Shown: one piece after another, positions 1 to 64,000 of the stretch
How positions within the stretch are numbered: the first letter of the stretch is position 1
Layout: every line of letters begins with the position of its first letter
From: a bacterium
GTDB taxonomy: Bacteria > 4484-113 > JAFGCY01
Direction of reading: 5' to 3'
Length of the DNA: 64,000 nt
NCBI GenBank assembly: GCA_016932385.1
Contig: JAFGCY010000058.1
Location: forward strand, 1 to 64,000
The notes under the pieces: model-generated
What the model saw: only the letters and a program-made list of their open reading frames with translations
Told to the model about the DNA's origin: nothing
The model's database searches: none
Made by a program: the position numbers and the translations under genes

Positions 1-2281
1 CGATGGCAACGGCGACGGGCTGATCAATGTCAGCGACATCACGCCGATCGGCCAGCACTGGGGCGAACGCCTGGACGGCTATCGCGTTTACCGGAAAACC
101 CCCAGTGACGGTGATTACGTTTTGCTGGAGAATCCGGACGACCCGGGCCTGCCCTACACTGTGCCTCGATCGATGGGATTTCCCAGCGGGGCGGAGGCGG
201 CGGATCCCCGCCGGCCGGTTGTCTACAGCTTCACGGATACGGCACTTGCTGTTCCGAGTGGCGAATACACTTATTTCGTTGCACCCTACGACACCCAGTC
301 CGGCGAGGAAGGCACCGCTAGTGATGGGGTGGAAGCGGACCTGGATTTTGGAGGCTATGGCGAGAGTCCTCCGCTCGCGGTGCTGGAGGCTGATGTGGAA
401 TGGGGCGAACTGCCGCTGACGGTCAACTTCAGCGCGGAGCAGAGTCTGGATTTCGATGGTGAAATCGAGGCTTGCATATGGGACACGGACGAGAATCCCG
501 TCTTTCTTGAGGAAGATACTTTTCCCGACCTGACACGGCAGGTGGTTTACACCACGGCGGCGACGCATTGTCAATGGGTGATGATCATTGACGACGATGG
601 ATTCACGACTACCACTTGCGCCAAGGTCAGCGTCCGCGAGCCGGGCGGCAACCAGCCGCCGGTCGCTTCGGTGGTCGCCGAGCCGAACCAAGGCGAGGCT
701 CCGCTGGAAGTTACCTGGAATGCCACAGTCAGCGCCGACCACGACGGCACGATCGTGAAATACGAATGGGATACGGACAATGATCCAAGTACATTTGAAG
801 TCGATACCGGCGCTACGCCGACCTATCAGCGTACTTACCCGACGGGGGGGTTATACACCGAATATGTGCGTATTACCGATAACGGTGGCCTGACCGATAC
901 AGCTTCCAGTAATGTTTTAGTGCTTGGCGATGGTTTGAATCCGATGGCGCGATTTACTATGGATACTGAAGTAGGTGATGCTCCATTACTGGTCAATTTC
1001 GATGCCAGCGGCAGCTACGCTCCCAACGGCACGATCGTAAAATACGAATGGGATTACGACAGTGACTCGGTAGTCGACGATGTGTTTACCATACCGACCG
1101 CAACCCACACTTACATGACTCCGGGGTATTACACAGCTTCACTGACTGTGACCGACGATCAAGGGGCCATGGACGATACCCTTCATTACATTGAGGCTAA
1201 AGGCTGGAAGCCTGTCCTGGTCGACGCCGGCCCGTATCTCGGGGACAGCGTTTCGTTGGCGATCATCAACGGTACACCGGCCATCGCCTATTCGCTCGAT
1301 GACTGGGGTCACGATATGGAGTTGCGCTATATCCACTGTGAGGACACTTTCGGCGAAGCCTGGCCTGATACGCCGGTGATTGTCCATGACGGCGGGGCAA
1401 TCCACCATGTGGGCACTACTGTCTCGCTGGCCGAGGTAGTCGGTCGGCCCGCAATCGGCTACCACGACGCCACAGGCATTTATATGCTCTACCGCCGCGC
1501 CAGTGATGAAGCAGGCGCAGCCTGGCCTCCGGCCTCCTATCTGGTTGACACCGATGCTGGTGACTTCTGTTCGCTGGCGATGATCGACGGCTGTCCCGCG
1601 CTGAGTTACTTGCATGTCGGCCAGGACGAGTTGCGCTTTGCCCGGGCGCTGGATGCCAATGGAGATGCCTGGGATACGCCGGTCACGGTAAATGCCGCCA
1701 GCGGGTCGGGTCGATTCACGCAACTGCTCGCCGGCGGTTCAATGTTTTCCAATGCGCCGCTGATCGCCCATTACAACAGCTTGAATGCGCAACTGCTATT
1801 CGAACGGGCGCTTGATGTTGCCGGTGCCAGCTGGGCCGCGCCGGTCGCTATATCTGGTGCGGGCGAATGCACCGACTCCGTCGCCCTGGCCTTGATCAAC
1901 GGACTGCCGGCATTGGCCTACTACGGTACCGGCCCGTTCGCCACGCCAGGGCTGAATTACGTGCGGGCCCTGGACGGCACGCCGGCGTGGGGGCCGACCC
2001 ACCAGGTGGTTGTCGGCGCCAACAATGGCCTGCGGCCGTGCTTGACTCAGGCTGAATCCGGTCCGGCGGTTGCCTACAAGATGCGTAACCTGACCTTGCA
2101 GGACCAGCTGGCATACCAGACGTCCGCTGAAAATAGCGGAAGCACCTGGCATACCTGCGAGTACGTCGATACAACTCGCAATGTCGGTTTTTCGTTGAGC
2201 CTGGTTGCGTTCTATAGCATAGCCTTCATCGCTTATACGGACAGCGATTCCGGCCAATTGTGGTGTGCCACGCTGTACTAG
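1..2281 (+). CDS. Secreted protein with dockerin-like repeat, FN3-like region, PKD domains and a C-terminal repeat region (5' truncated by window edge)
   Basis: Frame 2 is open from base 2 (DGNGDGLINVSDITPIGQHW...), so the 122..2281 ORF is an internal start. PKD-like motifs (DGTIVKYEWDTDND) and repeated 'SLAxINGxPAIAYxD' units; paralogous to the next two genes. Confidence 0.85.
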   Translation, partial: DGNGDGLINVSDITPIGQHWGERLDGYRVYRKTPSDGDYVLLENPDDPGLPYTVPRSMGFPSGAEAADPRRPVVYSFTDTALAVPSGEYTYFVAPYDTQSGEEGTASDGVEADLDFGGYGESPPLAVLEADVEWGELPLTVNFSAEQSLDFDGEIEACIWDTDENPVFLEEDTFPDLTRQVVYTTAATHCQWVMIIDDDGFTTTTCAKVSVREPGGNQPPVASVVAEPNQGEAPLEVTWNATVSADHDGTIVKYEWDTDNDPSTFEVDTGATPTYQRTYPTGGLYTEYVRITDNGGLTDTASSNVLVLGDGLNPMARFTMDTEVGDAPLLVNFDASGSYAPNGTIVKYEWDYDSDSVVDDVFTIPTATHTYMTPGYYTASLTVTDDQGAMDDTLHYIEAKGWKPVLVDAGPYLGDSVSLAIINGTPAIAYSLDDWGHDMELRYIHCEDTFGEAWPDTPVIVHDGGAIHHVGTTVSLAEVVGRPAIGYHDATGIYMLYRRASDEAGAAWPPASYLVDTDAGDFCSLAMIDGCPALSYLHVGQDELRFARALDANGDAWDTPVTVNAASGSGRFTQLLAGGSMFSNAPLIAHYNSLNAQLLFERALDVAGASWAAPVAISGAGECTDSVALALINGLPALAYYGTGPFATPGLNYVRALDGTPAWGPTHQVVVGANNGLRPCLTQAESGPAVAYKMRNLTLQDQLAYQTSAENSGSTWHTCEYVDTTRNVGFSLSLVAFYSIAFIAYTDSDSGQLWCATLY

Positions 2282-2372
2282 CGCGCGGGAGCCTGGCTGA
2301 ATTGCACCCAGTCCGGACAGCCAAGCAGAGCAGCGGCACTGGGGTTGTTACGAGGATGACATGGAGCTGGCC

Positions 2373-5201
2373 ATGAGAAGATTGTTGGTCTTAGGCTTGT
2401 TGATACTGCTGGCAATGGTCTGCTTGGCTGCGCCCGGTTGCGGTTCGCGGCAATCGGGCGGCGCCGGCATTCCGGTTATGCCCAGCGGAACCGAAGCACC
2501 CTCGCCGGCGGAACTGGAAGCACTGCTCGCCGCCGAACTGGCGCGCCTGGGGGTCGATCCGGCCAAGGCGGCTGCCGCGGCGCCGCAGGGCGAAACCAAC
2601 CGCGTCTTCAACCTCGAGGCGGCCGTGGTCGATCCTGACGGGCATGGAGGGGGTTTTCCCAGCGAGATCATCCTGGCCTGGACGGAGCGGTGCGTCGGCG
2701 ACTACAACCAGGACGGGCTGGTCGGCGTCAGCGACCTGACCCCGCTTGGCCAGCAGTACCTGGAAACCGTGGACTACGGCCCGGCGGATTACCGCTTCGG
2801 GATTCCGTATTGGCCGCTGGGCTTCCCGACAGATGACGGCGGCGCCGGTGTGGGTAATCCCCCCCTAGACGGCAGTCCCGCCGACCGCTGGCGCCTGGCG
2901 CGCGTCGATGGCAACGGCGACGGCCTGATCAATGTCAGCGACATCACGCCGATCGGCCAGCACTGGAAAGAGCGCCTGGACGGCTACCGGGTTTACCGGA
3001 AATGCGCCGGCGAACAGGGCTATATGCTCGTGAAGAATCAGGACGATCCGGCCCTGCCGTACACCGTACCGCGCCAGCTCGGTTTTCCCGCTGGTGCCAC
3101 CGAGCCAGACCCGCGCCGCCCGGTGCATTACGTCTTCCACGATTACTATGGCGAGCAACCACTCGGCATGTGGGAATACTTCGTGGTTCCCTATGACGCG
3201 GAGTCTGATCAGGAAGGTGTTCGCTCCACGCCGGCCTTGGTCTACGTGTTAAACGGTGGCGGCGGTACCCTGCCGCCCATCGCGAGCCTGACCGTCGACG
3301 TCGACCATGGCGTCCTGCCGCTGACCGTGACTTTCGATGCTTCCAACAGCTGGGATGCCGACGGCAATATCCTCAAATACGAATGGGACACGGACAACGA
3401 TCCTGCGACCTTCGAATGGGATTCGCAGACGGATCCCAGCTTGCCCGGCATCACTTACCACACCTCCGGCGTCCATGATCAATGGGTGCGCGTGACCGAT
3501 AACGACGGGCTGACCGCGACCGCCTGCGCAAAGGTGGCGGTGGCGGACACCGGCGGCAACCTGCCGCCCCTGGCCAAGGTCGCGGGCACACCGGCACGGA
3601 GTGAAGTACCGCGGCAGGTTACCTGGGACGCCAGCGCCAGTCTGGACTACGACGGTTCCATCGTCAAATACGAATGGGATCTGGATGACAATCCCATTGA
3701 TTTCGAGCAAGATACCGGTACCACGCCTACGCTGGTGATCACCTATGACCAACCGTACCAGCATTTCCAGTACGTGCGCGTGACCGATAACACGGGGGCG
3801 AGCGATATTGCCTTTGGCTCCGTGATTACCAGCGCTGGTCTGAACCTTGCCCCCTTCGGCGTCATCACCGCCGGCGTGACCGAAGGAGAAGCGCCGTTCA
3901 CGGTAGAATTCGATGCCGGCCAAAGCTATGACCTTGATGGTACGATCCAGCAGTACGAGTGGGACTTCGACAGTGACAATATCACCGATTTATCATCCCA
4001 ATCACCGATCGCTCAGTTCGTTTATATAACTCCGGGTATCTTCACCGCGACACTAACAGTGATAGACGACCAAGGCGCTCGGGGTCAAGCTTATCAGAAT
4101 GCCTGGGTGCATGGCTGGCGAACCATCCGGGTCGACGCCGGCCCGTATATCGGCCTCGATGTTTCGCTGGCCTTGATCGCCGGCCGGCCGGCCATCGCCT
4201 ATTCGCTCAACGATTTCGGCAACGATATGGAGTTGCGCTATATCCGTGCGGCCGAAGGTTGTGGCGATTACTGGCCGGCGAGTCCGGTCGTCGTCTACGA
4301 TGGAGGCAACCAGTACCTGGTCGGTACCTCGCTATCCCTGGCCGAAGTCAACGGCCGGCCCGCGATCGCCTATCACGATGCATCCGCCGGCATGTTGCTC
4401 TACCGCCGCGCCGGTGATGCGGAAGGCGCCTCCTGGCCGGCGCAGTTGAACGTGCTGGACGGCGGCGGCGCGGCGATGGCCGGCGATGGCTGCTCGCTGG
4501 CTGTGATCGGCGGCCTCCCGGCGGTCAGTTACCGCCATATGACACTGGACTACCTGCGGTATATCCGCGCGCTGGACCTGGACGGGACGGTTTGGGGAGC
4601 CCCGGTGGCCGTGAATGCGAATGCCGGCTCAGGGGCATACAGCTTGTTATTGGAAGGCACGACTTCGAAAACCGTGCCGATGATCGCGCATTACAACCAT
4701 GCGATTTCGCAGCTGCTGTTCGAGTGCTCGGACGATGCGATTGGCGTGACGTGGGGGGCCACGGTCGGCATCAGCAATTCCGGCAGTTGCTACGATTCGG
4801 TTGCGTTCGCCCTGGTCGACGGACTGCCGACGCTGGCGTATTTCGGCCTGAGCCAGTTTGGCGCCACCGGTTTGAATTACATCCGCGGCACGGACGGCGT
4901 GTTTTCGGGCGGCACGGCGCGGCAGCTGGTCAGCGGCAATGAAAACGGTATGCGCCCGTGCCTGGCTGAGGTGTATTATAAGCCCGCGGTGGCATACAAG
5001 TACCGCCCGCTTGGCCACCCGGACCGCCTGATGTACATCGAAGCCACCGATAAGGTCGGTGATACTTGGGGCGCGGTCGAGACTGTTGATATAGCCAACA
5101 GCATCGGTCCCTATTTGAGCATGATCGAGGTGAATGACCAGCCGGCAATCGCATATACGAACGATACGCCCGGCGAACTGTGGTATGCCATCCGGCATTA
5201 G
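2373..5201 (+). CDS. Lipoprotein with two dockerin-like Ca-binding repeats, FN3-like region, three PKD domains and C-terminal repeat region
   Basis: Lipobox near LAAPGC; GDYNQDGLVGVSDLTPLGQ and DGNGDGLINVSDITPIGQ; PKD motifs. ORF opens at 2361; MRRLL start at 2373 preferred. Confidence 0.85.
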   Translation: MRRLLVLGLLILLAMVCLAAPGCGSRQSGGAGIPVMPSGTEAPSPAELEALLAAELARLGVDPAKAAAAAPQGETNRVFNLEAAVVDPDGHGGGFPSEIILAWTERCVGDYNQDGLVGVSDLTPLGQQYLETVDYGPADYRFGIPYWPLGFPTDDGGAGVGNPPLDGSPADRWRLARVDGNGDGLINVSDITPIGQHWKERLDGYRVYRKCAGEQGYMLVKNQDDPALPYTVPRQLGFPAGATEPDPRRPVHYVFHDYYGEQPLGMWEYFVVPYDAESDQEGVRSTPALVYVLNGGGGTLPPIASLTVDVDHGVLPLTVTFDASNSWDADGNILKYEWDTDNDPATFEWDSQTDPSLPGITYHTSGVHDQWVRVTDNDGLTATACAKVAVADTGGNLPPLAKVAGTPARSEVPRQVTWDASASLDYDGSIVKYEWDLDDNPIDFEQDTGTTPTLVITYDQPYQHFQYVRVTDNTGASDIAFGSVITSAGLNLAPFGVITAGVTEGEAPFTVEFDAGQSYDLDGTIQQYEWDFDSDNITDLSSQSPIAQFVYITPGIFTATLTVIDDQGARGQAYQNAWVHGWRTIRVDAGPYIGLDVSLALIAGRPAIAYSLNDFGNDMELRYIRAAEGCGDYWPASPVVVYDGGNQYLVGTSLSLAEVNGRPAIAYHDASAGMLLYRRAGDAEGASWPAQLNVLDGGGAAMAGDGCSLAVIGGLPAVSYRHMTLDYLRYIRALDLDGTVWGAPVAVNANAGSGAYSLLLEGTTSKTVPMIAHYNHAISQLLFECSDDAIGVTWGATVGISNSGSCYDSVAFALVDGLPTLAYFGLSQFGATGLNYIRGTDGVFSGGTARQLVSGNENGMRPCLAEVYYKPAVAYKYRPLGHPDRLMYIEATDKVGDTWGAVETVDIANSIGPYLSMIEVNDQPAIAYTNDTPGELWYAIRH

Positions 5202-5463
5202 CCGGCTTCATCTCAGTTTGCCGGTCTGCCGCGGTCAAGAAGCGCGGACTTGTTCGCGGCGAACATCCCTCGTTGGGTTCGCAATCTGGGCCGCTGGCGG
5301 CGTTTTCCTTAAACAACGGTTAAAATCAAGGCAGGTGATGTTAAGTGTTACCAGCTCTGAACTAGTTCACTGGATCCTGAAAGCGCTATACACCTAACGG
5401 CTCGCGTTGTCATCCGCCGGTATTCACCTGCACAGATTAAACCAACACTGTGGGGAGAGGGAT

Positions 5464-8292
5464 ATGCGTCGTCTGATGGCTGTATTCTGCTTTATCATCG
5501 TTTTCGGCACGCTGCTGTACGGCTGCAACGGCAGCGGATCCCTGAGCCGGACGGTGGATCCGTTGGCCCGGGAAACTGCGCCGAGTCTGGATCAGCTGGA
5601 AGCCGTGCTGTCCAGCGAGTTGGACCGTCTCGGCATCGACCCAGTCCGGCACCCCCAGGCAGCGCCTCAAGGCGCGGGCAATCGCTCGTTCGACCTGTCG
5701 CTCAACGTCAATGATCCAGACGGCACCGGGCCGAATCCACCGGTATCCATCGAATTGGCCTGGACCGCACGAACCATCGGCGACTACAACCAGGACGGGT
5801 TGGTGGGAGTCAGTGACCTGACGCCGCTCGGGCAGCACTTCCTGGAAGAAGCGGCGTATCATCCCGCCGCGCCGTACGCCATCACGCACTGGCCGCTGGG
5901 CTCGCCCACCGACGACGGCGGAGTGGGGTTGGGCAACCTGCCACCGGAGAACTGCGGAGCCCGGTCTTGGCGTCGGGCGCAGATCGACGGCAACAGCGAT
6001 GGGCTGATCAACGTCAGCGACATCACGCCGATCGGCCAGCACTGGAATGAACACTTGGACGGCTATCGCGTTTACCGGCAGCTGCCGGGCGAGTCCGAGT
6101 TCAGCTGGCTGCCCAATCCGGCCGACGCCGGACTGCCCTATACCGTCCGGTACAGCTCGGCTTTTCCCGCCGGCAGCGCGGCGCCCGATCCCCATCGCCC
6201 GTTGTGCTTCACATTCACTGACGAGCAGCTAAGCGCGACGCAGGGCTTGTACACCTATTATGTGGCGCCCTACGATGCCGAGACGAACGCGGAAGGCCCG
6301 TCATCGCCAGTTCGGGAGGCGGACCTGAGCGCCGGCGGCGGAGGTATGACCGCGCCTTTGGCCGTACTCGCGGTCGACCAGGATCACGGCGAACGGCCGC
6401 TGGCGGTGCTGTTCGACGCGACGCCGAGCTGGGATCCGGATGGGAACGTCGTGCGCTATGAATGGGACACGGACAATGATCCCGCCACTTGGGAATACGA
6501 CTCGACGCCGGATACGACCATGGCGATGACCTACAACACGACCGGCACGCACGATCAGTGGTTGCGCGTCACCGATGACGACGGGCACACGGCGACGACG
6601 CACCTCAAGGTCGCGGTCAGCGATCCCGGCGGCAACCTGCCCCCGTTCGCGGCGCTGAGCGGCGATCCAGCGGAAGGTTTGCTGCCGCTGAATGTCACCT
6701 GGGACGCCGGTGCCAGCACGGATCTGGACGGCACGATCGCAAAGTACGAGTGGGATATGGACGGCGATCCGACGACCTGGGAGTACGATTCCGGAGCGAC
6801 GCCTTCGTACCAGATGACGTACAACACCGGTGGCGAACATCAGCAGTACGTGCGCATCACCGACGACGGCGGACTGACGGACACGGCATTTGCCTCGGTG
6901 TTCGTCGGCGGTTCGGGCGGCAACCAAGCACCGACGGCAGTTTTAGCGTGCAGCACCACACAAGGCGACGCGCCGTTGGTGGTGAGTTTCGATGCCAGCG
7001 GCAGTTCCGATCCCGATGGCAATATCCAACAGTATGAATGGGATTACGACGGCGACAGCGTGATCGACGGCACTACTGCTGTGGCCTTTTCGTCATACAC
7101 TTACAGCGCGCCGGGCGATTATCTGGCTACGGTCACGGTCACCGACGATGGGGGGGCGGCGGACAGCGCGTCGGAAGGTATCACGGCTCATGGCTGGGTG
7201 AATGTACTAGCTGACAACAGCTATCCGCTGTACCGGGAATCGTGTTCTGCTGCGGTAGTTAACGGGCGTCCTGCTGTTGCTTACTTAGTTTACAACGGTA
7301 TGACCGGGTACACCACGGTATCGTACAAGCGCGCGGATGACGTACACGGAACCAGTTGGCCGAGCTCCGGTACTTACGTTTACGACGGCGGCGCGGGTAT
7401 GCACATTGGGCATTCAATCTCAATGGCAGTTGTCGACGGCAATCCGGCGCTCGGATTCGACGACTCGCAGACCAGCGCTTTGTTCTTTATCCGCGCCACG
7501 GACCAGGATGGCAGCAACTGGCCGGCCATGCCACTGTCAGTGGATGCCACGGGCAACGTAAGCGAGGGCCACTGCTCGCTGGCGGTTGTGGATGGCCATC
7601 CCGCTCTGAGCTATTGCTATCTGTCTTTCGGCGACCTGTTCTACGTCCGGGCCCAGGATTCGGTTGGCAGCACCTGGTTTGCGCCGTCATCTGTTCATGA
7701 TGGCACGGATCTCGGTTGGTATACGACCTTGCTGGAATTTGCGACAACCTCCGCATTCCCGCTGATAGCGCATTACGACAACTTCACTAGCCAGGTGTTG
7801 TTTGAGCGCGCGACGGATGCTACCGGCACCAGTTGGCAAACCCCGGCGGCACTGTGTGGGATCGGCGACGGCGGTAATTCAGTCTCGATGGCGATTATCA
7901 ACGCGCTTCCCGCCGTCGCATTCTTCGGTCTTGACCAATCCAGCGTGCCGGGTCTGAACTACCTGCGCTGCACGGACAGCACCAATTTCAACTGGGGTAC
8001 GACGCAGCAATTGGTGACTGGGGGCGATAACGGCCTGAAACCTTGTTTGGCTTCGATCGGCGGCAAGCCAGCAGTGGCGTATAAGCGCACAGTCGCGCCA
8101 AATCACGATGCGCTGATGTACATCGCTGCTACTGATGCAAATGGGAGCGCTTGGGGAGCGATCGAGACGGTAGACGCAACGAACAACGTTTGTAACTACC
8201 TGAGTCTGATAGAAGTGGACGGGCGTCCCGGCATCGCTTACCGGCTAAGCAACACGGGACCCCAAGAAATCTGGTACGCATTCCGGTACTAG
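5464..8292 (+). CDS. Lipoprotein with two dockerin-like repeats, FN3-like region, PKD domains and C-terminal repeat region (paralog 3)
   Basis: ATG at 5464 preceded by GGGGAGAGGG; lipobox TLLYGC; same architecture as 2373..5201. Confidence 0.87.
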   Translation: MRRLMAVFCFIIVFGTLLYGCNGSGSLSRTVDPLARETAPSLDQLEAVLSSELDRLGIDPVRHPQAAPQGAGNRSFDLSLNVNDPDGTGPNPPVSIELAWTARTIGDYNQDGLVGVSDLTPLGQHFLEEAAYHPAAPYAITHWPLGSPTDDGGVGLGNLPPENCGARSWRRAQIDGNSDGLINVSDITPIGQHWNEHLDGYRVYRQLPGESEFSWLPNPADAGLPYTVRYSSAFPAGSAAPDPHRPLCFTFTDEQLSATQGLYTYYVAPYDAETNAEGPSSPVREADLSAGGGGMTAPLAVLAVDQDHGERPLAVLFDATPSWDPDGNVVRYEWDTDNDPATWEYDSTPDTTMAMTYNTTGTHDQWLRVTDDDGHTATTHLKVAVSDPGGNLPPFAALSGDPAEGLLPLNVTWDAGASTDLDGTIAKYEWDMDGDPTTWEYDSGATPSYQMTYNTGGEHQQYVRITDDGGLTDTAFASVFVGGSGGNQAPTAVLACSTTQGDAPLVVSFDASGSSDPDGNIQQYEWDYDGDSVIDGTTAVAFSSYTYSAPGDYLATVTVTDDGGAADSASEGITAHGWVNVLADNSYPLYRESCSAAVVNGRPAVAYLVYNGMTGYTTVSYKRADDVHGTSWPSSGTYVYDGGAGMHIGHSISMAVVDGNPALGFDDSQTSALFFIRATDQDGSNWPAMPLSVDATGNVSEGHCSLAVVDGHPALSYCYLSFGDLFYVRAQDSVGSTWFAPSSVHDGTDLGWYTTLLEFATTSAFPLIAHYDNFTSQVLFERATDATGTSWQTPAALCGIGDGGNSVSMAIINALPAVAFFGLDQSSVPGLNYLRCTDSTNFNWGTTQQLVTGGDNGLKPCLASIGGKPAVAYKRTVAPNHDALMYIAATDANGSAWGAIETVDATNNVCNYLSLIEVDGRPGIAYRLSNTGPQEIWYAFRY

Positions 8293-8328
8293 CCAGGGAC
8301 GCGGTTAAAAAAGGATGGCGACCTAGCT

Positions 8329-8958
8329 CTACCGCCGCGATTTGCGCTTGAGTACGCCGGTCTTAGCCGGGCTGACGGCGGGATGGTCCGTCCAGACGCA
8401 GCGCCAGGGATGCGGGTCGGGGAAGCTGAAGCCGATCCGCGTCGTCCAGGTCAGTTCCACGGGGCGCCAGTCCGCCGGCCGGTAGAGCCAGGCCGCGCCG
8501 CGCCGGTCGAGCAGATTAAGCGCGTTGTGCCGGCGGTCCAGCTCCAGCCCCCGGCACAGCAAGCCCGGTCCGTTCAGACGTAAAGGCTCGGTGTCGTCGA
8601 GTGGCCGATCGTCCGGCGGCAGGGGCTCGGCGGCGCGCAGCAGCACCGCGGCGGCGGTGCCGGCCGCCTCGCAGACCACGTTCGCGCAGTGCCACATGCC
8701 GTAGGTGAAGTAGACGTAGAGCCGCCCCGGGGGACCGAACATCACCTCGTTGCGCGGCGTCCGTCCCCGGTAGGCGTGGCAGCCCGGCTCGCGCTGGTGG
8801 TACGCCTCGGCCTCGACGATCCGGGCGCGGATGATGCGACCGCCGTCCAGGCGCCGCGCCAGCACGCAGCCGATCAGTCCGGCCGCGGCCTCGACCACGT
8901 CGCCGGCCAGGAGTTCGGCCAGTGGGCGGTCGGCGGTCTGGTGGGGCTGCATTGCCAT
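8329..8958 (-). CDS. DNA-3-methyladenine glycosylase (AAG/MPG family)
   Basis: Motifs ARIVEAEAYHQREPGCHAYRGRTPRNEVMFGPPGRLYVYFTYGMWHCANVV. ORF could extend to 9021. Confidence 0.9.
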   Translation of the reverse strand: MAMQPHQTADRPLAELLAGDVVEAAAGLIGCVLARRLDGGRIIRARIVEAEAYHQREPGCHAYRGRTPRNEVMFGPPGRLYVYFTYGMWHCANVVCEAAGTAAAVLLRAAEPLPPDDRPLDDTEPLRLNGPGLLCRGLELDRRHNALNLLDRRGAAWLYRPADWRPVELTWTTRIGFSFPDPHPWRCVWTDHPAVSPAKTGVLKRKSRR

Positions 8959-8997
8959 AGTGTTTCCCGAGCGCACAGCGATCGGTAAAATCATACT

Positions 8998-10230
8998 ATG
9001 TACGAACCGCGACAACTGCATTCCGTCCTGGGCGCAATCGGCGCCGCCCTCGTCCTGCTGATCCTGGCCGGCTGCCCCCAGCCGAATCCGAAATCAACGC
9101 CCCAGGCCGCTGCCGGTGGGGCGGGCGCTTCGTCAGCGACAACACAGTCAACGGCCAATTCAGCCCAGGCGATCTCGCTGTTCGCCGGAACGGAGCTGGA
9201 GCACCATCCACCATTCGCGCTGGACATGGACCGGGCCTGTTCGCATTTCTACACGGTGGAGGCGGGGACGAACACCTCCGGCAGCAAGGTGGTACGTTAT
9301 GAGCTGGCCGAAGACGGACTGGGGGCGACGCGGGTAGTACTGGACTCCACCGCCCTGTATCGGGCTTGGGTGCGCGCGCATCCGAGCCAGGACGAGTGCC
9401 TGCTGATTTCCCACGAGCAACTGGCAGGCGAGCCGGTCTGCGATGTGCTGTGGCGCTGCGTCAATAACCAGTTGGGATGCTTGGACTACCGGAAGGTGGA
9501 GGGCTTTCCGCGCCAGCTGTCGGCCAATGCCTGCTATAACCTCGAGCCGGCCTTTTCCTGGGACGGGCGGTACGTGATTGTGCCGCTGTGGGAGCGCGGT
9601 TTCTGCATCCTGGAACTCGCCACCGGCACGGGCCGGTTTATCGAATACCCGGACGGCACCGCCGGCTTCACCGGGTTGGCGCTGGACGGCCGGCCGCCGG
9701 CCGAGGACCGCGATCTGCTGTACCTGTCGCTGTGGCGGATCGGCGGCGTCGATCCCGAATGGTGCAATGTCAGCGTGATCGACCTGCCCAGCGGTGAATA
9801 CCTGCGCAAACTGGACCTGGATTGGGTCGTCTACGACATCGCCGGCAACGACATCATCAACGAGCCCTGGCTGGTTCACGGTTCGCGCCTGCCCAACAAG
9901 AACACGGAGCACAAGCGCGTCCTGCGCCTGGCGCTGATCGATCCGGCTACCGAAATGCAGAAGCTGCTGAATTTCTATGGCTTGCCGTATTGGCCGATGG
10001 GCCTGGAGCCGCACGGGCAGTACGCCGTCTTTCTCGATCAACTCCGCGGCGCGATCGCGCGCCTCAATCCGGCGACGGAGGTGGTCGAGTTCGATCCGCG
10101 CTATTACAATCCCGAGACGCAGGTGATTGTGGCCGAGGGCGGCGAGCGCGTTTATTGCTGGTATAAGGCCGAGTTGGTCCGCGCGCGGTTCACCGAGCAG
10201 ACCGACTACGCGGAGGACGGCGATGCCTGA
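8998..10230 (+). CDS. Lipoprotein of unknown function, TolB/propeller-like
   Basis: Signal peptide and lipobox LILAGC; repeated beta-rich segments. Confidence 0.65.
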   Translation: MYEPRQLHSVLGAIGAALVLLILAGCPQPNPKSTPQAAAGGAGASSATTQSTANSAQAISLFAGTELEHHPPFALDMDRACSHFYTVEAGTNTSGSKVVRYELAEDGLGATRVVLDSTALYRAWVRAHPSQDECLLISHEQLAGEPVCDVLWRCVNNQLGCLDYRKVEGFPRQLSANACYNLEPAFSWDGRYVIVPLWERGFCILELATGTGRFIEYPDGTAGFTGLALDGRPPAEDRDLLYLSLWRIGGVDPEWCNVSVIDLPSGEYLRKLDLDWVVYDIAGNDIINEPWLVHGSRLPNKNTEHKRVLRLALIDPATEMQKLLNFYGLPYWPMGLEPHGQYAVFLDQLRGAIARLNPATEVVEFDPRYYNPETQVIVAEGGERVYCWYKAELVRARFTEQTDYAEDGDA

Positions 10231-10705
10231 GCTGGCCTGGAGTTGGATCGACCTGGCCCAATTGGTGCTGGCTGTGGTGCTGGGCTGCCTGATCGGTTAC
10301 CTGCGCGAACTGGCCCACAAGCCGGCGGGCATCACGACCATCACGCTCGTGACCTTGACGGCGACCCTGATTATGCAGCTGTCCTACAAGCTGCCGAGCA
10401 GCGGCGGGATCGTCGGTGATCCGGCGAGGCTGGCGGCGGCGGTGATCACGGGCATCGGCTTTCTGGGCGCCGGCGTGATCCTGCGCCACGGCACACACGT
10501 CCAGGGCATCACGACGGCGGCGACGATCTGGCTGATGGCGGGGGTGGGCCTGGCGATCGGGGCCGGCTACTATATCCCTGCCATGGTCGTGGTTTTGCTC
10601 GCCTGGATCGGCTTTCTGGTTGACCCCTACACGCAGCGATTTATCGAACAGCGCCGAAAGAAACTGACAGAAGAACGCACAAAAGATTCGCAAAGGCGAG
10701 GCTAA
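10223..10705 (+). CDS. MgtC/SapB family membrane protein
   Basis: LGCLIGYLRELAHKPAGITTITLVTL...GIGFLGAGVILRHGTHVQGITTAATIWLMAGVGLAIGAGYY; ATG overlaps the upstream stop (ATGCCTGA). Confidence 0.88.
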   Translation: MPELAWSWIDLAQLVLAVVLGCLIGYLRELAHKPAGITTITLVTLTATLIMQLSYKLPSSGGIVGDPARLAAAVITGIGFLGAGVILRHGTHVQGITTAATIWLMAGVGLAIGAGYYIPAMVVVLLAWIGFLVDPYTQRFIEQRRKKLTEERTKDSQRRG

Positions 10706-10797
10706 GTACAGGTTAAACCGATCTATTAAGCGCTAAGCGCGGATATAATCTAGCGTCTTCGGATGAGCGGTGCACGCTAAACCGATCTCGAGGAGGG

Positions 10798-12996
10798 TTG
10801 GTCAAGCCAAGCGGTAACCGGACGACAAAGCGCATGACGTCAGCACTTAAACACGATGAATTATCGCGCGCGCACGCCGCGCAGGCCGGCCCGGAGCAGG
10901 CCAAGGCCGCACGCTATCTCGACTGCCTGGCCGGCATTACCTCGCAGCTGCTGGCCGCGCCGGATCCGTGGTCACTGATTCCCGATATCGTCAGCTGCGT
11001 CCAGGAGGTTACCGCCGCCAGTCGCTGCTACTTGTTCGAGTGCCGGCGGACCGAGGATGGTCTCTGGCACACGGGGCAACGGTTCCAGGCGCTGGGACAG
11101 ACTAGCGCCGAACCGGAGGGCGGGTTGGCGCTGGTTGGCCGCGACGAGCATATCGCCGATTGCCAGCGCTGGATCGAGCTGTTGTCGACCGGCCATGAGA
11201 TCGTCGGTCGGGTCACGGACCTGCCGGAGCCCGAGCAGCTGTTGCTCAAGGCCTTCCAGGCGCAATGGCTGGCGGTGATGCCGCTGATAGTCGATGGCCG
11301 CTGGGTCGGTTGCCTGGGCCTGGAGGCCAGCCAGGAGCAGGAGCGGGACGGCGCACTGGAGGTGGCCCTGCTCAGGGCCGTGGCCAACACGGTCAGCGCG
11401 ACGCTGGGCCGCGTGGTTGCCGACACGACTACGCGCCAGGTCAACGCCCTGCTGGCCGGCATCCTGCGCTCATCCAAGGACTTCGTGCTGATCGCCACGG
11501 ACCTGAAATTCCGCGTGCTGCTCTATAACAACGTCGCCGAGGCGGTGTTCGGCTACACCGAGGCGGAAGCAACGGGGCGCAGCCTGGACGAACTCGACAT
11601 CCTGGAGTCCGCCACCGGCGATATCAGCGAGGATATCGTCGCCGCCGTGTTCGAAGAGGACGGCTATAACACCACCGTCGACGTGCGCGATCCGCGCGGG
11701 GACTACCACACGCTGGAGATCAACGTCACGGGCATGCAGGATGAGCACGGCACGCTGACCGGCTACCTGCTGATCGCCCACGACATCACGGAAAAGCTGC
11801 GCGTGGAGCGGCGCTCGATGCGTAGTGAACGGATGGAGTCCGTCGGGTTGCTGGCGGGCGGCATCGCCCACGACTTCAACAACATCCTGATGGGCATTCT
11901 CGGCTACGCCAGCCTGATCAAGGACAGCTTGGGCCCGGAGCACGAGGCGGCCCGGATGGTCGAGATCATCGAGCAGTCCGGCGAACGGGCGGCGGCGTTG
12001 ACCGGCGAGTTGCTGGCCTACGCCCGTGGCGGCAAGTACCAAAGTGTCATCCTGCGGCTGGACAAGCAGACCCAGGAGCTCTTAAACATCATCCGTACCA
12101 ACCTGCCCAAGGGCGTCGACGTGCGCTTCGACCTGGCGCCGGACCTGCCGCACGTGCTGGCCGATCCGGTTCAGATGCAGCAGGTGATCATGAACATCTG
12201 CCTGAACGCCGGCGACGCGATCCGCGAGAAGCAGCAGCAGCTGGGCGATCCCGGCTTTTGCGGCCGGATCAAGATCAGCACGCAGCACTACGGGCTGGAT
12301 CTCAGCCAGCTGGTGCACTACGAGGTCGAGGACGAGGTGCTGCCGGGCCAGTTTGTCGTGCTGGGGATCGAGGACGACGGCATCGGCATGACCGAGCAGA
12401 CCCGCCGGCAGATCTTCGAGCCGTTCTTCACCACCAAGTTCGCCGGGCGCGGGCTGGGGCTGGCCGCCGTCGACGGCATCGTGCGCAACCACGGCGGCTT
12501 CATCAGCGTGGAATCGACGCCGGGCGTCGGCACGCGCTTCCTGATCCACCTGCCGGCGTACCTGGCCGCAGTGGATGACGAGGACGAAACGCCGACGCTG
12601 CCCAAGGCCCAGGGCACCGAGACCGTGCTGCTGATCGACGACGAGGAGGTCGTCCGCCAGTTGGCGCTCTTAACCCTGGCCAACCTCGGCTACGAGGTGC
12701 TGCTGGCCAAGGACGGGCGGGAGGCGCTCAATGTACTTGACGAGCACCGTGGCGAGATCAACCTGGTGATCTCCGACCTGCTGATGCCGGGCTTGTCCGG
12801 CAACGAGCTGATCACGCGCCTGCGCGACGCGGCGGCCGGCATCCCCCTGATGGTGATCTCCGGCTACGACAAGCAGACTGCGCAATCGATTACTAAGGAG
12901 ATGGCCGAGGGGTTCCTCAGGAAGCCCTACACGCCCGAGGCGCTCTCGCGCGCCGTCCGTACCGTGCTGGACGAGGCCGCGGCCAAAGACGAGTAA
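10798..12996 (+). CDS. Hybrid sensor histidine kinase (GAF, PAS, HisKA, HATPase, receiver)
   Basis: H-box GGIAHDFNNILMGILGYASL; N-box and G-box (GIEDDGIGM, FAGRGLGLAAVDGIV); REC domain LLIDDEEVVRQ...ISDLLMPGLSG. Start uncertain (TTG 10798 or ATG 10834). Confidence 0.9.
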   Translation: MVKPSGNRTTKRMTSALKHDELSRAHAAQAGPEQAKAARYLDCLAGITSQLLAAPDPWSLIPDIVSCVQEVTAASRCYLFECRRTEDGLWHTGQRFQALGQTSAEPEGGLALVGRDEHIADCQRWIELLSTGHEIVGRVTDLPEPEQLLLKAFQAQWLAVMPLIVDGRWVGCLGLEASQEQERDGALEVALLRAVANTVSATLGRVVADTTTRQVNALLAGILRSSKDFVLIATDLKFRVLLYNNVAEAVFGYTEAEATGRSLDELDILESATGDISEDIVAAVFEEDGYNTTVDVRDPRGDYHTLEINVTGMQDEHGTLTGYLLIAHDITEKLRVERRSMRSERMESVGLLAGGIAHDFNNILMGILGYASLIKDSLGPEHEAARMVEIIEQSGERAAALTGELLAYARGGKYQSVILRLDKQTQELLNIIRTNLPKGVDVRFDLAPDLPHVLADPVQMQQVIMNICLNAGDAIREKQQQLGDPGFCGRIKISTQHYGLDLSQLVHYEVEDEVLPGQFVVLGIEDDGIGMTEQTRRQIFEPFFTTKFAGRGLGLAAVDGIVRNHGGFISVESTPGVGTRFLIHLPAYLAAVDDEDETPTLPKAQGTETVLLIDDEEVVRQLALLTLANLGYEVLLAKDGREALNVLDEHRGEINLVISDLLMPGLSGNELITRLRDAAAGIPLMVISGYDKQTAQSITKEMAEGFLRKPYTPEALSRAVRTVLDEAAAKDE

Positions 12997-13080
12997 CCGC
13001 CGGCTTCCGCTACCTGAGCATTTCCACGCTACGCACGCGCGGCGTTAATGCGGCGCCTATAATCCGCGATAAGTAAAGCG

Positions 13081-13998
13081 ATGAACGAAGTGCGCATTCC
13101 CGGCAAGGTCATGCTCAGCGGCGAGTACGCCGTGCTGGCGGGTGCCTGGGCGGCCCTGCTGCCACTCGACCGCTGGCTGACGGCCCGCCGCGCCGAGCGC
13201 CCCCCCGAAGCAGGCTATGCGCCGGTGGTCAACTGCGCGCGCGCCCTGGCGATCAGTGAGACCGCGGCGCATGAGGCCGGGCGCGGGGTGCCGCACCTGG
13301 TCCTCGATGACGCGGCGTTCAAGACGCCCGACGCCAACGGCCGGCCGGTCAAGCTGGGCATCGGCGGCTCAAGCGCCGAGGCCGTCGCCACCGTCGCCCT
13401 GCGCTTCGAGTGCGCGGGGCTGCCCTGGATCCAGCACTGGCGCCGCATCGCCGCGCTGGCGCGAATGGCTCACGGGATTGCCGCCAGTGGGCGGGGCAGC
13501 GGGGCCGACATTGCCGCCTGCGCCTTCCGCGCGCCGCTTTGGTACCGGCTCGACGGCGAACGGCGCGAGCCGCAATACAAGGCGGTGCTGCCGGTAGAGG
13601 CCAAGCCGCGGGTGCCGCTCTGCCTGGCCTGGACGGGCCGGCCGGCGGATACGAGGGACATGCTCAAGCGCTACTATCGCTGGCAGGAGCAGGGTGGTGA
13701 CGCGGCGCTTTTAGCGCGGCTGGCCGATGTCTCGGACCGGCTGGCGCCCGCCTGGTTCGGCGCCACCGATGACGAGCTGTTCGCGCTGGTCGACGAGCAC
13801 GCGGCGGTGATGGACGAGCTGGCGGCCGCGGCGGGCTTAAGCTACCGCCTGCCGGTGCACGCGCGCCTGGAGGCCTGGGCCAGGCGCTACGGCGGCCGCG
13901 CCAAGCCGACCGGCGCCGGCGGCGGGGACATGATATTGTTGATCGGCGACCTGCCGCTGGACCAACTCGGGGAGCTGCTGATCATCGAGCTGGGGTAA
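13081..13998 (+). CDS. GHMP kinase, phosphomevalonate kinase-like
   Basis: MNEVRIPGKVMLSGEYAVL N-terminus, GIGGSSAEAVATVAL ATP motif, KPTGAGGGDMILLI C-terminal motif. Confidence 0.78.
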   Translation: MNEVRIPGKVMLSGEYAVLAGAWAALLPLDRWLTARRAERPPEAGYAPVVNCARALAISETAAHEAGRGVPHLVLDDAAFKTPDANGRPVKLGIGGSSAEAVATVALRFECAGLPWIQHWRRIAALARMAHGIAASGRGSGADIAACAFRAPLWYRLDGERREPQYKAVLPVEAKPRVPLCLAWTGRPADTRDMLKRYYRWQEQGGDAALLARLADVSDRLAPAWFGATDDELFALVDEHAAVMDELAAAAGLSYRLPVHARLEAWARRYGGRAKPTGAGGGDMILLIGDLPLDQLGELLIIELG

Positions 13999-14044
13999 TA
14001 TCAAGCTACCGATTAGCAATCCTGGTTTTATTAAGGGGTAGTTC

Positions 14045-14791
14045 ATGAGGAAAGCTGGTTTTATAGTTCTATTTCTAATTGCAATTCTATACGTATCAGT
14101 TGTAGGAGCAGATGATTCCAAGTATATAGAGGAGTCTTGTACCGCCGGAGGAAATTGCGGATCACCGAGAGCCGGTATGCGCTATCTGGCTTTTGAGAAA
14201 GTGCTAACCGCTAGGGGATTGCTGGAAATATATAGCGAAAGCATGGATGTACTGAAAAACACGGAGTTTAATGATCCAGCGTTTGAAGGCCAGATTAATC
14301 GAACTCGAGCTGAAATTCTTGATATGGCAATTCAGGCGTATTATTTATGCGGTCCAATTGATTACTCAGACAATAGCGCTGAGCTAATGGCAGCAATTCA
14401 GGATGAGAAATCCGAACACCTGCATTACGAATGGCCGCCGAGTCTTGAAGAACTGGTCACAAGCGGGTTGCTTGATTACCTTCCCGATTCCCCGTATGAG
14501 AACTCCAGATATTTTACACAAGCGCCAGCGGATGGAGGCTTACCGGGCGATGTTATATATTGCGCTTATCCAACTGTCGAGAAAGGATATTTCCATCTCG
14601 AACCGGGGAAGCTGGAAAACTGCCTGCTATTCGTGATAGGCAGGCCCGGTGTATTTGTTAAACCACCAGAAGTGTTGACGGGCTATTTTTTAGGTGACCT
14701 GGATGAGGTTCTGCCCGATCCACCGGAAAACATCGTGTTTCTGACGGGGCAGCTGTACCCGGAAGATATTGAGCAGGATAACGCCAGCTAG
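14045..14791 (+). CDS. Secreted protein of unknown function, AT-richer than its surroundings
   Basis: N-terminal signal peptide; 'PPSLEELVTSGLLDYLPDSPYE' resembles the C-terminal region of pseudopilin-like proteins. Confidence 0.6.
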   Translation: MRKAGFIVLFLIAILYVSVVGADDSKYIEESCTAGGNCGSPRAGMRYLAFEKVLTARGLLEIYSESMDVLKNTEFNDPAFEGQINRTRAEILDMAIQAYYLCGPIDYSDNSAELMAAIQDEKSEHLHYEWPPSLEELVTSGLLDYLPDSPYENSRYFTQAPADGGLPGDVIYCAYPTVEKGYFHLEPGKLENCLLFVIGRPGVFVKPPEVLTGYFLGDLDEVLPDPPENIVFLTGQLYPEDIEQDNAS

Positions 14792-14904
14792 TGAACTAAT
14801 GGCCGTCAGGCACAGCAGTTAACAGGCATGGCGCAAGCCGATTGCGGAGTAATGCACTTTGTTCTTGCGCCGGCCAGCGGTGCGTGGTATATTCACTAGC
14901 CCTT

Positions 14905-14981
14905 GGGCGCATAGCTCAGTTGGCTAGAGCGCATGCTTCACACGCATGAGGTCACAGGTTCGAATCCTGTTGCGCCCACCA
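14905..14981 (+). tRNA. tRNA-Val (CAC), CCA encoded
   Basis: GGGCGCATAGCTCAGTTGGCTAGAGCGCATGCTTCACACGCATGAGGTCACAGGTTCGAATCCTGTTGCGCCCACCA folds as a cloverleaf; anticodon loop TTCACAC. Confidence 0.95.
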
Positions 14982-14989
14982 TCCCCGGA

Positions 14990-15250
14990 ATGAGACTTGC
15001 AGGGCCGATCACGCCATGGCGTGACGTCGGCCGTGACATAGGTGGAATCTCGATGGCAGACGAAGTAAGGGTACTACGGCCCGCAGTGGCCGTAGACATT
15101 TAATGTCTGCAGGCAGAGCCGCCTGCAGTACCCGCAACCAGGGCCGGTTGCAGTACACAACTGCCGGGCACGCTTGCATAAGCCGATGCCGCGGCCGACT
15201 CGGGCTTCGGCCCCAGCGTTACCGGACGCAGCTAGCTAATACCGTCCCCT
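14990..15250. repeat. Palindrome-rich intergenic module
   Basis: Contains CACGCCATGGCGTG, CTACGGCCCGCAGTGGCCGTAG, GTCTGCAGGCAGAGCCGCCTGCAGTACC and CAACCAGGGCCGGTTG; similar words recur near 33.1 and 47.6 kb. Confidence 0.5.
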
Positions 15251-15280
15251 CTTACGCTTACGCTTATCACTTAAGCTTCC

Positions 15281-15502
15281 CTACGCTTTCTTCATCAGCT
15301 CAACAATTTCTTCCGGCGATGGCTTGTAGAACTTCTCGAACTTGGAGAAGATCAGCTTGCCATCGGCCACGACGTCCAGCACGCCGCCGCTGCCGGGAAT
15401 CAACTCAACCTCAGCCTTGAAATTCGCTTCAATCGCCTCCGCCAAACTGGCGGCTAAGGGCCGGTAGTCTCATTCACTGCAATAGGTGATCGTAACCTTC
15501 AT
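15281..15502 (-). CDS. SelW/SelT/SelH (Rdx) family protein, predicted selenoprotein with in-frame UGA
   Basis: Translation with TGA read as U: MKVTITYCSEUDYRPLAASLAEAIEANFKAEVELIPGSGGVLDVVADGKLIFSKFEKFYKPSPEEIVELMKKA*. CxxU redox motif; UGA at 15470-15472; hairpin CCGCCA-GUU-UGGCGG 22 nt downstream. Confidence 0.82.
15439..15453 (-). promoter_or_regulatory. Candidate bacterial SECIS hairpin
   Basis: mRNA CCGCCA GUU UGGCGG: 6-bp stem, 3-nt apical loop with G first, loop starts 22 nt after the UGA. Confidence 0.6.
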
Positions 15503-15629
15503 CGTTCGGAACTCCTGGATAATTGCGACTCCACCATCGGCGTCCACGAATGTAGCGCATGCGCCCGGCGGATGCAAGCCGCGCCTTCAAGCCCTTGAGC
15601 CTTCTACCTTAAACCATGAGCCGGCTTAC

Positions 15630-16823
15630 TCACGGATAGATCGACAGCTTAGCTTCCGTCAGTACCACAACATGTGCCGTGCTTTCCGCGTCGTGGACGA
15701 TCGCGCAGGTCTTGATCGGCGAGCCGAGTTCCGCGTAATGCCGGCAACTGCCGTCCGGGTTGAAAATATAAAAACCGCTGGTGTTCAGGCCCATGTACGG
15801 CTCCGGAATGTCGCAGGTGATGATCTCCGGCTGCCCGTCGCCGTCCAGGTCCGCCACCCAGGAGCCGGCGTCGGAAATCTCGCGCTGGCGCTGGCTGGAC
15901 CGCGGATAGGCCAGTTTGGTGTAGAGCCCCGTTGCCGGATTCAGGTAGCCCTGGTCCGAAGCGAACACTTCATCGGCACCATCGCCGTCCAGGTCCGCGC
16001 TGCCCACGGGCCAGAGCAGCGGATCGCGACCTACCGGAAAGCCCGGGTAGGATGTGGGTTCCTGGCCCAACCCGCATGCCATCAGGCTACGGCTGGATAA
16101 ATCGATCGCCAACAGCTCCGTCAGTCCGTCGCCGTCGATGTCGCCGAAGGTCGGGTTGTAGCAGCCGCAGGGCATTTCCGCCAGCGGAATGACCTCGCCG
16201 GCTTGACCGATGGCCGTCGTTTTGTAATCCGCACCGAGATGGCCCAACAGCTCCTTGGTACCATTACCGTCTGCGTCGGCGATCACTGGTTTATCCAGGT
16301 AAAACTTCAGGTCGAACTCCCCCAGCCGGTTTCCGGTGAAATCGCAGATCGCCACACTTGCGGTGCTGCCGCCTGCGGTTATTAAATCGTCGCAGCCGTT
16401 GCCATCGTAATCCCAGCCGCGTGAGCCCAAATGAGTCAGCTGCGAAGGCCAAGTAAGCTCCCGTTTCTCGCCATCGAGCTCGTAGAGCCAGGTGCCGTGT
16501 TTGTAAGTGCTAAACAGGATCTCATCCGCGCCGTCGCCATCGAAATCCCCGCAGACAATTTCGGCAAAGGTGGTCGGGTTATTGGCCGGCCCCACCTCGC
16601 CGGCCAGCTTCCGCCAGGACAGCCGCTTGCCGACATGCACGGTGGCGATGCCGATGTTCATGTTTGACAGCGTGGCAGACACCCAGTAGGAAACTAGATA
16701 CACCAACCCGGCCAAGACCAGGGTTGCCACGGCGATCAGCACAATCACCCTTCCGCGGGAGTTGTGGGCGATGTCTTTGGCCGCGGGCTCGGCGGCAGTT
16801 TCTAAAGACGGCTGCGAATCCAT
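15630..16823 (-). CDS. Membrane-anchored FG-GAP/VCBS repeat protein
   Basis: TM segment VIVLIAVATLVLAGLVYLVSYWV, then repeated DxDGDGxDE units (DFDGDGADEILF, DLDGDGADEVFA, DLDGDGQPEIIT). Confidence 0.8.
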   Translation of the reverse strand: MDSQPSLETAAEPAAKDIAHNSRGRVIVLIAVATLVLAGLVYLVSYWVSATLSNMNIGIATVHVGKRLSWRKLAGEVGPANNPTTFAEIVCGDFDGDGADEILFSTYKHGTWLYELDGEKRELTWPSQLTHLGSRGWDYDGNGCDDLITAGGSTASVAICDFTGNRLGEFDLKFYLDKPVIADADGNGTKELLGHLGADYKTTAIGQAGEVIPLAEMPCGCYNPTFGDIDGDGLTELLAIDLSSRSLMACGLGQEPTSYPGFPVGRDPLLWPVGSADLDGDGADEVFASDQGYLNPATGLYTKLAYPRSSQRQREISDAGSWVADLDGDGQPEIITCDIPEPYMGLNTSGFYIFNPDGSCRHYAELGSPIKTCAIVHDAESTAHVVVLTEAKLSIYP

Positions 16824-16906
16824 GTTGCACCCCCTTTCGCGCTAGTATCGCAGGCGGCGCGGTTTGCCGCAAGGGGTCCGGTGCAGGAGCAAGCGCCAGC
16901 GCTCCG

Positions 16907-17986
16907 TTACTTCGCGCCCAGGGCCTTGTTCGCCAGGGCGTCGGCGCGCTGGTTTTCCTGGCGCGGGACGTGGCTCAGGTTCACATGCAGGAAATAGCCC
17001 AGCAGGTTCATCGTTTCCAGGGCGATCTGCCTAAGGTCGGGATCCTTGATCTTCCAGTCGCCGCTGAGCTGCTTGACCACCAGCTCGCTGTCCAGCCGGA
17101 ACTCCAGCTTGAACTCGCGGCCCAGGTTGCCCTCGATCCAGGTCAGCACTTCCTTGACCGCCAGGTACTCGGCTTGGTTGTTGGTGTGCTCGCCCAGCGC
17201 GCTGCCGCCTTCCTTGACCAGCCGGCCGGTCTCGTCGAGGATCACCCAGCCGCTGGCCGCCGGGCCGGGGTTGCCACGACTGGCGCCGTCGGTGTAGACG
17301 ATCAGCGTCGCGCCTTCGCGCGGCTTGGGGGCCGGCGGCAGGGGCGGCAGCTTGCTGGCCAGCGCTTTCTCGAACTTCTTGGCACGCTCGGGCAGGGCCT
17401 CGTCGTCGGCCGGCGGAGCGCCGGGCTCCTTGGCGAAGATCTCGCCCTGGCGCCGCTGTTGCTTACCGGCCGGCTGGGTGCGGCGCACGATCAGGCAGTT
17501 GGCGAAGGCCACCAGCACGTCGTCGTGTTCCACCGCGGCGAACTCGTGGCTGGTGCCGAAGCCCACCGTCACCTGGCCCGGGTCGACGGCCAGCGCCGCG
17601 GCCAGCGTGGATTCGATCCGCTGGCGGTCCTCGGCCAGGTTCAATCCCGCGGGGCAGAGGATCCGCACGCTCAGGTTCAGTACGCTCCGCAACTGCTGGC
17701 GCGCGAGTGCCGTCACCGTCTGGCTGAGCAGCACCAGCGACTCGGCTTCCTTGAGCTGCGGGTCGTCGTCCTCGAACAGCGTGCGCAGGTCGGGCATGCC
17801 GCAGGCGGCCAGGAGCGAGTCCAGCACGCTGCGGCAGACGACATCGCCGTCGCCGGCGCCGGCCAGCCCGGCCGGATGGTCGATCATTACGCCGCCCAGC
17901 TTCAGCTCGCGCCGGGCGAGCAGCCGCCCGGATTCGAAGCCGAACCCCACGCGCAGTCCCGCCAGCAGGCTGTGCTCGTCTACCAT
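16907..17986 (-). CDS. Fusion of a degenerate IspF-like domain (N-terminal) and ribonuclease HI (C-terminal)
   Basis: N-term RVGFGFESGR..ELKLGGVMIDHPAGLAGAGDGDVVCRSVLDSLLAA..PDLRTLFEDDDPQLKEAES aligns with IspF; C-term YTDGASRGNPGPAASGW, TNNQAEYLAV, LDSELVVKQ, NQRADALA is RNase HI. Confidence 0.82.
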   Translation of the reverse strand: MVDEHSLLAGLRVGFGFESGRLLARRELKLGGVMIDHPAGLAGAGDGDVVCRSVLDSLLAACGMPDLRTLFEDDDPQLKEAESLVLLSQTVTALARQQLRSVLNLSVRILCPAGLNLAEDRQRIESTLAAALAVDPGQVTVGFGTSHEFAAVEHDDVLVAFANCLIVRRTQPAGKQQRRQGEIFAKEPGAPPADDEALPERAKKFEKALASKLPPLPPAPKPREGATLIVYTDGASRGNPGPAASGWVILDETGRLVKEGGSALGEHTNNQAEYLAVKEVLTWIEGNLGREFKLEFRLDSELVVKQLSGDWKIKDPDLRQIALETMNLLGYFLHVNLSHVPRQENQRADALANKALGAK

Positions 17987-18762
17987 CCCAGCCCGCCGTA
18001 CTTGTCTTTGGATTTCTTCGTGCCGCCGCCCATCAGCTTGATCAGCAGGTTGAACTCCTTCGGTGTCACCACTTTGATGTTGCCCAGCCAGCCGTCGATC
18101 ACGCTGACCTCATAGCCCGCCGCCAGATACAGCGCGCTGTCGTCGCTGTAGTCCGCCAGCTTGTCGCCGGCCTGGGCGATCGCGTCCTGAAAACTCGCGC
18201 GGTAATACAGCTGCGGGGTTTGCAGCACAAAGACGTCCTCGGAGTCGATGTGCTCCATCAGGTGGCCGATCCGCGGATCCTGTTTCTTGCCGCCGAAGAA
18301 ATCGGTCACCGCGGCGTCGCCTTCCCCGGCGCCGATCCGCGTGACGTAGGCCAGCGCGTTGTGCATCTCGACCGCCGGCACCACGCCGCGCTCGGGCAAC
18401 ACCACCTGCTTGAGCCGTTCGACCAGGTCGGCACGGAAGTTGGGCCGGTTGCCGTCGTGCAGGGCGATCAACTCGCCGCTGGCCGCACTCACGCCGGCGG
18501 CGATGCTCTCGGCCCGGCTGGTTCCGCCGTCCACCAGCTTCATTTTGCCGCTGGCGAAGGTCAACGGATCGCCCTCGATCCAGGCGCGCGATTCCTTGCT
18601 GACCACCAGGATGATCTCGTGGCAGTCGTCGTCGGCCTCGAACAGGTCGAGGCTGTGGCAGATCACGGACTTGCCGCCGACCTTCGATTTCAGCTGGTCC
18701 AGCCCCCCGAAGCGTTCGGCCGGTCCGGCGACCGCGATGATCGCGCTCAGTTTACCCGCCAT
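17980..18762 (-). CDS. IspD-like nucleotidyltransferase family protein (divergent)
   Basis: AIIAVAGPAERFG, VDGGTSRAESIAAG, ALHDGNRPNF, QTPQLYY, YSDDSALYLAAGYEVSVIDGWLGNIKVVTPKEF match IspD blocks. Confidence 0.78.
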   Translation of the reverse strand: MAGKLSAIIAVAGPAERFGGLDQLKSKVGGKSVICHSLDLFEADDDCHEIILVVSKESRAWIEGDPLTFASGKMKLVDGGTSRAESIAAGVSAASGELIALHDGNRPNFRADLVERLKQVVLPERGVVPAVEMHNALAYVTRIGAGEGDAAVTDFFGGKKQDPRIGHLMEHIDSEDVFVLQTPQLYYRASFQDAIAQAGDKLADYSDDSALYLAAGYEVSVIDGWLGNIKVVTPKEFNLLIKLMGGGTKKSKDKYGGLGW

Positions 18763-20404
18763 TGTTGTGATAGCCCTCCGCTAGGTCCACGCGGCCGAAC
18801 AGCAGCCGGCCCTGGACGGTTTGCGAGACGCTGGTCAGCTTGATCGTCTTGAACTTGCTGATCCAGGGCTCGCCGTCCTCGATCACGACCATCGTACCGT
18901 CGTCGAGATAGCCGACACCCTGGCCGCGCTGCTTGCCGCGGTCGATGATCTCGATGTCGATCAGGTCGCCGGGCAAGTGGTTGGTCTTGACCGCGTTGGC
19001 CAGCGCGTTGATGTTGATCACGCGCACGTCGCGGATCGCCGCGACGCGGTTGAGGTTGTAGTCATTGGTCACGACGTGGGCGCTCATCGCCTTGGCGACC
19101 AGGATCAGCTGCTCGTCCGTGCCCTTGGCCTGGCGGTCGAAGCGGCTGTCGTCGAGTACCTCGATGTCCAGGCGCGGATCGTCCTGCATCTTGCGCACCA
19201 GTTCCAGGCCGCGGCGGCCCTTGCTGCGCTTGCGCTCGTCGGCGCTGTCGGCCATCAGCTGCAGCTCGTGCAGCACGGAATTGGTGACGATCTGCAAGCC
19301 GCCCAGGAAACCGGTCGCGGCGATCTCGTGGATCCGGCCGTCGATAATCACGCTGGTGTCCAAGAGCTTCGGCGGGGAGGTCCGGCGGAACTCGCCGTAG
19401 GGATCGTCCTCCGTCGCGGGGGCGAAGTAGTTGATGCCGACCAGCGACCCGCTCAGGCCGAGGACGATCACGATGAACGCCCCGAACAACAGCCTAAACC
19501 AGCCATAGCTGAGGAAGGAATAATCGACGCTGAATGTATTGAATACGGCCAGCATGATGACGACCGCGATCACCAACCCGGCGAAGAAGCCGACGGTGGC
19601 CTGGGCCGTACGCTGCTCCAGGCCGGCGGTGAGGTTGTCCAGCTGCACGGACAGCCGCGACAGACCGCGGTAGGTTAGCGGATAGAGTAGGTAGCCCAGC
19701 AGCACGAAGACCAGCACCACGTCGATGCCCAGGAAGTTCAGCACATCGATATCGTGCCGGTAATTGGCATATTCCTGCTCCCAGAAGTCGATGCGATCCC
19801 TCAGCCGCTGGCGATGGGCTCGCAGGCGGTCAAATCGCGTCTTGGCCGCGGCGATCAAGTCACTGTCATCCGTGGCATCTCTCGCAAGCCCGGTTGTGAC
19901 GGCGGTCTCCCCGTCGTTCACGGGTGCCGGCGGATTGCTGTCCGCCGCCGGATGGTCGCTGGCGTTTGCATTGTCGGCCCCCGGCTCGGCCTCGTGCTCA
20001 GCGGGAGCCGGCTGCGGGGTTATGACCTGTTCTCCGTCGGATGTTTCACCCGAGGTGTTTTCGACATCCGAGATGATTCCGCCGCTCAACCGCTGGTATT
20101 CCTGGCGGGCGTCGTTGTATTGCGGCTCGATGCCCGACAGCTCGTTCGTCGCCTGGTTGACGGAAGTCCGGGCGTCGCTGACCAGGTCCTCCAGCGGTGT
20201 AATGAACTCGCGCGAGAGGATGTTCGCGACTAAAAAACCCAGCAGCGCGCCGATGAACAGCGAAATCAGCCGGGCCAGCAACAGCTGGATGCCGCCCGTG
20301 ACCGGATCGACTGGGTTCGCGTTCCGACGGCGCTCACGTCCGGTGCGCCGATCGATTCGCTTGCGATCGTCCTGGTTTCCGCTGGTTTTCCGCCCACGCG
20401 CCAT
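18752..20404 (-). CDS. PIN/TRAM domain membrane protein, YacL family
   Basis: LLDTSVIIDGRIHEIAATGFL...FVTNDYNLN-type PIN core (HVVTNDYNLNRVAAI) and C-terminal TRAM (GKQRGQGVGYLDDGTMVVIEDG); several TM segments. Confidence 0.9.
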   Translation of the reverse strand: MARGRKTSGNQDDRKRIDRRTGRERRRNANPVDPVTGGIQLLLARLISLFIGALLGFLVANILSREFITPLEDLVSDARTSVNQATNELSGIEPQYNDARQEYQRLSGGIISDVENTSGETSDGEQVITPQPAPAEHEAEPGADNANASDHPAADSNPPAPVNDGETAVTTGLARDATDDSDLIAAAKTRFDRLRAHRQRLRDRIDFWEQEYANYRHDIDVLNFLGIDVVLVFVLLGYLLYPLTYRGLSRLSVQLDNLTAGLEQRTAQATVGFFAGLVIAVVIMLAVFNTFSVDYSFLSYGWFRLLFGAFIVIVLGLSGSLVGINYFAPATEDDPYGEFRRTSPPKLLDTSVIIDGRIHEIAATGFLGGLQIVTNSVLHELQLMADSADERKRSKGRRGLELVRKMQDDPRLDIEVLDDSRFDRQAKGTDEQLILVAKAMSAHVVTNDYNLNRVAAIRDVRVININALANAVKTNHLPGDLIDIEIIDRGKQRGQGVGYLDDGTMVVIEDGEPWISKFKTIKLTSVSQTVQGRLLFGRVDLAEGYHNNGG

Positions 20405-20576
20405 TTACACATTATAGCGACGCCTTTTGGCCGTGGCTGGTTTCAGCTTTTCGTTTCAAAAATACGCTGGCCGCCACCTTGGTATTCCGGCCAACAAGGT
20501 ACTCGAATTAGCCGGATTGGTTTATTCAAATTTAATCTGATCTCCCGTTTGTAAACCGCCCATCCGCCGCATTAGA

Positions 20577-20596
20577 ACTTATAATTGTTTATAAGT
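20577..20596. promoter_or_regulatory. Perfect 8-bp inverted repeat overlapping a TATAAT -10 (candidate operator)
   Basis: ACTTATAA-TTGT-TTATAAGT; TATAAT at 20580-20585, 40 bp upstream of the 20637 start. Confidence 0.55.
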
Positions 20597-20636
20597 GGGG
20601 TTGCGGCATCCGGATGCCAGACCAAAGGAGCTACCA

Positions 20637-21734
20637 ATGTCTGTCAAACATTGCGTCGCGTCGTTGTTGGTACTGATCGTTGCTGCCATTTGCGTGAGTT
20701 GCCCCCAACAGCCACCCGATGAGGATTCTACAAGGCCGGCGGCGACCACGACTGAACAGGAGCCGATGACACCCGTCGCCGAGCCGGTTAAGCCGCTGTA
20801 CGTTGGCAAGCATGTGCTGGAGGTGGATTCCTACAACGATGACTACGCCTGGACCAATCGGCTGACGGAAGCCGTCCGCCAGGTTCTGGAGCCGGCGGGC
20901 GTGGAGCTGCAGGTGATTCGCCTCGACGCCAAGCGCCACCAGGAGGAGGAGTACATCAAACAGGCGGCGGCGGAAGCCTGGGCCACGATTCAGGAAGTCC
21001 AGCCGGATGTCGTGATCGTATCGGACGACATCGCCGTGCAGGACCTGGTCGTTCCTTATCTGCTGGGCACCGATACGCCGGTCGTGGCCGTGGGCATCAA
21101 TTGGGATGCCAGCATTTACGGCTTGCCTGCCGAGAATGTGTGCTGCCAGATCGAGATCGCGCTGATCGACGAGATCCTGGCGCTGCTGGAGAAGTACGCC
21201 GACGGGCCGCGGTTGGGCCTGCTGAGCACCGACACGTTGACGGCGCGCAAGAATATCCATTACATCAAGGAGTATTTCGGCGTCGAGTTCGCCAAGGAGT
21301 ACATCGCCGGCACCTACGCCGATTACCAGCAGGGCTTCCTGAGCCTGCAGGACGAGGTCGACATGTTTTTGATTGCCAGCAACGTCGGCCTGCCCGACAT
21401 GGATGAAGCCGAAGGGATCCGGTTCGTCACGGAGAACTACCGGATTCCCAGCGGCACCTGGAATGAGACGTTCATGCAGCATTGCCTGGTCGGCGTGCTT
21501 AAAGATCCCACCGAGGTCGGTACCTGGGCCGGCACCACGGCGCTGACCATCCTGGACGGGACCTCGCCGGCGGAGATTCCCACGTCGGCCAACGAGCGCG
21601 GCCTGTTGCAGATCAACATGAACGTGGCGGATAAGCTGGGTGTCGTGTTCGATACGGCGGTGCTGAAAGAGGCTACGGTTATCAGGCCAGTCGACGATCT
21701 GGCCGGGGGTGAACAGGCGAATGACAATCCGTAA
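20637..21734 (+). CDS. ABC-type substrate-binding-like lipoprotein
   Basis: SD AAAGGAG then ATG; signal sequence with lipobox VSC; periplasmic-binding fold features (DVVIVSDDIAVQDLVVPYLLGTDTPVVAVGIN). Confidence 0.75.
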   Translation: MSVKHCVASLLVLIVAAICVSCPQQPPDEDSTRPAATTTEQEPMTPVAEPVKPLYVGKHVLEVDSYNDDYAWTNRLTEAVRQVLEPAGVELQVIRLDAKRHQEEEYIKQAAAEAWATIQEVQPDVVIVSDDIAVQDLVVPYLLGTDTPVVAVGINWDASIYGLPAENVCCQIEIALIDEILALLEKYADGPRLGLLSTDTLTARKNIHYIKEYFGVEFAKEYIAGTYADYQQGFLSLQDEVDMFLIASNVGLPDMDEAEGIRFVTENYRIPSGTWNETFMQHCLVGVLKDPTEVGTWAGTTALTILDGTSPAEIPTSANERGLLQINMNVADKLGVVFDTAVLKEATVIRPVDDLAGGEQANDNP

Positions 21735-24114
21735 CCGGCTCTACGTTTTGGCGCTGGTGATTCCCGCCGGCCTGGCCTTGCTGACGCTGATTATCGGCAC
21801 GCTGACGATCGACAGCATCGTTTATCGGCTCAACAAGCGGTTGCTGAATACCGAACTTAACCATGTGCTGAAATCGATGGAATCGGATTACGACGCGTTA
21901 GTCCAGGCGGGCGTCGATCATGTGCCCAATTACATCTCCCAGACCCAACAGGAGATATTTCAAACGGTTGCCGAAAATGACTACCAGGTCACGGGGCAGG
22001 TTTTCATCCTCTCTTCAAACCACGCACTGCTCGTGCACACAACCGAAGGACTGACCCTCGCGGATCTCAGCGGTTTTCCGGACCAAGTCTGGCGGCAGCC
22101 GGACGGGGATTTCTCCTACCTGCAGGGCGGCCAAACGATGTTTTGCGTTTACGGCCGGTTCGATCCCTGGCAGTGGACGGTCTGCCACGCCGTCGATCAC
22201 GCGGTGATGTACCGGCAGCGGAATGAGTACTTGATTGCCGTAGTACTGATTTCGTCGGCGCTGTTGCTGGTCAGCCTGTCGATGTCGTACGTGTTCGCCA
22301 AACGGTTGGCTGTTCGCTTCGACCGTACCCTGCGCTGCGTCGAGCGCGTGGCCCATGGCGATCTGGACGCGCGGATTGATCCCGTCGCCCAGGACGAGAT
22401 GGGAGCCTTCCAGCTGGGGATCAATAGCATGATCGCCGAAATCCAGAGCCGCACCCGGGCGCACGAGGAAGCTGAAGGAAAGCTGATGGCGCTCAACGAG
22501 GAGCTGACCGCGACCAATGAGGAGTTGTCGGCTACGAATGAAGAGCTGTCGGCGGCTTATGACGATCTGGCCGAATCGCAACAGGAGGTCAAGGCCAGCG
22601 AACAGCGGTTCAGGACTTACTTCGAGTTGGGACTGGTCGGGATGGCCAAGCTATCGCCGGACAAACGCTGGCTGGATGCCAATGGCCGGCTGTGCCAGCT
22701 GCTGGGCTATGAACACGATGCGCTGGTTCGACGCGACTGGGACTCACTGACTTTTGCCGAGGACTTGCTGGCGGACAAGGAGCAGTGGGCCCGGGTTCTG
22801 GCGGGCGAGATCGACGGTTACCAGATCAACAAACGCTTTGTTAACAACGCCGGCCGGCCGGTCCACACCGCCGTGTCCGTCAGCTGCGACCGGACGGCCG
22901 CCGGCCAGGTGGATTATCTGGTGGCGATGGTTCTGGACATTTCGGAACAGCGGCGGCTGGAGCAGCAGATCCGGCAAACCCAGAAGCTGGAAGCGCTGGG
23001 AACGCTGGCGGGCGGGATCGCCCATGACTTCAACAACATCCTTTTTGCGATCCTGGGCAACACCGAGCTATCGCTGGACGAAGTCAAAGCAGACTCGGAA
23101 CTGGCCAGCTATCTGCGCGAGATCGAGCAGGCCGCCTTGCGCGCCGCGGACCTCGTCAGCCACATCCTGTCGTTCTCGCGGCGGACCGAACTGAAGCTCG
23201 AGCCGCTGGATATGAGCGCGGTGGTCGCCGATGCCCTGAAGCTGATCCGCGCCACGCTGCCCGCGAACATCGCGATCCGCCGCGTCGGCGACATGACGAA
23301 CACGCGCGTGCTGGGCGATGTGACCCAGCTGCACCAGGTGATCATGAACCTGGCGACCAACGCCGGCCACGCGATGCGTGACACCGGCGGGGTGCTGGAA
23401 GTCGAAGTCAGCGAGTGCCTGGTCGACCAGGAGGTCGTCGAACTCTACCCGCAGCTCAAGCCTGGCCCGCACGTCCTGCTCAGGATCACCGACTCGGGCC
23501 ACGGCATGTCGCCGGAAGTGCTGCAGAACATCTTCGACCCGTTCTTCACGACCAAAGGGCAGGGCGAGGGCACCGGCATGGGCCTGTCGGTCGTGCACGG
23601 CATCGTGACCGGGATGGACGGCGCGATCGCCGTGACCAGCAAGCCGCGCGCCGGGACCACCGTACGCATCTACCTGCCCTGCTCGACGGCCGAACCGGTG
23701 GAGCACCGTGAGATCGACCAGCCGCAGCCGGCCGGCGGCGAGCACGTCTTGCTGGTCGATGACGAGGAGGCGATCGTCAAGGTGATGTCGCGGATCCTCG
23801 TCAGCCTGGGCTACCGCGTTTCAGCCTTCACCAGCGCTCGCGAAGCCCTCAAGGCCTTCCGTGACCGGCCCGGCGATTTCGATATTGTCGTCACCGACCA
23901 GACGATGCCCTGGATCACGGGGCGGGAGTTGGCGATCAAAATCATCGACGCGCGCCCGGACCTGCCCGTGATCCTCTGCTCCGGCTTCAGCGATGTAATC
24001 GATGCCGAGGGCGCCGAACAGCTCGGGATCAGCGAGTACCTGAACAAGCCGGTCACCAAGACGGCACTGGCCAAGGCCGTCCGCCGCGCCCTGGCCCAGA
24101 AGCTGGCCGTGTAG
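21721..24114 (+). CDS. Hybrid sensor histidine kinase (periplasmic sensor, HAMP, coiled coil, PAS, HisKA, HATPase, receiver)
   Basis: TM segments, HAMP-like RVAHGDLDARIDPVAQDEMGAF, NEELTATNEELSATNEELSAAYDDL, H-box GGIAHDFNNILFAILGN, HATPase G-box, REC LLVDDEEAIVKV. Start overlaps the upstream stop. Confidence 0.92.
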   Translation: MTIRNRLYVLALVIPAGLALLTLIIGTLTIDSIVYRLNKRLLNTELNHVLKSMESDYDALVQAGVDHVPNYISQTQQEIFQTVAENDYQVTGQVFILSSNHALLVHTTEGLTLADLSGFPDQVWRQPDGDFSYLQGGQTMFCVYGRFDPWQWTVCHAVDHAVMYRQRNEYLIAVVLISSALLLVSLSMSYVFAKRLAVRFDRTLRCVERVAHGDLDARIDPVAQDEMGAFQLGINSMIAEIQSRTRAHEEAEGKLMALNEELTATNEELSATNEELSAAYDDLAESQQEVKASEQRFRTYFELGLVGMAKLSPDKRWLDANGRLCQLLGYEHDALVRRDWDSLTFAEDLLADKEQWARVLAGEIDGYQINKRFVNNAGRPVHTAVSVSCDRTAAGQVDYLVAMVLDISEQRRLEQQIRQTQKLEALGTLAGGIAHDFNNILFAILGNTELSLDEVKADSELASYLREIEQAALRAADLVSHILSFSRRTELKLEPLDMSAVVADALKLIRATLPANIAIRRVGDMTNTRVLGDVTQLHQVIMNLATNAGHAMRDTGGVLEVEVSECLVDQEVVELYPQLKPGPHVLLRITDSGHGMSPEVLQNIFDPFFTTKGQGEGTGMGLSVVHGIVTGMDGAIAVTSKPRAGTTVRIYLPCSTAEPVEHREIDQPQPAGGEHVLLVDDEEAIVKVMSRILVSLGYRVSAFTSAREALKAFRDRPGDFDIVVTDQTMPWITGRELAIKIIDARPDLPVILCSGFSDVIDAEGAEQLGISEYLNKPVTKTALAKAVRRALAQKLAV

Positions 24115-24270
24115 GATCAGGGGTACTGCCACATGCCGATCGCGAAGCGCATACCGTTTATCCAGCCGCGGATTGTGACGGTCGCAGACAGCAGCGCCTT
24201 CCTGACAGCCGATCAGAGAAGTCTTATACTTCAGCCGGCCAGCAAGGTACTTGCGTAATTGGAACGACCG

Positions 24271-25323
24271 ATGATGTCGAGTCAAAGACAGCTGACACCA
24301 GAACAATTTAGGGAACTTTACGCCGAGGTGGCCGATCCGGCGGCGATCCGGCATATTGAGTATCTGCACCGGACGCGCATTGACCTCACGGCGTACTTCC
24401 GCGAAATCGGTTATCCCAAGGCGCAGATTGAAGCAATCATGAACTTGACCAAGGGCCCGCACCAAGAGCCAATCCGGTTTTGTGCTCAACTGTACGATGA
24501 TTATAAGTTCGCCTTGGCAATCGACGAAATCGAGCGATTGTCGATTCGGGACTTAACAATCTGCATGATACCGACATATCGAATTGATACTTTCATTACT
24601 CAAGGCCCCACTGGTGAGATCGCGGTTATTATCGACACGTTTCTAGGAGGACTGGCGGCCAAATGCGCGGTATTGGCGAGTCGGGCCATCCGCCATCTGC
24701 AGCAGGAAGTACCGTGGCGCACGTATGCCAAGGAAGCCGAACGTGTGATCTTGTCCAGCTACTACATGGCGAAGCGCCAGGGCGTGCATGCCGACTTGGT
24801 TACCTCTCCGCTGTTACATCTGCCGCTCGACGAGCGTCCGCATTTCTTGGATTATGTCAGGATCATTAATCATTTCATTCTCTTTCATGAACTCGCCCAT
24901 CTGCACCTGGATCATATCAACCAAGCCAGCAGATTGCGGATCTCGCCGAACAGCGAAAGCACTGAATTAAAGCACAGGGGCAACAAGGAGTTGGCGGCGG
25001 ATTGTCAGGCGGCCGCCTGGCTGCAGCAGCTGTTTCATCCATACCATGTCAGTGTTTGCTTGTCGTTTTGGTTTGCCGTCAATTCCATTGTCGAACACTA
25101 CAGTATCCGAGCCGGGCAGCCGGTCTCCAAATCACATCCACCCAGCGATCAAAGGTGGGATGCCGTATTCAAACGTTTGGAGATAGTGGAACAGCAGTAT
25201 CGGGAAATCGTCACCGCCCCAATCGGTCTGGCGCGCCGATTGCGCGACTACGCGTATGAAGAAAAAGCCTATCCGTATTGCCAGCGACAGGCGGAAATAC
25301 TCGCTAAATATTGCTATGGGTAA
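24271..25323 (+). CDS. HExxH putative metallopeptidase of unknown family
   Basis: INHFILFHELAHLHLDH followed by NKELAADCQAAAW, consistent with HExxH...E zinc ligands. Confidence 0.65.
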   Translation: MMSSQRQLTPEQFRELYAEVADPAAIRHIEYLHRTRIDLTAYFREIGYPKAQIEAIMNLTKGPHQEPIRFCAQLYDDYKFALAIDEIERLSIRDLTICMIPTYRIDTFITQGPTGEIAVIIDTFLGGLAAKCAVLASRAIRHLQQEVPWRTYAKEAERVILSSYYMAKRQGVHADLVTSPLLHLPLDERPHFLDYVRIINHFILFHELAHLHLDHINQASRLRISPNSESTELKHRGNKELAADCQAAAWLQQLFHPYHVSVCLSFWFAVNSIVEHYSIRAGQPVSKSHPPSDQRWDAVFKRLEIVEQQYREIVTAPIGLARRLRDYAYEEKAYPYCQRQAEILAKYCYG

Positions 25324-25561
25324 TGGCTGTCACATGTAATGGTTTTGATGAACTTCCTCGACCTGGTTGGGTGCCGGTTCTGACCTTCAACTCTGAGCAC
25401 ATTTGTTTATTACAGTGCTGATGTCTGATCTGATACTGAACAGCGACTAGCAAATGTTTGTGAACCTTCGAACATAACTATTGCTATATTCATTCAGCAA
25501 ACGATTTAGGCTATACTGCATATTAGTGCACTGCCGTTACACAACATAGCAGGATGGATAA

Positions 25562-26059
25562 ATGGATTGGAATAAAGCAGACTGGAATGACGAGAACACG
25601 GCCGAGGTAATTGAAGCCCACCTTAATATGTCGGAGGAGCAGCTCTTTGCGGCCTTGGCTTATTCAACGGATTGGAAGCAATTCAAGCAGGCCACCGGAT
25701 TCATCGCACCGGTTTGGGTCTGGCCGCGGCATGACATCAGCTTCGGCCGGGAAGACGAGAGTGACCAAAGAAAAGACATTACGCGTATGGCGGAACTGGG
25801 CAGGCAGATCTGGGACCTGATTACCGATCGCATCTACCAGGCGGTCTGCGTCAAATGGGAGTACTGCAAGAAACGAGATGATCCGAGGTTCAACACACCC
25901 GCGGCAATAATCATCGCCGTCACGGATATTATTGTCGGCCTGCAGATAGGATTCACGCCCGTGACAGCGGCGTCGCTAATAGTGAGACTCGGGCTCGACA
26001 AGTTCTGCAAGTGCGACACCGAAAAAAGCCAGTCCGAGCCGGCGAGCGTGCCGCTCTAA
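25562..26059 (+). CDS. Hypothetical protein
   Basis: 165-aa ORF with ATG; hydrophobic C-terminal half (AAIIIAVTDIIVGLQIGF). Confidence 0.55.
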   Translation: MDWNKADWNDENTAEVIEAHLNMSEEQLFAALAYSTDWKQFKQATGFIAPVWVWPRHDISFGREDESDQRKDITRMAELGRQIWDLITDRIYQAVCVKWEYCKKRDDPRFNTPAAIIIAVTDIIVGLQIGFTPVTAASLIVRLGLDKFCKCDTEKSQSEPASVPL

Positions 26060-26468
26060 TCATCGGGCGATCGGCAGCTTCCGCACCAAGATGGTCGCGG
26101 CTGCGCGGATGTTGCGCTGGTACTACTGGCTTGTTACAAACCCGATTCAAGAGCTAATCGGCGGCAGAATCGCCCGTCGCAATCCCCACCAGATCGCCAC
26201 GCGCCCAGATCGCAAACGGCGGCGGGTCGAGGATGTCGAACAGCGGCTTGTTGTTGTCCGCGATTGTGTACGTCTGCTTGATCACATCCAGCCCCGCTTA
26301 CGGCTGTAACTTGTTCAATCAAGAAGCGTCTATATTTTGATCGGACCGTACGCTTCCGTGCCGGGCCATTGGGTACGGGAGCCGGGAACCAACCCGGGGT
26401 CGGTCGAGTCTGATTCCAGGTCTGGCAGATGTGAGCGAGTTAGGCTATACTTTCAGGCCGTCGTAGTT

Positions 26469-26771
26469 ATGAAGACATACCAGTACAGATTAGCGCAAGA
26501 ATTCGAGTTCGACGCCAAGATGCCCGAGGAGCTCCTGGCCAAGGCGATGAACTCTTCACGCCCGATCTTCCTGACCGACGACTTCATCGCCCGCGTCGCT
26601 TCCACCTCGCCCGACCGCATGGTGCGCGAGCTGGTCAGCGACCTGCACCGCGAGACCGAGCCCGACGAGAGCGACGAGGTGCTGCGCTGGCACTACCTCT
26701 TCATGGATTTCGAGAACGACTTCCCGCGCCTGATGATGATGCAGGACGCCGAGTTGGACGAAGAAGACTGA
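26469..26771 (+). CDS. Small hypothetical protein
   Basis: MKTYQYRLAQEFEFDAKMPEELLAKAMNSSRPIFLTDDFIARVAS..., strong high-GC codon bias; ends just before a terminator. Confidence 0.6.
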   Translation: MKTYQYRLAQEFEFDAKMPEELLAKAMNSSRPIFLTDDFIARVASTSPDRMVRELVSDLHRETEPDESDEVLRWHYLFMDFENDFPRLMMMQDAELDEED

Positions 26772-26802
26772 AGCGGCGCATGGGCGCTAACCCGGTAAAC
26801 AA

Positions 26803-26826
26803 AAGGCGGTCCCGCGGGACCGCCTT
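26803..26826. terminator. Bidirectional intrinsic terminator between convergent genes
   Basis: Perfect 24-bp palindrome AAGGCGGTCCCGCGGGACCGCCTT flanked by A-rich and TTCTTCTT tracts. Confidence 0.85.
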
Positions 26827-26857
26827 CTTCTTACCAGGTAGTTATCCGCGGGGCCGG

Positions 26858-27772
26858 TTACGAGCCCAACTGGAAGCGGTGGAAACGGGCGACCTTGATC
26901 GTATCGCCGATTTCGCCTTCCACGGCTTTGATGATGTCCATGACCGTCTGCTTGTCGTCCTTAATATAGGGCTGCTCGATCAGGCAGACCTCGCCGAAGA
27001 ACTTGTTGATCCGGCCCATCACCATCTTCTCGGCGATCTCCTGGGGCTTGCCCTCGGCCATCGCCTGCTCGGTGAGGATTTCCTTTTCCTTCTCCACGAC
27101 CGCCGGGTCCAGCCCGTCGCGGTCGACCGCCTCGGCCACGCGCGGCATCGCCGCCGCCGCCTGCATCGCGATATCCTTGGCCAGCTCGATGAACTTCTCG
27201 TTTTGGTGGGTCTCGGGCTTGCCGGTGGTCAGGCAGACCAGCACGCCGACGCGGTTGCCGTGCTTGTATTCCTGCAGGTAGTCGTTGGCGTCGTCGCTGC
27301 GCTCCAGCACCAGGCCGCCGAGCTGGATGTTCTCGCCGATCTTGGCTACCGCCGCGGTCAGCTCGTCGCCGACCGTCTGGCCCTTGTAAGGGATCGCCTT
27401 GATCTCGTTGTCCAGGTGCTCGACCGGCGCCGCCTGGCCCAGGCAGGTGGACGGCACATCCGCGTTGAGGAAGAAGTCCGTCAGTCCGGCCACCAGCGCC
27501 TGGAAGTCGTCGCTGCGGGCGACGAAGTCGGTCTCGCAGTTGATGACCAGCATCACGCCATGGCGGTCGTCCGCCTTCTTGATGCTGATCAGGCCTTCGT
27601 TGGCGGTGCGATCGGCTTTTTTAGCGGCCTTGGCCAGGCCCTTCTTGCGTAAAAGCTCGATTGCCGCATCCACGTCGCCGTCGCTCTCGCTGAGCGCTTT
27701 CTTGCACTCCATCATGCCCAGGCCGGTGGCCTTGCGCAGGTCCATTACCATTTTTGCTGTGATCTCAGCCAT
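26858..27772 (-). CDS. tsf: Elongation factor Ts
   Basis: MAEITAKMVMDLRKATGLGMMECKKALSESDGDVDAAIELLRKKGLAKA; adjacent to rpsB. Confidence 0.98.
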   Translation of the reverse strand: MAEITAKMVMDLRKATGLGMMECKKALSESDGDVDAAIELLRKKGLAKAAKKADRTANEGLISIKKADDRHGVMLVINCETDFVARSDDFQALVAGLTDFFLNADVPSTCLGQAAPVEHLDNEIKAIPYKGQTVGDELTAAVAKIGENIQLGGLVLERSDDANDYLQEYKHGNRVGVLVCLTTGKPETHQNEKFIELAKDIAMQAAAAMPRVAEAVDRDGLDPAVVEKEKEILTEQAMAEGKPQEIAEKMVMGRINKFFGEVCLIEQPYIKDDKQTVMDIIKAVEGEIGDTIKVARFHRFQLGS

Positions 27773-27819
27773 TGTCTTCTCCTGTTTCTTCCCGATCCCA
27801 GCGATTGCTGCCGGGGTGA

Positions 27820-28782
27820 CTAATCGACTTCCGGGTCCGTCTCCTCCGGATCAGCCGCCGGCGGTTCATCCGCTGGCTGAACTTCCGCGGGCTGCGGGGT
27901 CAGCACGGGCGGAGCCGCCGTCGTTTCCACCTCCACCGTGGCGCCGCCAAGTTCCAGCTTGGCGGTCTCGACCGGCGCTTCGACCGGCGCCTCGGCCGGT
28001 GCGGGTGCTGCCGGTTTATCCGTACCAAGCGCGGCCTGGTCCTCGGTGGCCTCATCCTCTTCCTCCGCGGCGCGGATGAAGACGCTGTCCGGCGGCAGAT
28101 AGCCGTATTTGGCTTCCATCACGCTGTCGGCGATGATCTGGCAGAACAGCCGGATCGAACGAATCGCGTCGTCGTTACCGGGCAGCTTGTAATCCACGTC
28201 CTCGGGATCGCAATTCGTATCGAGGATGCCGATGATCGGGATACCCAGCTTCTTGGCTTCGCTGACCGCGTTGACTTCCTTCTTCACGTCGACGATGAAC
28301 AGCGCGTCGGGCGAGCCTTCCAGGTCCGCCACGCCGCCGAAGTTCTTCTCCAGCTTGGCCAGTTCGTCGGACAGGAACTTGGCGTCCTTCTTGGTCAGTT
28401 CCTCGAAATAGCCCTCATCCTTCTGCTTGCGCAGCTCGCGCAGGCGCTCGATCCGCTTGCGCATCGTCTGCCGGTTGGTCAAAAGGCCGCCGGGCCAGCG
28501 CTGGCAGATATAAGGCATGCCGCACTTGGTCGCTTCCTCGCGGATCGCGTCCTGGGCCTGCTTCTTGGTGCCGACGAACAGGATGCTCTTACCCTGGCTG
28601 ACCAGATCGTGGACGTACCCGTGCACCTCGTCGATGAACTTGGTCGTCTGCTGCAGGTCCAGGATATGGATGCCATTACGCTTCGTGTAGATGAAGCGCG
28701 CCATCTTGGGACACCATTTACGGGTGGGATGGCCGAAGTGAACGCCGCATTCCAGCAGCTGTCGTAAGCTGATTAACGCCAC
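27820..28782 (-). CDS. rpsB: 30S ribosomal protein S2
   Basis: (V)ALISLRQLLECGVHFGHPTRKWCPKMARFIYTKRNGIHILDLQQT; GTG start at 28782 preceded by GGAGG. C-terminal acidic/Pro extension. Confidence 0.97.
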   Translation of the reverse strand: MALISLRQLLECGVHFGHPTRKWCPKMARFIYTKRNGIHILDLQQTTKFIDEVHGYVHDLVSQGKSILFVGTKKQAQDAIREEATKCGMPYICQRWPGGLLTNRQTMRKRIERLRELRKQKDEGYFEELTKKDAKFLSDELAKLEKNFGGVADLEGSPDALFIVDVKKEVNAVSEAKKLGIPIIGILDTNCDPEDVDYKLPGNDDAIRSIRLFCQIIADSVMEAKYGYLPPDSVFIRAAEEEDEATEDQAALGTDKPAAPAPAEAPVEAPVETAKLELGGATVEVETTAAPPVLTPQPAEVQPADEPPAADPEETDPEVD

Positions 28783-29010
28783 ATTTACCTCCGTCGAGGG
28801 GATTAGACTCGCCGCGCCCGCCGTGACTGAAACGGGTTTGGCGCGTGGGATTATACCATGTCCGGCACCGGATCGGTGCCAATTATTAGCCCTGCGGTAC
28901 ATAATGGCCGGGTTTGCTGAAAAACAAGGACGGGCGGACCCGTCCCTGTGATTGCATCCCAGGCTGTCCCCAGCCTCTACCTCCCTGTCCCCGCGCGCGT
29001 CCGCGGGTGA

Positions 29011-30729
29011 TTACATCGGCAGCACGGCCAGGTTGCCGGACTCGTCTGGTTTGATCTGAAGCCGGTGTGACGCTTCTCCTGAAGTGATCTCAACTTCCAG
29101 ACAATCGCCGCTGCTGCTGGTGCTCATCTTGTTGATCTGCTGGCCGGCGAAATGCTCGTCGATATACTGCTCGAGGAGCTTGTAATGCTCGGCGTAGGGC
29201 CCATCGGTGGGGAACTGCTGGCCCGCGTTAAAGTCGGGCATCGTGAACTCCGGTATTTCACCGCTGCCGCTGTTCTCGCCGCTGGACGAGGTGCTGCGGG
29301 AGCCGCCCGAGCCACTGTCGCCACCGCTGCCGCTGGCGGAGCCACTGCCGCCGCCCCGGGCGCCCTTGCCGCCATTGGGTAGGTCGAAGTACTCCTCCCA
29401 GGATGAGGAGGTCTGATTGCCCGAGGAGTCGCTGGGGCTGCCGTTGGCACCGCCGCCACCGCCTCCGCCGCAGCTGCCGCCGCCGCCGCCGCCGCCCCCG
29501 CAGTTGCCGCCGCCGCCTCCGCCGCCCGTGGCGCGGCTGGAGCCGTCCTGGCTGGAGCTGGACGACGATTTCTGGCTGGAGTGGCTGCTGGAGCTGGAAC
29601 TGGAGCTCGACATCTGCATGCTGTAGGAGCAGGTGCCGTTCTTCCCGTTCTTCTTCAGCATCTCGCGCATGAACTCGGGCAGGTCCTCGAGATCGACGCC
29701 CTCCAGCATTGCCGGCGAGACTTCCTGGCCGTTGATACTGAAGCTCTGGTTGAACGACTCGTTGCGGCTGACGTGGTAGCTGCCGGTCTCGTCGCCCTCC
29801 GACGACTCGCGCAGTTCCAGCACTTCACGGCCGTCATAGTCGCCGAGCGGCCCGCTGAAATCCAGGTCCTCGTCGCTGTTGACCTGCAGCATCACCTGGT
29901 TGCCGACCTTGCTGACGTCGATCTGCACGTTGCTGTTGCCGTCGTTTTCGGCCAAAAGCGTCTGGAAGCGCTCGTCCAGTAAGAGCGGGTCGGGCAGGCT
30001 GTCCATCTGCCGCCAGGCATCCGGCGAGCCCGTGCCTTCCAGGAGGAACATCGCATCCTCCAGCTCGCCGTCGAGCCCGCCGATCTCCGCGCTGATCCGG
30101 TTGTTGAACGCCTGGACCAGCTGCTCGCGGATCTCCTCCGCGGCGTCGCGCTTGAGGCCGGGCAGGGCCAGGCTGTAGCTGTAGCCGTCCTCGGAGTTCT
30201 TCAGTTCGCCGTTGAGCTTGGCCGGCGCGCCGCCGTGCTTCTTCAGCACGTCGCGGGCGATTTCTTCCACCTGCGAGCGCAGCCCGCGGGCATCGTCGGT
30301 CGCCAGCGGTCCCAGGTCCTGGTTGATCACGAAGCCGGGCTCGGCGGCCCAGGCCGGTTCCAGTCCGGGCAGGCGCAGGCCGTGGCGGGAACTCAGGGTT
30401 TGTTGCGGCAGCGACAGCACTACGACCGCCGCCACCAGCAGCACGGCCACGCTGGCCGCCGCGGCGATCATCCAGCGCGGGCGCCGCACGATCCTAAGCG
30501 GGGGGGCCACGGGCGTGCCGTTCATGCCGTAGACGTCCACCGCCCGGGCCGCCTGCCTGATCATCGCCTGGCGGTTGGGGGCCGGCGTCTTGATCCGGGC
30601 CAGATCCTTCAGCGCGCGGTTCTCGGCGACGGCCTGGCCCAGTTCCGGCTTGTCCAGCCAGTCCAGGACGGCGCCGACCTGCTGCGGTTCATCGATTCGT
30701 TCTAAAAAGATTTCACGTTCGGTCTTCAT
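29011..30729 (-). CDS. Putative anti-sigma factor-like membrane protein with Ser/Gly-rich low-complexity extracytoplasmic region
   Basis: Overlaps the upstream ECF sigma stop; one TM segment (WMIAAAASVAVLLVAAVVVLSL); poly-Ser and CGGGGGGGG tracts. Confidence 0.7.
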   Translation of the reverse strand: MKTEREIFLERIDEPQQVGAVLDWLDKPELGQAVAENRALKDLARIKTPAPNRQAMIRQAARAVDVYGMNGTPVAPPLRIVRRPRWMIAAAASVAVLLVAAVVVLSLPQQTLSSRHGLRLPGLEPAWAAEPGFVINQDLGPLATDDARGLRSQVEEIARDVLKKHGGAPAKLNGELKNSEDGYSYSLALPGLKRDAAEEIREQLVQAFNNRISAEIGGLDGELEDAMFLLEGTGSPDAWRQMDSLPDPLLLDERFQTLLAENDGNSNVQIDVSKVGNQVMLQVNSDEDLDFSGPLGDYDGREVLELRESSEGDETGSYHVSRNESFNQSFSINGQEVSPAMLEGVDLEDLPEFMREMLKKNGKNGTCSYSMQMSSSSSSSSSHSSQKSSSSSSQDGSSRATGGGGGGGNCGGGGGGGGSCGGGGGGGANGSPSDSSGNQTSSSWEEYFDLPNGGKGARGGGSGSASGSGGDSGSGGSRSTSSSGENSGSGEIPEFTMPDFNAGQQFPTDGPYAEHYKLLEQYIDEHFAGQQINKMSTSSSGDCLEVEITSGEASHRLQIKPDESGNLAVLPM

Positions 30730-31247
30730 TGTCTACACCTTTGGGGCTCAGGGCCCAGTATGCGGGTATCTACGAGCACCTTGCGCAGTGCCCGGCGTGC
30801 CCGGTGCAAACGCTGGCCGACGGCCGGCGGCTCGAGACCGAGTACCCAGCCCGTCTCTTTCAGGCTCAGCCCGTCCAGGTAGAACAGGCTGATCAACTCG
30901 CGCTGGTCCGGGGCCAGGTGGTCCAGGGCTCCCAGGATCGCGACGGCGAGCGGGTTCTCGGGTTCCTCGGCGGCAACCAGTTCATGCCAGTAGGAGTTCA
31001 GCAGGATGTGGTCGGGACGGCGGCGGCTCAAAAAGCTGTTGCGGATGATCGTTAAGAGCCAGGCGCCAAACCGGTCCGGTTCGCGCAGGCCGTCGATCCC
31101 GCGGTACGCCTTGGCCAGGGCGTCTTGCAGCAGATCCTCCGCGTCCTCGCGCGTCGGACTGAGCCGGCAGGCGTAATTCCACGCGCGTTGGTACACCTGC
31201 GGGTTCAGATACCGCTCAAACTGCTCTTGTTGTGCTGAAATCCCCAT
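30726..31247 (-). CDS. ECF-type RNA polymerase sigma factor
   Basis: AWNYACRLSPTREDAEDLLQDALAKAYRGI (region 2) and HLAPDQRELISLFYLDGLSLKETGWVLGLEPPAVGQRLHRARRALR (region 4). Confidence 0.92.
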   Translation of the reverse strand: MGISAQQEQFERYLNPQVYQRAWNYACRLSPTREDAEDLLQDALAKAYRGIDGLREPDRFGAWLLTIIRNSFLSRRRPDHILLNSYWHELVAAEEPENPLAVAILGALDHLAPDQRELISLFYLDGLSLKETGWVLGLEPPAVGQRLHRARRALRKVLVDTRILGPEPQRCRQ

Positions 31248-31319
31248 CTGCCAATAAAGACTAACGGTGGTGGGGAAATTTTACGCCCCGACGATTTATT
31301 CGCGGTTTATCTCAGACGC

Positions 31320-32279
31320 CTACTGCTTCTCGTACCACCAGGCGTCGCGGCCGCCCTCGACGAAGGTCAGCGGATCGGCACTGCCGCGCAGGGTGCGCCC
31401 GGTGTAGTTGAGCTTGCCGCCTTCGACCCTAAACGGCCAGACGCCATAGAGCTGGCCGTCCAGCTTGAGCGTCAGGGTGTAGTCGCCGTCGGTACTCAGC
31501 AGGTCCTGGGCCTTGAAATAGGCGCCGCCGGAGGTGCCTTCCATCGGGAAGATCAGGTCGAACTCGTAACGCACCCACTCCTGCTGCGGGGTGAACGACA
31601 TGTCGCGGCCGGTGGCGACCAGCGTGCCGCCGCGCTTGACCTCGATCTCGGGCGTGACGTACTTGTTGGTCGCGTGGGCGTAGTTGCGCAGCCAGACTTT
31701 GAACTGGATCGAGCGCGTCGGGTCGGCGTCGAAGTAATAGAAATAGCCCCAGTCCGACCAGGGGCCGTCCAGGAAGTAGTAGTCGCTGCCGGAGAACGGG
31801 TCGGGCGGGGGCAGCTTGCTGACCGAGAAGTCGAACGTATAGAACCGGCCGGCCGGCAGGTAAAAGTCCAGCACGTAATCGCCGACGGTCTTCAGCTCGA
31901 GGTTCTGGCCGCTGATGTCGGCGCCGCTGGCCAGATCAGTCAGCTTGTAGCTGTTCAGGAGCCAGTAGGGCTGCTTGAGTTTCTCGCCGTAGAAGTCGAA
32001 GCGGTAGAGCTCCTGGCCGCCGGCGGTCGAGAGGATCGCCCAGATCTTGCCGCCGTCGTCGGGGTTGTACGGGTAGATCGAGCCGGCGCTGGTAGCCTCG
32101 GGTAAAAACACCGCCTGGATGTTGTCCAGCCGGAACAGGCCCATGTTGTAGTTCAGCACCACGCCGTTCAACAGCGTGGAGTACATGATTCCCGGCGGGT
32201 AGTCGTCGGCCTGGGCGGCGGTGCCCATGAGCAGTGCGACGCAGCACACGACGATCAGCAAGGCATACTTGATCCGCAT
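31320..32279 (-). CDS. Secreted hypothetical protein
   Basis: Signal peptide MRIKYALLIVVCCVALLMGTAAQADD; beta-rich sequence. Confidence 0.7.
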   Translation of the reverse strand: MRIKYALLIVVCCVALLMGTAAQADDYPPGIMYSTLLNGVVLNYNMGLFRLDNIQAVFLPEATSAGSIYPYNPDDGGKIWAILSTAGGQELYRFDFYGEKLKQPYWLLNSYKLTDLASGADISGQNLELKTVGDYVLDFYLPAGRFYTFDFSVSKLPPPDPFSGSDYYFLDGPWSDWGYFYYFDADPTRSIQFKVWLRNYAHATNKYVTPEIEVKRGGTLVATGRDMSFTPQQEWVRYEFDLIFPMEGTSGGAYFKAQDLLSTDGDYTLTLKLDGQLYGVWPFRVEGGKLNYTGRTLRGSADPLTFVEGGRDAWWYEKQ

Positions 32280-32369
32280 AAACTCCTCCCGTTGTTACCT
32301 ACTGAATTAGTAAGTACAAGCCATTCTAGCGCTGAAAGTAAACGGCCGCCAATGCGCGATAATTGAATA

Positions 32370-32828
32370 ATGGAAATCAGACTGGTCAGCGCTCCCGAGA
32401 CCTACGCCCTGAGAAACCGCGTGCTCAGGCCCGGCCGGCCGGTTGAGGTCGTCGATTACCCGCAGGACCGGCTGGAGAGCGCCTTTCATCTCGGCGCGTT
32501 TATCGATGACGAGCACGTCGGCACGGCGTCGTTTTACAACCTGCAAAATGAGCTGGCACTGGCCGCCGCGGAGAACCCGCCGGCGGAGGAGCTGTGGCAG
32601 TTGCGCGGGATGGGCTCGGCGCCGGAGTACCAGGGGCGGGGCATCGGTACGGCAATGCTCGAGCGCGCGTATTTCGAGCTAGCCGCACGCGGTGGCACCG
32701 TGCTGTGGTGCAACGCCCGCGTCGTGGCGCTGGAGTTCTACCGCAAGCTGGGCTTTCTGGTCCTCGGCGACGAGTTTTTCGTCCCCGACATCGGCCCGCA
32801 TTACGTCATGTGGCGGTTGATTCCGTAG
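32370..32828 (+). CDS. GNAT family N-acetyltransferase
   Basis: LRGMGSAPEYQGRGIGTAMLERAYFELAARGGTVLWCNARVVALEFYRKLGF. Confidence 0.92.
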   Translation: MEIRLVSAPETYALRNRVLRPGRPVEVVDYPQDRLESAFHLGAFIDDEHVGTASFYNLQNELALAAAENPPAEELWQLRGMGSAPEYQGRGIGTAMLERAYFELAARGGTVLWCNARVVALEFYRKLGFLVLGDEFFVPDIGPHYVMWRLIP

Positions 32829-32829
32829 C

Positions 32830-33190
32830 GGAGACGTCCCCGTCGCCGGATTGGCTGTTTTGACAGAGGTGTAGCGGTGGGTCCCCGACCCACCGTCCTT
32901 GGCCTTGAGACGGGCTCGGGGAGCCCTTCCACACAGGTGGTTTCAGTTGTAAGTGACCAGTTGTAGGGGCGTCCCGCCGACGGCGGGACTGTGCGCCCAA
33001 TCAGGCCAAAGCGGGTAGAGCAAGCCCCCGTGCTGGCGGATACCGCAAACATCCCGCCCGTGAGTACTTCAACTCCGCCATGGCGTGGTTGCAGACCTTA
33101 AATGTCTACGGCTACGGCGGGCCGTAGTACCCCCGGCCAGGGCCGGCCGTAGTACCCTCGCTTCACCCACGATAAAAACTCCGCCGATGT
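32830..33190. repeat. Palindrome-rich intergenic module
   Basis: Contains GACGTCCCCGTCGCCGGATT, GTGGGTCCCCGACCCAC, CGTCCCGCCGACGGCGGGAC, CGCCATGGCG and GGCCAGGGCCGGCC; words shared with 15.0 and 47.6 kb. Confidence 0.5.
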
Positions 33191-33341
33191 CGCGACCGAC
33201 GTCACACCAAGGTATGATCGACCCTGCCCAAGTAACCAGCATCCAGCCTGGATGGACAATGGTTCCCCTAAACTTAAACTTACGACTTAAACTGCCAGGC
33301 GGCATAAATGCCGCCACTACATGGCAATATAAACGCCGCCG

Positions 33342-34076
33342 TTACAGCACAACGCTGACATTCGCCGCCACCAGCAGCACGCCCGCCAATGCCAGCAACA
33401 CCAGCACGGCGCGTCGGAACAGTTGCTCGTTGACCCGTTTGGCCAGGCGGATGCCGGTGATGGTGCCGGCGATCACAAACAGCGTCCAGACCCCCGCCAG
33501 CAGCAGTACGCGCCCGGTCAGCATCCCGCCGGCGAAAAACATCGCGGTGCCGACCAGGTTCACCGACACGAAATACGCGGCGATGCTGGCGCGGAAGGCG
33601 TCCTTCACCTGGCGTTGGCTAGCCAGGAAGATGATCACCGGCGGGCCGTTGAGCGACGTCGAGCCGCCGAGGATGCCGCTAACGAGCCCGGTCGGCAGCA
33701 TCACGGCGAACTTCTGCGGCAGCCGCGGGGTCCAGCCGGAGAGCATGAACAACGCAATGCCGACGACGATTGCGCCGATGCCCGCTTTGATCCAGGCGGA
33801 GTCGAGGCTTTTCAGCAGGTAGATGCCGAGCGGAATGCCCACGATGCCGCCGGCGACCAGCGGCCAGACCTGACGCCAGTCGATCCTGCGCCGCGCCTCG
33901 TAGCTGACGGCGACGTTGTTGACCAGGCTGACCAGCACCTGCACCGGCGTCAGCACCACCGGCGGCACGAAGCTGACCATCAGCGGCACGGTGGTCAGCG
34001 AGAGCCCGAACCCGGACAGCCCCTGCACCACGCCGCCCAGGAACAGGATCACGCCGCCGAGAATGATTTCCTGCAC
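33342..34076 (-). CDS. Sulfite exporter TauE/SafE family protein
   Basis: LGGVVQGLSGFGLSLTTVPLM, GILGGSTSLNGPPVIIFLA, multiple TM segments. Confidence 0.88.
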   Translation of the reverse strand: MQEIILGGVILFLGGVVQGLSGFGLSLTTVPLMVSFVPPVVLTPVQVLVSLVNNVAVSYEARRRIDWRQVWPLVAGGIVGIPLGIYLLKSLDSAWIKAGIGAIVVGIALFMLSGWTPRLPQKFAVMLPTGLVSGILGGSTSLNGPPVIIFLASQRQVKDAFRASIAAYFVSVNLVGTAMFFAGGMLTGRVLLLAGVWTLFVIAGTITGIRLAKRVNEQLFRRAVLVLLALAGVLLVAANVSVVL

Positions 34077-34352
34077 CTGCCAAGGCTACACCATGAACGG
34101 CCCGTTCAGGAAAGAAGATGGATATGCAATTTTCAGGTTGCTGGTTGACCCATTCATCGCTGGATACACAGCCGGTAATCCATGCGATGGTGCCTTCAAA
34201 CATAAATCGCTACTGGTCAGAAGCCAGAACAGGAGTATAATATTGCTACGCGCTTAGTACCCGATTTTGAATATTCGATGTAGTGTTCGCTTAACCTGTA
34301 GCAGATTTTATTTTGGGATTCTTGCGATTAGCATGGCGAGGTGGGTTACACT

Positions 34353-37103
34353 ATGGTCTGGGACATTGAAGCAATTAGCAATGAGATCAGAAAGAAGATA
34401 AATAATAAAGAAAAGGTCGCTCTCAGTGATAAGGAGTATGGCGATATAAGAAGTGTTTTGGCGATTATTGGGCCACATCTCGAAAATCTCTATACGTACA
34501 AAGGTGTACTTGGAATTGGGGGATCGGGAATTGTTCTTGAATTGGTAGACATTTCACTTGGATGTCCGCGTGCATTAAAATTTCCACGTCCTATTTCAAA
34601 TCGAAGCTATAAGCACCTTCAAGAATTGGTAAAAGAAGAGATCGGCCACCTCGTTGATTTGAACCATCCAAATATTGTAAATATCATCAATGCAAAAAAC
34701 TTACGTGATTCGTATCCATATGCTATCTATATTATGATGGAAAAAGTTGGATGTGAGGAGATTTCCAGACCTATTCTCCATCTAACTTCAGCTACGCAGT
34801 TCTATCGAATGGTTGTTGATGTATCTAATGTACTGTGTCACTTGCATTCCAGTAAATCCAACGTTGTTCATCTGGATATTAAGCCGGATAATATTAAAAT
34901 CGACAAATATGGCCGGGCCGTTATGATCGATATGGGGACGTGCAAGCGTCGCGGAGAAAGCCAAGAAAATATAAACATCTATGTAACTGAGAAATTCGCG
35001 GATCCTGACCTTTTAAAAATTATTAAGGCAAGCCAGACAAAGCAAAAGGGAAATAGGCGAAGAGCACCTAAGGATGATTCGAACAGGATCAAGGGAGTTT
35101 TAAAGCGGAAGCAATTACAAAAGCAATGGGATCTAACTTCTTTTGGCTTGACGCTGTTGGATTGGCTGGGAGTAACATTGGGCCCACGACGAAGTGCCGC
35201 TCCAACTACTGCCAGTAACGCGTTTTGCCGGAGCCTGTCCGATTATGAAAGGAAGTACTATGTGCTGGTTGCCGCTAGGCTGTTGGCGCATTGCGGATTG
35301 ATTGGCTTATATAAAAGCCTTGGTTTGAATGAGGATATCGTAAAATCGATAAGGATCGAGACGGCGGAAGAGCTAAATGATGTCCTTAAGCGACTGAAAG
35401 ATGATTCAAATCCGTTATTGGGCATCAAGGAAATCAGCGATAAGAGCTGTGGTTCTCTCTATATCGGACCCGGCATGTATGTTCCAAGAACAAATGCATT
35501 GCTCTCAATTATCGAACATCGATACTTCAAGCGATTAAATACTATATCCAAGCTGGGCTTTATGTCGCAAGTATATCGAAGCGTGAAGCACTCGCGGCGC
35601 GAACATAGCTTGGGGAAGTACTATTACACAATTAAAATAATTGAGAGCATGTACTATGATCCCTTCTCTCCGCTGTTTAAGCAAATAATTACCGAACAAA
35701 ACTTAAGATGCCTAATCATGGCCGCACTGATTGATGATATTGGACAATATCCTTTAGCCTTTCATTTTGAAGACATTCCTGAAACAGAGGAAGTCTTTAA
35801 TCATCGAGAGAATTCCGTTAATATTATTAAGAGAGACATTGTTAGTAATCAATACATATTAAGTAAAACATTCGAAGATTGGAGAATCACAGATGATCAA
35901 GAAAAAAAAGATATCGTGAAGCAGATTGTTGAGCTGATTTCGGAGAACCAGGTTAAGCTAAAAGAAAAGATTCCATATTTGACAATACTACTGAAGTCAA
36001 TTATTAGATGGCCAGCCAGTGCCCAACTAATAGAATCTCTGCAACGAGATGCCAAACAGGCTAATATTAGATATGCCGATTGCATTGATGTCGACAATAT
36101 TATAAGGTTCCTTACTGTTATATTGAAGGATACCGGTAGGGTTAATGTGGAGCACTTAAGCATGGGTATCCATGCGAAAGGGCGAGTCGCGGCAGAGATG
36201 ATGATCTTCGCTCGTTACGCGATGTATTCACAGGTGTACTGGCACCATGCCGTTCGCTGTCAGGATGCGCTGCTGACCAGGGCCGTAGTAGCGCTCCTGG
36301 AGAGCAAGAATGAGAATGCTAGGAAGGCATTCAAAGCCAAGTTTCTGAAATACGTAAACTCGATTCCAGATATTTTATACAGCAACCGAAGTTCAGGAGC
36401 AAACGGTGAGGTCACTTACGTAGCTTCAGGACTGTGTCCAACTGATGTAGCTGTCTTGAAGTTAATAAAGGAAAGTATGAAAGGTATGAAGGAAGCGAGT
36501 TTAATAGACTATATCGAGGAGAGAAACTTATATGACCGCCTGTGGTTGTGCAATACGGAAAGCCATGGCCAGCGGAAGTGGAAAGAGATAGTAGGTTTAT
36601 GGGATCAAACAACCTTAAGCAACATGCACGTGATTAACGAAAAGCTTGAGAGAGAGGTACTACAGCATCTGAGAAAATGCAAGCAACATAAGCTAGTAAG
36701 GCAAATCAAGGAGTTGAACCAGCCGTGGCTGGTGATCGATATACTGCGGCGCAGAAGGTCGAGGTACCTGAATGCGACTAACTTGCATTATGTGCTGGAA
36801 GGCGAAAGGCGTCGAAACGAATCGACGTTCAATGTGACGGGAGAGCAGCGGGAATGCGAGGTCTGGAAAAATTATGGTGAGCCAATCAGGGACAAGGCCG
36901 GCACGATCAGAGTCTACGGCCATCCCAATGTAGTTGATTCCATTCGGCAGGTTATCAGCAATAAAGATGGTATCAAAATCTTGATCGAGACAATCAAAGC
37001 AGCTATCAAGGTTAAATCCCAAAGCGCTAGGAAAGCTACTCCGGGAAAAGCCCAAAAAACTCAGCCGGTGAGCAGAAGCAGGTTGAGTAGCAACGGCGAT
37101 TAG
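34353..37103 (+). CDS. Ser/Thr protein kinase fused to HD-domain (SAMHD1/dNTPase-like) phosphohydrolase
   Basis: Kinase: GIGGSGIVLEL, RALKF, VVHLDIKPDNIKI, VMIDMGTCK. HD region: RLNTISKLGFMSQVYRSVKHSRREHSLGKYY, LIMAALIDDIGQYPLAFHFE, CIDVDNIIRF. AT-rich. Confidence 0.78.
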   Translation: MVWDIEAISNEIRKKINNKEKVALSDKEYGDIRSVLAIIGPHLENLYTYKGVLGIGGSGIVLELVDISLGCPRALKFPRPISNRSYKHLQELVKEEIGHLVDLNHPNIVNIINAKNLRDSYPYAIYIMMEKVGCEEISRPILHLTSATQFYRMVVDVSNVLCHLHSSKSNVVHLDIKPDNIKIDKYGRAVMIDMGTCKRRGESQENINIYVTEKFADPDLLKIIKASQTKQKGNRRRAPKDDSNRIKGVLKRKQLQKQWDLTSFGLTLLDWLGVTLGPRRSAAPTTASNAFCRSLSDYERKYYVLVAARLLAHCGLIGLYKSLGLNEDIVKSIRIETAEELNDVLKRLKDDSNPLLGIKEISDKSCGSLYIGPGMYVPRTNALLSIIEHRYFKRLNTISKLGFMSQVYRSVKHSRREHSLGKYYYTIKIIESMYYDPFSPLFKQIITEQNLRCLIMAALIDDIGQYPLAFHFEDIPETEEVFNHRENSVNIIKRDIVSNQYILSKTFEDWRITDDQEKKDIVKQIVELISENQVKLKEKIPYLTILLKSIIRWPASAQLIESLQRDAKQANIRYADCIDVDNIIRFLTVILKDTGRVNVEHLSMGIHAKGRVAAEMMIFARYAMYSQVYWHHAVRCQDALLTRAVVALLESKNENARKAFKAKFLKYVNSIPDILYSNRSSGANGEVTYVASGLCPTDVAVLKLIKESMKGMKEASLIDYIEERNLYDRLWLCNTESHGQRKWKEIVGLWDQTTLSNMHVINEKLEREVLQHLRKCKQHKLVRQIKELNQPWLVIDILRRRRSRYLNATNLHYVLEGERRRNESTFNVTGEQRECEVWKNYGEPIRDKAGTIRVYGHPNVVDSIRQVISNKDGIKILIETIKAAIKVKSQSARKATPGKAQKTQPVSRSRLSSNGD

Positions 37104-37105
37104 CT

Positions 37106-37165
37106 TTAGCTACTGTGGATCACGCCAACGAGGATCAGCTCGGCCGCCGGTGTCAGCTCCGCCAT
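37106..37165 (-). pseudogene. Truncated ORF translationally coupled to the S9 peptidase gene
   Basis: ATG overlaps the S9 stop (TGATG); reads MAELTPAAELILVGVIHSS then TAA at the edge of the AT-rich island. Confidence 0.5.
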
Positions 37166-39078
37166 CACTCGCAGCGGCCGCCGAGGATCTTCGCCAGGAA
37201 GCGGTCCATCCGCCGGTAGAAGTCCAGCCGGTTCTGCGGCCGCACGAAGCCGTGGCCCTCGTCTTCGTACACCACGTACTCCACCGGCAGGCCGCGCGCC
37301 GTGAGCGCTTCGACGAACTGGTCGCTCTCGGCCTTGACCACCCGCGGGTCGTTGGCCCCCTGGGCGATCAGCATCGGCACGCGGACGTTATCGGCCTGGA
37401 ACAGCGGGCTTACGCTGCGCAGGAACTCTAGCTCCTGGTGCTCCGCGTCGCTCAGCTCATCCGGTTGCTTCAGCTCGCCGTTGTCGTGGCGCGGGATACA
37501 GCCGACGCGGAAGTCCATCTGCCGGCGGAAGTTTTCCCAGTACGGTGGGATCGTGTTCAGGAACGTCTCCATGTTGGACGGGCCGACCGCGCTGACCCCG
37601 GCGGCGTAGAGCTCCGGCGTAAACGTCACGCCGGCCAGCGTGGCATAGCCGCCGTAGCTGCCGCCGTGGATCACCACCATCGACGGATCGGCGATGCCCG
37701 CGGCGACCGCCCACTTAACCGCGTCGGTCAGGTCGTCCTGCATCTTGCCGCCCCATTCGCGGTTGCCGGCGTTGACGAAGGCCTTTCCATAGCCGGTCGA
37801 GCCGCGGAAGTTGACCTGCAGGACGGCATAGCCGCGGTTCGCCAGCATCTGCGTGACCGGGTCGAACCCCCATAAATCGCGCCACCAGGGTCCGCCGTGC
37901 ACGCAGAGCACCAGCGGCCCGGGGCCTTGCCAGCCGAGGGGTAGCGAGAGATAGCCGTGGATCGCCAGCCCGTCGCGCGCGGTGAAACTGATCGGCTGCA
38001 TCTCGACCAGCGGCAGGTTCAACAGCCCCTCGCGGTGGAAGAACAGGAACGTGAACTCGCGCGTGGCGCGGTCGTAGGTGTAGTACTGGATCGGCCCGGT
38101 ATCGCTGTTGTAGCTGACCAGCCAGACGGCCTGGTCCAGCGTGCGGCTGGCGACGGTGGCATTGCCGCGCTGGAAGCTCCGGATCTGCTCGATATCGGTC
38201 GCGATCGCCGGATCGAGTACCACCCAGTCCCGGCGCTCGCGCTCGATGTTGGCGGCTTGGACCGCGTAGGTCACCGGATGGACCAGCACGCCGGCCATGT
38301 CGTATTCATCGTCCTCGGCCAGCACCCGCCGGTTGCCCGTGGCCGGGTCCCATTCCACCAGCGCGGCAGTGTCGCGCCCTTGGCTGTCCAGCATGATCAG
38401 CCGCTGGCTGTCCGGCGTGAACGTCAGCGCGCTGCTGCCGATCGCGTCCTCCAGCGGCCAGCTGCCCGCCCGGCTGAACTCGCCACTATCGCCGGCGCGC
38501 AGCATCACCGCGAAGCCGCCGTCCTGTTCCTCCTGCACGTAGCCGCGGACGTTCAGCTCGTGGTCGATCAGCCATTGCATGATCGCGGGTTGTCCCGCGG
38601 CCAGCAGTTTCAACTCGCCGGTTTGGATGTTGAGCAGATAGGCGTCGTGGGTGCGGATGTCGCGGTCGTTCAGGCCGATCACCAGCAGGTCGGGATAAGC
38701 CGGCCTGAGCGCCAGGATCTGGGCTTGCACCGGATGGTCGGGGTTGGCCTGCGCGGGCGTCAGCTGCGTCGCTTGCGCCGTTTCCACATCCAGCTTGTAG
38801 ATCCGATGGTTTTCGTTGCCGTCCGTATCTTGCGTGTAGAGCAGGTGGCGGCAGTCATGCGCCCAGAAATAATTCCAAATGCCGCGGTGCGTGTCGTTGG
38901 TCAGCGGCCGGGCTTCGCCGCCGCCGAGTGGTTTCAGCCAGATGTTGACGACGCCGTCCAGCGGCGCCAGATAGGACAGGTACTTGCCGTCAGGCGAGAT
39001 ACGCGGCGAGAACTTGTCGGGATTGCCGAGCAGTTTTTCCAGCGGAATCAACTCGACCGGGTCGTGCGTGTTGGGCAT
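37165..39078 (-). CDS. S9 family (prolyl oligopeptidase-like) peptidase
   Basis: HGGPWWRDLWGFDPVTQMLANRGYAVLQVNFRGSTGYGK, HGGSYGGYATLAG, DEGHGFVRPQNRLDFY. Confidence 0.95.
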   Translation of the reverse strand: MPNTHDPVELIPLEKLLGNPDKFSPRISPDGKYLSYLAPLDGVVNIWLKPLGGGEARPLTNDTHRGIWNYFWAHDCRHLLYTQDTDGNENHRIYKLDVETAQATQLTPAQANPDHPVQAQILALRPAYPDLLVIGLNDRDIRTHDAYLLNIQTGELKLLAAGQPAIMQWLIDHELNVRGYVQEEQDGGFAVMLRAGDSGEFSRAGSWPLEDAIGSSALTFTPDSQRLIMLDSQGRDTAALVEWDPATGNRRVLAEDDEYDMAGVLVHPVTYAVQAANIERERRDWVVLDPAIATDIEQIRSFQRGNATVASRTLDQAVWLVSYNSDTGPIQYYTYDRATREFTFLFFHREGLLNLPLVEMQPISFTARDGLAIHGYLSLPLGWQGPGPLVLCVHGGPWWRDLWGFDPVTQMLANRGYAVLQVNFRGSTGYGKAFVNAGNREWGGKMQDDLTDAVKWAVAAGIADPSMVVIHGGSYGGYATLAGVTFTPELYAAGVSAVGPSNMETFLNTIPPYWENFRRQMDFRVGCIPRHDNGELKQPDELSDAEHQELEFLRSVSPLFQADNVRVPMLIAQGANDPRVVKAESDQFVEALTARGLPVEYVVYEDEGHGFVRPQNRLDFYRRMDRFLAKILGGRCE

Positions 39079-39230
39079 GCGTTTACTCCATTACCGGCGG
39101 TGGGCGGCCCCCCCGTGACGGGCACTGTCCTGGGCTGCCGTTGCCTTTCTCCAAAAGATCACTTGCGGATTATTGTAATACGCGCGCGCAAGCGGCGTCG
39201 ACAGACCAATTAGATGTCAGCCGGGGGCAG

Positions 39231-40340
39231 CTACTTGCCGCTGATGATGATCGCGTCGTCCTCGACCTTGTAAGTCAGGCCGTAGACCATGCTCAGGAGA
39301 TCCAGCGCGCGCTTCAGGGACAGGTCCTTCTGGCGGAAGTCCAGCGTCATGACCTCGTCGCTGACGTCGTTGTCGACGATCACATTGAAGCCCGAACCGG
39401 CGACGAGTTCCATCAGCGCCTCGTTGAACGGCTGGTTGCGCAGCTGCACCTGAGCCACGGCGACGTCTTCCAGGTCGAACAGGCGGTAGCTGTGCTCGCT
39501 CGCCACGTCGTGCACCGGCTGCGAAACCACATCCGGCACATCGTCCTCTAGCATCGCCAGCGCCGCATCCGACGGGCCCGGCTGGCGGCCGGCGGCGAGG
39601 TCGTCCAGGCTCGTAGTGCCGTAGACGTCGCCAGTGGTCGAGACGTTGTCGCCGTCCGGCTCGGTCGTATCCGCGACCGGCGCTTGGGTATCGTCCGCGG
39701 GAGTGGTGTCCGTTTCGGGACTGCTGTCCTGGTAGAAGCTCGGCGTCGTCCAGCCCGTGTCCGGCCGGCCGGTATTCTCCGCCGGCGTGTCGACGGGCGC
39801 GCTGTCCACCGGTGCGGTTTCATCGGGCGTGTCCGCCTCGGTGACGGCGGGTGTGTCCGTTGCGGGTCCATCGGGAATGAAGCCGTTATCCTCGACGGCC
39901 GGTTCTTCCACGCCCAGGTCCGCCGGCACCTTCCAGAACGGCTTGACCAACTCGACCTCGATCCGGTTGTCCAGCTGCACCACCTGCACGTCCGCCGGAT
40001 CGGCGTACTTGCCCAGGTACAGGCGGATGTGCAGCTCGCCCTCGATTTCCTGGAAACGCGTGTAGCGGAAGAACAGCCGGGTTTCCTCGTTGGCTGGTTC
40101 GTGGTCCTGGCGCGTCAGATCGCGGCCGACCTTGAGCGATGCAATGCCGATGTCGACGAAATTGGCGGCGTAGTTGCTGACCACCTGCGCCTCGACGGTT
40201 TCGTCGAAGCCGAAGACGATCCGGAATTTCTTGTCCTGGTCGTCGGTCTCGAAGCTGGTCAACCCGACGGCCCAAGCCAGTTGCGGCCACAGCGCGGCTG
40301 CGACCAGCAAAATCATCACCGTTTTTGCGATTCCACGCAC
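39231..40340 (-). CDS. AMIN/STN domain protein, PilQ-like N-terminal region without secretin barrel
   Basis: Signal peptide; AMIN-like N-term; C-term FNEALMELVAGSGFNVIVDNDVSDEVMTLDFRQKDLSLKRALDLLSMVYGLTYKVEDDAIIIS (STN). Confidence 0.75.
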   Translation of the reverse strand: MRGIAKTVMILLVAAALWPQLAWAVGLTSFETDDQDKKFRIVFGFDETVEAQVVSNYAANFVDIGIASLKVGRDLTRQDHEPANEETRLFFRYTRFQEIEGELHIRLYLGKYADPADVQVVQLDNRIEVELVKPFWKVPADLGVEEPAVEDNGFIPDGPATDTPAVTEADTPDETAPVDSAPVDTPAENTGRPDTGWTTPSFYQDSSPETDTTPADDTQAPVADTTEPDGDNVSTTGDVYGTTSLDDLAAGRQPGPSDAALAMLEDDVPDVVSQPVHDVASEHSYRLFDLEDVAVAQVQLRNQPFNEALMELVAGSGFNVIVDNDVSDEVMTLDFRQKDLSLKRALDLLSMVYGLTYKVEDDAIIISGK

Positions 40341-40422
40341 GGTCTCGCCCCTCGCGCTGTAGTTTCTAATCTAGTCTATTATAAAGAGACGGACGGACTT
40401 GGTCAAAGTTCGTGGATAAATT

Positions 40423-41277
40423 GTGGAAAAAGCCAAAATCGACATGGAGCTCCAACGGGCGGCCGAGCTGCTCAAACAGCGCGTCGCGGCCGCTGCCGAG
40501 GTCGTGTATCTGGCCCGTACCGGCTCGACGAACAGCTGGCTGAAGGAGCGCTTCGCCGCGGGCGGGATCGACGGGCCGCTGGTGGTGTTCACCGGCGAGC
40601 AAACCGCCGGGCGGGGCACCCGTGGGCGCGACTGGTCGCAAGTCGGCGGGCGCGACATCGCGCTGTCGGTGGCGGCGCCCCTGGCCGGAGAGGGCCCGGT
40701 CGACCGCCGGCTGAGTCTGGCCGTCGGCGTCGTCGCGGCCCGGGCGATCGAGTTGGTGACGGGCATCGCCGCCCGTGTGAAATGGCCCAATGACGTGCTG
40801 GTGCCGGCCGGTCCGGCGGAGGCGGCTCCGCTGCTCAAGGCCAGCGGCACGCTGATTGAAACGGCCGCCGCTGCCGCCGGCAGGCTGCTGATCGCCGGCG
40901 TCGGCATCAACGTCAACTCGACGGCGGCGGAGTTCCCGGCCGAGTTGGCCGGCCGGCTGGCGACCCTGCATGACAGCGCCGGCCGGACCGCGGATCGTGC
41001 CGCACTGGCGGCGGAACTGGGGACGGTGCTCCTTAACCTGCTGGTCGCGGTGGGGACGGACGGCGGCAGTGATCTGCTCGAGCGCCTGACCGCGGAGTGG
41101 TTGAGCCGGGATGCAACCGCTGGCGCTCGCTATTTCTTGCGCCGCGACGGCCGCGACCGTCCCGTCGTGGCCATGGGTGTCGATCCGGCCAGTCTAGCGC
41201 TGGTCTGTCGCGATCAGGAGGGCAATCGCTACGAGGTGGCCAGCTATACGGAACTGCTGGCCCCCGGTGAAACCTGA
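40423..41277 (+). CDS. birA: Biotin--[acetyl-CoA-carboxylase] ligase
   Basis: ARTGSTNSWLKE, GEQTAGRGTRGRDWSQ, VKWPNDVLV, LLIAGVGINVN. Start GTG 40423 or ATG 40444. Confidence 0.93.
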   Translation: MEKAKIDMELQRAAELLKQRVAAAAEVVYLARTGSTNSWLKERFAAGGIDGPLVVFTGEQTAGRGTRGRDWSQVGGRDIALSVAAPLAGEGPVDRRLSLAVGVVAARAIELVTGIAARVKWPNDVLVPAGPAEAAPLLKASGTLIETAAAAAGRLLIAGVGINVNSTAAEFPAELAGRLATLHDSAGRTADRAALAAELGTVLLNLLVAVGTDGGSDLLERLTAEWLSRDATAGARYFLRRDGRDRPVVAMGVDPASLALVCRDQEGNRYEVASYTELLAPGET

Positions 41278-41315
41278 CCCGGCGTTGAACTGTTTTGCTT
41301 TGTTGAACCAGCGGA

Positions 41316-41321
41316 TATAAT
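41316..41321 (+). promoter_or_regulatory. Candidate -10 element (TATAAT)
   Basis: GGATATAATGTGGG upstream of the YtxH gene; weak -35 TTTGCT at 16 bp. Confidence 0.4.
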
Positions 41322-41347
41322 GTGGGAAGGAAAAACGGAGGCAACGC

Positions 41348-41704
41348 ATGAGCAACGACGACGGACGGGCACTCTCTTACCTTATCGCCGGATTCGGCCT
41401 GGGCACGCTGGTCGGTACGGTAATCGGCCTGCTGGTGGCCCCGAAGGCCGGGCGCGAATTGCGCGCGGACCTGGCGGAGTACGGCAAGGATTATCTGGAC
41501 AAGGCCAAGGACGCAGGGCGGGAGGCTTACGAGCGCAGCCGTGAGCGGGCTCGCGAAGCCTATGAGGAAGGCCGCCGCCGCGCCGGTGAATACTCGAGCC
41601 GCATCGGCGAGAGGCTGGCGGAGGTCAAGGAGCATATCGTCGAGGCCGCCCAACACCTGGGCGAGGCCGCCGGCAACGAACACGAGGCCGATCCGGAAGG
41701 CTAA
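41348..41704 (+). CDS. YtxH domain-containing protein
   Basis: YLIAGFGLGTLVGTVIGLLVAPKAGRELRADLAEYGKDYLDKAKDAGREAYERSR. Confidence 0.85.
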   Translation: MSNDDGRALSYLIAGFGLGTLVGTVIGLLVAPKAGRELRADLAEYGKDYLDKAKDAGREAYERSRERAREAYEEGRRRAGEYSSRIGERLAEVKEHIVEAAQHLGEAAGNEHEADPEG

Positions 41705-41913
41705 GCACCCCGCCGAGTTCAAGGCGATTTTCGCCGGCCGGTCAGCCCGGCCGGTTTCCGCGCAGCCTGCGGTCGCCGGCCGGAATGGCGGCGCGGGGAC
41801 GCGCGCGCGCGCGAAGTGTTATCCTTGTATGTTAGCTTCATTTGATCTTGGGTAAATTAGCTGGTTTTGGGGGCGTCGCCCCCGGGCCGGACCTGTTCGC
41901 ATGGGAGAGTGAG

Positions 41914-44706
41914 ATGACGACTTTGCGCAGTATGCTCGTGCTGCTTTTGATTGGCTTGGCCTATCTCGCCTGCGGCTGCGGCGGCGCGTCGCCCGTTACG
42001 GCGGTGGATGGACCGGACGCCGAGACGCTGGCTGCGGCGGAACTGCCGATGTTGCCCACCGGCGCCGCGGAGCGCGCGGCGACCAACTTCGACGGCATGC
42101 CGGTGTCGGGCCATCCCGCGTATCACTCCGCCAACGGCACGCCGGACGGGACCAGTCTTATCCTCGAATCCGGCACGGATGCCTGGAATCGCATCGCCTT
42201 TGCGATCTACCAGGTTCCGGAATCGCCGGGGGATACGCCCGGCATGATTTCCTGCGACGTGCAATACCTGGATCCGGATCCCGTCGAGTATCGGCCGGAA
42301 GAAGGCTACTGGGTCGGTTACGGCGATTATGCCCAGGATACGTGGGTGTTCGACGGGCCGTATACGACCTACAAGACGCGGCTGAACATTGCGGCCGGAG
42401 CCGATATCACCAGTCCCGGCGGCAACTACTACGTAATCATCCTGGCCTGCCAGGAAAACTCTGCGCGTGTCGACGGCATCGAGGTCGGGGCCTACGACGG
42501 CATGGGCTATGAGACATACCAGCTGGCCCGCCCGCCGGGACACAACGTCGGCCAGCGTTGTAATCTGCAGCTGGGTTCCGACGGCGAGCCGCAGATCGCT
42601 TATTTCAACCAGCCGTTCACGATGAACGACCACACCGCGGCGATCCGCATCGCGCGGCGCACCGGCGGCGAGTGGGCGCATGAGGATCTGGAACTGGGCT
42701 ACAACGTTGGCTGGTTCAACTTCGCCCTGGGCGACAACAACCAGCGCGCGCTGGTCGTACATCCTGAAGACTCGACTGAGCTTTGGCTGCTTTACGATGA
42801 TGGCGCCGGCACCTTTACCCCGGTAATGGTTGACGATCCGATCGATACGAATGTGCAGGCCGGCGTGGTCTTTTTCAACAGCGCGGGAGATCCGGCGCAG
42901 GCTCACGACCGGGTGATGGTGGGTTACGGCTTGGCAGTGATGGGCGACGACATCGATTCAACTTACAGGGTGTTTGATGGTACGTCGCTGGCGCCGCCCA
43001 GCAAGATATTCGGCACGCCGACGCGTGAACTGGTCCGGATCAACCTAACGCCCACCGCCAGCAAGGGTGTCATGGTCGGCCTGCTCGATTACGACGGCTC
43101 GGATTGGTACATTTACACGGGCAATTGGGATTTCGTCGCCGGCGACTTTGATTTCCCGGCCGCGCTCGATTGCGGGCCGCTGGACGACAATCCCGAGGAT
43201 GAAGACAACGGTACGCCGGATCTTTACACCTTTGAGACCCCCACGGGTGATCTGGTCTCGGGCTACGCGCTGAACCGGAAAATGAGTATTCGCCTGCTTC
43301 GCTTTACCGGTGGCGCCTGGGAGACCGGCGGTCAGGATGTTTTGCCCTATGGAGTCGAGAACCTGCTGGACCTGGCCGCCTTTGGCAGCGGCCGGACGGT
43401 GGCCCTAGGAGTCTATGGCGATTTCAAGCCATTGTTGATGTGGGGTTTGACCGGCAGCGGAGAGAATTACGGCAAGCAGTTCCTGGAGGGCAATTTCTAC
43501 TTCGCAATGCACAGCAGCCATGCCGTTGATGCGGCGAATAACGTGCATATCGCCGTGGCCAACCTCGCCACCTGCGAATTGCAGTACATTATTCGCCCCC
43601 CCTCCGGTGAACCGACGGTTGAGCTTGTTGACAATGGGGGTATGGAAGTGGGCGGCTCAGCGTACTACGCGATGCCGGTCTGCGTGGACAACATCCTGCA
43701 TGTCTTCTACGTGAACTCGACGCACCCCGGCATTCTGCACTCCGAAAATGCCAACGGTGTCTGGACCAAGGAAAACGAAGTGGTTACCAGCGAGGGCGTT
43801 CCCTATATTGTGTGCAGCGCCGGCTACTTGGAAAACTCCAACCTTTTGTACGTTTGTTATATCGACTACCTGGAGCTGATGCTCAAGGTTGCCACCGTGG
43901 AGCTTGGCAGCACTGATTGGCAGGTTCGGCCGATCTGCCTGGCCATTGGCGAGGTGGCATTTTGCGACGATGATGAAACGAATATCGCTGCGGTTACACC
44001 GATGCCCAACTTCCTGGAACAGACCCGCATGCTCTTTGTGACCGGCAATCCGCGGACCGGGGAATTCAGTTCCGAGACGATCACTTTCAACCGTGATTAT
44101 ATAAACTACTTCTACGATTTGGCGTATAACGCCGTGGGAGACACTTGGGGCTTCGCCTCCAGGCACGCTGATAAGGACCAGGTGGTCTTTTTCCGCCGCG
44201 TATCACCGGGAGACTGGCTCGGCCCGTACGTCGTAGCCGAGGACTACGGACCCGGCGGCGAACTGCAATTCCGCGGGCTGACCTACAACCGGGACACCGG
44301 CGAGCCGCGCGTGTTGGTGTTGCAGAAAAAGAGCGGCGAGACGGATGTCAAAGTCGTAATGTATGGAACCACCCTCGGCGGCACCACATTCTCGCCGGTC
44401 ACGACGATCAAGGCCGTGGATACGGCCACGGACATGCTTTACTTCACGCATCTGGCGGAAGGGCCGGACCCGGAGCCGGTGGTTATGGTCATGTATAAAG
44501 CCAACGCAGAAACCTATATGGACTTCGACCTTTATCAGACCGACGGGCCCGGCAGCTGGGCGTTGTACAACACCTGGGAACCTGAGTTTCGGGAACCCTC
44601 GCCGTGGTCCGGCGCGATGTCCGACGGACAGCCGATGATGACGGTGATCGAAATGTCTCACGTTGCGGCCGAATACGGTGGTGTCTTCGTGCACTGGCCT
44701 TGGTAA
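41914..44706 (+). CDS. Large secreted lipoprotein of unknown function (paralog of the next gene)
   Basis: Lipobox ACGCGG after hydrophobic signal; VQYLDPDPVEYRPEEGYWVGYGDY shared with the 44800 gene. Confidence 0.75.
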   Translation: MTTLRSMLVLLLIGLAYLACGCGGASPVTAVDGPDAETLAAAELPMLPTGAAERAATNFDGMPVSGHPAYHSANGTPDGTSLILESGTDAWNRIAFAIYQVPESPGDTPGMISCDVQYLDPDPVEYRPEEGYWVGYGDYAQDTWVFDGPYTTYKTRLNIAAGADITSPGGNYYVIILACQENSARVDGIEVGAYDGMGYETYQLARPPGHNVGQRCNLQLGSDGEPQIAYFNQPFTMNDHTAAIRIARRTGGEWAHEDLELGYNVGWFNFALGDNNQRALVVHPEDSTELWLLYDDGAGTFTPVMVDDPIDTNVQAGVVFFNSAGDPAQAHDRVMVGYGLAVMGDDIDSTYRVFDGTSLAPPSKIFGTPTRELVRINLTPTASKGVMVGLLDYDGSDWYIYTGNWDFVAGDFDFPAALDCGPLDDNPEDEDNGTPDLYTFETPTGDLVSGYALNRKMSIRLLRFTGGAWETGGQDVLPYGVENLLDLAAFGSGRTVALGVYGDFKPLLMWGLTGSGENYGKQFLEGNFYFAMHSSHAVDAANNVHIAVANLATCELQYIIRPPSGEPTVELVDNGGMEVGGSAYYAMPVCVDNILHVFYVNSTHPGILHSENANGVWTKENEVVTSEGVPYIVCSAGYLENSNLLYVCYIDYLELMLKVATVELGSTDWQVRPICLAIGEVAFCDDDETNIAAVTPMPNFLEQTRMLFVTGNPRTGEFSSETITFNRDYINYFYDLAYNAVGDTWGFASRHADKDQVVFFRRVSPGDWLGPYVVAEDYGPGGELQFRGLTYNRDTGEPRVLVLQKKSGETDVKVVMYGTTLGGTTFSPVTTIKAVDTATDMLYFTHLAEGPDPEPVVMVMYKANAETYMDFDLYQTDGPGSWALYNTWEPEFREPSPWSGAMSDGQPMMTVIEMSHVAAEYGGVFVHWPW

Positions 44707-44799
44707 AGCAGTAGCGCAAAACCTGCTGGAACTGACAGCCTGCTCGGCAGGTGCGTAGCGTTTGCGTGGCAAAACAGCCGCGGAGCGAAGGAGTACTGT

Positions 44800-47567
44800 A
44801 TGCATAAAGCGACTTGGATTTTACTGGCTTGGCTCGTGCTGATGCTTGCCGGTTGCGGTGGATCGTCACAGGTGCCTCCAGCGATGGAGGAGCAGTCGGC
44901 GGGACTTCAAACAGCAGCGGACTGGCCGGCGCTGCCCACCGAGGCGAAGCAGTCCGGCATGGTCGAGGGTGCCGTGTTCACGGGCGACGATGCCGCCGTG
45001 ATCCAGGCGGAATACAACACGTCTATCCCCGCGGCCGGCGTGCTACAGCTGGATGCCACCACTCCCGGCGACGAGCTGGCCTGGGTGGTCTACCAGGTGC
45101 CCGATCCGGTCGGTGCCGGTGAGTTGGCCGCGCTGACCGTTGACGTGCAATATCTCGATCCTGATCCGCTACTGGCCCGGCCGGAGGAAGGTTATTACGT
45201 CGGCTGGGGCGATTATGACAATGAGCTCTGGCAGTGGAGCGGTCCGTATACCGGACGCCAGGCACGCGTGCAATACCCGGCCGGCGCCGGCCTACTCGGC
45301 CCCGGGAACAAGTTGGCGGCGGCGGTTGTCGTCGTTGACGGCATCGTGCAGATTAATAGCGTTCAGGTTGGCCGCGATGTCGGTGAAGCCTACGACGAGG
45401 TAACCCTTGGCGGTATTCCCGGCCGTTCCGCCGGCGCTTTATGCGATCTCCAACTCGCACCGGACGGCAACCCGCAGATTGCTTACCAACTGAGCCCCAT
45501 CGTGCAGGGACAGGCGCAGGCGGAAATCTGCGTTGCCGCGAAGAATGGCGCGACATGGGAGAAGACCTCTGTCGAACCGCAGGACTCCCTGGAGTGGTTC
45601 CGGCTGGCACTGGGCAGCGGCGGACGCCGCGCGCTGCTGGTGTGTGAAAACAACGACGCCGTGATCTACTTCGACACGGGTGACGGCGTCTTCGACGACC
45701 GCAAGGTGCTCAGTGGTGGAGTGGAGTATGAGACGATGGGCGGACTGACGTTTGTCAACGGCACGGGCCTGCCCGACGGTGAGTTGGACACGGCGCTGGC
45801 GGTCTATGGCAATGAGGACAGCGGCGACATCCGGGTAGCCTACCGCACGTACGACGGGACTACGCTGGTGGCCGAAGATAACGTGTTGCCCGCCGCATCT
45901 GAGACGATTGGCCGGATCGCCCTGACGCCGACCGCCGACCGGCAGGCGATCGTGGCGATTTCCGACGAGGACGGTGGTGACCAGATCTGCCGCGTCGGGC
46001 ATTACACCCCGGGCGCGTGGAATTTCCCGGCGGCGGAGGAGTGGGGTCCGCTGGAAGACGTCGAGGAATGGGAGTCGTTCACCCCGGGCGTCATCGTCCG
46101 CGAGCGGCCCGGCGGCGGCCTGATCGGCGGTTATCTCGGTGACGACCGGGCCATCGTGCATTTGGGCTATTTCGATGGAACAACCTGGACCTCGAGCGCC
46201 GCGGACAGTGTGACGACCTCCGTGATACCAGTGTTGTCCCTGGATGCTTTTTCCAGCGGGCGCGCCGTGTTTCTGGGACTCTACGGCGAATACCTGCCGG
46301 CGCTGCACTGGGGTATGACGGGTTCCGGCGATGCGTACTTCACGGAGTATCTGGCCGCCGAGCCGTATGATGCTTACCATTCTTCGCTGGCGATCGATGA
46401 CGCGAACAACGTCCATATCGCCGGCTTCAATATGAAAACCGGCGAGCTCTATTATTTCCTGCGCCCACCGTCCGCTCCGCTCGAGCGGGAACTGGTCGAC
46501 AACGGCGGCATGTCCGCCGGCATGTCCTACTACGTGGCCTGGCCGGTTTACGCCGCCGGGCAGCTGCACGTGTTCTGTCTGGACCTGGCGCATATGCGGA
46601 TCGCGCACTCCGTCAACGAAAACGGCAGTTGGGTGGTGGAGAACGAACTGCTCGACGCCGGCTGCCTGCCGTATATCTTGACGGGGGCCGGCTACCTGGA
46701 AGAGAAAAACCTGCTGTATCTGACGGTGTTCCCGATGGATGCCGCGGAAACCTATGTCGTTTCCGGCACGCCCGGCGGCGGGGACTGGCGGGCTGTGCCC
46801 TTCATCGGTGCGTTTGGCATCTGGTCCAACGTGGGCGATGACGAAGCGGAGATCGGGACGATCGGCCGGCAGGTCAGCATCAACTCGCAGAATAAGCTGG
46901 TTTTCGCCAAGGGCGATCCGCGGGCGGCGGCAACCACGATGAAACCGTAACCATCAACAGCCTCGCTTCCTACCAGTCGGTTTACCCGGCCTACAATGCC
47001 GCCAACGAACACTGGGGCCTGGCCTGCAATGACTCGGATGAGCATTACGCCTATTACTACGAGCAGACCGCGCCGGGCGTCTGGGTTGGGCCAGCCACCG
47101 TCGGTTTTCTCACCGGGACGAATGCCGAATTCAAGGTGCAGGGCCTGGGCTACAGCCAAGCCAATGGCGAACCGCGCGTGCTGATCAACCAGCATGAGGA
47201 CGGTACCGACATCGTCAAACTGGTCGTCTATCGGGCCGCGCCGGGCGGGTTCGTATTCTCACCGGCCCAAAAGCTCCTGGAGATCGATACCAACGTCGCG
47301 GACGTGGATTTCGCGGCGCTGGGCGACTATTGGAATGGCGAGCCGTCGTTCTCCATCCAGTACATGAATCCCACCGCGCCGACCTGGGATATCGGCTTCT
47401 TCCTGGCCGACGGCCCGGGCAGCTGGACCGAGGCGTATACATGGTACAGCACGTTGGAGGGCGGCTGGCCCAAGCACTGTCTGGACGATGCGGGCAACCC
47501 GATCGGCGCCGCCATCGAATTCGGATCGGGTGCACAAGGCCGCGTGAAGGTCTGCTATCCGTGGTAG
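44800..47567 (+). pseudogene. Large secreted lipoprotein, interrupted by a frameshift near 46923
   Basis: Frame 1 stops at 46950; homology to the 41914 paralog continues in frame 3 from about 46923 (GGGNHDETVTINS...) to 47567 (VCYPW*). Confidence 0.75.
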
Positions 47568-47574
47568 GGGAGTA

Positions 47575-47960
47575 GGAGAGCCACTTGTGGCTCCCGCAGC
47601 GGCGACGTCCCTGTCGCCGGATTTTTCGCGGAGCGCGGCCACGCCGTGGCGTGGTGGGTCCAGTAGCACAACCGCCCCTGGTTGTGCGTGCAAGCCCACT
47701 GCCGCGCCTAAATCAACAAGTCGATGTGTAAAGTGGAAAGTCAAAGTGAAGAAACAGCTTCAGCTGTTATCCTCCCCACAACATCGAGGTTGTACCTGCT
47801 GAGAACTTGCACTTTTACTTTCTACTTTCACTAATTCCCGCAAGCACGGGGGGTTGCTCTACTGAAGATGCGGGCGCGGCGGCCCGTGCTACCTTAGGAG
47901 GGCAACCGTTCCGGCCGACGCAGGCGTCGGCCCTATCAATATGCGGAGTTCTCAATCCGC
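47575..47960. repeat. Palindrome-rich intergenic module
   Basis: GACGTCCCTGTCGCCGGATT (also near 32.83 kb), CACGCCGTGGCGTG, GCACAACCGCCCCTGGTTGTGC, GGCCGACGCAGGCGTCGGCC. Confidence 0.5.
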
Positions 47961-47996
47961 GCGCGCAGCCGCGCCGGCGGTGTTGGAAAAGGAAAA

Positions 47997-48069
47997 TGGC
48001 GAGGGACAGAATCGAACTGCCGACACAGGGATTTTCAGTCCCCTGCTCTACCATCTGAGCTACCTCGCC
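47997..48069 (-). tRNA. tRNA-Phe (GAA)
   Basis: Reverse complement GGCGAGGTAGCTCAGATGGTAGAGCAGGGGACTGAAAATCCCTGTGTCGGCAGTTCGATTCTGTCCCTCGCCA; loop CTGAAAA. Confidence 0.95.
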
Positions 48070-48073
48070 AATG

Positions 48074-48150
48074 GCGGGGGCGACGAGATTCGAACTCGCG
48101 ACCTTCTGCGTGACAGGCAGACATCCTAGGCCCCTAGACCACGCCCCCGC
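48074..48150 (-). tRNA. tRNA-Asp (GTC)
   Basis: Reverse complement GCGGGGGCGTGGTCTAGGGGCCTAGGATGTCTGCCTGTCACGCAGAAGGTCGCGAGTTCGAATCTCGTCGCCCCCGC; loop CTGTCAC. Confidence 0.93.
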
Positions 48151-48406
48151 GAAGGCAAAAGATAATAGCACCTCAGCGCTCAGTTGCCAAGACGCGGTAT
48201 TCCCCCGATCGCGGCAAGGCCGCCTCAGGGGCACGGTAGTATACAGGAAAAACCGCGACTTTGCACCCTTTTTACCAGATTCAGAAAATCGCTTCCGGCG
48301 CGGCCCAGGCGCGGCCAAGTGATACTCAGGCTCATTTACGCGGCGCTAGGTCCAATCAGCTATCGCGCATTGTAAGATAAGCCTACCAAGTTTGGAGGAA
48401 GGTTCC

Positions 48407-49183
48407 ATGCGTACCCGTTTACTGCTTCTGGCGCTAGTTGTCGTTACGATTCTGGTCGGTTGGATTGTCAGCTGTTGCTGCACCGGCGCACTGGATTCCG
48501 ATGAGATCGCGATGAATACTCCCGGCACCGGCGGAGATGGCACCGGTGATGACGGTACCGGTGATGACGGTACCGGTGATGATGGCCTGCGCGAGGCCGC
48601 GGCGTATTTCCCCAGCGAGCTCGGTGTGACCTACACCTACCGCCCGATCACACTTGTCGACCCGATTCACGGGGCGATGGACGATCTGGTCTACCAGACG
48701 ATTGCCAGCCCCCAGGGCACGGGCTTCGCGTTCGAGGCGGTCGGCGCGGACGTCTCCAGCCCGGTCTTCGACGGCCTGAGCTTCCTGGGCACGGCGAACC
48801 ACGGCGACGGCGCCTGGTCCGCGACCTGGGTCGACGTGGAGGGCCGCAGCTTCCAGGTCCTGCCCGCGACGCTGACCGGCGTCGGCCAGACCTGGCAGGC
48901 GGTCCAGCGCTTCCATCAGTTTGAGAGCATCAACGAGGCCGACGTCTGGTTTCCCCTGATCCAGGCCGACTTCGAGATCGCCGCGGTTGAGGATATCGAA
49001 GTGCAGGGCGTGACTTACGAGGACAGCTTGCGGATCGATGGCGCGGTGAATTGGGCATACCTGGGTTGGGGCGATGACGTCGACGTGCGGTATTGGCTGG
49101 CGCCGGACGTGGGCCTGGTGCGGGCCGAGGCCCGGCTGGCGAGCGTCCTGATCGGTCAGCTCGACCTGGCGTCCCGCGAATAG
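48407..49183 (+). CDS. Lipoprotein of unknown function with Gly-Asp repeat linker
   Basis: MRTRLLLLALVVVTILVGWIVSCC signal; GTGDDGTGDDGTGDDG linker. Confidence 0.7.
   Translation: MRTRLLLLALVVVTILVGWIVSCCCTGALDSDEIAMNTPGTGGDGTGDDGTGDDGTGDDGLREAAAYFPSELGVTYTYRPITLVDPIHGAMDDLVYQTIASPQGTGFAFEAVGADVSSPVFDGLSFLGTANHGDGAWSATWVDVEGRSFQVLPATLTGVGQTWQAVQRFHQFESINEADVWFPLIQADFEIAAVEDIEVQGVTYEDSLRIDGAVNWAYLGWGDDVDVRYWLAPDVGLVRAEARLASVLIGQLDLASRE
48538..48582 (+). repeat. 15-bp in-frame tandem repeat (GGTGATGACGGTACC)
   Basis: GGCACCGGTGATGACGGTACCGGTGATGACGGTACCGGTGATGATGG. Confidence 0.8.
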
Positions 49184-49215
49184 CGAGCCTTCAACAACCT
49201 GGTTAACTGCCGCGG

Positions 49216-52200
49216 CTAGTGCCCGAAGGGCCCGGCCGTGTCGAAAATCGCCTCGGCCTCGGTGACGAACTCGGGGCTGACTGTCGTGATTTTCCAGCTG
49301 TCGGGCGCGCGGCTCAGGTTGAGCCGGATGACCCCCAGGCGCTCGCGGCGCGCCGGCGGCCGCGGCCGCACGATCTCGCCGTCCGGCGCGTCGGCCTCAT
49401 CGATGACATCATTGCTCGCCGCGGTTTGCAGCGCGTCCTCGAAGGCCTCGCCCGCGTCGGCGGGTTCACTCGGCGCTTCCGCCGCGTCCAGCAGCGCAAA
49501 CAGCTCATCGCGGGAGCCGTAGGCCAGCAGGTAGCGGCCGTCGTCGCTGAGGCGCGGATAGTCGCTGAAGAAGCCGGTTGTATCGGTTACGCTGGCCAGG
49601 CGGAATTCGCCCGTGTCCAGGTAGCGGCCGTAGATCAGTTCTGTTCCGGTGCCCAGCTCGCTGACGAAGGCCACCGCCGAGCCGTCGGCGCTGATCGCCA
49701 GGTGGCGCTTGTTGTCCTCGCCGCGGCTTAAATAGACCGTCTCGTCCGACGCCAGGTTGGCGCGGACCAGCCGCATCTCCTTGTCGAGGTAGAACAGCGA
49801 ACGCCCGTCGGCGGTCAGCACGGCCTCGACCACGCCGGCGATCTCCGCCGGCTCGCTGAACTGGGCCGCGTCCGCGTCCGCGCTGATCAGGCGCACCTTG
49901 GCCGCGCCGTTGCCATCCGCCGGGCCGGCCAGCACCAGCCGGTCGCCGTCGCCGCTGGCCGTCAGCAGCCGGCCGTTGCCGACGAAGGCCGGGTCGTGGT
50001 CGGCGCGGAGCAGGTAGGTCGCCAGGCCGCCCGCCGATTCCAGCGTCACGTAGGCGCTGTCGGAGTTGAGCACGCTGAGCGCGACGATCTCGCCGGCCGC
50101 GGGCAGGAACGCCAGCACCGGCGTCGCGTTGCTGACGCGCTTGACCAGCAGGCCCTCGTCGCCGACGATGCCCAGGTGCCGCCCGTTGGCGGACAGGTCC
50201 AGCAGGCGGACCGGCCCCTCGACGTGCGGGCTGGAGAGCGGCAGCGGGTTGGCGGCGTTGTAGTCCACCACCACCGCGCGCGTGCTGCCGGTCAGCGGTT
50301 CGATCACCGCCAGCGGCACGCGATAGTCCACCGGGCCGGGGCGCACGCGCACCTCGACCGGCGGGGAGTGGATCGGCTCGTTGTATTTGTCGTACACGTC
50401 CAGCCGCAGCTCGTAATCGCCGGGCAGCTGGAAGGCGAAGTGCGTCGAGGCCTCGCTGCGGCGGTTGTTGCCGATGATCCAGTCGTAGCGGAAGGGCTGC
50501 TCGCCGCGCGTGACGATCGCGTCGAGGTCCAGGTGCAACGGCGCCGGGCCCTCGACGTAGGACGGCAGCTGGATCGCCACGGCCGGGTCCTCGCTGGAGA
50601 TCGGCAGCCAGATCCGGTGGCGCCAGCGCTGCAGGCCGTCGCTGGCCGTCAGCCGCACCTCGTAGACGCCGTCGCGGGCGTAGGTGTGCGCGGGCTTGGA
50701 CTCGGTGGCGTAGGTGCCGTCGCCGAAGTCCCACTGGTAGCCCAGCTCGTCCTCCAGCTTGGGGGTGTCCGCCGGTTTGAAGCGTACCGTGCGCGGGCTG
50801 GCCGAGGTGTAGTCGGTCTGGATCCGCATCGTGTGGCCGAAGCTGAACGGGTCGCTGCCCAGGCCCAGTTCGCTGACCGTGAAATCGCGCTCGATGTCCG
50901 GCGAGAGCACATGCACCGTGGCGAAGGCCGTGGCCGTGCGCAGGTCGGCGTCGGTGGCGATGATCTTCATCAGGTAGAAACCGCTGTTGCCGTAATAATG
51001 CGTCAGGTAAGTGTCGTAGGTGACCAGCTCGTCCTCGTCCGGGCCCTCGTCGCCGAAGGTGACGCGGTAGGTCACCGGCGCCGTGGCGCGGTCGATCTTC
51101 AGCGAGAACTTGGCGGTCAGCGGCGCGTAGCCCTGCTCGGCGTAGGGCGTGACGTCCAGCTGCATCCGCGGCATGATCTCGGCGGGCCGCTCGGGGTCGC
51201 AGACCTGCGCCATCAGGCTGCCGGTCAGCTCGTTGCCCTCGATGTCGACCACTTTGAAGCGGACGCTGTGCGTGCCGCATTCGGGATAGGTCGCCAGCGG
51301 GTTGGGCAGGTTGTTCTTCGAATCGTCGTCGAAGGTCCAGGTGAAAGCGTAGGGCGGCACGCCGCCCGAAACCGCCGCGGCGTAATTGACGGTCAGCGGC
51401 GAGGGGCCGTAGGGCGGGAAGCAGGAGATGTTCGCCGCCAGCGGCTTGGGCTCAGCGTTGGCGTTTCTGACCTTCATCACGCCGGTGCCGAAACCGCTCC
51501 GCGCATAGCGCCCGTTGTCGGTGACCTTCAGCACGATCGTGTAGTCGCCGTTGTAGCGGAAGACGTGCTCCGCGTAGGGCGTGGAATGGCTGGTGTAGTC
51601 GAAGATGCCGTCGGCGTCGAAGTCCCAGTCGTACTGGACGATCTTGCCGTCGGGATCGTAGCTGGCCGAGGCGTCGAAATAGACCTTGACCTCGGGCGTC
51701 TCGGCGGCGACGGCTTTGGCTATTTCGCTGTCCACGTCCGTCATGAGCGGGCCGCTGCCCTCGGCTACGTTGCCGGCCGTCACATTCGCGTCCGCCGGGC
51801 CGGCCACCAGCCGGCGCTCGAGGATCAAAGCCTGGTCGCCCGGCTCTTCGGCCGGGGCGGCGGTGCCCGTCGTGATCTCGGGCAGCATTTGATCGAGCAT
51901 GTTCTTGCGCATGCCGCTGATCTTGAGCAGGTCGCCGGGCTCCGCGAACGGGCCGTTCTGGTTGCGGTAGTTGATGATCTCGTCGGCCAGCACGTCGGTC
52001 AGGCCCGTGACCTTCAGCAGCTCGTCGCGGGTGGCCGTGTTGATGTTGACCAGGTTGGAGGGCACGGGGGCAGCGCCGATGGTCAGCGCCGGCTCCATCT
52101 CGGCCAGCGTCTCCTCGCCGATGCCGTTGATCTTCAGCAGGTCGCGGACTTCGCCGAACTGGCCGTTTTGGTTGCGGTAGTCGACGATCCGCTGGGCCAG

Positions 52201-52950
52201 CGTCTCGTCCATGCCGGGTACGCTCAGCAGGTCTTCCTTTTCGGCGGTGTTGATGTTCACCTTGCCTTCGTCGGCGGGCGCGGTGCTTTCCGGCGCGGTC
52301 TCAGCCTGCGCCTGTTCGAACGGCTTGCCCAGCATCTCGGGGAACGGTTCGGTGCTGAACTGGAAGCTGGCGACGGGCTCGGAATTCAGCCGCCGCGGGT
52401 CCTCGTTGGCGACGCGCACGGCGTACAGGCCCAGGTAATGGATCGGGGCCTCGATCGTGTTGTTGTAGACGTGGACCTTGCTGTCGGTCAGCTCCACCCA
52501 GACGCCGTTGACCTGGTGGACGATCACCAGGTTCTCCTCGTCCTTGCCGGGCGGGACCTCGTCGTCGTAATAGCCGATCGCGATCACGCCGTCCTTGGCC
52601 AGTTCCAGGCCGTCGGGGTTCACCTGGAAGGCCGTGTCCGCCAGGATGTCCAGCGGCGGCTCGGCGGGGATCGAGATCTCGACGAAGACGGTCTCGGGGA
52701 ACGCGCCGCGCGGGATCGAGACCACGCATTTGCGGTATTCCACCACGCCGCCGTCGGTGCTGATCGCGTAGCGGTTGCTCGTATCGGCCTCGCCGGGCAG
52801 CTGGTCCTTGTCCGCGGCCGCCTCGCGCGAGCGCGGTTGCGGCGATTGGATGCCCGGGCCGTCGCCCTGGCAGGCCGGCAGCGTGCCTAACAGCACCGCC
52901 AGTACGCCGGCCGCCAGCAGGCCCGTGATTGCTGAGAAACGCCTCGTCAT
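49216..52950 (-). CDS. Lipoprotein with two ComEA-type helix-hairpin-helix repeats, several PKD domains and C-terminal propeller-like region
   Basis: Lipobox LPAC; VNINTAEKEDLLSVPGMDETLAQRIVDYRNQNGQF and VNINTATRDELLKVTGLTDVLADEIINYRNQNGPF; PKD motifs (YQWDFGDGTY, YDWDFDADG). Confidence 0.85.
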   Translation of the reverse strand: MTRRFSAITGLLAAGVLAVLLGTLPACQGDGPGIQSPQPRSREAAADKDQLPGEADTSNRYAISTDGGVVEYRKCVVSIPRGAFPETVFVEISIPAEPPLDILADTAFQVNPDGLELAKDGVIAIGYYDDEVPPGKDEENLVIVHQVNGVWVELTDSKVHVYNNTIEAPIHYLGLYAVRVANEDPRRLNSEPVASFQFSTEPFPEMLGKPFEQAQAETAPESTAPADEGKVNINTAEKEDLLSVPGMDETLAQRIVDYRNQNGQFGEVRDLLKINGIGEETLAEMEPALTIGAAPVPSNLVNINTATRDELLKVTGLTDVLADEIINYRNQNGPFAEPGDLLKISGMRKNMLDQMLPEITTGTAAPAEEPGDQALILERRLVAGPADANVTAGNVAEGSGPLMTDVDSEIAKAVAAETPEVKVYFDASASYDPDGKIVQYDWDFDADGIFDYTSHSTPYAEHVFRYNGDYTIVLKVTDNGRYARSGFGTGVMKVRNANAEPKPLAANISCFPPYGPSPLTVNYAAAVSGGVPPYAFTWTFDDDSKNNLPNPLATYPECGTHSVRFKVVDIEGNELTGSLMAQVCDPERPAEIMPRMQLDVTPYAEQGYAPLTAKFSLKIDRATAPVTYRVTFGDEGPDEDELVTYDTYLTHYYGNSGFYLMKIIATDADLRTATAFATVHVLSPDIERDFTVSELGLGSDPFSFGHTMRIQTDYTSASPRTVRFKPADTPKLEDELGYQWDFGDGTYATESKPAHTYARDGVYEVRLTASDGLQRWRHRIWLPISSEDPAVAIQLPSYVEGPAPLHLDLDAIVTRGEQPFRYDWIIGNNRRSEASTHFAFQLPGDYELRLDVYDKYNEPIHSPPVEVRVRPGPVDYRVPLAVIEPLTGSTRAVVVDYNAANPLPLSSPHVEGPVRLLDLSANGRHLGIVGDEGLLVKRVSNATPVLAFLPAAGEIVALSVLNSDSAYVTLESAGGLATYLLRADHDPAFVGNGRLLTASGDGDRLVLAGPADGNGAAKVRLISADADAAQFSEPAEIAGVVEAVLTADGRSLFYLDKEMRLVRANLASDETVYLSRGEDNKRHLAISADGSAVAFVSELGTGTELIYGRYLDTGEFRLASVTDTTGFFSDYPRLSDDGRYLLAYGSRDELFALLDAAEAPSEPADAGEAFEDALQTAASNDVIDEADAPDGEIVRPRPPARRERLGVIRLNLSRAPDSWKITTVSPEFVTEAEAIFDTAGPFGH

Positions 52951-53139
52951 ATACCGCCTTCCTTGCCACCAGCCGTATGGTTGCCCCACGGCCAGCTAGA
53001 CGGTAATTATAGCAATGCGGTTCAAAGAAGAAATGGATTGGTCAATGGCTCCGGCTGTCATCCCGCGCCGGGGCGTCGCCCGGCCGCGGATCAAAGGTTT
53101 TGCCCGCGCTTGCGGTATTGTTATCACCGGAGGTGCACG

Positions 53140-53577
53140 ATGGACCACGAACACGCCGCTGTCCCGGCGGAATTCGATCTGAAGCAGTTTTTCGCGGAGA
53201 TCAAGACGATCGCCGTGGTCGGCTATTCCGACAAGCCCGACCGCGCCGGCCATTACGTCGCCCACTACCTGGCCGATTCGGGCTACGAGGTGCTGGCGAT
53301 CAACCCCAAGTTCGGCGACGAGGTCAACGGGCTCACGTGCTACGCCAACCTGGCGGCGATTCCGGCCGGAACGCACGTGGACGTGATCGACGTCTTTCGC
53401 GCGCCGCCGTTCGTGCCCGAGGTGGTGGCGGCCGTCGCCGGCATGGAGCCGCGGCCCAAGTACATCGTGATGCAGCCGGGGGCGGAGAATCCGGCAGCCA
53501 GCCAGCTGGCCCGCGAGGCCGGGATCGTGCCCTTGGACCTGTGCATGATGGCCATGCACAAAGTCTGGGCGCGCTAA
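53140..53577 (+). CDS. CoA-binding domain protein (YccU family)
   Basis: IKTIAVVGYSDKPDRAGHYVAHYLADSGYEVLAINPKF...VDVIDVFRAP...MQPGAENPAASQLAREAGI. Confidence 0.9.
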   Translation: MDHEHAAVPAEFDLKQFFAEIKTIAVVGYSDKPDRAGHYVAHYLADSGYEVLAINPKFGDEVNGLTCYANLAAIPAGTHVDVIDVFRAPPFVPEVVAAVAGMEPRPKYIVMQPGAENPAASQLAREAGIVPLDLCMMAMHKVWAR

Positions 53578-53584
53578 TCCGACG

Positions 53585-53974
53585 CTAATCCAGGACGGCG
53601 TTCCAGGTGCCGGTGGTTTCGGACGTCTGCAGCGTGTCGGTGAAGATGAACGCCCCGTTGCAGCGCTCGGAGCTGCTGAACTGGCCGGTGATCGAGCCGT
53701 AGCCCAGCTGCTCGTTGGTGATCTGCCCGTCGATCGCCTGCTCGTCGAGTACCGCGGAGATCGAGACGATGATCTGGTTGCCGCCGTGCGTGATATAGCC
53801 GGTGCCCGCCAGCAGCCCGTCACCGGTGGTAAAGGTGAACTCGCCGACCTGCGTGGCGCCATCCATGAACACGCCGGTATAGGGGCCCAGCGGGGGGACG
53901 AACGGATTGCCGCCGCTGCAGCCGGCGATCAAGGCGACCAGGCAGACTATGGCCACGAAGAGAATCTTGCGCAT
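53585..53974 (-). CDS. Small lipoprotein of unknown function
   Basis: MRKILFVAIVCLVALIAGCSGGN lipobox. Confidence 0.75.
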   Translation of the reverse strand: MRKILFVAIVCLVALIAGCSGGNPFVPPLGPYTGVFMDGATQVGEFTFTTGDGLLAGTGYITHGGNQIIVSISAVLDEQAIDGQITNEQLGYGSITGQFSSSERCNGAFIFTDTLQTSETTGTWNAVLD

Positions 53975-54005
53975 ACGGCATTTTAACACCGTGGGATCAA
54001 GGTGC

Positions 54006-54032
54006 AAAAAAACCCCGGGTCGCCCCGGGGTT
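54006..54032 (-). terminator. Intrinsic terminator downstream of the HtrA-like gene
   Basis: Minus-strand AACCCCGGGGCGACCCGGGGTT followed by T run. Confidence 0.85.
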
Positions 54033-54075
54033 CGGCTTGATTCCTGGCAGCCGGAAGGCTGCGTTGTGTTGGTGC

Positions 54076-55374
54076 TTATTCCACTTGAATCTGGGAGATA
54101 TCCAACTCGCCGAGGACGACCGACACGTTCTCCTGGCGGTCGCCGCCCTGGCGGGCCACGCGCAGCTTGACGCGGTCGCCGACCTTATAGTTCTGGATCT
54201 CCTGGATCAGGTCGTTGCTGGTTTCGACCTCGACGTCGTTGATCGAGAGGATCACGTCGCCCGCCTCGATGCCGGCGCGGTCGGCCGGTCCGTCGATCAC
54301 GACGCTCGAGACGTAGACGCCCTTGTCGACGCTCAGCTCCAGGTTCGGCTCGGCGCGCAGGTAATCCTCCAGCGAGGCGATCTGCGCGGAGATGCCGGGA
54401 TAGACCACCTTGCCGTGCTGCACGATCTGCTCGATCGTCGGCTTGATGTCGTCAATCGGAATCGCGAAGCCGATGCCTTCCACCGGCACCGGCACGCCCA
54501 GGCCGAAGCCCATGCCGACGGCGTCGCCTTCCCAGCGCACGATCGCCTGGTTGACGCCGATCACTTCGCCGTTCGCGTTCAGCAGCGGCCCGCCGGAGTT
54601 GCCGCGGTTGATCGCGGCGTCGGTCTGGATATAGGCCTGCGGTCGGCGCACGTCTGATTGGCGGCCCAGGTCGTCGCGTGTGCGGTAATTGGTGGAGACG
54701 ATGCCGGCGGTAACGCTGGCCTGATAGCCCAACGGGCTGCCGATCGCGACTACCGGCTCGCCGACGCGGGTGTCACTGCTGTTGCCGAGGATGGCGACGG
54801 GCAGGTCCTCGTCGGTCTGGATCTTCAGGACGGCGATGTCCTTGAAGTTGTCGACGCCGATCAGCTGCGCTTCGTGGGTGGTGCCGTCGTACATGTGCAC
54901 CATGAATTTATCGGCGTTGGCCACGACGTGCGAGTTGGTGACGATGTAGCCGTCCTCGCGGATGATAAACCCGCTGCCTTCACCGCCGCTGCGTTGCGGG
55001 GTTTCGGGCACGTCCTCGCCCTGCCATTCGAATTGCTTGAAGAGGTCGGGCATGTTTTGCTGCCATTCCTCATGCAGGTCCTTGATCTTGTTTTCTTCGT
55101 CCTGGTCATACTCGATGATCGTTTCGACATTGACAACAAAGGGCAGGGCCTGTTCCGCCAGATCTGCTACCCAGTAGATGCTTTCATGGTCGACCGCCGG
55201 CGGATCGGCCAGCGCGACAAGGTCATTCCGCGGCGCGTTCGTCACGCGCTCGTAATAGATATGCCGCGGCTGTTGCGCCTGCCAGACCGTGTAGGCCACG
55301 ATGCCGATCAACACGATTACCAGCACCGCTGATAAAGCCTTCCAGAAACCATCACGATTCTTTTGATATTCCAT
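54076..55374 (-). CDS. HtrA/DegP-like trypsin-like serine protease with PDZ domain
   Basis: GSGFIIREDGYIVTNSHVV, QTDAAINRGNSGGPLLNANGEVIGVN, PDZ ADRAGIEAGDVILSINDVEV. Confidence 0.95.
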   Translation of the reverse strand: MEYQKNRDGFWKALSAVLVIVLIGIVAYTVWQAQQPRHIYYERVTNAPRNDLVALADPPAVDHESIYWVADLAEQALPFVVNVETIIEYDQDEENKIKDLHEEWQQNMPDLFKQFEWQGEDVPETPQRSGGEGSGFIIREDGYIVTNSHVVANADKFMVHMYDGTTHEAQLIGVDNFKDIAVLKIQTDEDLPVAILGNSSDTRVGEPVVAIGSPLGYQASVTAGIVSTNYRTRDDLGRQSDVRRPQAYIQTDAAINRGNSGGPLLNANGEVIGVNQAIVRWEGDAVGMGFGLGVPVPVEGIGFAIPIDDIKPTIEQIVQHGKVVYPGISAQIASLEDYLRAEPNLELSVDKGVYVSSVVIDGPADRAGIEAGDVILSINDVEVETSNDLIQEIQNYKVGDRVKLRVARQGGDRQENVSVVLGELDISQIQVE

Positions 55375-55617
55375 ATGTGCCTCCATCGACCAATATGGTA
55401 TGTCGATAACCTCTGGTGCTCCCAACGCCCCGTCTGACGCAGGTTGCCCCGCGGATGTTCGCGGGATTTTCGAAGTCTACCGCGGTGGCTCGCCGCCGAT
55501 ACATTTCATAATACCGCCGGTTGCGAACAATCTGCTGCCGGAGACGTCCTGCCGCCAGCTAAGTCCTTCGCCCCTTGCTATGCGAAGGGGCGGCAATCAG
55601 CTAGAATCGAGGTCGTT

Positions 55618-56778
55618 ATGCGGAATATGAAAGCAGGCCTGTGTGCCAAGAACATGATCATCGTGCCCCTGGCGGTTGCGGTTTGTGCGGTTTACGTGCT
55701 GGTCGCGGCGCCGGCGCTGGCCGCCAGTACACAGGTGGTCACGGAACTGCCCGGCCGCGCCGATGTGGTCAAGACCGCGCCCTACAGCCATTGGCTGGCG
55801 GCCTGGGCCGAGGGTACCGACGGCAGCTACACGCTGTGGGTCGTGGATACCAACAACGGGCGCAAGCAGGAAGTCACGACCAGCGCCTATCCGGGCGGCT
55901 ACTGCTGGATTCCCAAGTACAACAAACTGTTCTACTGCAAGGGCCAGTACGTCAGTGAGATGGAACTTTACCGCGTCGTGTACTACAGCTTCGACCCGAC
56001 CACGGCGGAATCGACCAAGATCATCGAGCTGCGCGACTTCATGGAGACCTTCAAGCTGGACCCGCTGGCTGCCGACGACGGCTCGATCGTATTCCACCGC
56101 ACCGTCGACCAGGGTACGACGACCTTCGGCGAAGGTACGATTCCCAGCTTCAACTATTACGATCCCGTCGAGAACAAAATGGACGCGCTGCCGGCCAATG
56201 CCAACATCGGTTCGGACTACGATATGGCCAGCGACGGCTTGGAGATTTTCTGGCCGCTGTACAAGGAAGACACCGGCGACCTGTATTTCGTCGGCTGGAG
56301 CACCGAACGCAACGAGGAAGTCTGGAACGCGATGTACTTCGAGTACGTCAACCCCGCTGACGCCGGCGGCATGATCCGCGTGGACGCCGCCAACCAGCGC
56401 ATCGCGATGCTGGCGCAGAGCAGCTCGCAGCCGCGGATGCAGATGTGCGTCTATGGCTGGCAGGGCCAGGAGCTCTTGGCGCCGATTCCGGTGTTTTTGG
56501 AGGCGGGCGAGGAGATCCTGCACTTCGACTGGCGCGGGATCACCGGCAAGGTCTACGCCGTGGTCTATAAGGAACAGGCGGCGGCGGGCGGCAAGCTGAC
56601 GCACAATTTCAGCCTGGAAGTGATCGACCCGATGCTCGGTATCCGCGAAGTACTGGTCAGCGGCACGGATGCGTTCGGCTACGCCGATTACGATGCGGGC
56701 ACGGGCCGCTATTACTACTGCGTCATCAGCGAACAGAGCCGCGATCCCAAGACGTACCTGATCCGCGTCGATCCGTAG
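55618..56778 (+). CDS. Secreted TolB-like beta-propeller protein
   Basis: Signal peptide IIVPLAVAVCAVYVLVAAPALAAS; propeller-like repeats. Confidence 0.65.
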   Translation: MRNMKAGLCAKNMIIVPLAVAVCAVYVLVAAPALAASTQVVTELPGRADVVKTAPYSHWLAAWAEGTDGSYTLWVVDTNNGRKQEVTTSAYPGGYCWIPKYNKLFYCKGQYVSEMELYRVVYYSFDPTTAESTKIIELRDFMETFKLDPLAADDGSIVFHRTVDQGTTTFGEGTIPSFNYYDPVENKMDALPANANIGSDYDMASDGLEIFWPLYKEDTGDLYFVGWSTERNEEVWNAMYFEYVNPADAGGMIRVDAANQRIAMLAQSSSQPRMQMCVYGWQGQELLAPIPVFLEAGEEILHFDWRGITGKVYAVVYKEQAAAGGKLTHNFSLEVIDPMLGIREVLVSGTDAFGYADYDAGTGRYYYCVISEQSRDPKTYLIRVDP

Positions 56779-56782
56779 GCTC

Positions 56783-57919
56783 CTAGCCGCGGCATGCAGT
56801 GAAGGCCTGCACCAGCGCCCGGGCGGTTGCTTCCGCGCCGAACGTGGCAGAGTAAGCCAGGCCGGCGCGGCTCAACCCTTGGCGGTAATCCTCATCTTCG
56901 ATCAGCCGGCGCATGACGGCGGCCAGCGCTTCGCTGTCCTCCGTGCCGACGAAGGGCGGGACCAGGCGCAGATCTTCCGGCAGCCGCGCCAGCCGCACCG
57001 GGTCGGCGTAGACCGCCCGATGGCAGCGGATGTCGCTGAGCACGACCGGGCAGCCGATGCTCTGAGCCTCCTGCGGCGGCATGCCGTAGCCCTCGTAATG
57101 GCTGGTGAACAGCAGGCCGGCGCAGTTGAGCAGCAGCCGTGTGCTCATTTCTCGGGGCAGGTAGCCTGCGAATTCCACCAGGTCGGCCACCCCGCGCCGG
57201 GCCGCCAACTCGCGCAGGCTGGCGGTGTACTCCGTCAGCCCGCCGATCATTACGAGACGGGCCGTGACGCCCTGCTCGCGCAACAGACGCAGCGCGATGA
57301 TCGGCAGTTCCAGGTTCTTGCGCGACTCGTGGCTGGCCAGGGTGACGAACACGGGCGGATCGTCCAGCGGAGCGCGCCGGCCGGGATAGTCCGGGGCGAG
57401 GCGCAGCGCGGCCGCGGCGACGGCCGGGTCGGCGTAATAAGGGACGACGTGGATCCGATCGCGGGAAATGCCCAGCCGCTCCGTCAGGTCCTCGGCGACG
57501 GTGACGTTGCTGACGGTCAGCACAGAGCAGCGGCGCCAGGTGTAGGGCAGCAGCCGGCTCCAGTACCAGCGGGCGAAAATGCCGGAAAACTGCCGCCGGT
57601 AGATCAGCGGGATCAGGTCGTGGACGTGCACGGCCACCGGCACGGGGGAAGCAAGCGGCGCGCCCAGCGCCGGGCTGTAGGCGCAGTCCAGAGGCGCGCA
57701 ACGGTGGGACCGCCGCAACGCCGCGGGCAGGCGCCATTGCTCCCAACCCAGGCGGTCGGCGACGGTTTTCAGCGCCACGTCCGCGGAGTTCGGCCGCAGC
57801 CCGACGACATCGATCTCGGGGGCATGTGCCGTCAGCGCGTCGAGCATGAACTGCACGCTGACGCCGAGGCCGGTCCGCCCCGGCCCCGTGACAGCCTGCA
57901 GATCCCACGCCACGCGCAT
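56783..57919 (-). CDS. GT4-type glycosyltransferase
   Basis: MRVAWDLQAVTGPGRTGLGVSVQFMLDAL..., VHVHDLIPLIY, SHESRKNLELPIIALRLL, FTSHYEGYGMPPQEAQSIGCPVVLSDI. Confidence 0.92.
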   Translation of the reverse strand: MRVAWDLQAVTGPGRTGLGVSVQFMLDALTAHAPEIDVVGLRPNSADVALKTVADRLGWEQWRLPAALRRSHRCAPLDCAYSPALGAPLASPVPVAVHVHDLIPLIYRRQFSGIFARWYWSRLLPYTWRRCSVLTVSNVTVAEDLTERLGISRDRIHVVPYYADPAVAAAALRLAPDYPGRRAPLDDPPVFVTLASHESRKNLELPIIALRLLREQGVTARLVMIGGLTEYTASLRELAARRGVADLVEFAGYLPREMSTRLLLNCAGLLFTSHYEGYGMPPQEAQSIGCPVVLSDIRCHRAVYADPVRLARLPEDLRLVPPFVGTEDSEALAAVMRRLIEDEDYRQGLSRAGLAYSATFGAEATARALVQAFTACRG

Positions 57920-57929
57920 GTTCGGATTA

Positions 57930-58090
57930 TACGCGCCGGACTGCGTCTGATTCAGGAGGAACTGGGCCATTCGAGCAGCGCGATCGTCCAGCGCTACGCG
58001 GCGGTCACGTTCGGCCATCTGGCCGAAGGGCTCGACCGATTCCACCCCTGGGGCAGGAAGCTTTGCGAGGAAGCCAGGAGAAGCGGGTGA
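57930..58090 (+). pseudogene. Tyrosine recombinase/integrase C-terminal remnant
   Basis: AGLRLIQEELGHSSSAIVQRYAAVTFGHLAEGLDRFHPWGRKLCEEARRSG*, matching the LGHSS..QRY end of phage-type integrases; no catalytic N-terminal part upstream. Confidence 0.7.
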
Positions 58091-58293
58091 TGGCTCGTAA
58101 CAAGATCCCGTGCGAACTCCAGGACATCGCCGCGCAGCACAAGCATTCGGACATCGATCCCAAAGCCAAGCAGCAACTCCTCGACCAGCTATATCTAGAG
58201 CAGCGCCAAGTCCGAGGCGTGTATCGACGCAGGCCGAAGCCCAAGAGCGAAGCACCAAGCACACCAATGCAAGTCAGGGACCTGCTCCGCTGA
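58090..58293 (+). CDS. Small hypothetical protein following the integrase remnant
   Basis: MARNKIPCELQDIAAQHKHSDIDPKAKQQLLDQLYLEQRQVRGVYRRRPKPK...; ATG overlaps the integrase stop. Confidence 0.4.
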   Translation: MARNKIPCELQDIAAQHKHSDIDPKAKQQLLDQLYLEQRQVRGVYRRRPKPKSEAPSTPMQVRDLLR

Positions 58294-58719
58294 TGCTGGT
58301 TACCAGCTGGCCGGTCCATCGGCAGGGGCTTGACCCGCCACGGCCAGTTAGTCCCCATGCCTCAGCACCAGAATCCGTGCCGGATGAGGCAGGACAAGAC
58401 TTATTAGAGAGTGGGGTTTTTCCTGCGCTCAATGGAACGGTAGTTGGCGTCGCGATGATCTAGCCGTATATTTGCCATTTCCTTTCCGCAGTGCTACTCA
58501 GCTTATGCTGTAGCAAGAATCTACTTGGTCGCTCAAGGCCTGGCATAGGCACGCCGCTTACAGCCCGAGGAGCCGTATTCATTGCAGCTATTGACACTGG
58601 CTGAAGTGCCATCACGATCGTAAGTTATAATACCAACAGCATACTGATTCGCGGGCAGGCGGCGCGCACGAGAAAGAGACCGGAATATCCGCTATGTCCC
58701 TTAAAAAGGTGGAAGCCAG

Positions 58720-58878
58720 ATGAGATGGTCATGGATTATTGCTGTCGTGCTTTTTATCGTTTGGCTGGCTTTGCTGCTTGGGTATAAATCGATTGGTTGG
58801 TGGCTTCACCTGCTGCTTGTGCTGGCGGTAATTTTCATTCTGTACACGCTGTTCAAAGGACGCAAATCCCAGAAGTAG
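58720..58878 (+). CDS. Small membrane protein, lmo0937-like family
   Basis: MRWSWIIAVVLFIVWLALLLGYKSIGWWLHLLLVLAVIFILYTLFKGRKSQK*; two TM segments; too short for the ORF track. Confidence 0.75.
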   Translation: MRWSWIIAVVLFIVWLALLLGYKSIGWWLHLLLVLAVIFILYTLFKGRKSQK

Positions 58879-58928
58879 GCCTGCGGTCAGCAGATGGAAA
58901 GGAACGCGAGCAATGGAGGGGTCTTGAC

Positions 58929-60494
58929 ATGAGTGCCCAGGCCAGGCGCCGCCTTTTCAGGATGGTATTGCCCAAGTACCCTACATTCAACGTTTTCAGC
59001 ACGGTTGCGCATAAAACCACCGCTCTGGGACCGATCTGCGTGGCGACAGCGATCAGCAGGCTGGCAGGCTGGGACGTGGAAGTGATTGATGAGAATAATT
59101 ACTACTTCCCGGGACCGGTAGACCGCTTGGGTATGCCCGACCACCTGGCACTGCAACGGATTCGTCCGGCAGACGTGGTTGGATTCTACGGCGGGCTTTC
59201 CTGCACTATTCCGCGCTTGTTTGAGCTGACCAGGCTGTATCGTCATGATGGTGTATTCACGATCGGCGGCGGCCACCATCTGGACTTCTTGCCGGACGAG
59301 GCGCTGCAAGAAGGCCTGGATATAATCGTCCACGGTGAGGGAGAAGAAACAGCCTCCGAGATTATCAAAGCATGGGAGCAGCGCTCCGGTTTTGAATCGA
59401 TCGCGGGAATCTCATTCCTGCGTGATAGCCAGCTTATCAATACTGCAGCACGGCCGCCGATCACAGACTTCAACCAACTGCCATTGCCTGATTTCGGGCT
59501 ATTGCGTTTCGCCCGTCTGGAGTTATTCCCAATCAACCGCACCCGGGGCTGCGGTATGAACTGCGAATTCTGCTCGGTCAAGGGGAAGGCGCGCAGCGCA
59601 ACCCCTGAACGCTTGCTGTCGCAGCTGAGCTATTTGGCGGAAACCTTTCGGGCACGCCAGTTTTTCGTTGTCGATGACCAATTTGCGCAGGACCGTCGCG
59701 AGACAATCAGGTTCTGTGAACTGCTCAGTTCATACTCGAAGAGCATGGGGGTCAATTTTCGATTGGTGGTGCAGATCAGGCTTGACTGCGCTCGGGACGA
59801 AGAGCTGCTGAGGGCGATGCGTAAGTGCGGAATCTGGTTCGTGGCGATCGGCATCGAATCGCCCATCGATGAAGAACTGCAGGCCATGGGCAAGCGCATC
59901 AAGGCCGCGGAGATGGTCGAATTGGCAGCCCGCTACCGCCGCTTCGGCTTCCACATCCACGGCATGTTCATCTTCGGTTACCCAATGCAACCTGGCGTTA
60001 CTTTCAACATGCCGGCCCGGGAGCGCGTCAATCGCTTCAAGCGCTTCTTCCGGCAAGCACGCCTGGATTCCGTGCAGGTGCTGACACCGGTCCCGATCCC
60101 CGGCTCCGCATTGCGCGCGCGGTTGGAGAAAGACGGTCGGGTATTACCCAGCCAGGAGATCGGTTGGGAGTATTACGATGGCAATTTCCCAATCCTTATA
60201 CCCGACGAACCGTTGACGCCGGATAGCATGCACGCTTCGATCCAACAGCTGATGAGTAGTTTCTACGGGATTCCCCGGCTGATCGGCGTAGTACTGCACA
60301 CCCTGCGATTCCCGTTCGCGATGCTGCCGCTGGTCAATATCAAAGCCAGCTGGAAGCGCTGGTACCGATCTTGGTTCAACGATGTTCTGGGATCAGCTGG
60401 TTACTTCATCGTGCGCAACTGGAAACGCGAGTTTTTACTGGGCCCTTTCCGGGAGAAACTGAGTAGGGCGAGCGATTCGAGATCCAAGCGATAA
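58929..60494 (+). CDS. B12-binding/radical SAM protein
   Basis: NRTRGCGMNCEFCSVKG (CxxxCxxC); N-terminal cobalamin-binding-like region (VVGFYGGLSCTIPRLFELTRLY). Confidence 0.92.
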   Translation: MSAQARRRLFRMVLPKYPTFNVFSTVAHKTTALGPICVATAISRLAGWDVEVIDENNYYFPGPVDRLGMPDHLALQRIRPADVVGFYGGLSCTIPRLFELTRLYRHDGVFTIGGGHHLDFLPDEALQEGLDIIVHGEGEETASEIIKAWEQRSGFESIAGISFLRDSQLINTAARPPITDFNQLPLPDFGLLRFARLELFPINRTRGCGMNCEFCSVKGKARSATPERLLSQLSYLAETFRARQFFVVDDQFAQDRRETIRFCELLSSYSKSMGVNFRLVVQIRLDCARDEELLRAMRKCGIWFVAIGIESPIDEELQAMGKRIKAAEMVELAARYRRFGFHIHGMFIFGYPMQPGVTFNMPARERVNRFKRFFRQARLDSVQVLTPVPIPGSALRARLEKDGRVLPSQEIGWEYYDGNFPILIPDEPLTPDSMHASIQQLMSSFYGIPRLIGVVLHTLRFPFAMLPLVNIKASWKRWYRSWFNDVLGSAGYFIVRNWKREFLLGPFREKLSRASDSRSKR

Positions 60495-60859
60495 GCCCCA
60501 TCAGGACTTACCATCGACTGCGGCTGTGTCCCCCTAGCGCGCCCTTGAGCTTTCGCTTCACACCCGGGGCCAAGTCCTCGAGGTCTCCGGCAGCCACTCG
60601 GCCACCCGGGATGCTTCCGTGGTCTGGTTTTCCGCCAGCGCACGCTCGGAGGCTTCCAGCTCCAGGCGAATACCTGCTGTGGCTACCGTCACGCGTGCAA
60701 CCTGCCGCTGGCGAGTGCTGAGCTGCTGGCCAGTCGCATGTAGCTTGCGCGGTGCTAGCGGACTCAGGACCTCGAACTTGCCCCGCGAAACCTAAACCGG
60801 TCCGTGCGACTCTATAACATTGTCTGGAAGTTGAGCTCAGCAAAGGATATACTTCAACC

Positions 60860-62029
60860 ATGGCAATCCGGTTCTTGCAGATAGGGGACACACATCTTGG
60901 CGCAGCGTTGTCCGCGCTGCCCCCTGAAATCGCCGAGACGCTGCGGCGGTCCGCGCGCGACGTCTTCGCCGAAGCGCTGCAACGCGCCGGGCGCGACAAG
61001 CTGGACCTGGTGCTGTTGCCCGGCGACCTGTTCGAGCAGGACGGCCAGGACCCGGCGGCGCAGCTGCGCTTCATCTACGAGCAGGCCGCGGCCCTGGCGC
61101 CGACGCACGTGGTGATCACGCCGGGCAACCACGACCCGGTCTTCCCCGGCAGCCCGTACCTGACCGAGGCCGTGCCCGCCAACGTGACGCTGTTCGTCTC
61201 CGGCGAGCTGCTGGTGCACCATACCCCGCTCGGACCGGTGGTTGGCCGCGCCGTGCAGACGGGCGAGGGCGCGGCGTCGCTGAACTGGATCCAGCCGCCG
61301 GTCGGCGACCGGTCGCAGCCGACGCTGATGGTGCTCCATGCCTCGGTACTGGGGACGGGCGACGGCCGGCTGGGGCGTAACACGGTGGTGCCGACGGCGG
61401 TCAAGACGCTCCAGCAATCGGGCTACAGTTACATCGCGCTCGGGCACTACCACCGCCACCAGGCCTGGTCGCATACGCAAAGCGAACTGGCCCAGGCGGC
61501 TTACGCCGGCTGCCCGCAGGGCCAGGGCTGGGACGAGCCCGGGCCGCGCGGCTATCTACTCGGTGAACTCGAGCCGGACGGAGCGCGGCTGAACTTCGTG
61601 CCTGCCGCGCGTCATGTCTGGTACCGCCAGGCCGTCGAACTGCCGCCGGATTACGCCGACGACGCCGAGGCGCGGCTGTTGGCCGTGGTCCAGGAGATCT
61701 ACGACAAGGTCGGCAAGGACGACCTGCTGGAGCTGGCGGTCCGCGGCCGCTGGCCCGCCGGTCGCCGCTCCGAGCTGGTCGAGCTGGTGGGGCGGATCGG
61801 CGAACGGGCTTGGTTCACGCGGCCGGTGGACTGGTCGCAAACGGAGTTCTTCGATCCGCTGGTCGGAGCCGGCGACTCCGAGGCCGTAGACAACTTCCTG
61901 GCCCGTTGCGAGCAGGGGCTGGCCAAGGTGCCCGAGGGGGACGCGGATGAGCAGCGGGCCTGGCTGCTGGCCCGTTACCTGGGGCTCAGGCTGCTGTCCG
62001 GCCAGGGCCTGCCCGAGGAGGTGGCGTAA
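60860..62029 (+). CDS. SbcD-like metallophosphoesterase (DNA repair exonuclease family)
   Basis: FLQIGDTHLG, LVLLPGDLFEQ, VVITPGNHDP, YIALGHYHRHQ. Confidence 0.93.
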   Translation: MAIRFLQIGDTHLGAALSALPPEIAETLRRSARDVFAEALQRAGRDKLDLVLLPGDLFEQDGQDPAAQLRFIYEQAAALAPTHVVITPGNHDPVFPGSPYLTEAVPANVTLFVSGELLVHHTPLGPVVGRAVQTGEGAASLNWIQPPVGDRSQPTLMVLHASVLGTGDGRLGRNTVVPTAVKTLQQSGYSYIALGHYHRHQAWSHTQSELAQAAYAGCPQGQGWDEPGPRGYLLGELEPDGARLNFVPAARHVWYRQAVELPPDYADDAEARLLAVVQEIYDKVGKDDLLELAVRGRWPAGRRSELVELVGRIGERAWFTRPVDWSQTEFFDPLVGAGDSEAVDNFLARCEQGLAKVPEGDADEQRAWLLARYLGLRLLSGQGLPEEVA

Positions 62030-64000
62030 TGCAACTGATCAGCGTTGAATCCGCCGCCTTCGGAACCCTGAGCATCACCAAGCCGCTGGCGTTCGGGCCC
62101 GGCCTGAATATCCTGGTCGCGCCCAACCAGGCCGGTAAATCGACCTTGATTACCTTGATCGAGTGGGCGCTCTACGGTGTCCCGCCGTCCAAAAGCAAGC
62201 GCAACCAGGCCGAGGTCAAGCGCTGGTCGCCCTGGGACGGCACGCTGCCCCAGGCCACGCTGAAGCTGGCGCCGCAGCTGCCCAACTGGCCCGCGCTCGT
62301 CAATCTAAAAATCGACTTCGCCGATTTTGCCCCGCGCGCCACCGCCGCCACGGCGCTGACCGACCTGGGCGAGAAGGGCCTGTTCGAGCTCGACCGCAAC
62401 GGCAGCTGGGACATTGGCGCGCGGCTGACCGGCCTGAGCCGCGGCGCGGCGCAGGCCAGCCTGATCGCCCACCAGGGCCAGCTGACCAACCTGCTGAACC
62501 TGCCGAACAATCCCGACCACGAGGGGCTGCGCGGCCTGCTGACCGCCGACCTGGCCAACCGGGTCGAGGATCCCGAGCGCGCCACGCTCGACGCGGCGCT
62601 CAGGCAGCTGGACAAGCCCAGCTTCCGGCTCGGCGAGCTCAGCAAGAACCCGGTGCAGGTCGGCAGCCTGCTCCGTGAGGCCACCAACCACTGGCAGATG
62701 GCCACCGCCGAGGTCGACACCCAGCGCGAACGCTACGCCGAGCTCGAGGAACTGCTGGCGCAGCGCGATGAGAAGGAGATTGCCCTGGCCAAGGTCAAGG
62801 CGCGGCTGTCCGACCTGGTGGACGAGCAGGGGCGGCTGGAACTGGCCGCGGCGCATTGGCGCTACGCGCGCGTCAGCCAGCTGCACACCGCGGTGGCGTC
62901 TTGGAACCCGCAGCTGGAGCAGGAGCCCTGGCTGGCCGATTTCCCGGCCGACGTCCAGCGCACCGTCGACCGCTGGGAGACCGAGCGGAGCGGCCTGCGC
63001 GAGCGGATCAACGCCAGCGCCGGCCAGCTGCGCGAGGCCGAGGCGCTGAAGCTGCGCGCGCCGTATGTGGAGAAGGTCCACATCGAAACCGAGCAGGAGA
63101 TGATCCGCTACGCCGAGCGCTTGCGCAACGCCAGAAGCGAAATCCAGGACCACGCCGGCCGCCACCAGCAGTCGCAGTCGCGCGTCCAGGAGATCGAGGC
63201 CTATCTTACGAAGCACGAGGGGCTGGCGATGCAGGCCGACAAGCTGGCCGAGCTCATCGAGCAGCAGGCCGCGCTGGTCGCCGCCAGCAAGGACCGGCGC
63301 GCGGCGGACAAGGAGGTTCGCGAGTACGGCGAGGGCCGTGACGAGACCGAGCGCAAGCGGCTGGAGCAGCTCAAGGGCGTGATCAAGCCGTACCAGGCCC
63401 TGCTGCCGGAGATCGCCGGCTACATCGAGCGCCGCGACAGGTTGCGCGCCGAGTTGGCGGAAGCCGCGCGGCAGCGCGCCGAGCTGAAACCGGCGCTGGA
63501 GGCCAAGGGCATGCCGCTCTTCGCCAGTGCCGGCATCGTACTGGTGGTGGCGCTGATCGGGCTGTTCTTCCTGTTGTCCGTGCAGCCCGTCGTGGCCATC
63601 CTGGTGGTCTGTGTGCTGGTGGCGGTCGCCGGCTGGCTGGGCTACCAGGGCTTTTTGAAGAACCAGCACGCCGCCAAGGCGCAGCAAAAGATCAAGGAAG
63701 AGCTCGAGCCCCTGGAGGCCGAGATCACCGGCCATCAGAAGATGCTCGACGAACACGTGATCGAGATCCGGCGCGAATTCGAAGTCGCCGCCAATATCTG
63801 GGACCACGTGGTCGAGGTGCTGCCGGAATACCAGCGGCTGCGCACCAGCCTGGAGTCGTACCACCAGGCGCTGAGCGCCCGTGACAGCGCGACCGAACGC
63901 TACAACGCCGCCTGGGAACGCATCCGCATCATCTGCATGGACACGCCCGCCGCGGCGGACCTGGACTGGGTGGACAAGCGCATCCGGCTGCTCAGAAGTT
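62029..64000 (+). CDS. SbcC/YhaN-like AAA ATPase (3' truncated by window edge)
   Basis: ATG overlaps the sbcD stop (TAATG); Walker A APNQAGKST; coiled coil with TM pair (LFASAGIVLVVALIGLFFLLSVQPVVAILVVCVLVAVAGWLGY). Confidence 0.88.
   Translation, partial: MQLISVESAAFGTLSITKPLAFGPGLNILVAPNQAGKSTLITLIEWALYGVPPSKSKRNQAEVKRWSPWDGTLPQATLKLAPQLPNWPALVNLKIDFADFAPRATAATALTDLGEKGLFELDRNGSWDIGARLTGLSRGAAQASLIAHQGQLTNLLNLPNNPDHEGLRGLLTADLANRVEDPERATLDAALRQLDKPSFRLGELSKNPVQVGSLLREATNHWQMATAEVDTQRERYAELEELLAQRDEKEIALAKVKARLSDLVDEQGRLELAAAHWRYARVSQLHTAVASWNPQLEQEPWLADFPADVQRTVDRWETERSGLRERINASAGQLREAEALKLRAPYVEKVHIETEQEMIRYAERLRNARSEIQDHAGRHQQSQSRVQEIEAYLTKHEGLAMQADKLAELIEQQAALVAASKDRRAADKEVREYGEGRDETERKRLEQLKGVIKPYQALLPEIAGYIERRDRLRAELAEAARQRAELKPALEAKGMPLFASAGIVLVVALIGLFFLLSVQPVVAILVVCVLVAVAGWLGYQGFLKNQHAAKAQQKIKEELEPLEAEITGHQKMLDEHVIEIRREFEVAANIWDHVVEVLPEYQRLRTSLESYHQALSARDSATERYNAAWERIRIICMDTPAAADLDWVDKRIRLLRS

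What the first reader, a model, noticed from the sequence alone, without database searches (positions are those of the whole stretch)
34353..37103. Ser/Thr kinase-HD phosphohydrolase fusion in an AT-rich island
A 917-aa protein combines an apparently active Hanks-type kinase (P-loop, HLDIKPDN, DMG) with a SAMHD1/dGTPase-like HD region. In the HD region the first His (EHSLG) is present but the canonical HD pair reads DD (LIDDIGQYP), and a later Asp (IDVDNIIRF) is retained. Composition is strikingly AT-rich relative to both sides, indicating recent acquisition. A kinase joined to a nucleotide-pool enzyme is a plausible anti-phage or stress-response effector.
Basis: partly seen in the sequence, partly recalled or inferred. 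Interest (0 to 1): 0.75.

Follow-up and report, generated by a model that had tools for sequence, protein, structure and literature searches.

The report
Kinase fused to inactivated SAMHD1-like domain
A bacterium has picked up one foreign gene whose protein joins a probably active protein kinase to a copy of the antiviral enzyme SAMHD1 that has lost its catalytic site, so the enzyme half now most likely works as a switch or scaffold for the kinase; three relatives elsewhere keep the enzyme half intact, and all three sit next to likely phage-defence genes.

Summary
The ORF is real (34353-37103 +, 916 aa). It is the only gene in a sharply bounded AT-rich insert (34110-37120, 42.6% G+C against 65% around it). 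The N-terminal third is a Hanks-type kinase with its key catalytic residues. The rest (about 370-870) has the SAMHD1/EF1143 fold by sequence and by AlphaFold/Foldseek. 'IDVDNIIRF' is not the metal Asp; that Asp is Gln558. His206, His210 and His215 (SAMHD1 numbering) are Asp, Gln and Phe. All 79 comparable homologues keep the metal ligands, so the window protein is a pseudo-phosphohydrolase, not a kinase joined to a nucleotide-pool enzyme. I found three distant fusions with the same order of parts: JAPPKI010000047.1 (27% identity over 834 residues), a Phycisphaerales genome, and DAOURK010000086.1. All three keep the HD metal site and lie beside PADLOC-type or DUF4062 genes. Kinase-free HD homologues on plasmids lie beside Septu and a CBASS cyclase. 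The window copy itself sits among housekeeping genes. Best reading: a horizontally acquired, probably defence-related kinase regulated by a dead SAMHD1-type scaffold. What the scaffold senses, and the anti-phage role, are inferred. No paper or family model found describes the fusion.

The parts
34110..37120 (.). AT-rich single-gene insert (42.6% G+C inside, 65% outside)
   Evidence: two-boundary likelihood fit; composition profile
34214..34241 (+). promoter-like site TGGTCA-16-TATAAT, about 110 nt upstream of the ATG, inside the insert
   Evidence: consensus scan, (not evidence of function)
34353..37103 (+). 916-aa kinase / pseudo-SAMHD1 fusion protein
   Evidence: uninterrupted frame; SD-like AGGTGG before the ATG read directly
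34491..35342 (+). Hanks-type Ser/Thr kinase domain (residues about 47-330)
   Evidence: Pfam PF00069 47-225 E 5.5e-19; kinase half aligns with L099 to residue 311
34512..34529 (+). glycine-rich loop GIGGSG (residues 54-59)
   Evidence: read directly
34869..34892 (+). catalytic loop HLDIKPDN (residues 173-180)
   Evidence: D175 and N180 invariant in the four fusions
34929..34937 (+). DMG metal-binding motif (residues 193-195, in place of DFG)
   Evidence: D193 and G195 invariant in the four fusions
35460..36962 (+). SAMHD1/EF1143-fold module, HD core plus C-terminal domain (residues about 370-870)
35733..35738 (+). degenerate HD pair: Asp461-Asp462 in place of His-Asp (SAMHD1 H206 D207)
   Evidence: 79 of 79 homologues have His at this place
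36024..36026 (+). Gln558 in place of the metal-binding Asp (SAMHD1 D311)
   Evidence: 79 of 79 homologues have Asp; aligned to 2O6I
36150..36269 (+). best-conserved part of the HD module (residues 600-639, holds AEMMIFARYAMYSQVYWHHAVR)
   Evidence: 50-65% identity to L099 here, against 0-40% elsewhere in the HD core

Best explanation
A horizontally acquired one-gene cargo encodes a Ser/Thr kinase whose large C-terminal half has the fold of a SAMHD1/EF1143-type dNTP triphosphohydrolase but has lost the catalytic metal site. The likely working is that the pseudo-phosphohydrolase acts as an oligomerising regulatory scaffold. When it binds its ligand (a changed nucleotide, nucleic acid or a phage or host protein), it changes the state of the kinase, which phosphorylates host targets and halts growth or phage replication. 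Shown here: the two domains and their order, the loss of the metal site, conservation of the architecture in three distant fusions with intact HD sites, and foreign composition. Inferred: kinase activity, regulation of the kinase by the dead domain, the ligand, and a defence role.
For: Kinase with catalytic Lys, Asp, Asn and Asp present. SAMHD1-family fold over about 530 alignment columns, TM-score 0.70 by the length of EF1143 4LRL. Only the window copy among the homologues that cover the sites lacks the metal ligands, and the other conserved positions it has lost include pocket residues, while residues 600-639 stay 50-65% identical to L099. One continuous alignment with L099 over residues 26-859, E 5e-82, so the fusion is an inherited unit in at least that pair. 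The relatives' neighbours are defence-type: PD-T4-4/PDC-M47-like ATPase, shortened PDC-S02, DUF4062; kinase-free homologues lie by a type IIG R-M gene, Septu and a CBASS cyclase. Control: in four of the closest kinase-free planctomycete loci, seven of eight neighbours tested have no PADLOC hit, and the eighth is an ABC exporter. The kinase halves of three of the fusions hit PADLOC PD-T4-6 and MAD6 models. Precedents: the dead HD of RelA is a switch for its synthetase (PMC8012599), and the Clover HD dGTPase senses dTTP during phage infection (PMC12265719).
Against: No defence gene next to the window copy. The residues that bind guanine in SAMHD1 allosteric site 1 are also changed (Q142K, R145N), so nucleotide sensing is not supported by residues. 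No APE motif is evident in the kinase. PADLOC kinase hits are generic to Hanks kinases. No close homologue exists in the collections searched, so selection on either half cannot be measured.
Confidence: 0.45

Rival explanations
1. A true two-enzyme effector: the kinase and an active dNTP triphosphohydrolase work together, with a changed metal site (Asp for His) still able to bind metal.
For: First His (H418) and the Asp of the HD pair (D462) remain; relatives have intact sites; Asp can in principle ligate metal.
Against: Two of four metal ligands, H210 and H215 are gone, and pocket residues at the Q149 and Y315 positions too. In SAMHD1, H206R/D207N and D311A are inactive and H210A loses substrate binding (PMC7045340). 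No other gene of the genome matches the HD region, so no live partner of this family is seen at that sensitivity.
Confidence: 0.07
2. A regulatory kinase not concerned with phage: an acquired stress or signalling kinase whose HD-like half is a docking scaffold.
For: Housekeeping surroundings of the window copy; Hanks kinases are common signalling proteins in bacteria.
Against: All three fusion relatives have defence-type neighbours; isolated foreign gene with its own promoter-like site, typical of mobile cargo.
Confidence: 0.3
3. A decaying insert: the fusion arrived active and the HD half is degenerating without function.
For: The window HD has the most changed conserved columns of the set (10 of 25); no close relatives.
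Against: 916 codons without a stop or frameshift; kinase motifs intact; residues 600-639 strongly kept; substitutions cluster in the active site rather than everywhere.
Confidence: 0.15

Closest known systems
SAMHD1 / EF1143 / COG1078-type HD dNTP triphosphohydrolases
   Same: fold over HD core and C-terminal domain; first His and one Asp of the motif
   Different: metal site lost (H206D, H210Q, H215F, D311Q), allosteric site 1 changed, N-terminal kinase added
Defence-associated Hanks kinases (PD-T4-6, Stk2, MAD6, PglW, PfkA of KKP)
   Same: Hanks-type kinase fold and motifs; PADLOC PD-T4-6 models match the fusions at E 1e-18 to 1e-28
   Different: those models align only to the kinase part; curated NCBIfam cut-offs are not reached
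Clover (CloA dGTPase with CloB NTase)
   Same: HD-family nucleotide enzyme used as an infection sensor in phage defence (PMC12265719)
   Different: CloA is catalytic and the paper's text names no kinase; no CloB-like gene next to the window gene
RelA pseudo-hydrolase HD domain
   Same: inactive HD domain kept as a regulator of a second catalytic domain (PMC8012599)
   Different: a different HD family and a different partner enzyme

Membership tests
Hanks-type Ser/Thr kinase (PF00069) | score above the curated Pfam cut-off | tested here: met
   69 bits against 31.7
Hanks-type Ser/Thr kinase (PF00069) | catalytic Lys, HxDxKxxN, DxG | tested here: met
   K76, HLDIKPDN, DMG
Hanks-type Ser/Thr kinase (PF00069) | phosphotransfer activity | not testable with these tools
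   needs a purified protein
SAMHD1/EF1143 HD dNTPase | fold of HD core plus C-terminal domain | tested here: met
   Foldseek E 2e-12, TM 0.70 to 4LRL
SAMHD1/EF1143 HD dNTPase | H...HD...D metal ligands | tested here: not met
   H, D-D, Q
SAMHD1/EF1143 HD dNTPase | catalytic H210 and H233, neighbouring H215 | tested here: not met
   H210 is Gln and H215 is Phe; the H233 position is His
SAMHD1/EF1143 HD dNTPase | allosteric site 1 D137, Q142, R145 | tested here: not met
   Glu, Lys, Asn; also changed in L099 and L046
PD-T4-6 defence kinase | PADLOC model match over the whole protein | tested here: not met
   only the kinase part aligns
Clover | dNTPase gene paired with an NTase gene | tested here: not met
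   neighbours are TauE permease and S9 peptidase

The most novel reading that the evidence does not exclude
The four proteins belong to an undescribed family of bacterial immune kinases built on a SAMHD1-type module. The ancestral form couples a live dNTPase to a kinase, and the window lineage has turned the dead dNTPase into a pure infection sensor that fires the kinase.
Probability: 0.25. Interest if true: 0.75.

Novelty: new variant of a known kind. Interest (0 to 1): 0.55.

Why it matters
SAMHD1 is a central antiviral enzyme of animals, regulated by phosphorylation. A bacterial protein that fuses a kinase to the same fold, with some members apparently live and one dead, would give a natural series for testing how a dNTPase becomes a signalling module, and would add a kinase branch to nucleotide-based phage defence.

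Tried and rejected
Close homologues of the window protein: none found in genome contigs, viral contigs, plasmids or phages. Long HD-containing open frames in genomes of G144's phylum (G491, G662, G648, G531, G650, G570, G582 and others) were fetched and gave no kinase match; the long frame of G255 also shows no such fusion on reading its ORFs. Flanking direct repeats as insertion scars: only a 19-nt, 84% match at 34046 and 37117, not convincing. Empty site in relatives: flank DNA and gene order are not conserved, so it cannot be shown. Tree of HD domains: single origin of the four fusions neither shown nor rejected (p-AU 0.30; long branches). Literature searches for such a fusion returned nothing on it; the library lacks most subscription journals.

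Full report
What is there. One uninterrupted ORF, 34353-37103 (+), encodes 916 aa. It fills a sharply bounded AT-rich stretch: a two-boundary fit puts the edges at 34110 and 37120, 42.6% G+C inside and 65% outside, and no 2,750-base stretch of the window outside it is below 53.9%. Third-position G+C is 46% against 75-89% in four other genes of the window, and codons such as AGA, AGG, TTA and ATA are common only here. A promoter-like site lies inside the stretch at 34214. The neighbours are a TauE permease and an S9 peptidase. So it looks like one foreign gene with its own start signals. An empty site could not be shown because gene order is not conserved in relatives.

The kinase. Pfam Pkinase matches residues 47-225 at E 5.5e-19. 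The glycine loop, Lys76, HLDIKPDN and DMG are present; Lys76, Asp175, Asn180, Asp193 and Gly195 are invariant in the alignment of the four fusions, although that alignment is unsure in the N-lobe of the most distant one. An active kinase is therefore likely, though untested. I see no clear APE motif.

The second half. Sequence (HD_assoc_2 E 6.5e-9; EF1143 and others by phmmer) and an AlphaFold model from 16 sequences (pTM 0.69, mean pLDDT 68.7) agree: Foldseek's best PDB matches are SAMHD1 relatives, TM-score 0.70 to Enterococcus EF1143 (4LRL, 3IRH). The alignment columns run well past the HD core, so residues about 370-870 probably form one SAMHD1-type module. The L099 model (pTM 0.74) gives the same result.

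The active site is dead. In 80 homologues aligned together, every one that covers the sites keeps the metal ligands H167, H206, D207 and D311 and also H215; 78 of 79 keep H210 (SAMHD1 numbering). The window protein has H, D, D and Q at the metal ligands, Q at 210 and F at 215. Its further changes at conserved columns include the Q149 and Y315 pocket positions (the assignment of those columns to SAMHD1 numbers is mine). In SAMHD1, H206R/D207N and D311A abolish activity and H210A loses substrate (PMC7045340). By contrast residues 600-639 are 50-65% identical to L099. That pattern fits a domain kept for its scaffold, not its chemistry. Allosteric site 1 (D137, Q142, R145; PMC8177086) is also changed in the window protein and in L099, so I do not claim it senses GTP or dNTPs. 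A caution: the homologues were gathered by tools that favour conserved motifs, so other degenerate members may be under-counted.

Relatives. No close homologue exists in the collections searched. The first fusion relative came from a search of 385 genomes with the HD region (L046 = L051 = L102, DAOURK010000086.1, 942-aa ORF). A two-sequence alignment then led to two more. L099 (JAPPKI010000047.1, 889-aa ORF) aligns over residues 26-859 of the window protein at 27%, E 5e-82. L100 (Phycisphaerales, DBZL01000055.1, 798-aa ORF) is more distant, like L102. All three keep the HD metal site. The fusion is rare: 98 of 385 diverse genomes matched the HD profile, and only G273 is a confirmed kinase fusion there. 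HD trees neither show nor reject one origin of the four; for the window and L099 the continuous alignment makes common descent of the fusion the simplest reading.

Neighbourhoods. L099 is followed by an AAA_15/AAA_21 ATPase that scores E 1e-33 to PADLOC PD-T4-4_A and 3e-27 to PDC-M47A, then a gene with a weak PDC-M47B match. L051 has a shortened PDC-S02 gene upstream. L100 has a DUF4062 gene, which PADLOC does not list. Kinase-free homologues lie by a type IIG restriction-modification gene (L050) and, on Rhizobium and Sphingobium plasmids, by Septu genes, with a CBASS cyclase nearby in Rhizobium. As a small control, eight neighbours of four close planctomycete kinase-free homologues gave no PADLOC match except one ABC exporter. 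PADLOC matches to kinases and ATPases are partly generic, the fusion loci are only three, and the window copy has no such neighbour, so the defence role is a moderate inference.

How it probably works. A kinase controlled by a dead SAMHD1-type scaffold. Two precedents make this plausible: the inactive HD domain of RelA switches its synthetase (PMC8012599), and the Clover HD dGTPase detects infection through dTTP (PMC12265719). The order live dNTPase fusion first, dead copy later is suggested by the intact sites of all three relatives, and is inference.

Novelty. Both halves are known families; their fusion, and a dead SAMHD1-type module attached to a kinase, are not described in any family model searched or paper found. 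I call it a new variant of a known kind.

Noticed in passing
L120:7478-10367, L121:6060-8959, L122:5454-7194 (Rhizobium, Sphingobium and Methylocystis plasmids): A recurring two-gene unit: a small ORF of about 134 aa (no Pfam match in L120 and L121) followed by an HD protein of about 825 aa (438 aa and overlapping an IS6 transposase gene in Methylocystis). Two copies lie next to Septu genes; the third is near a 7-cyano-7-deazaguanine synthase and a restriction endonuclease. Possibly an unnamed defence system.
   Followed up: partly
L050:13702-18649 (G089): A 525-aa AT-rich HD protein with intact motif directly downstream of a type IIG restriction-modification gene; its alignment with the window protein runs on into the C-terminal region.
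   Followed up: partly
window 25562-26059: Orphan ORF of 165 aa in a patch of about 50% G+C; no Pfam or PHROG match.
   Followed up: partly
window 14045-14981: AT-rich 248-aa ORF with a signal-like start, immediately before a tRNA-Val gene in a 48% G+C patch; may be another acquired gene.
   Followed up: no
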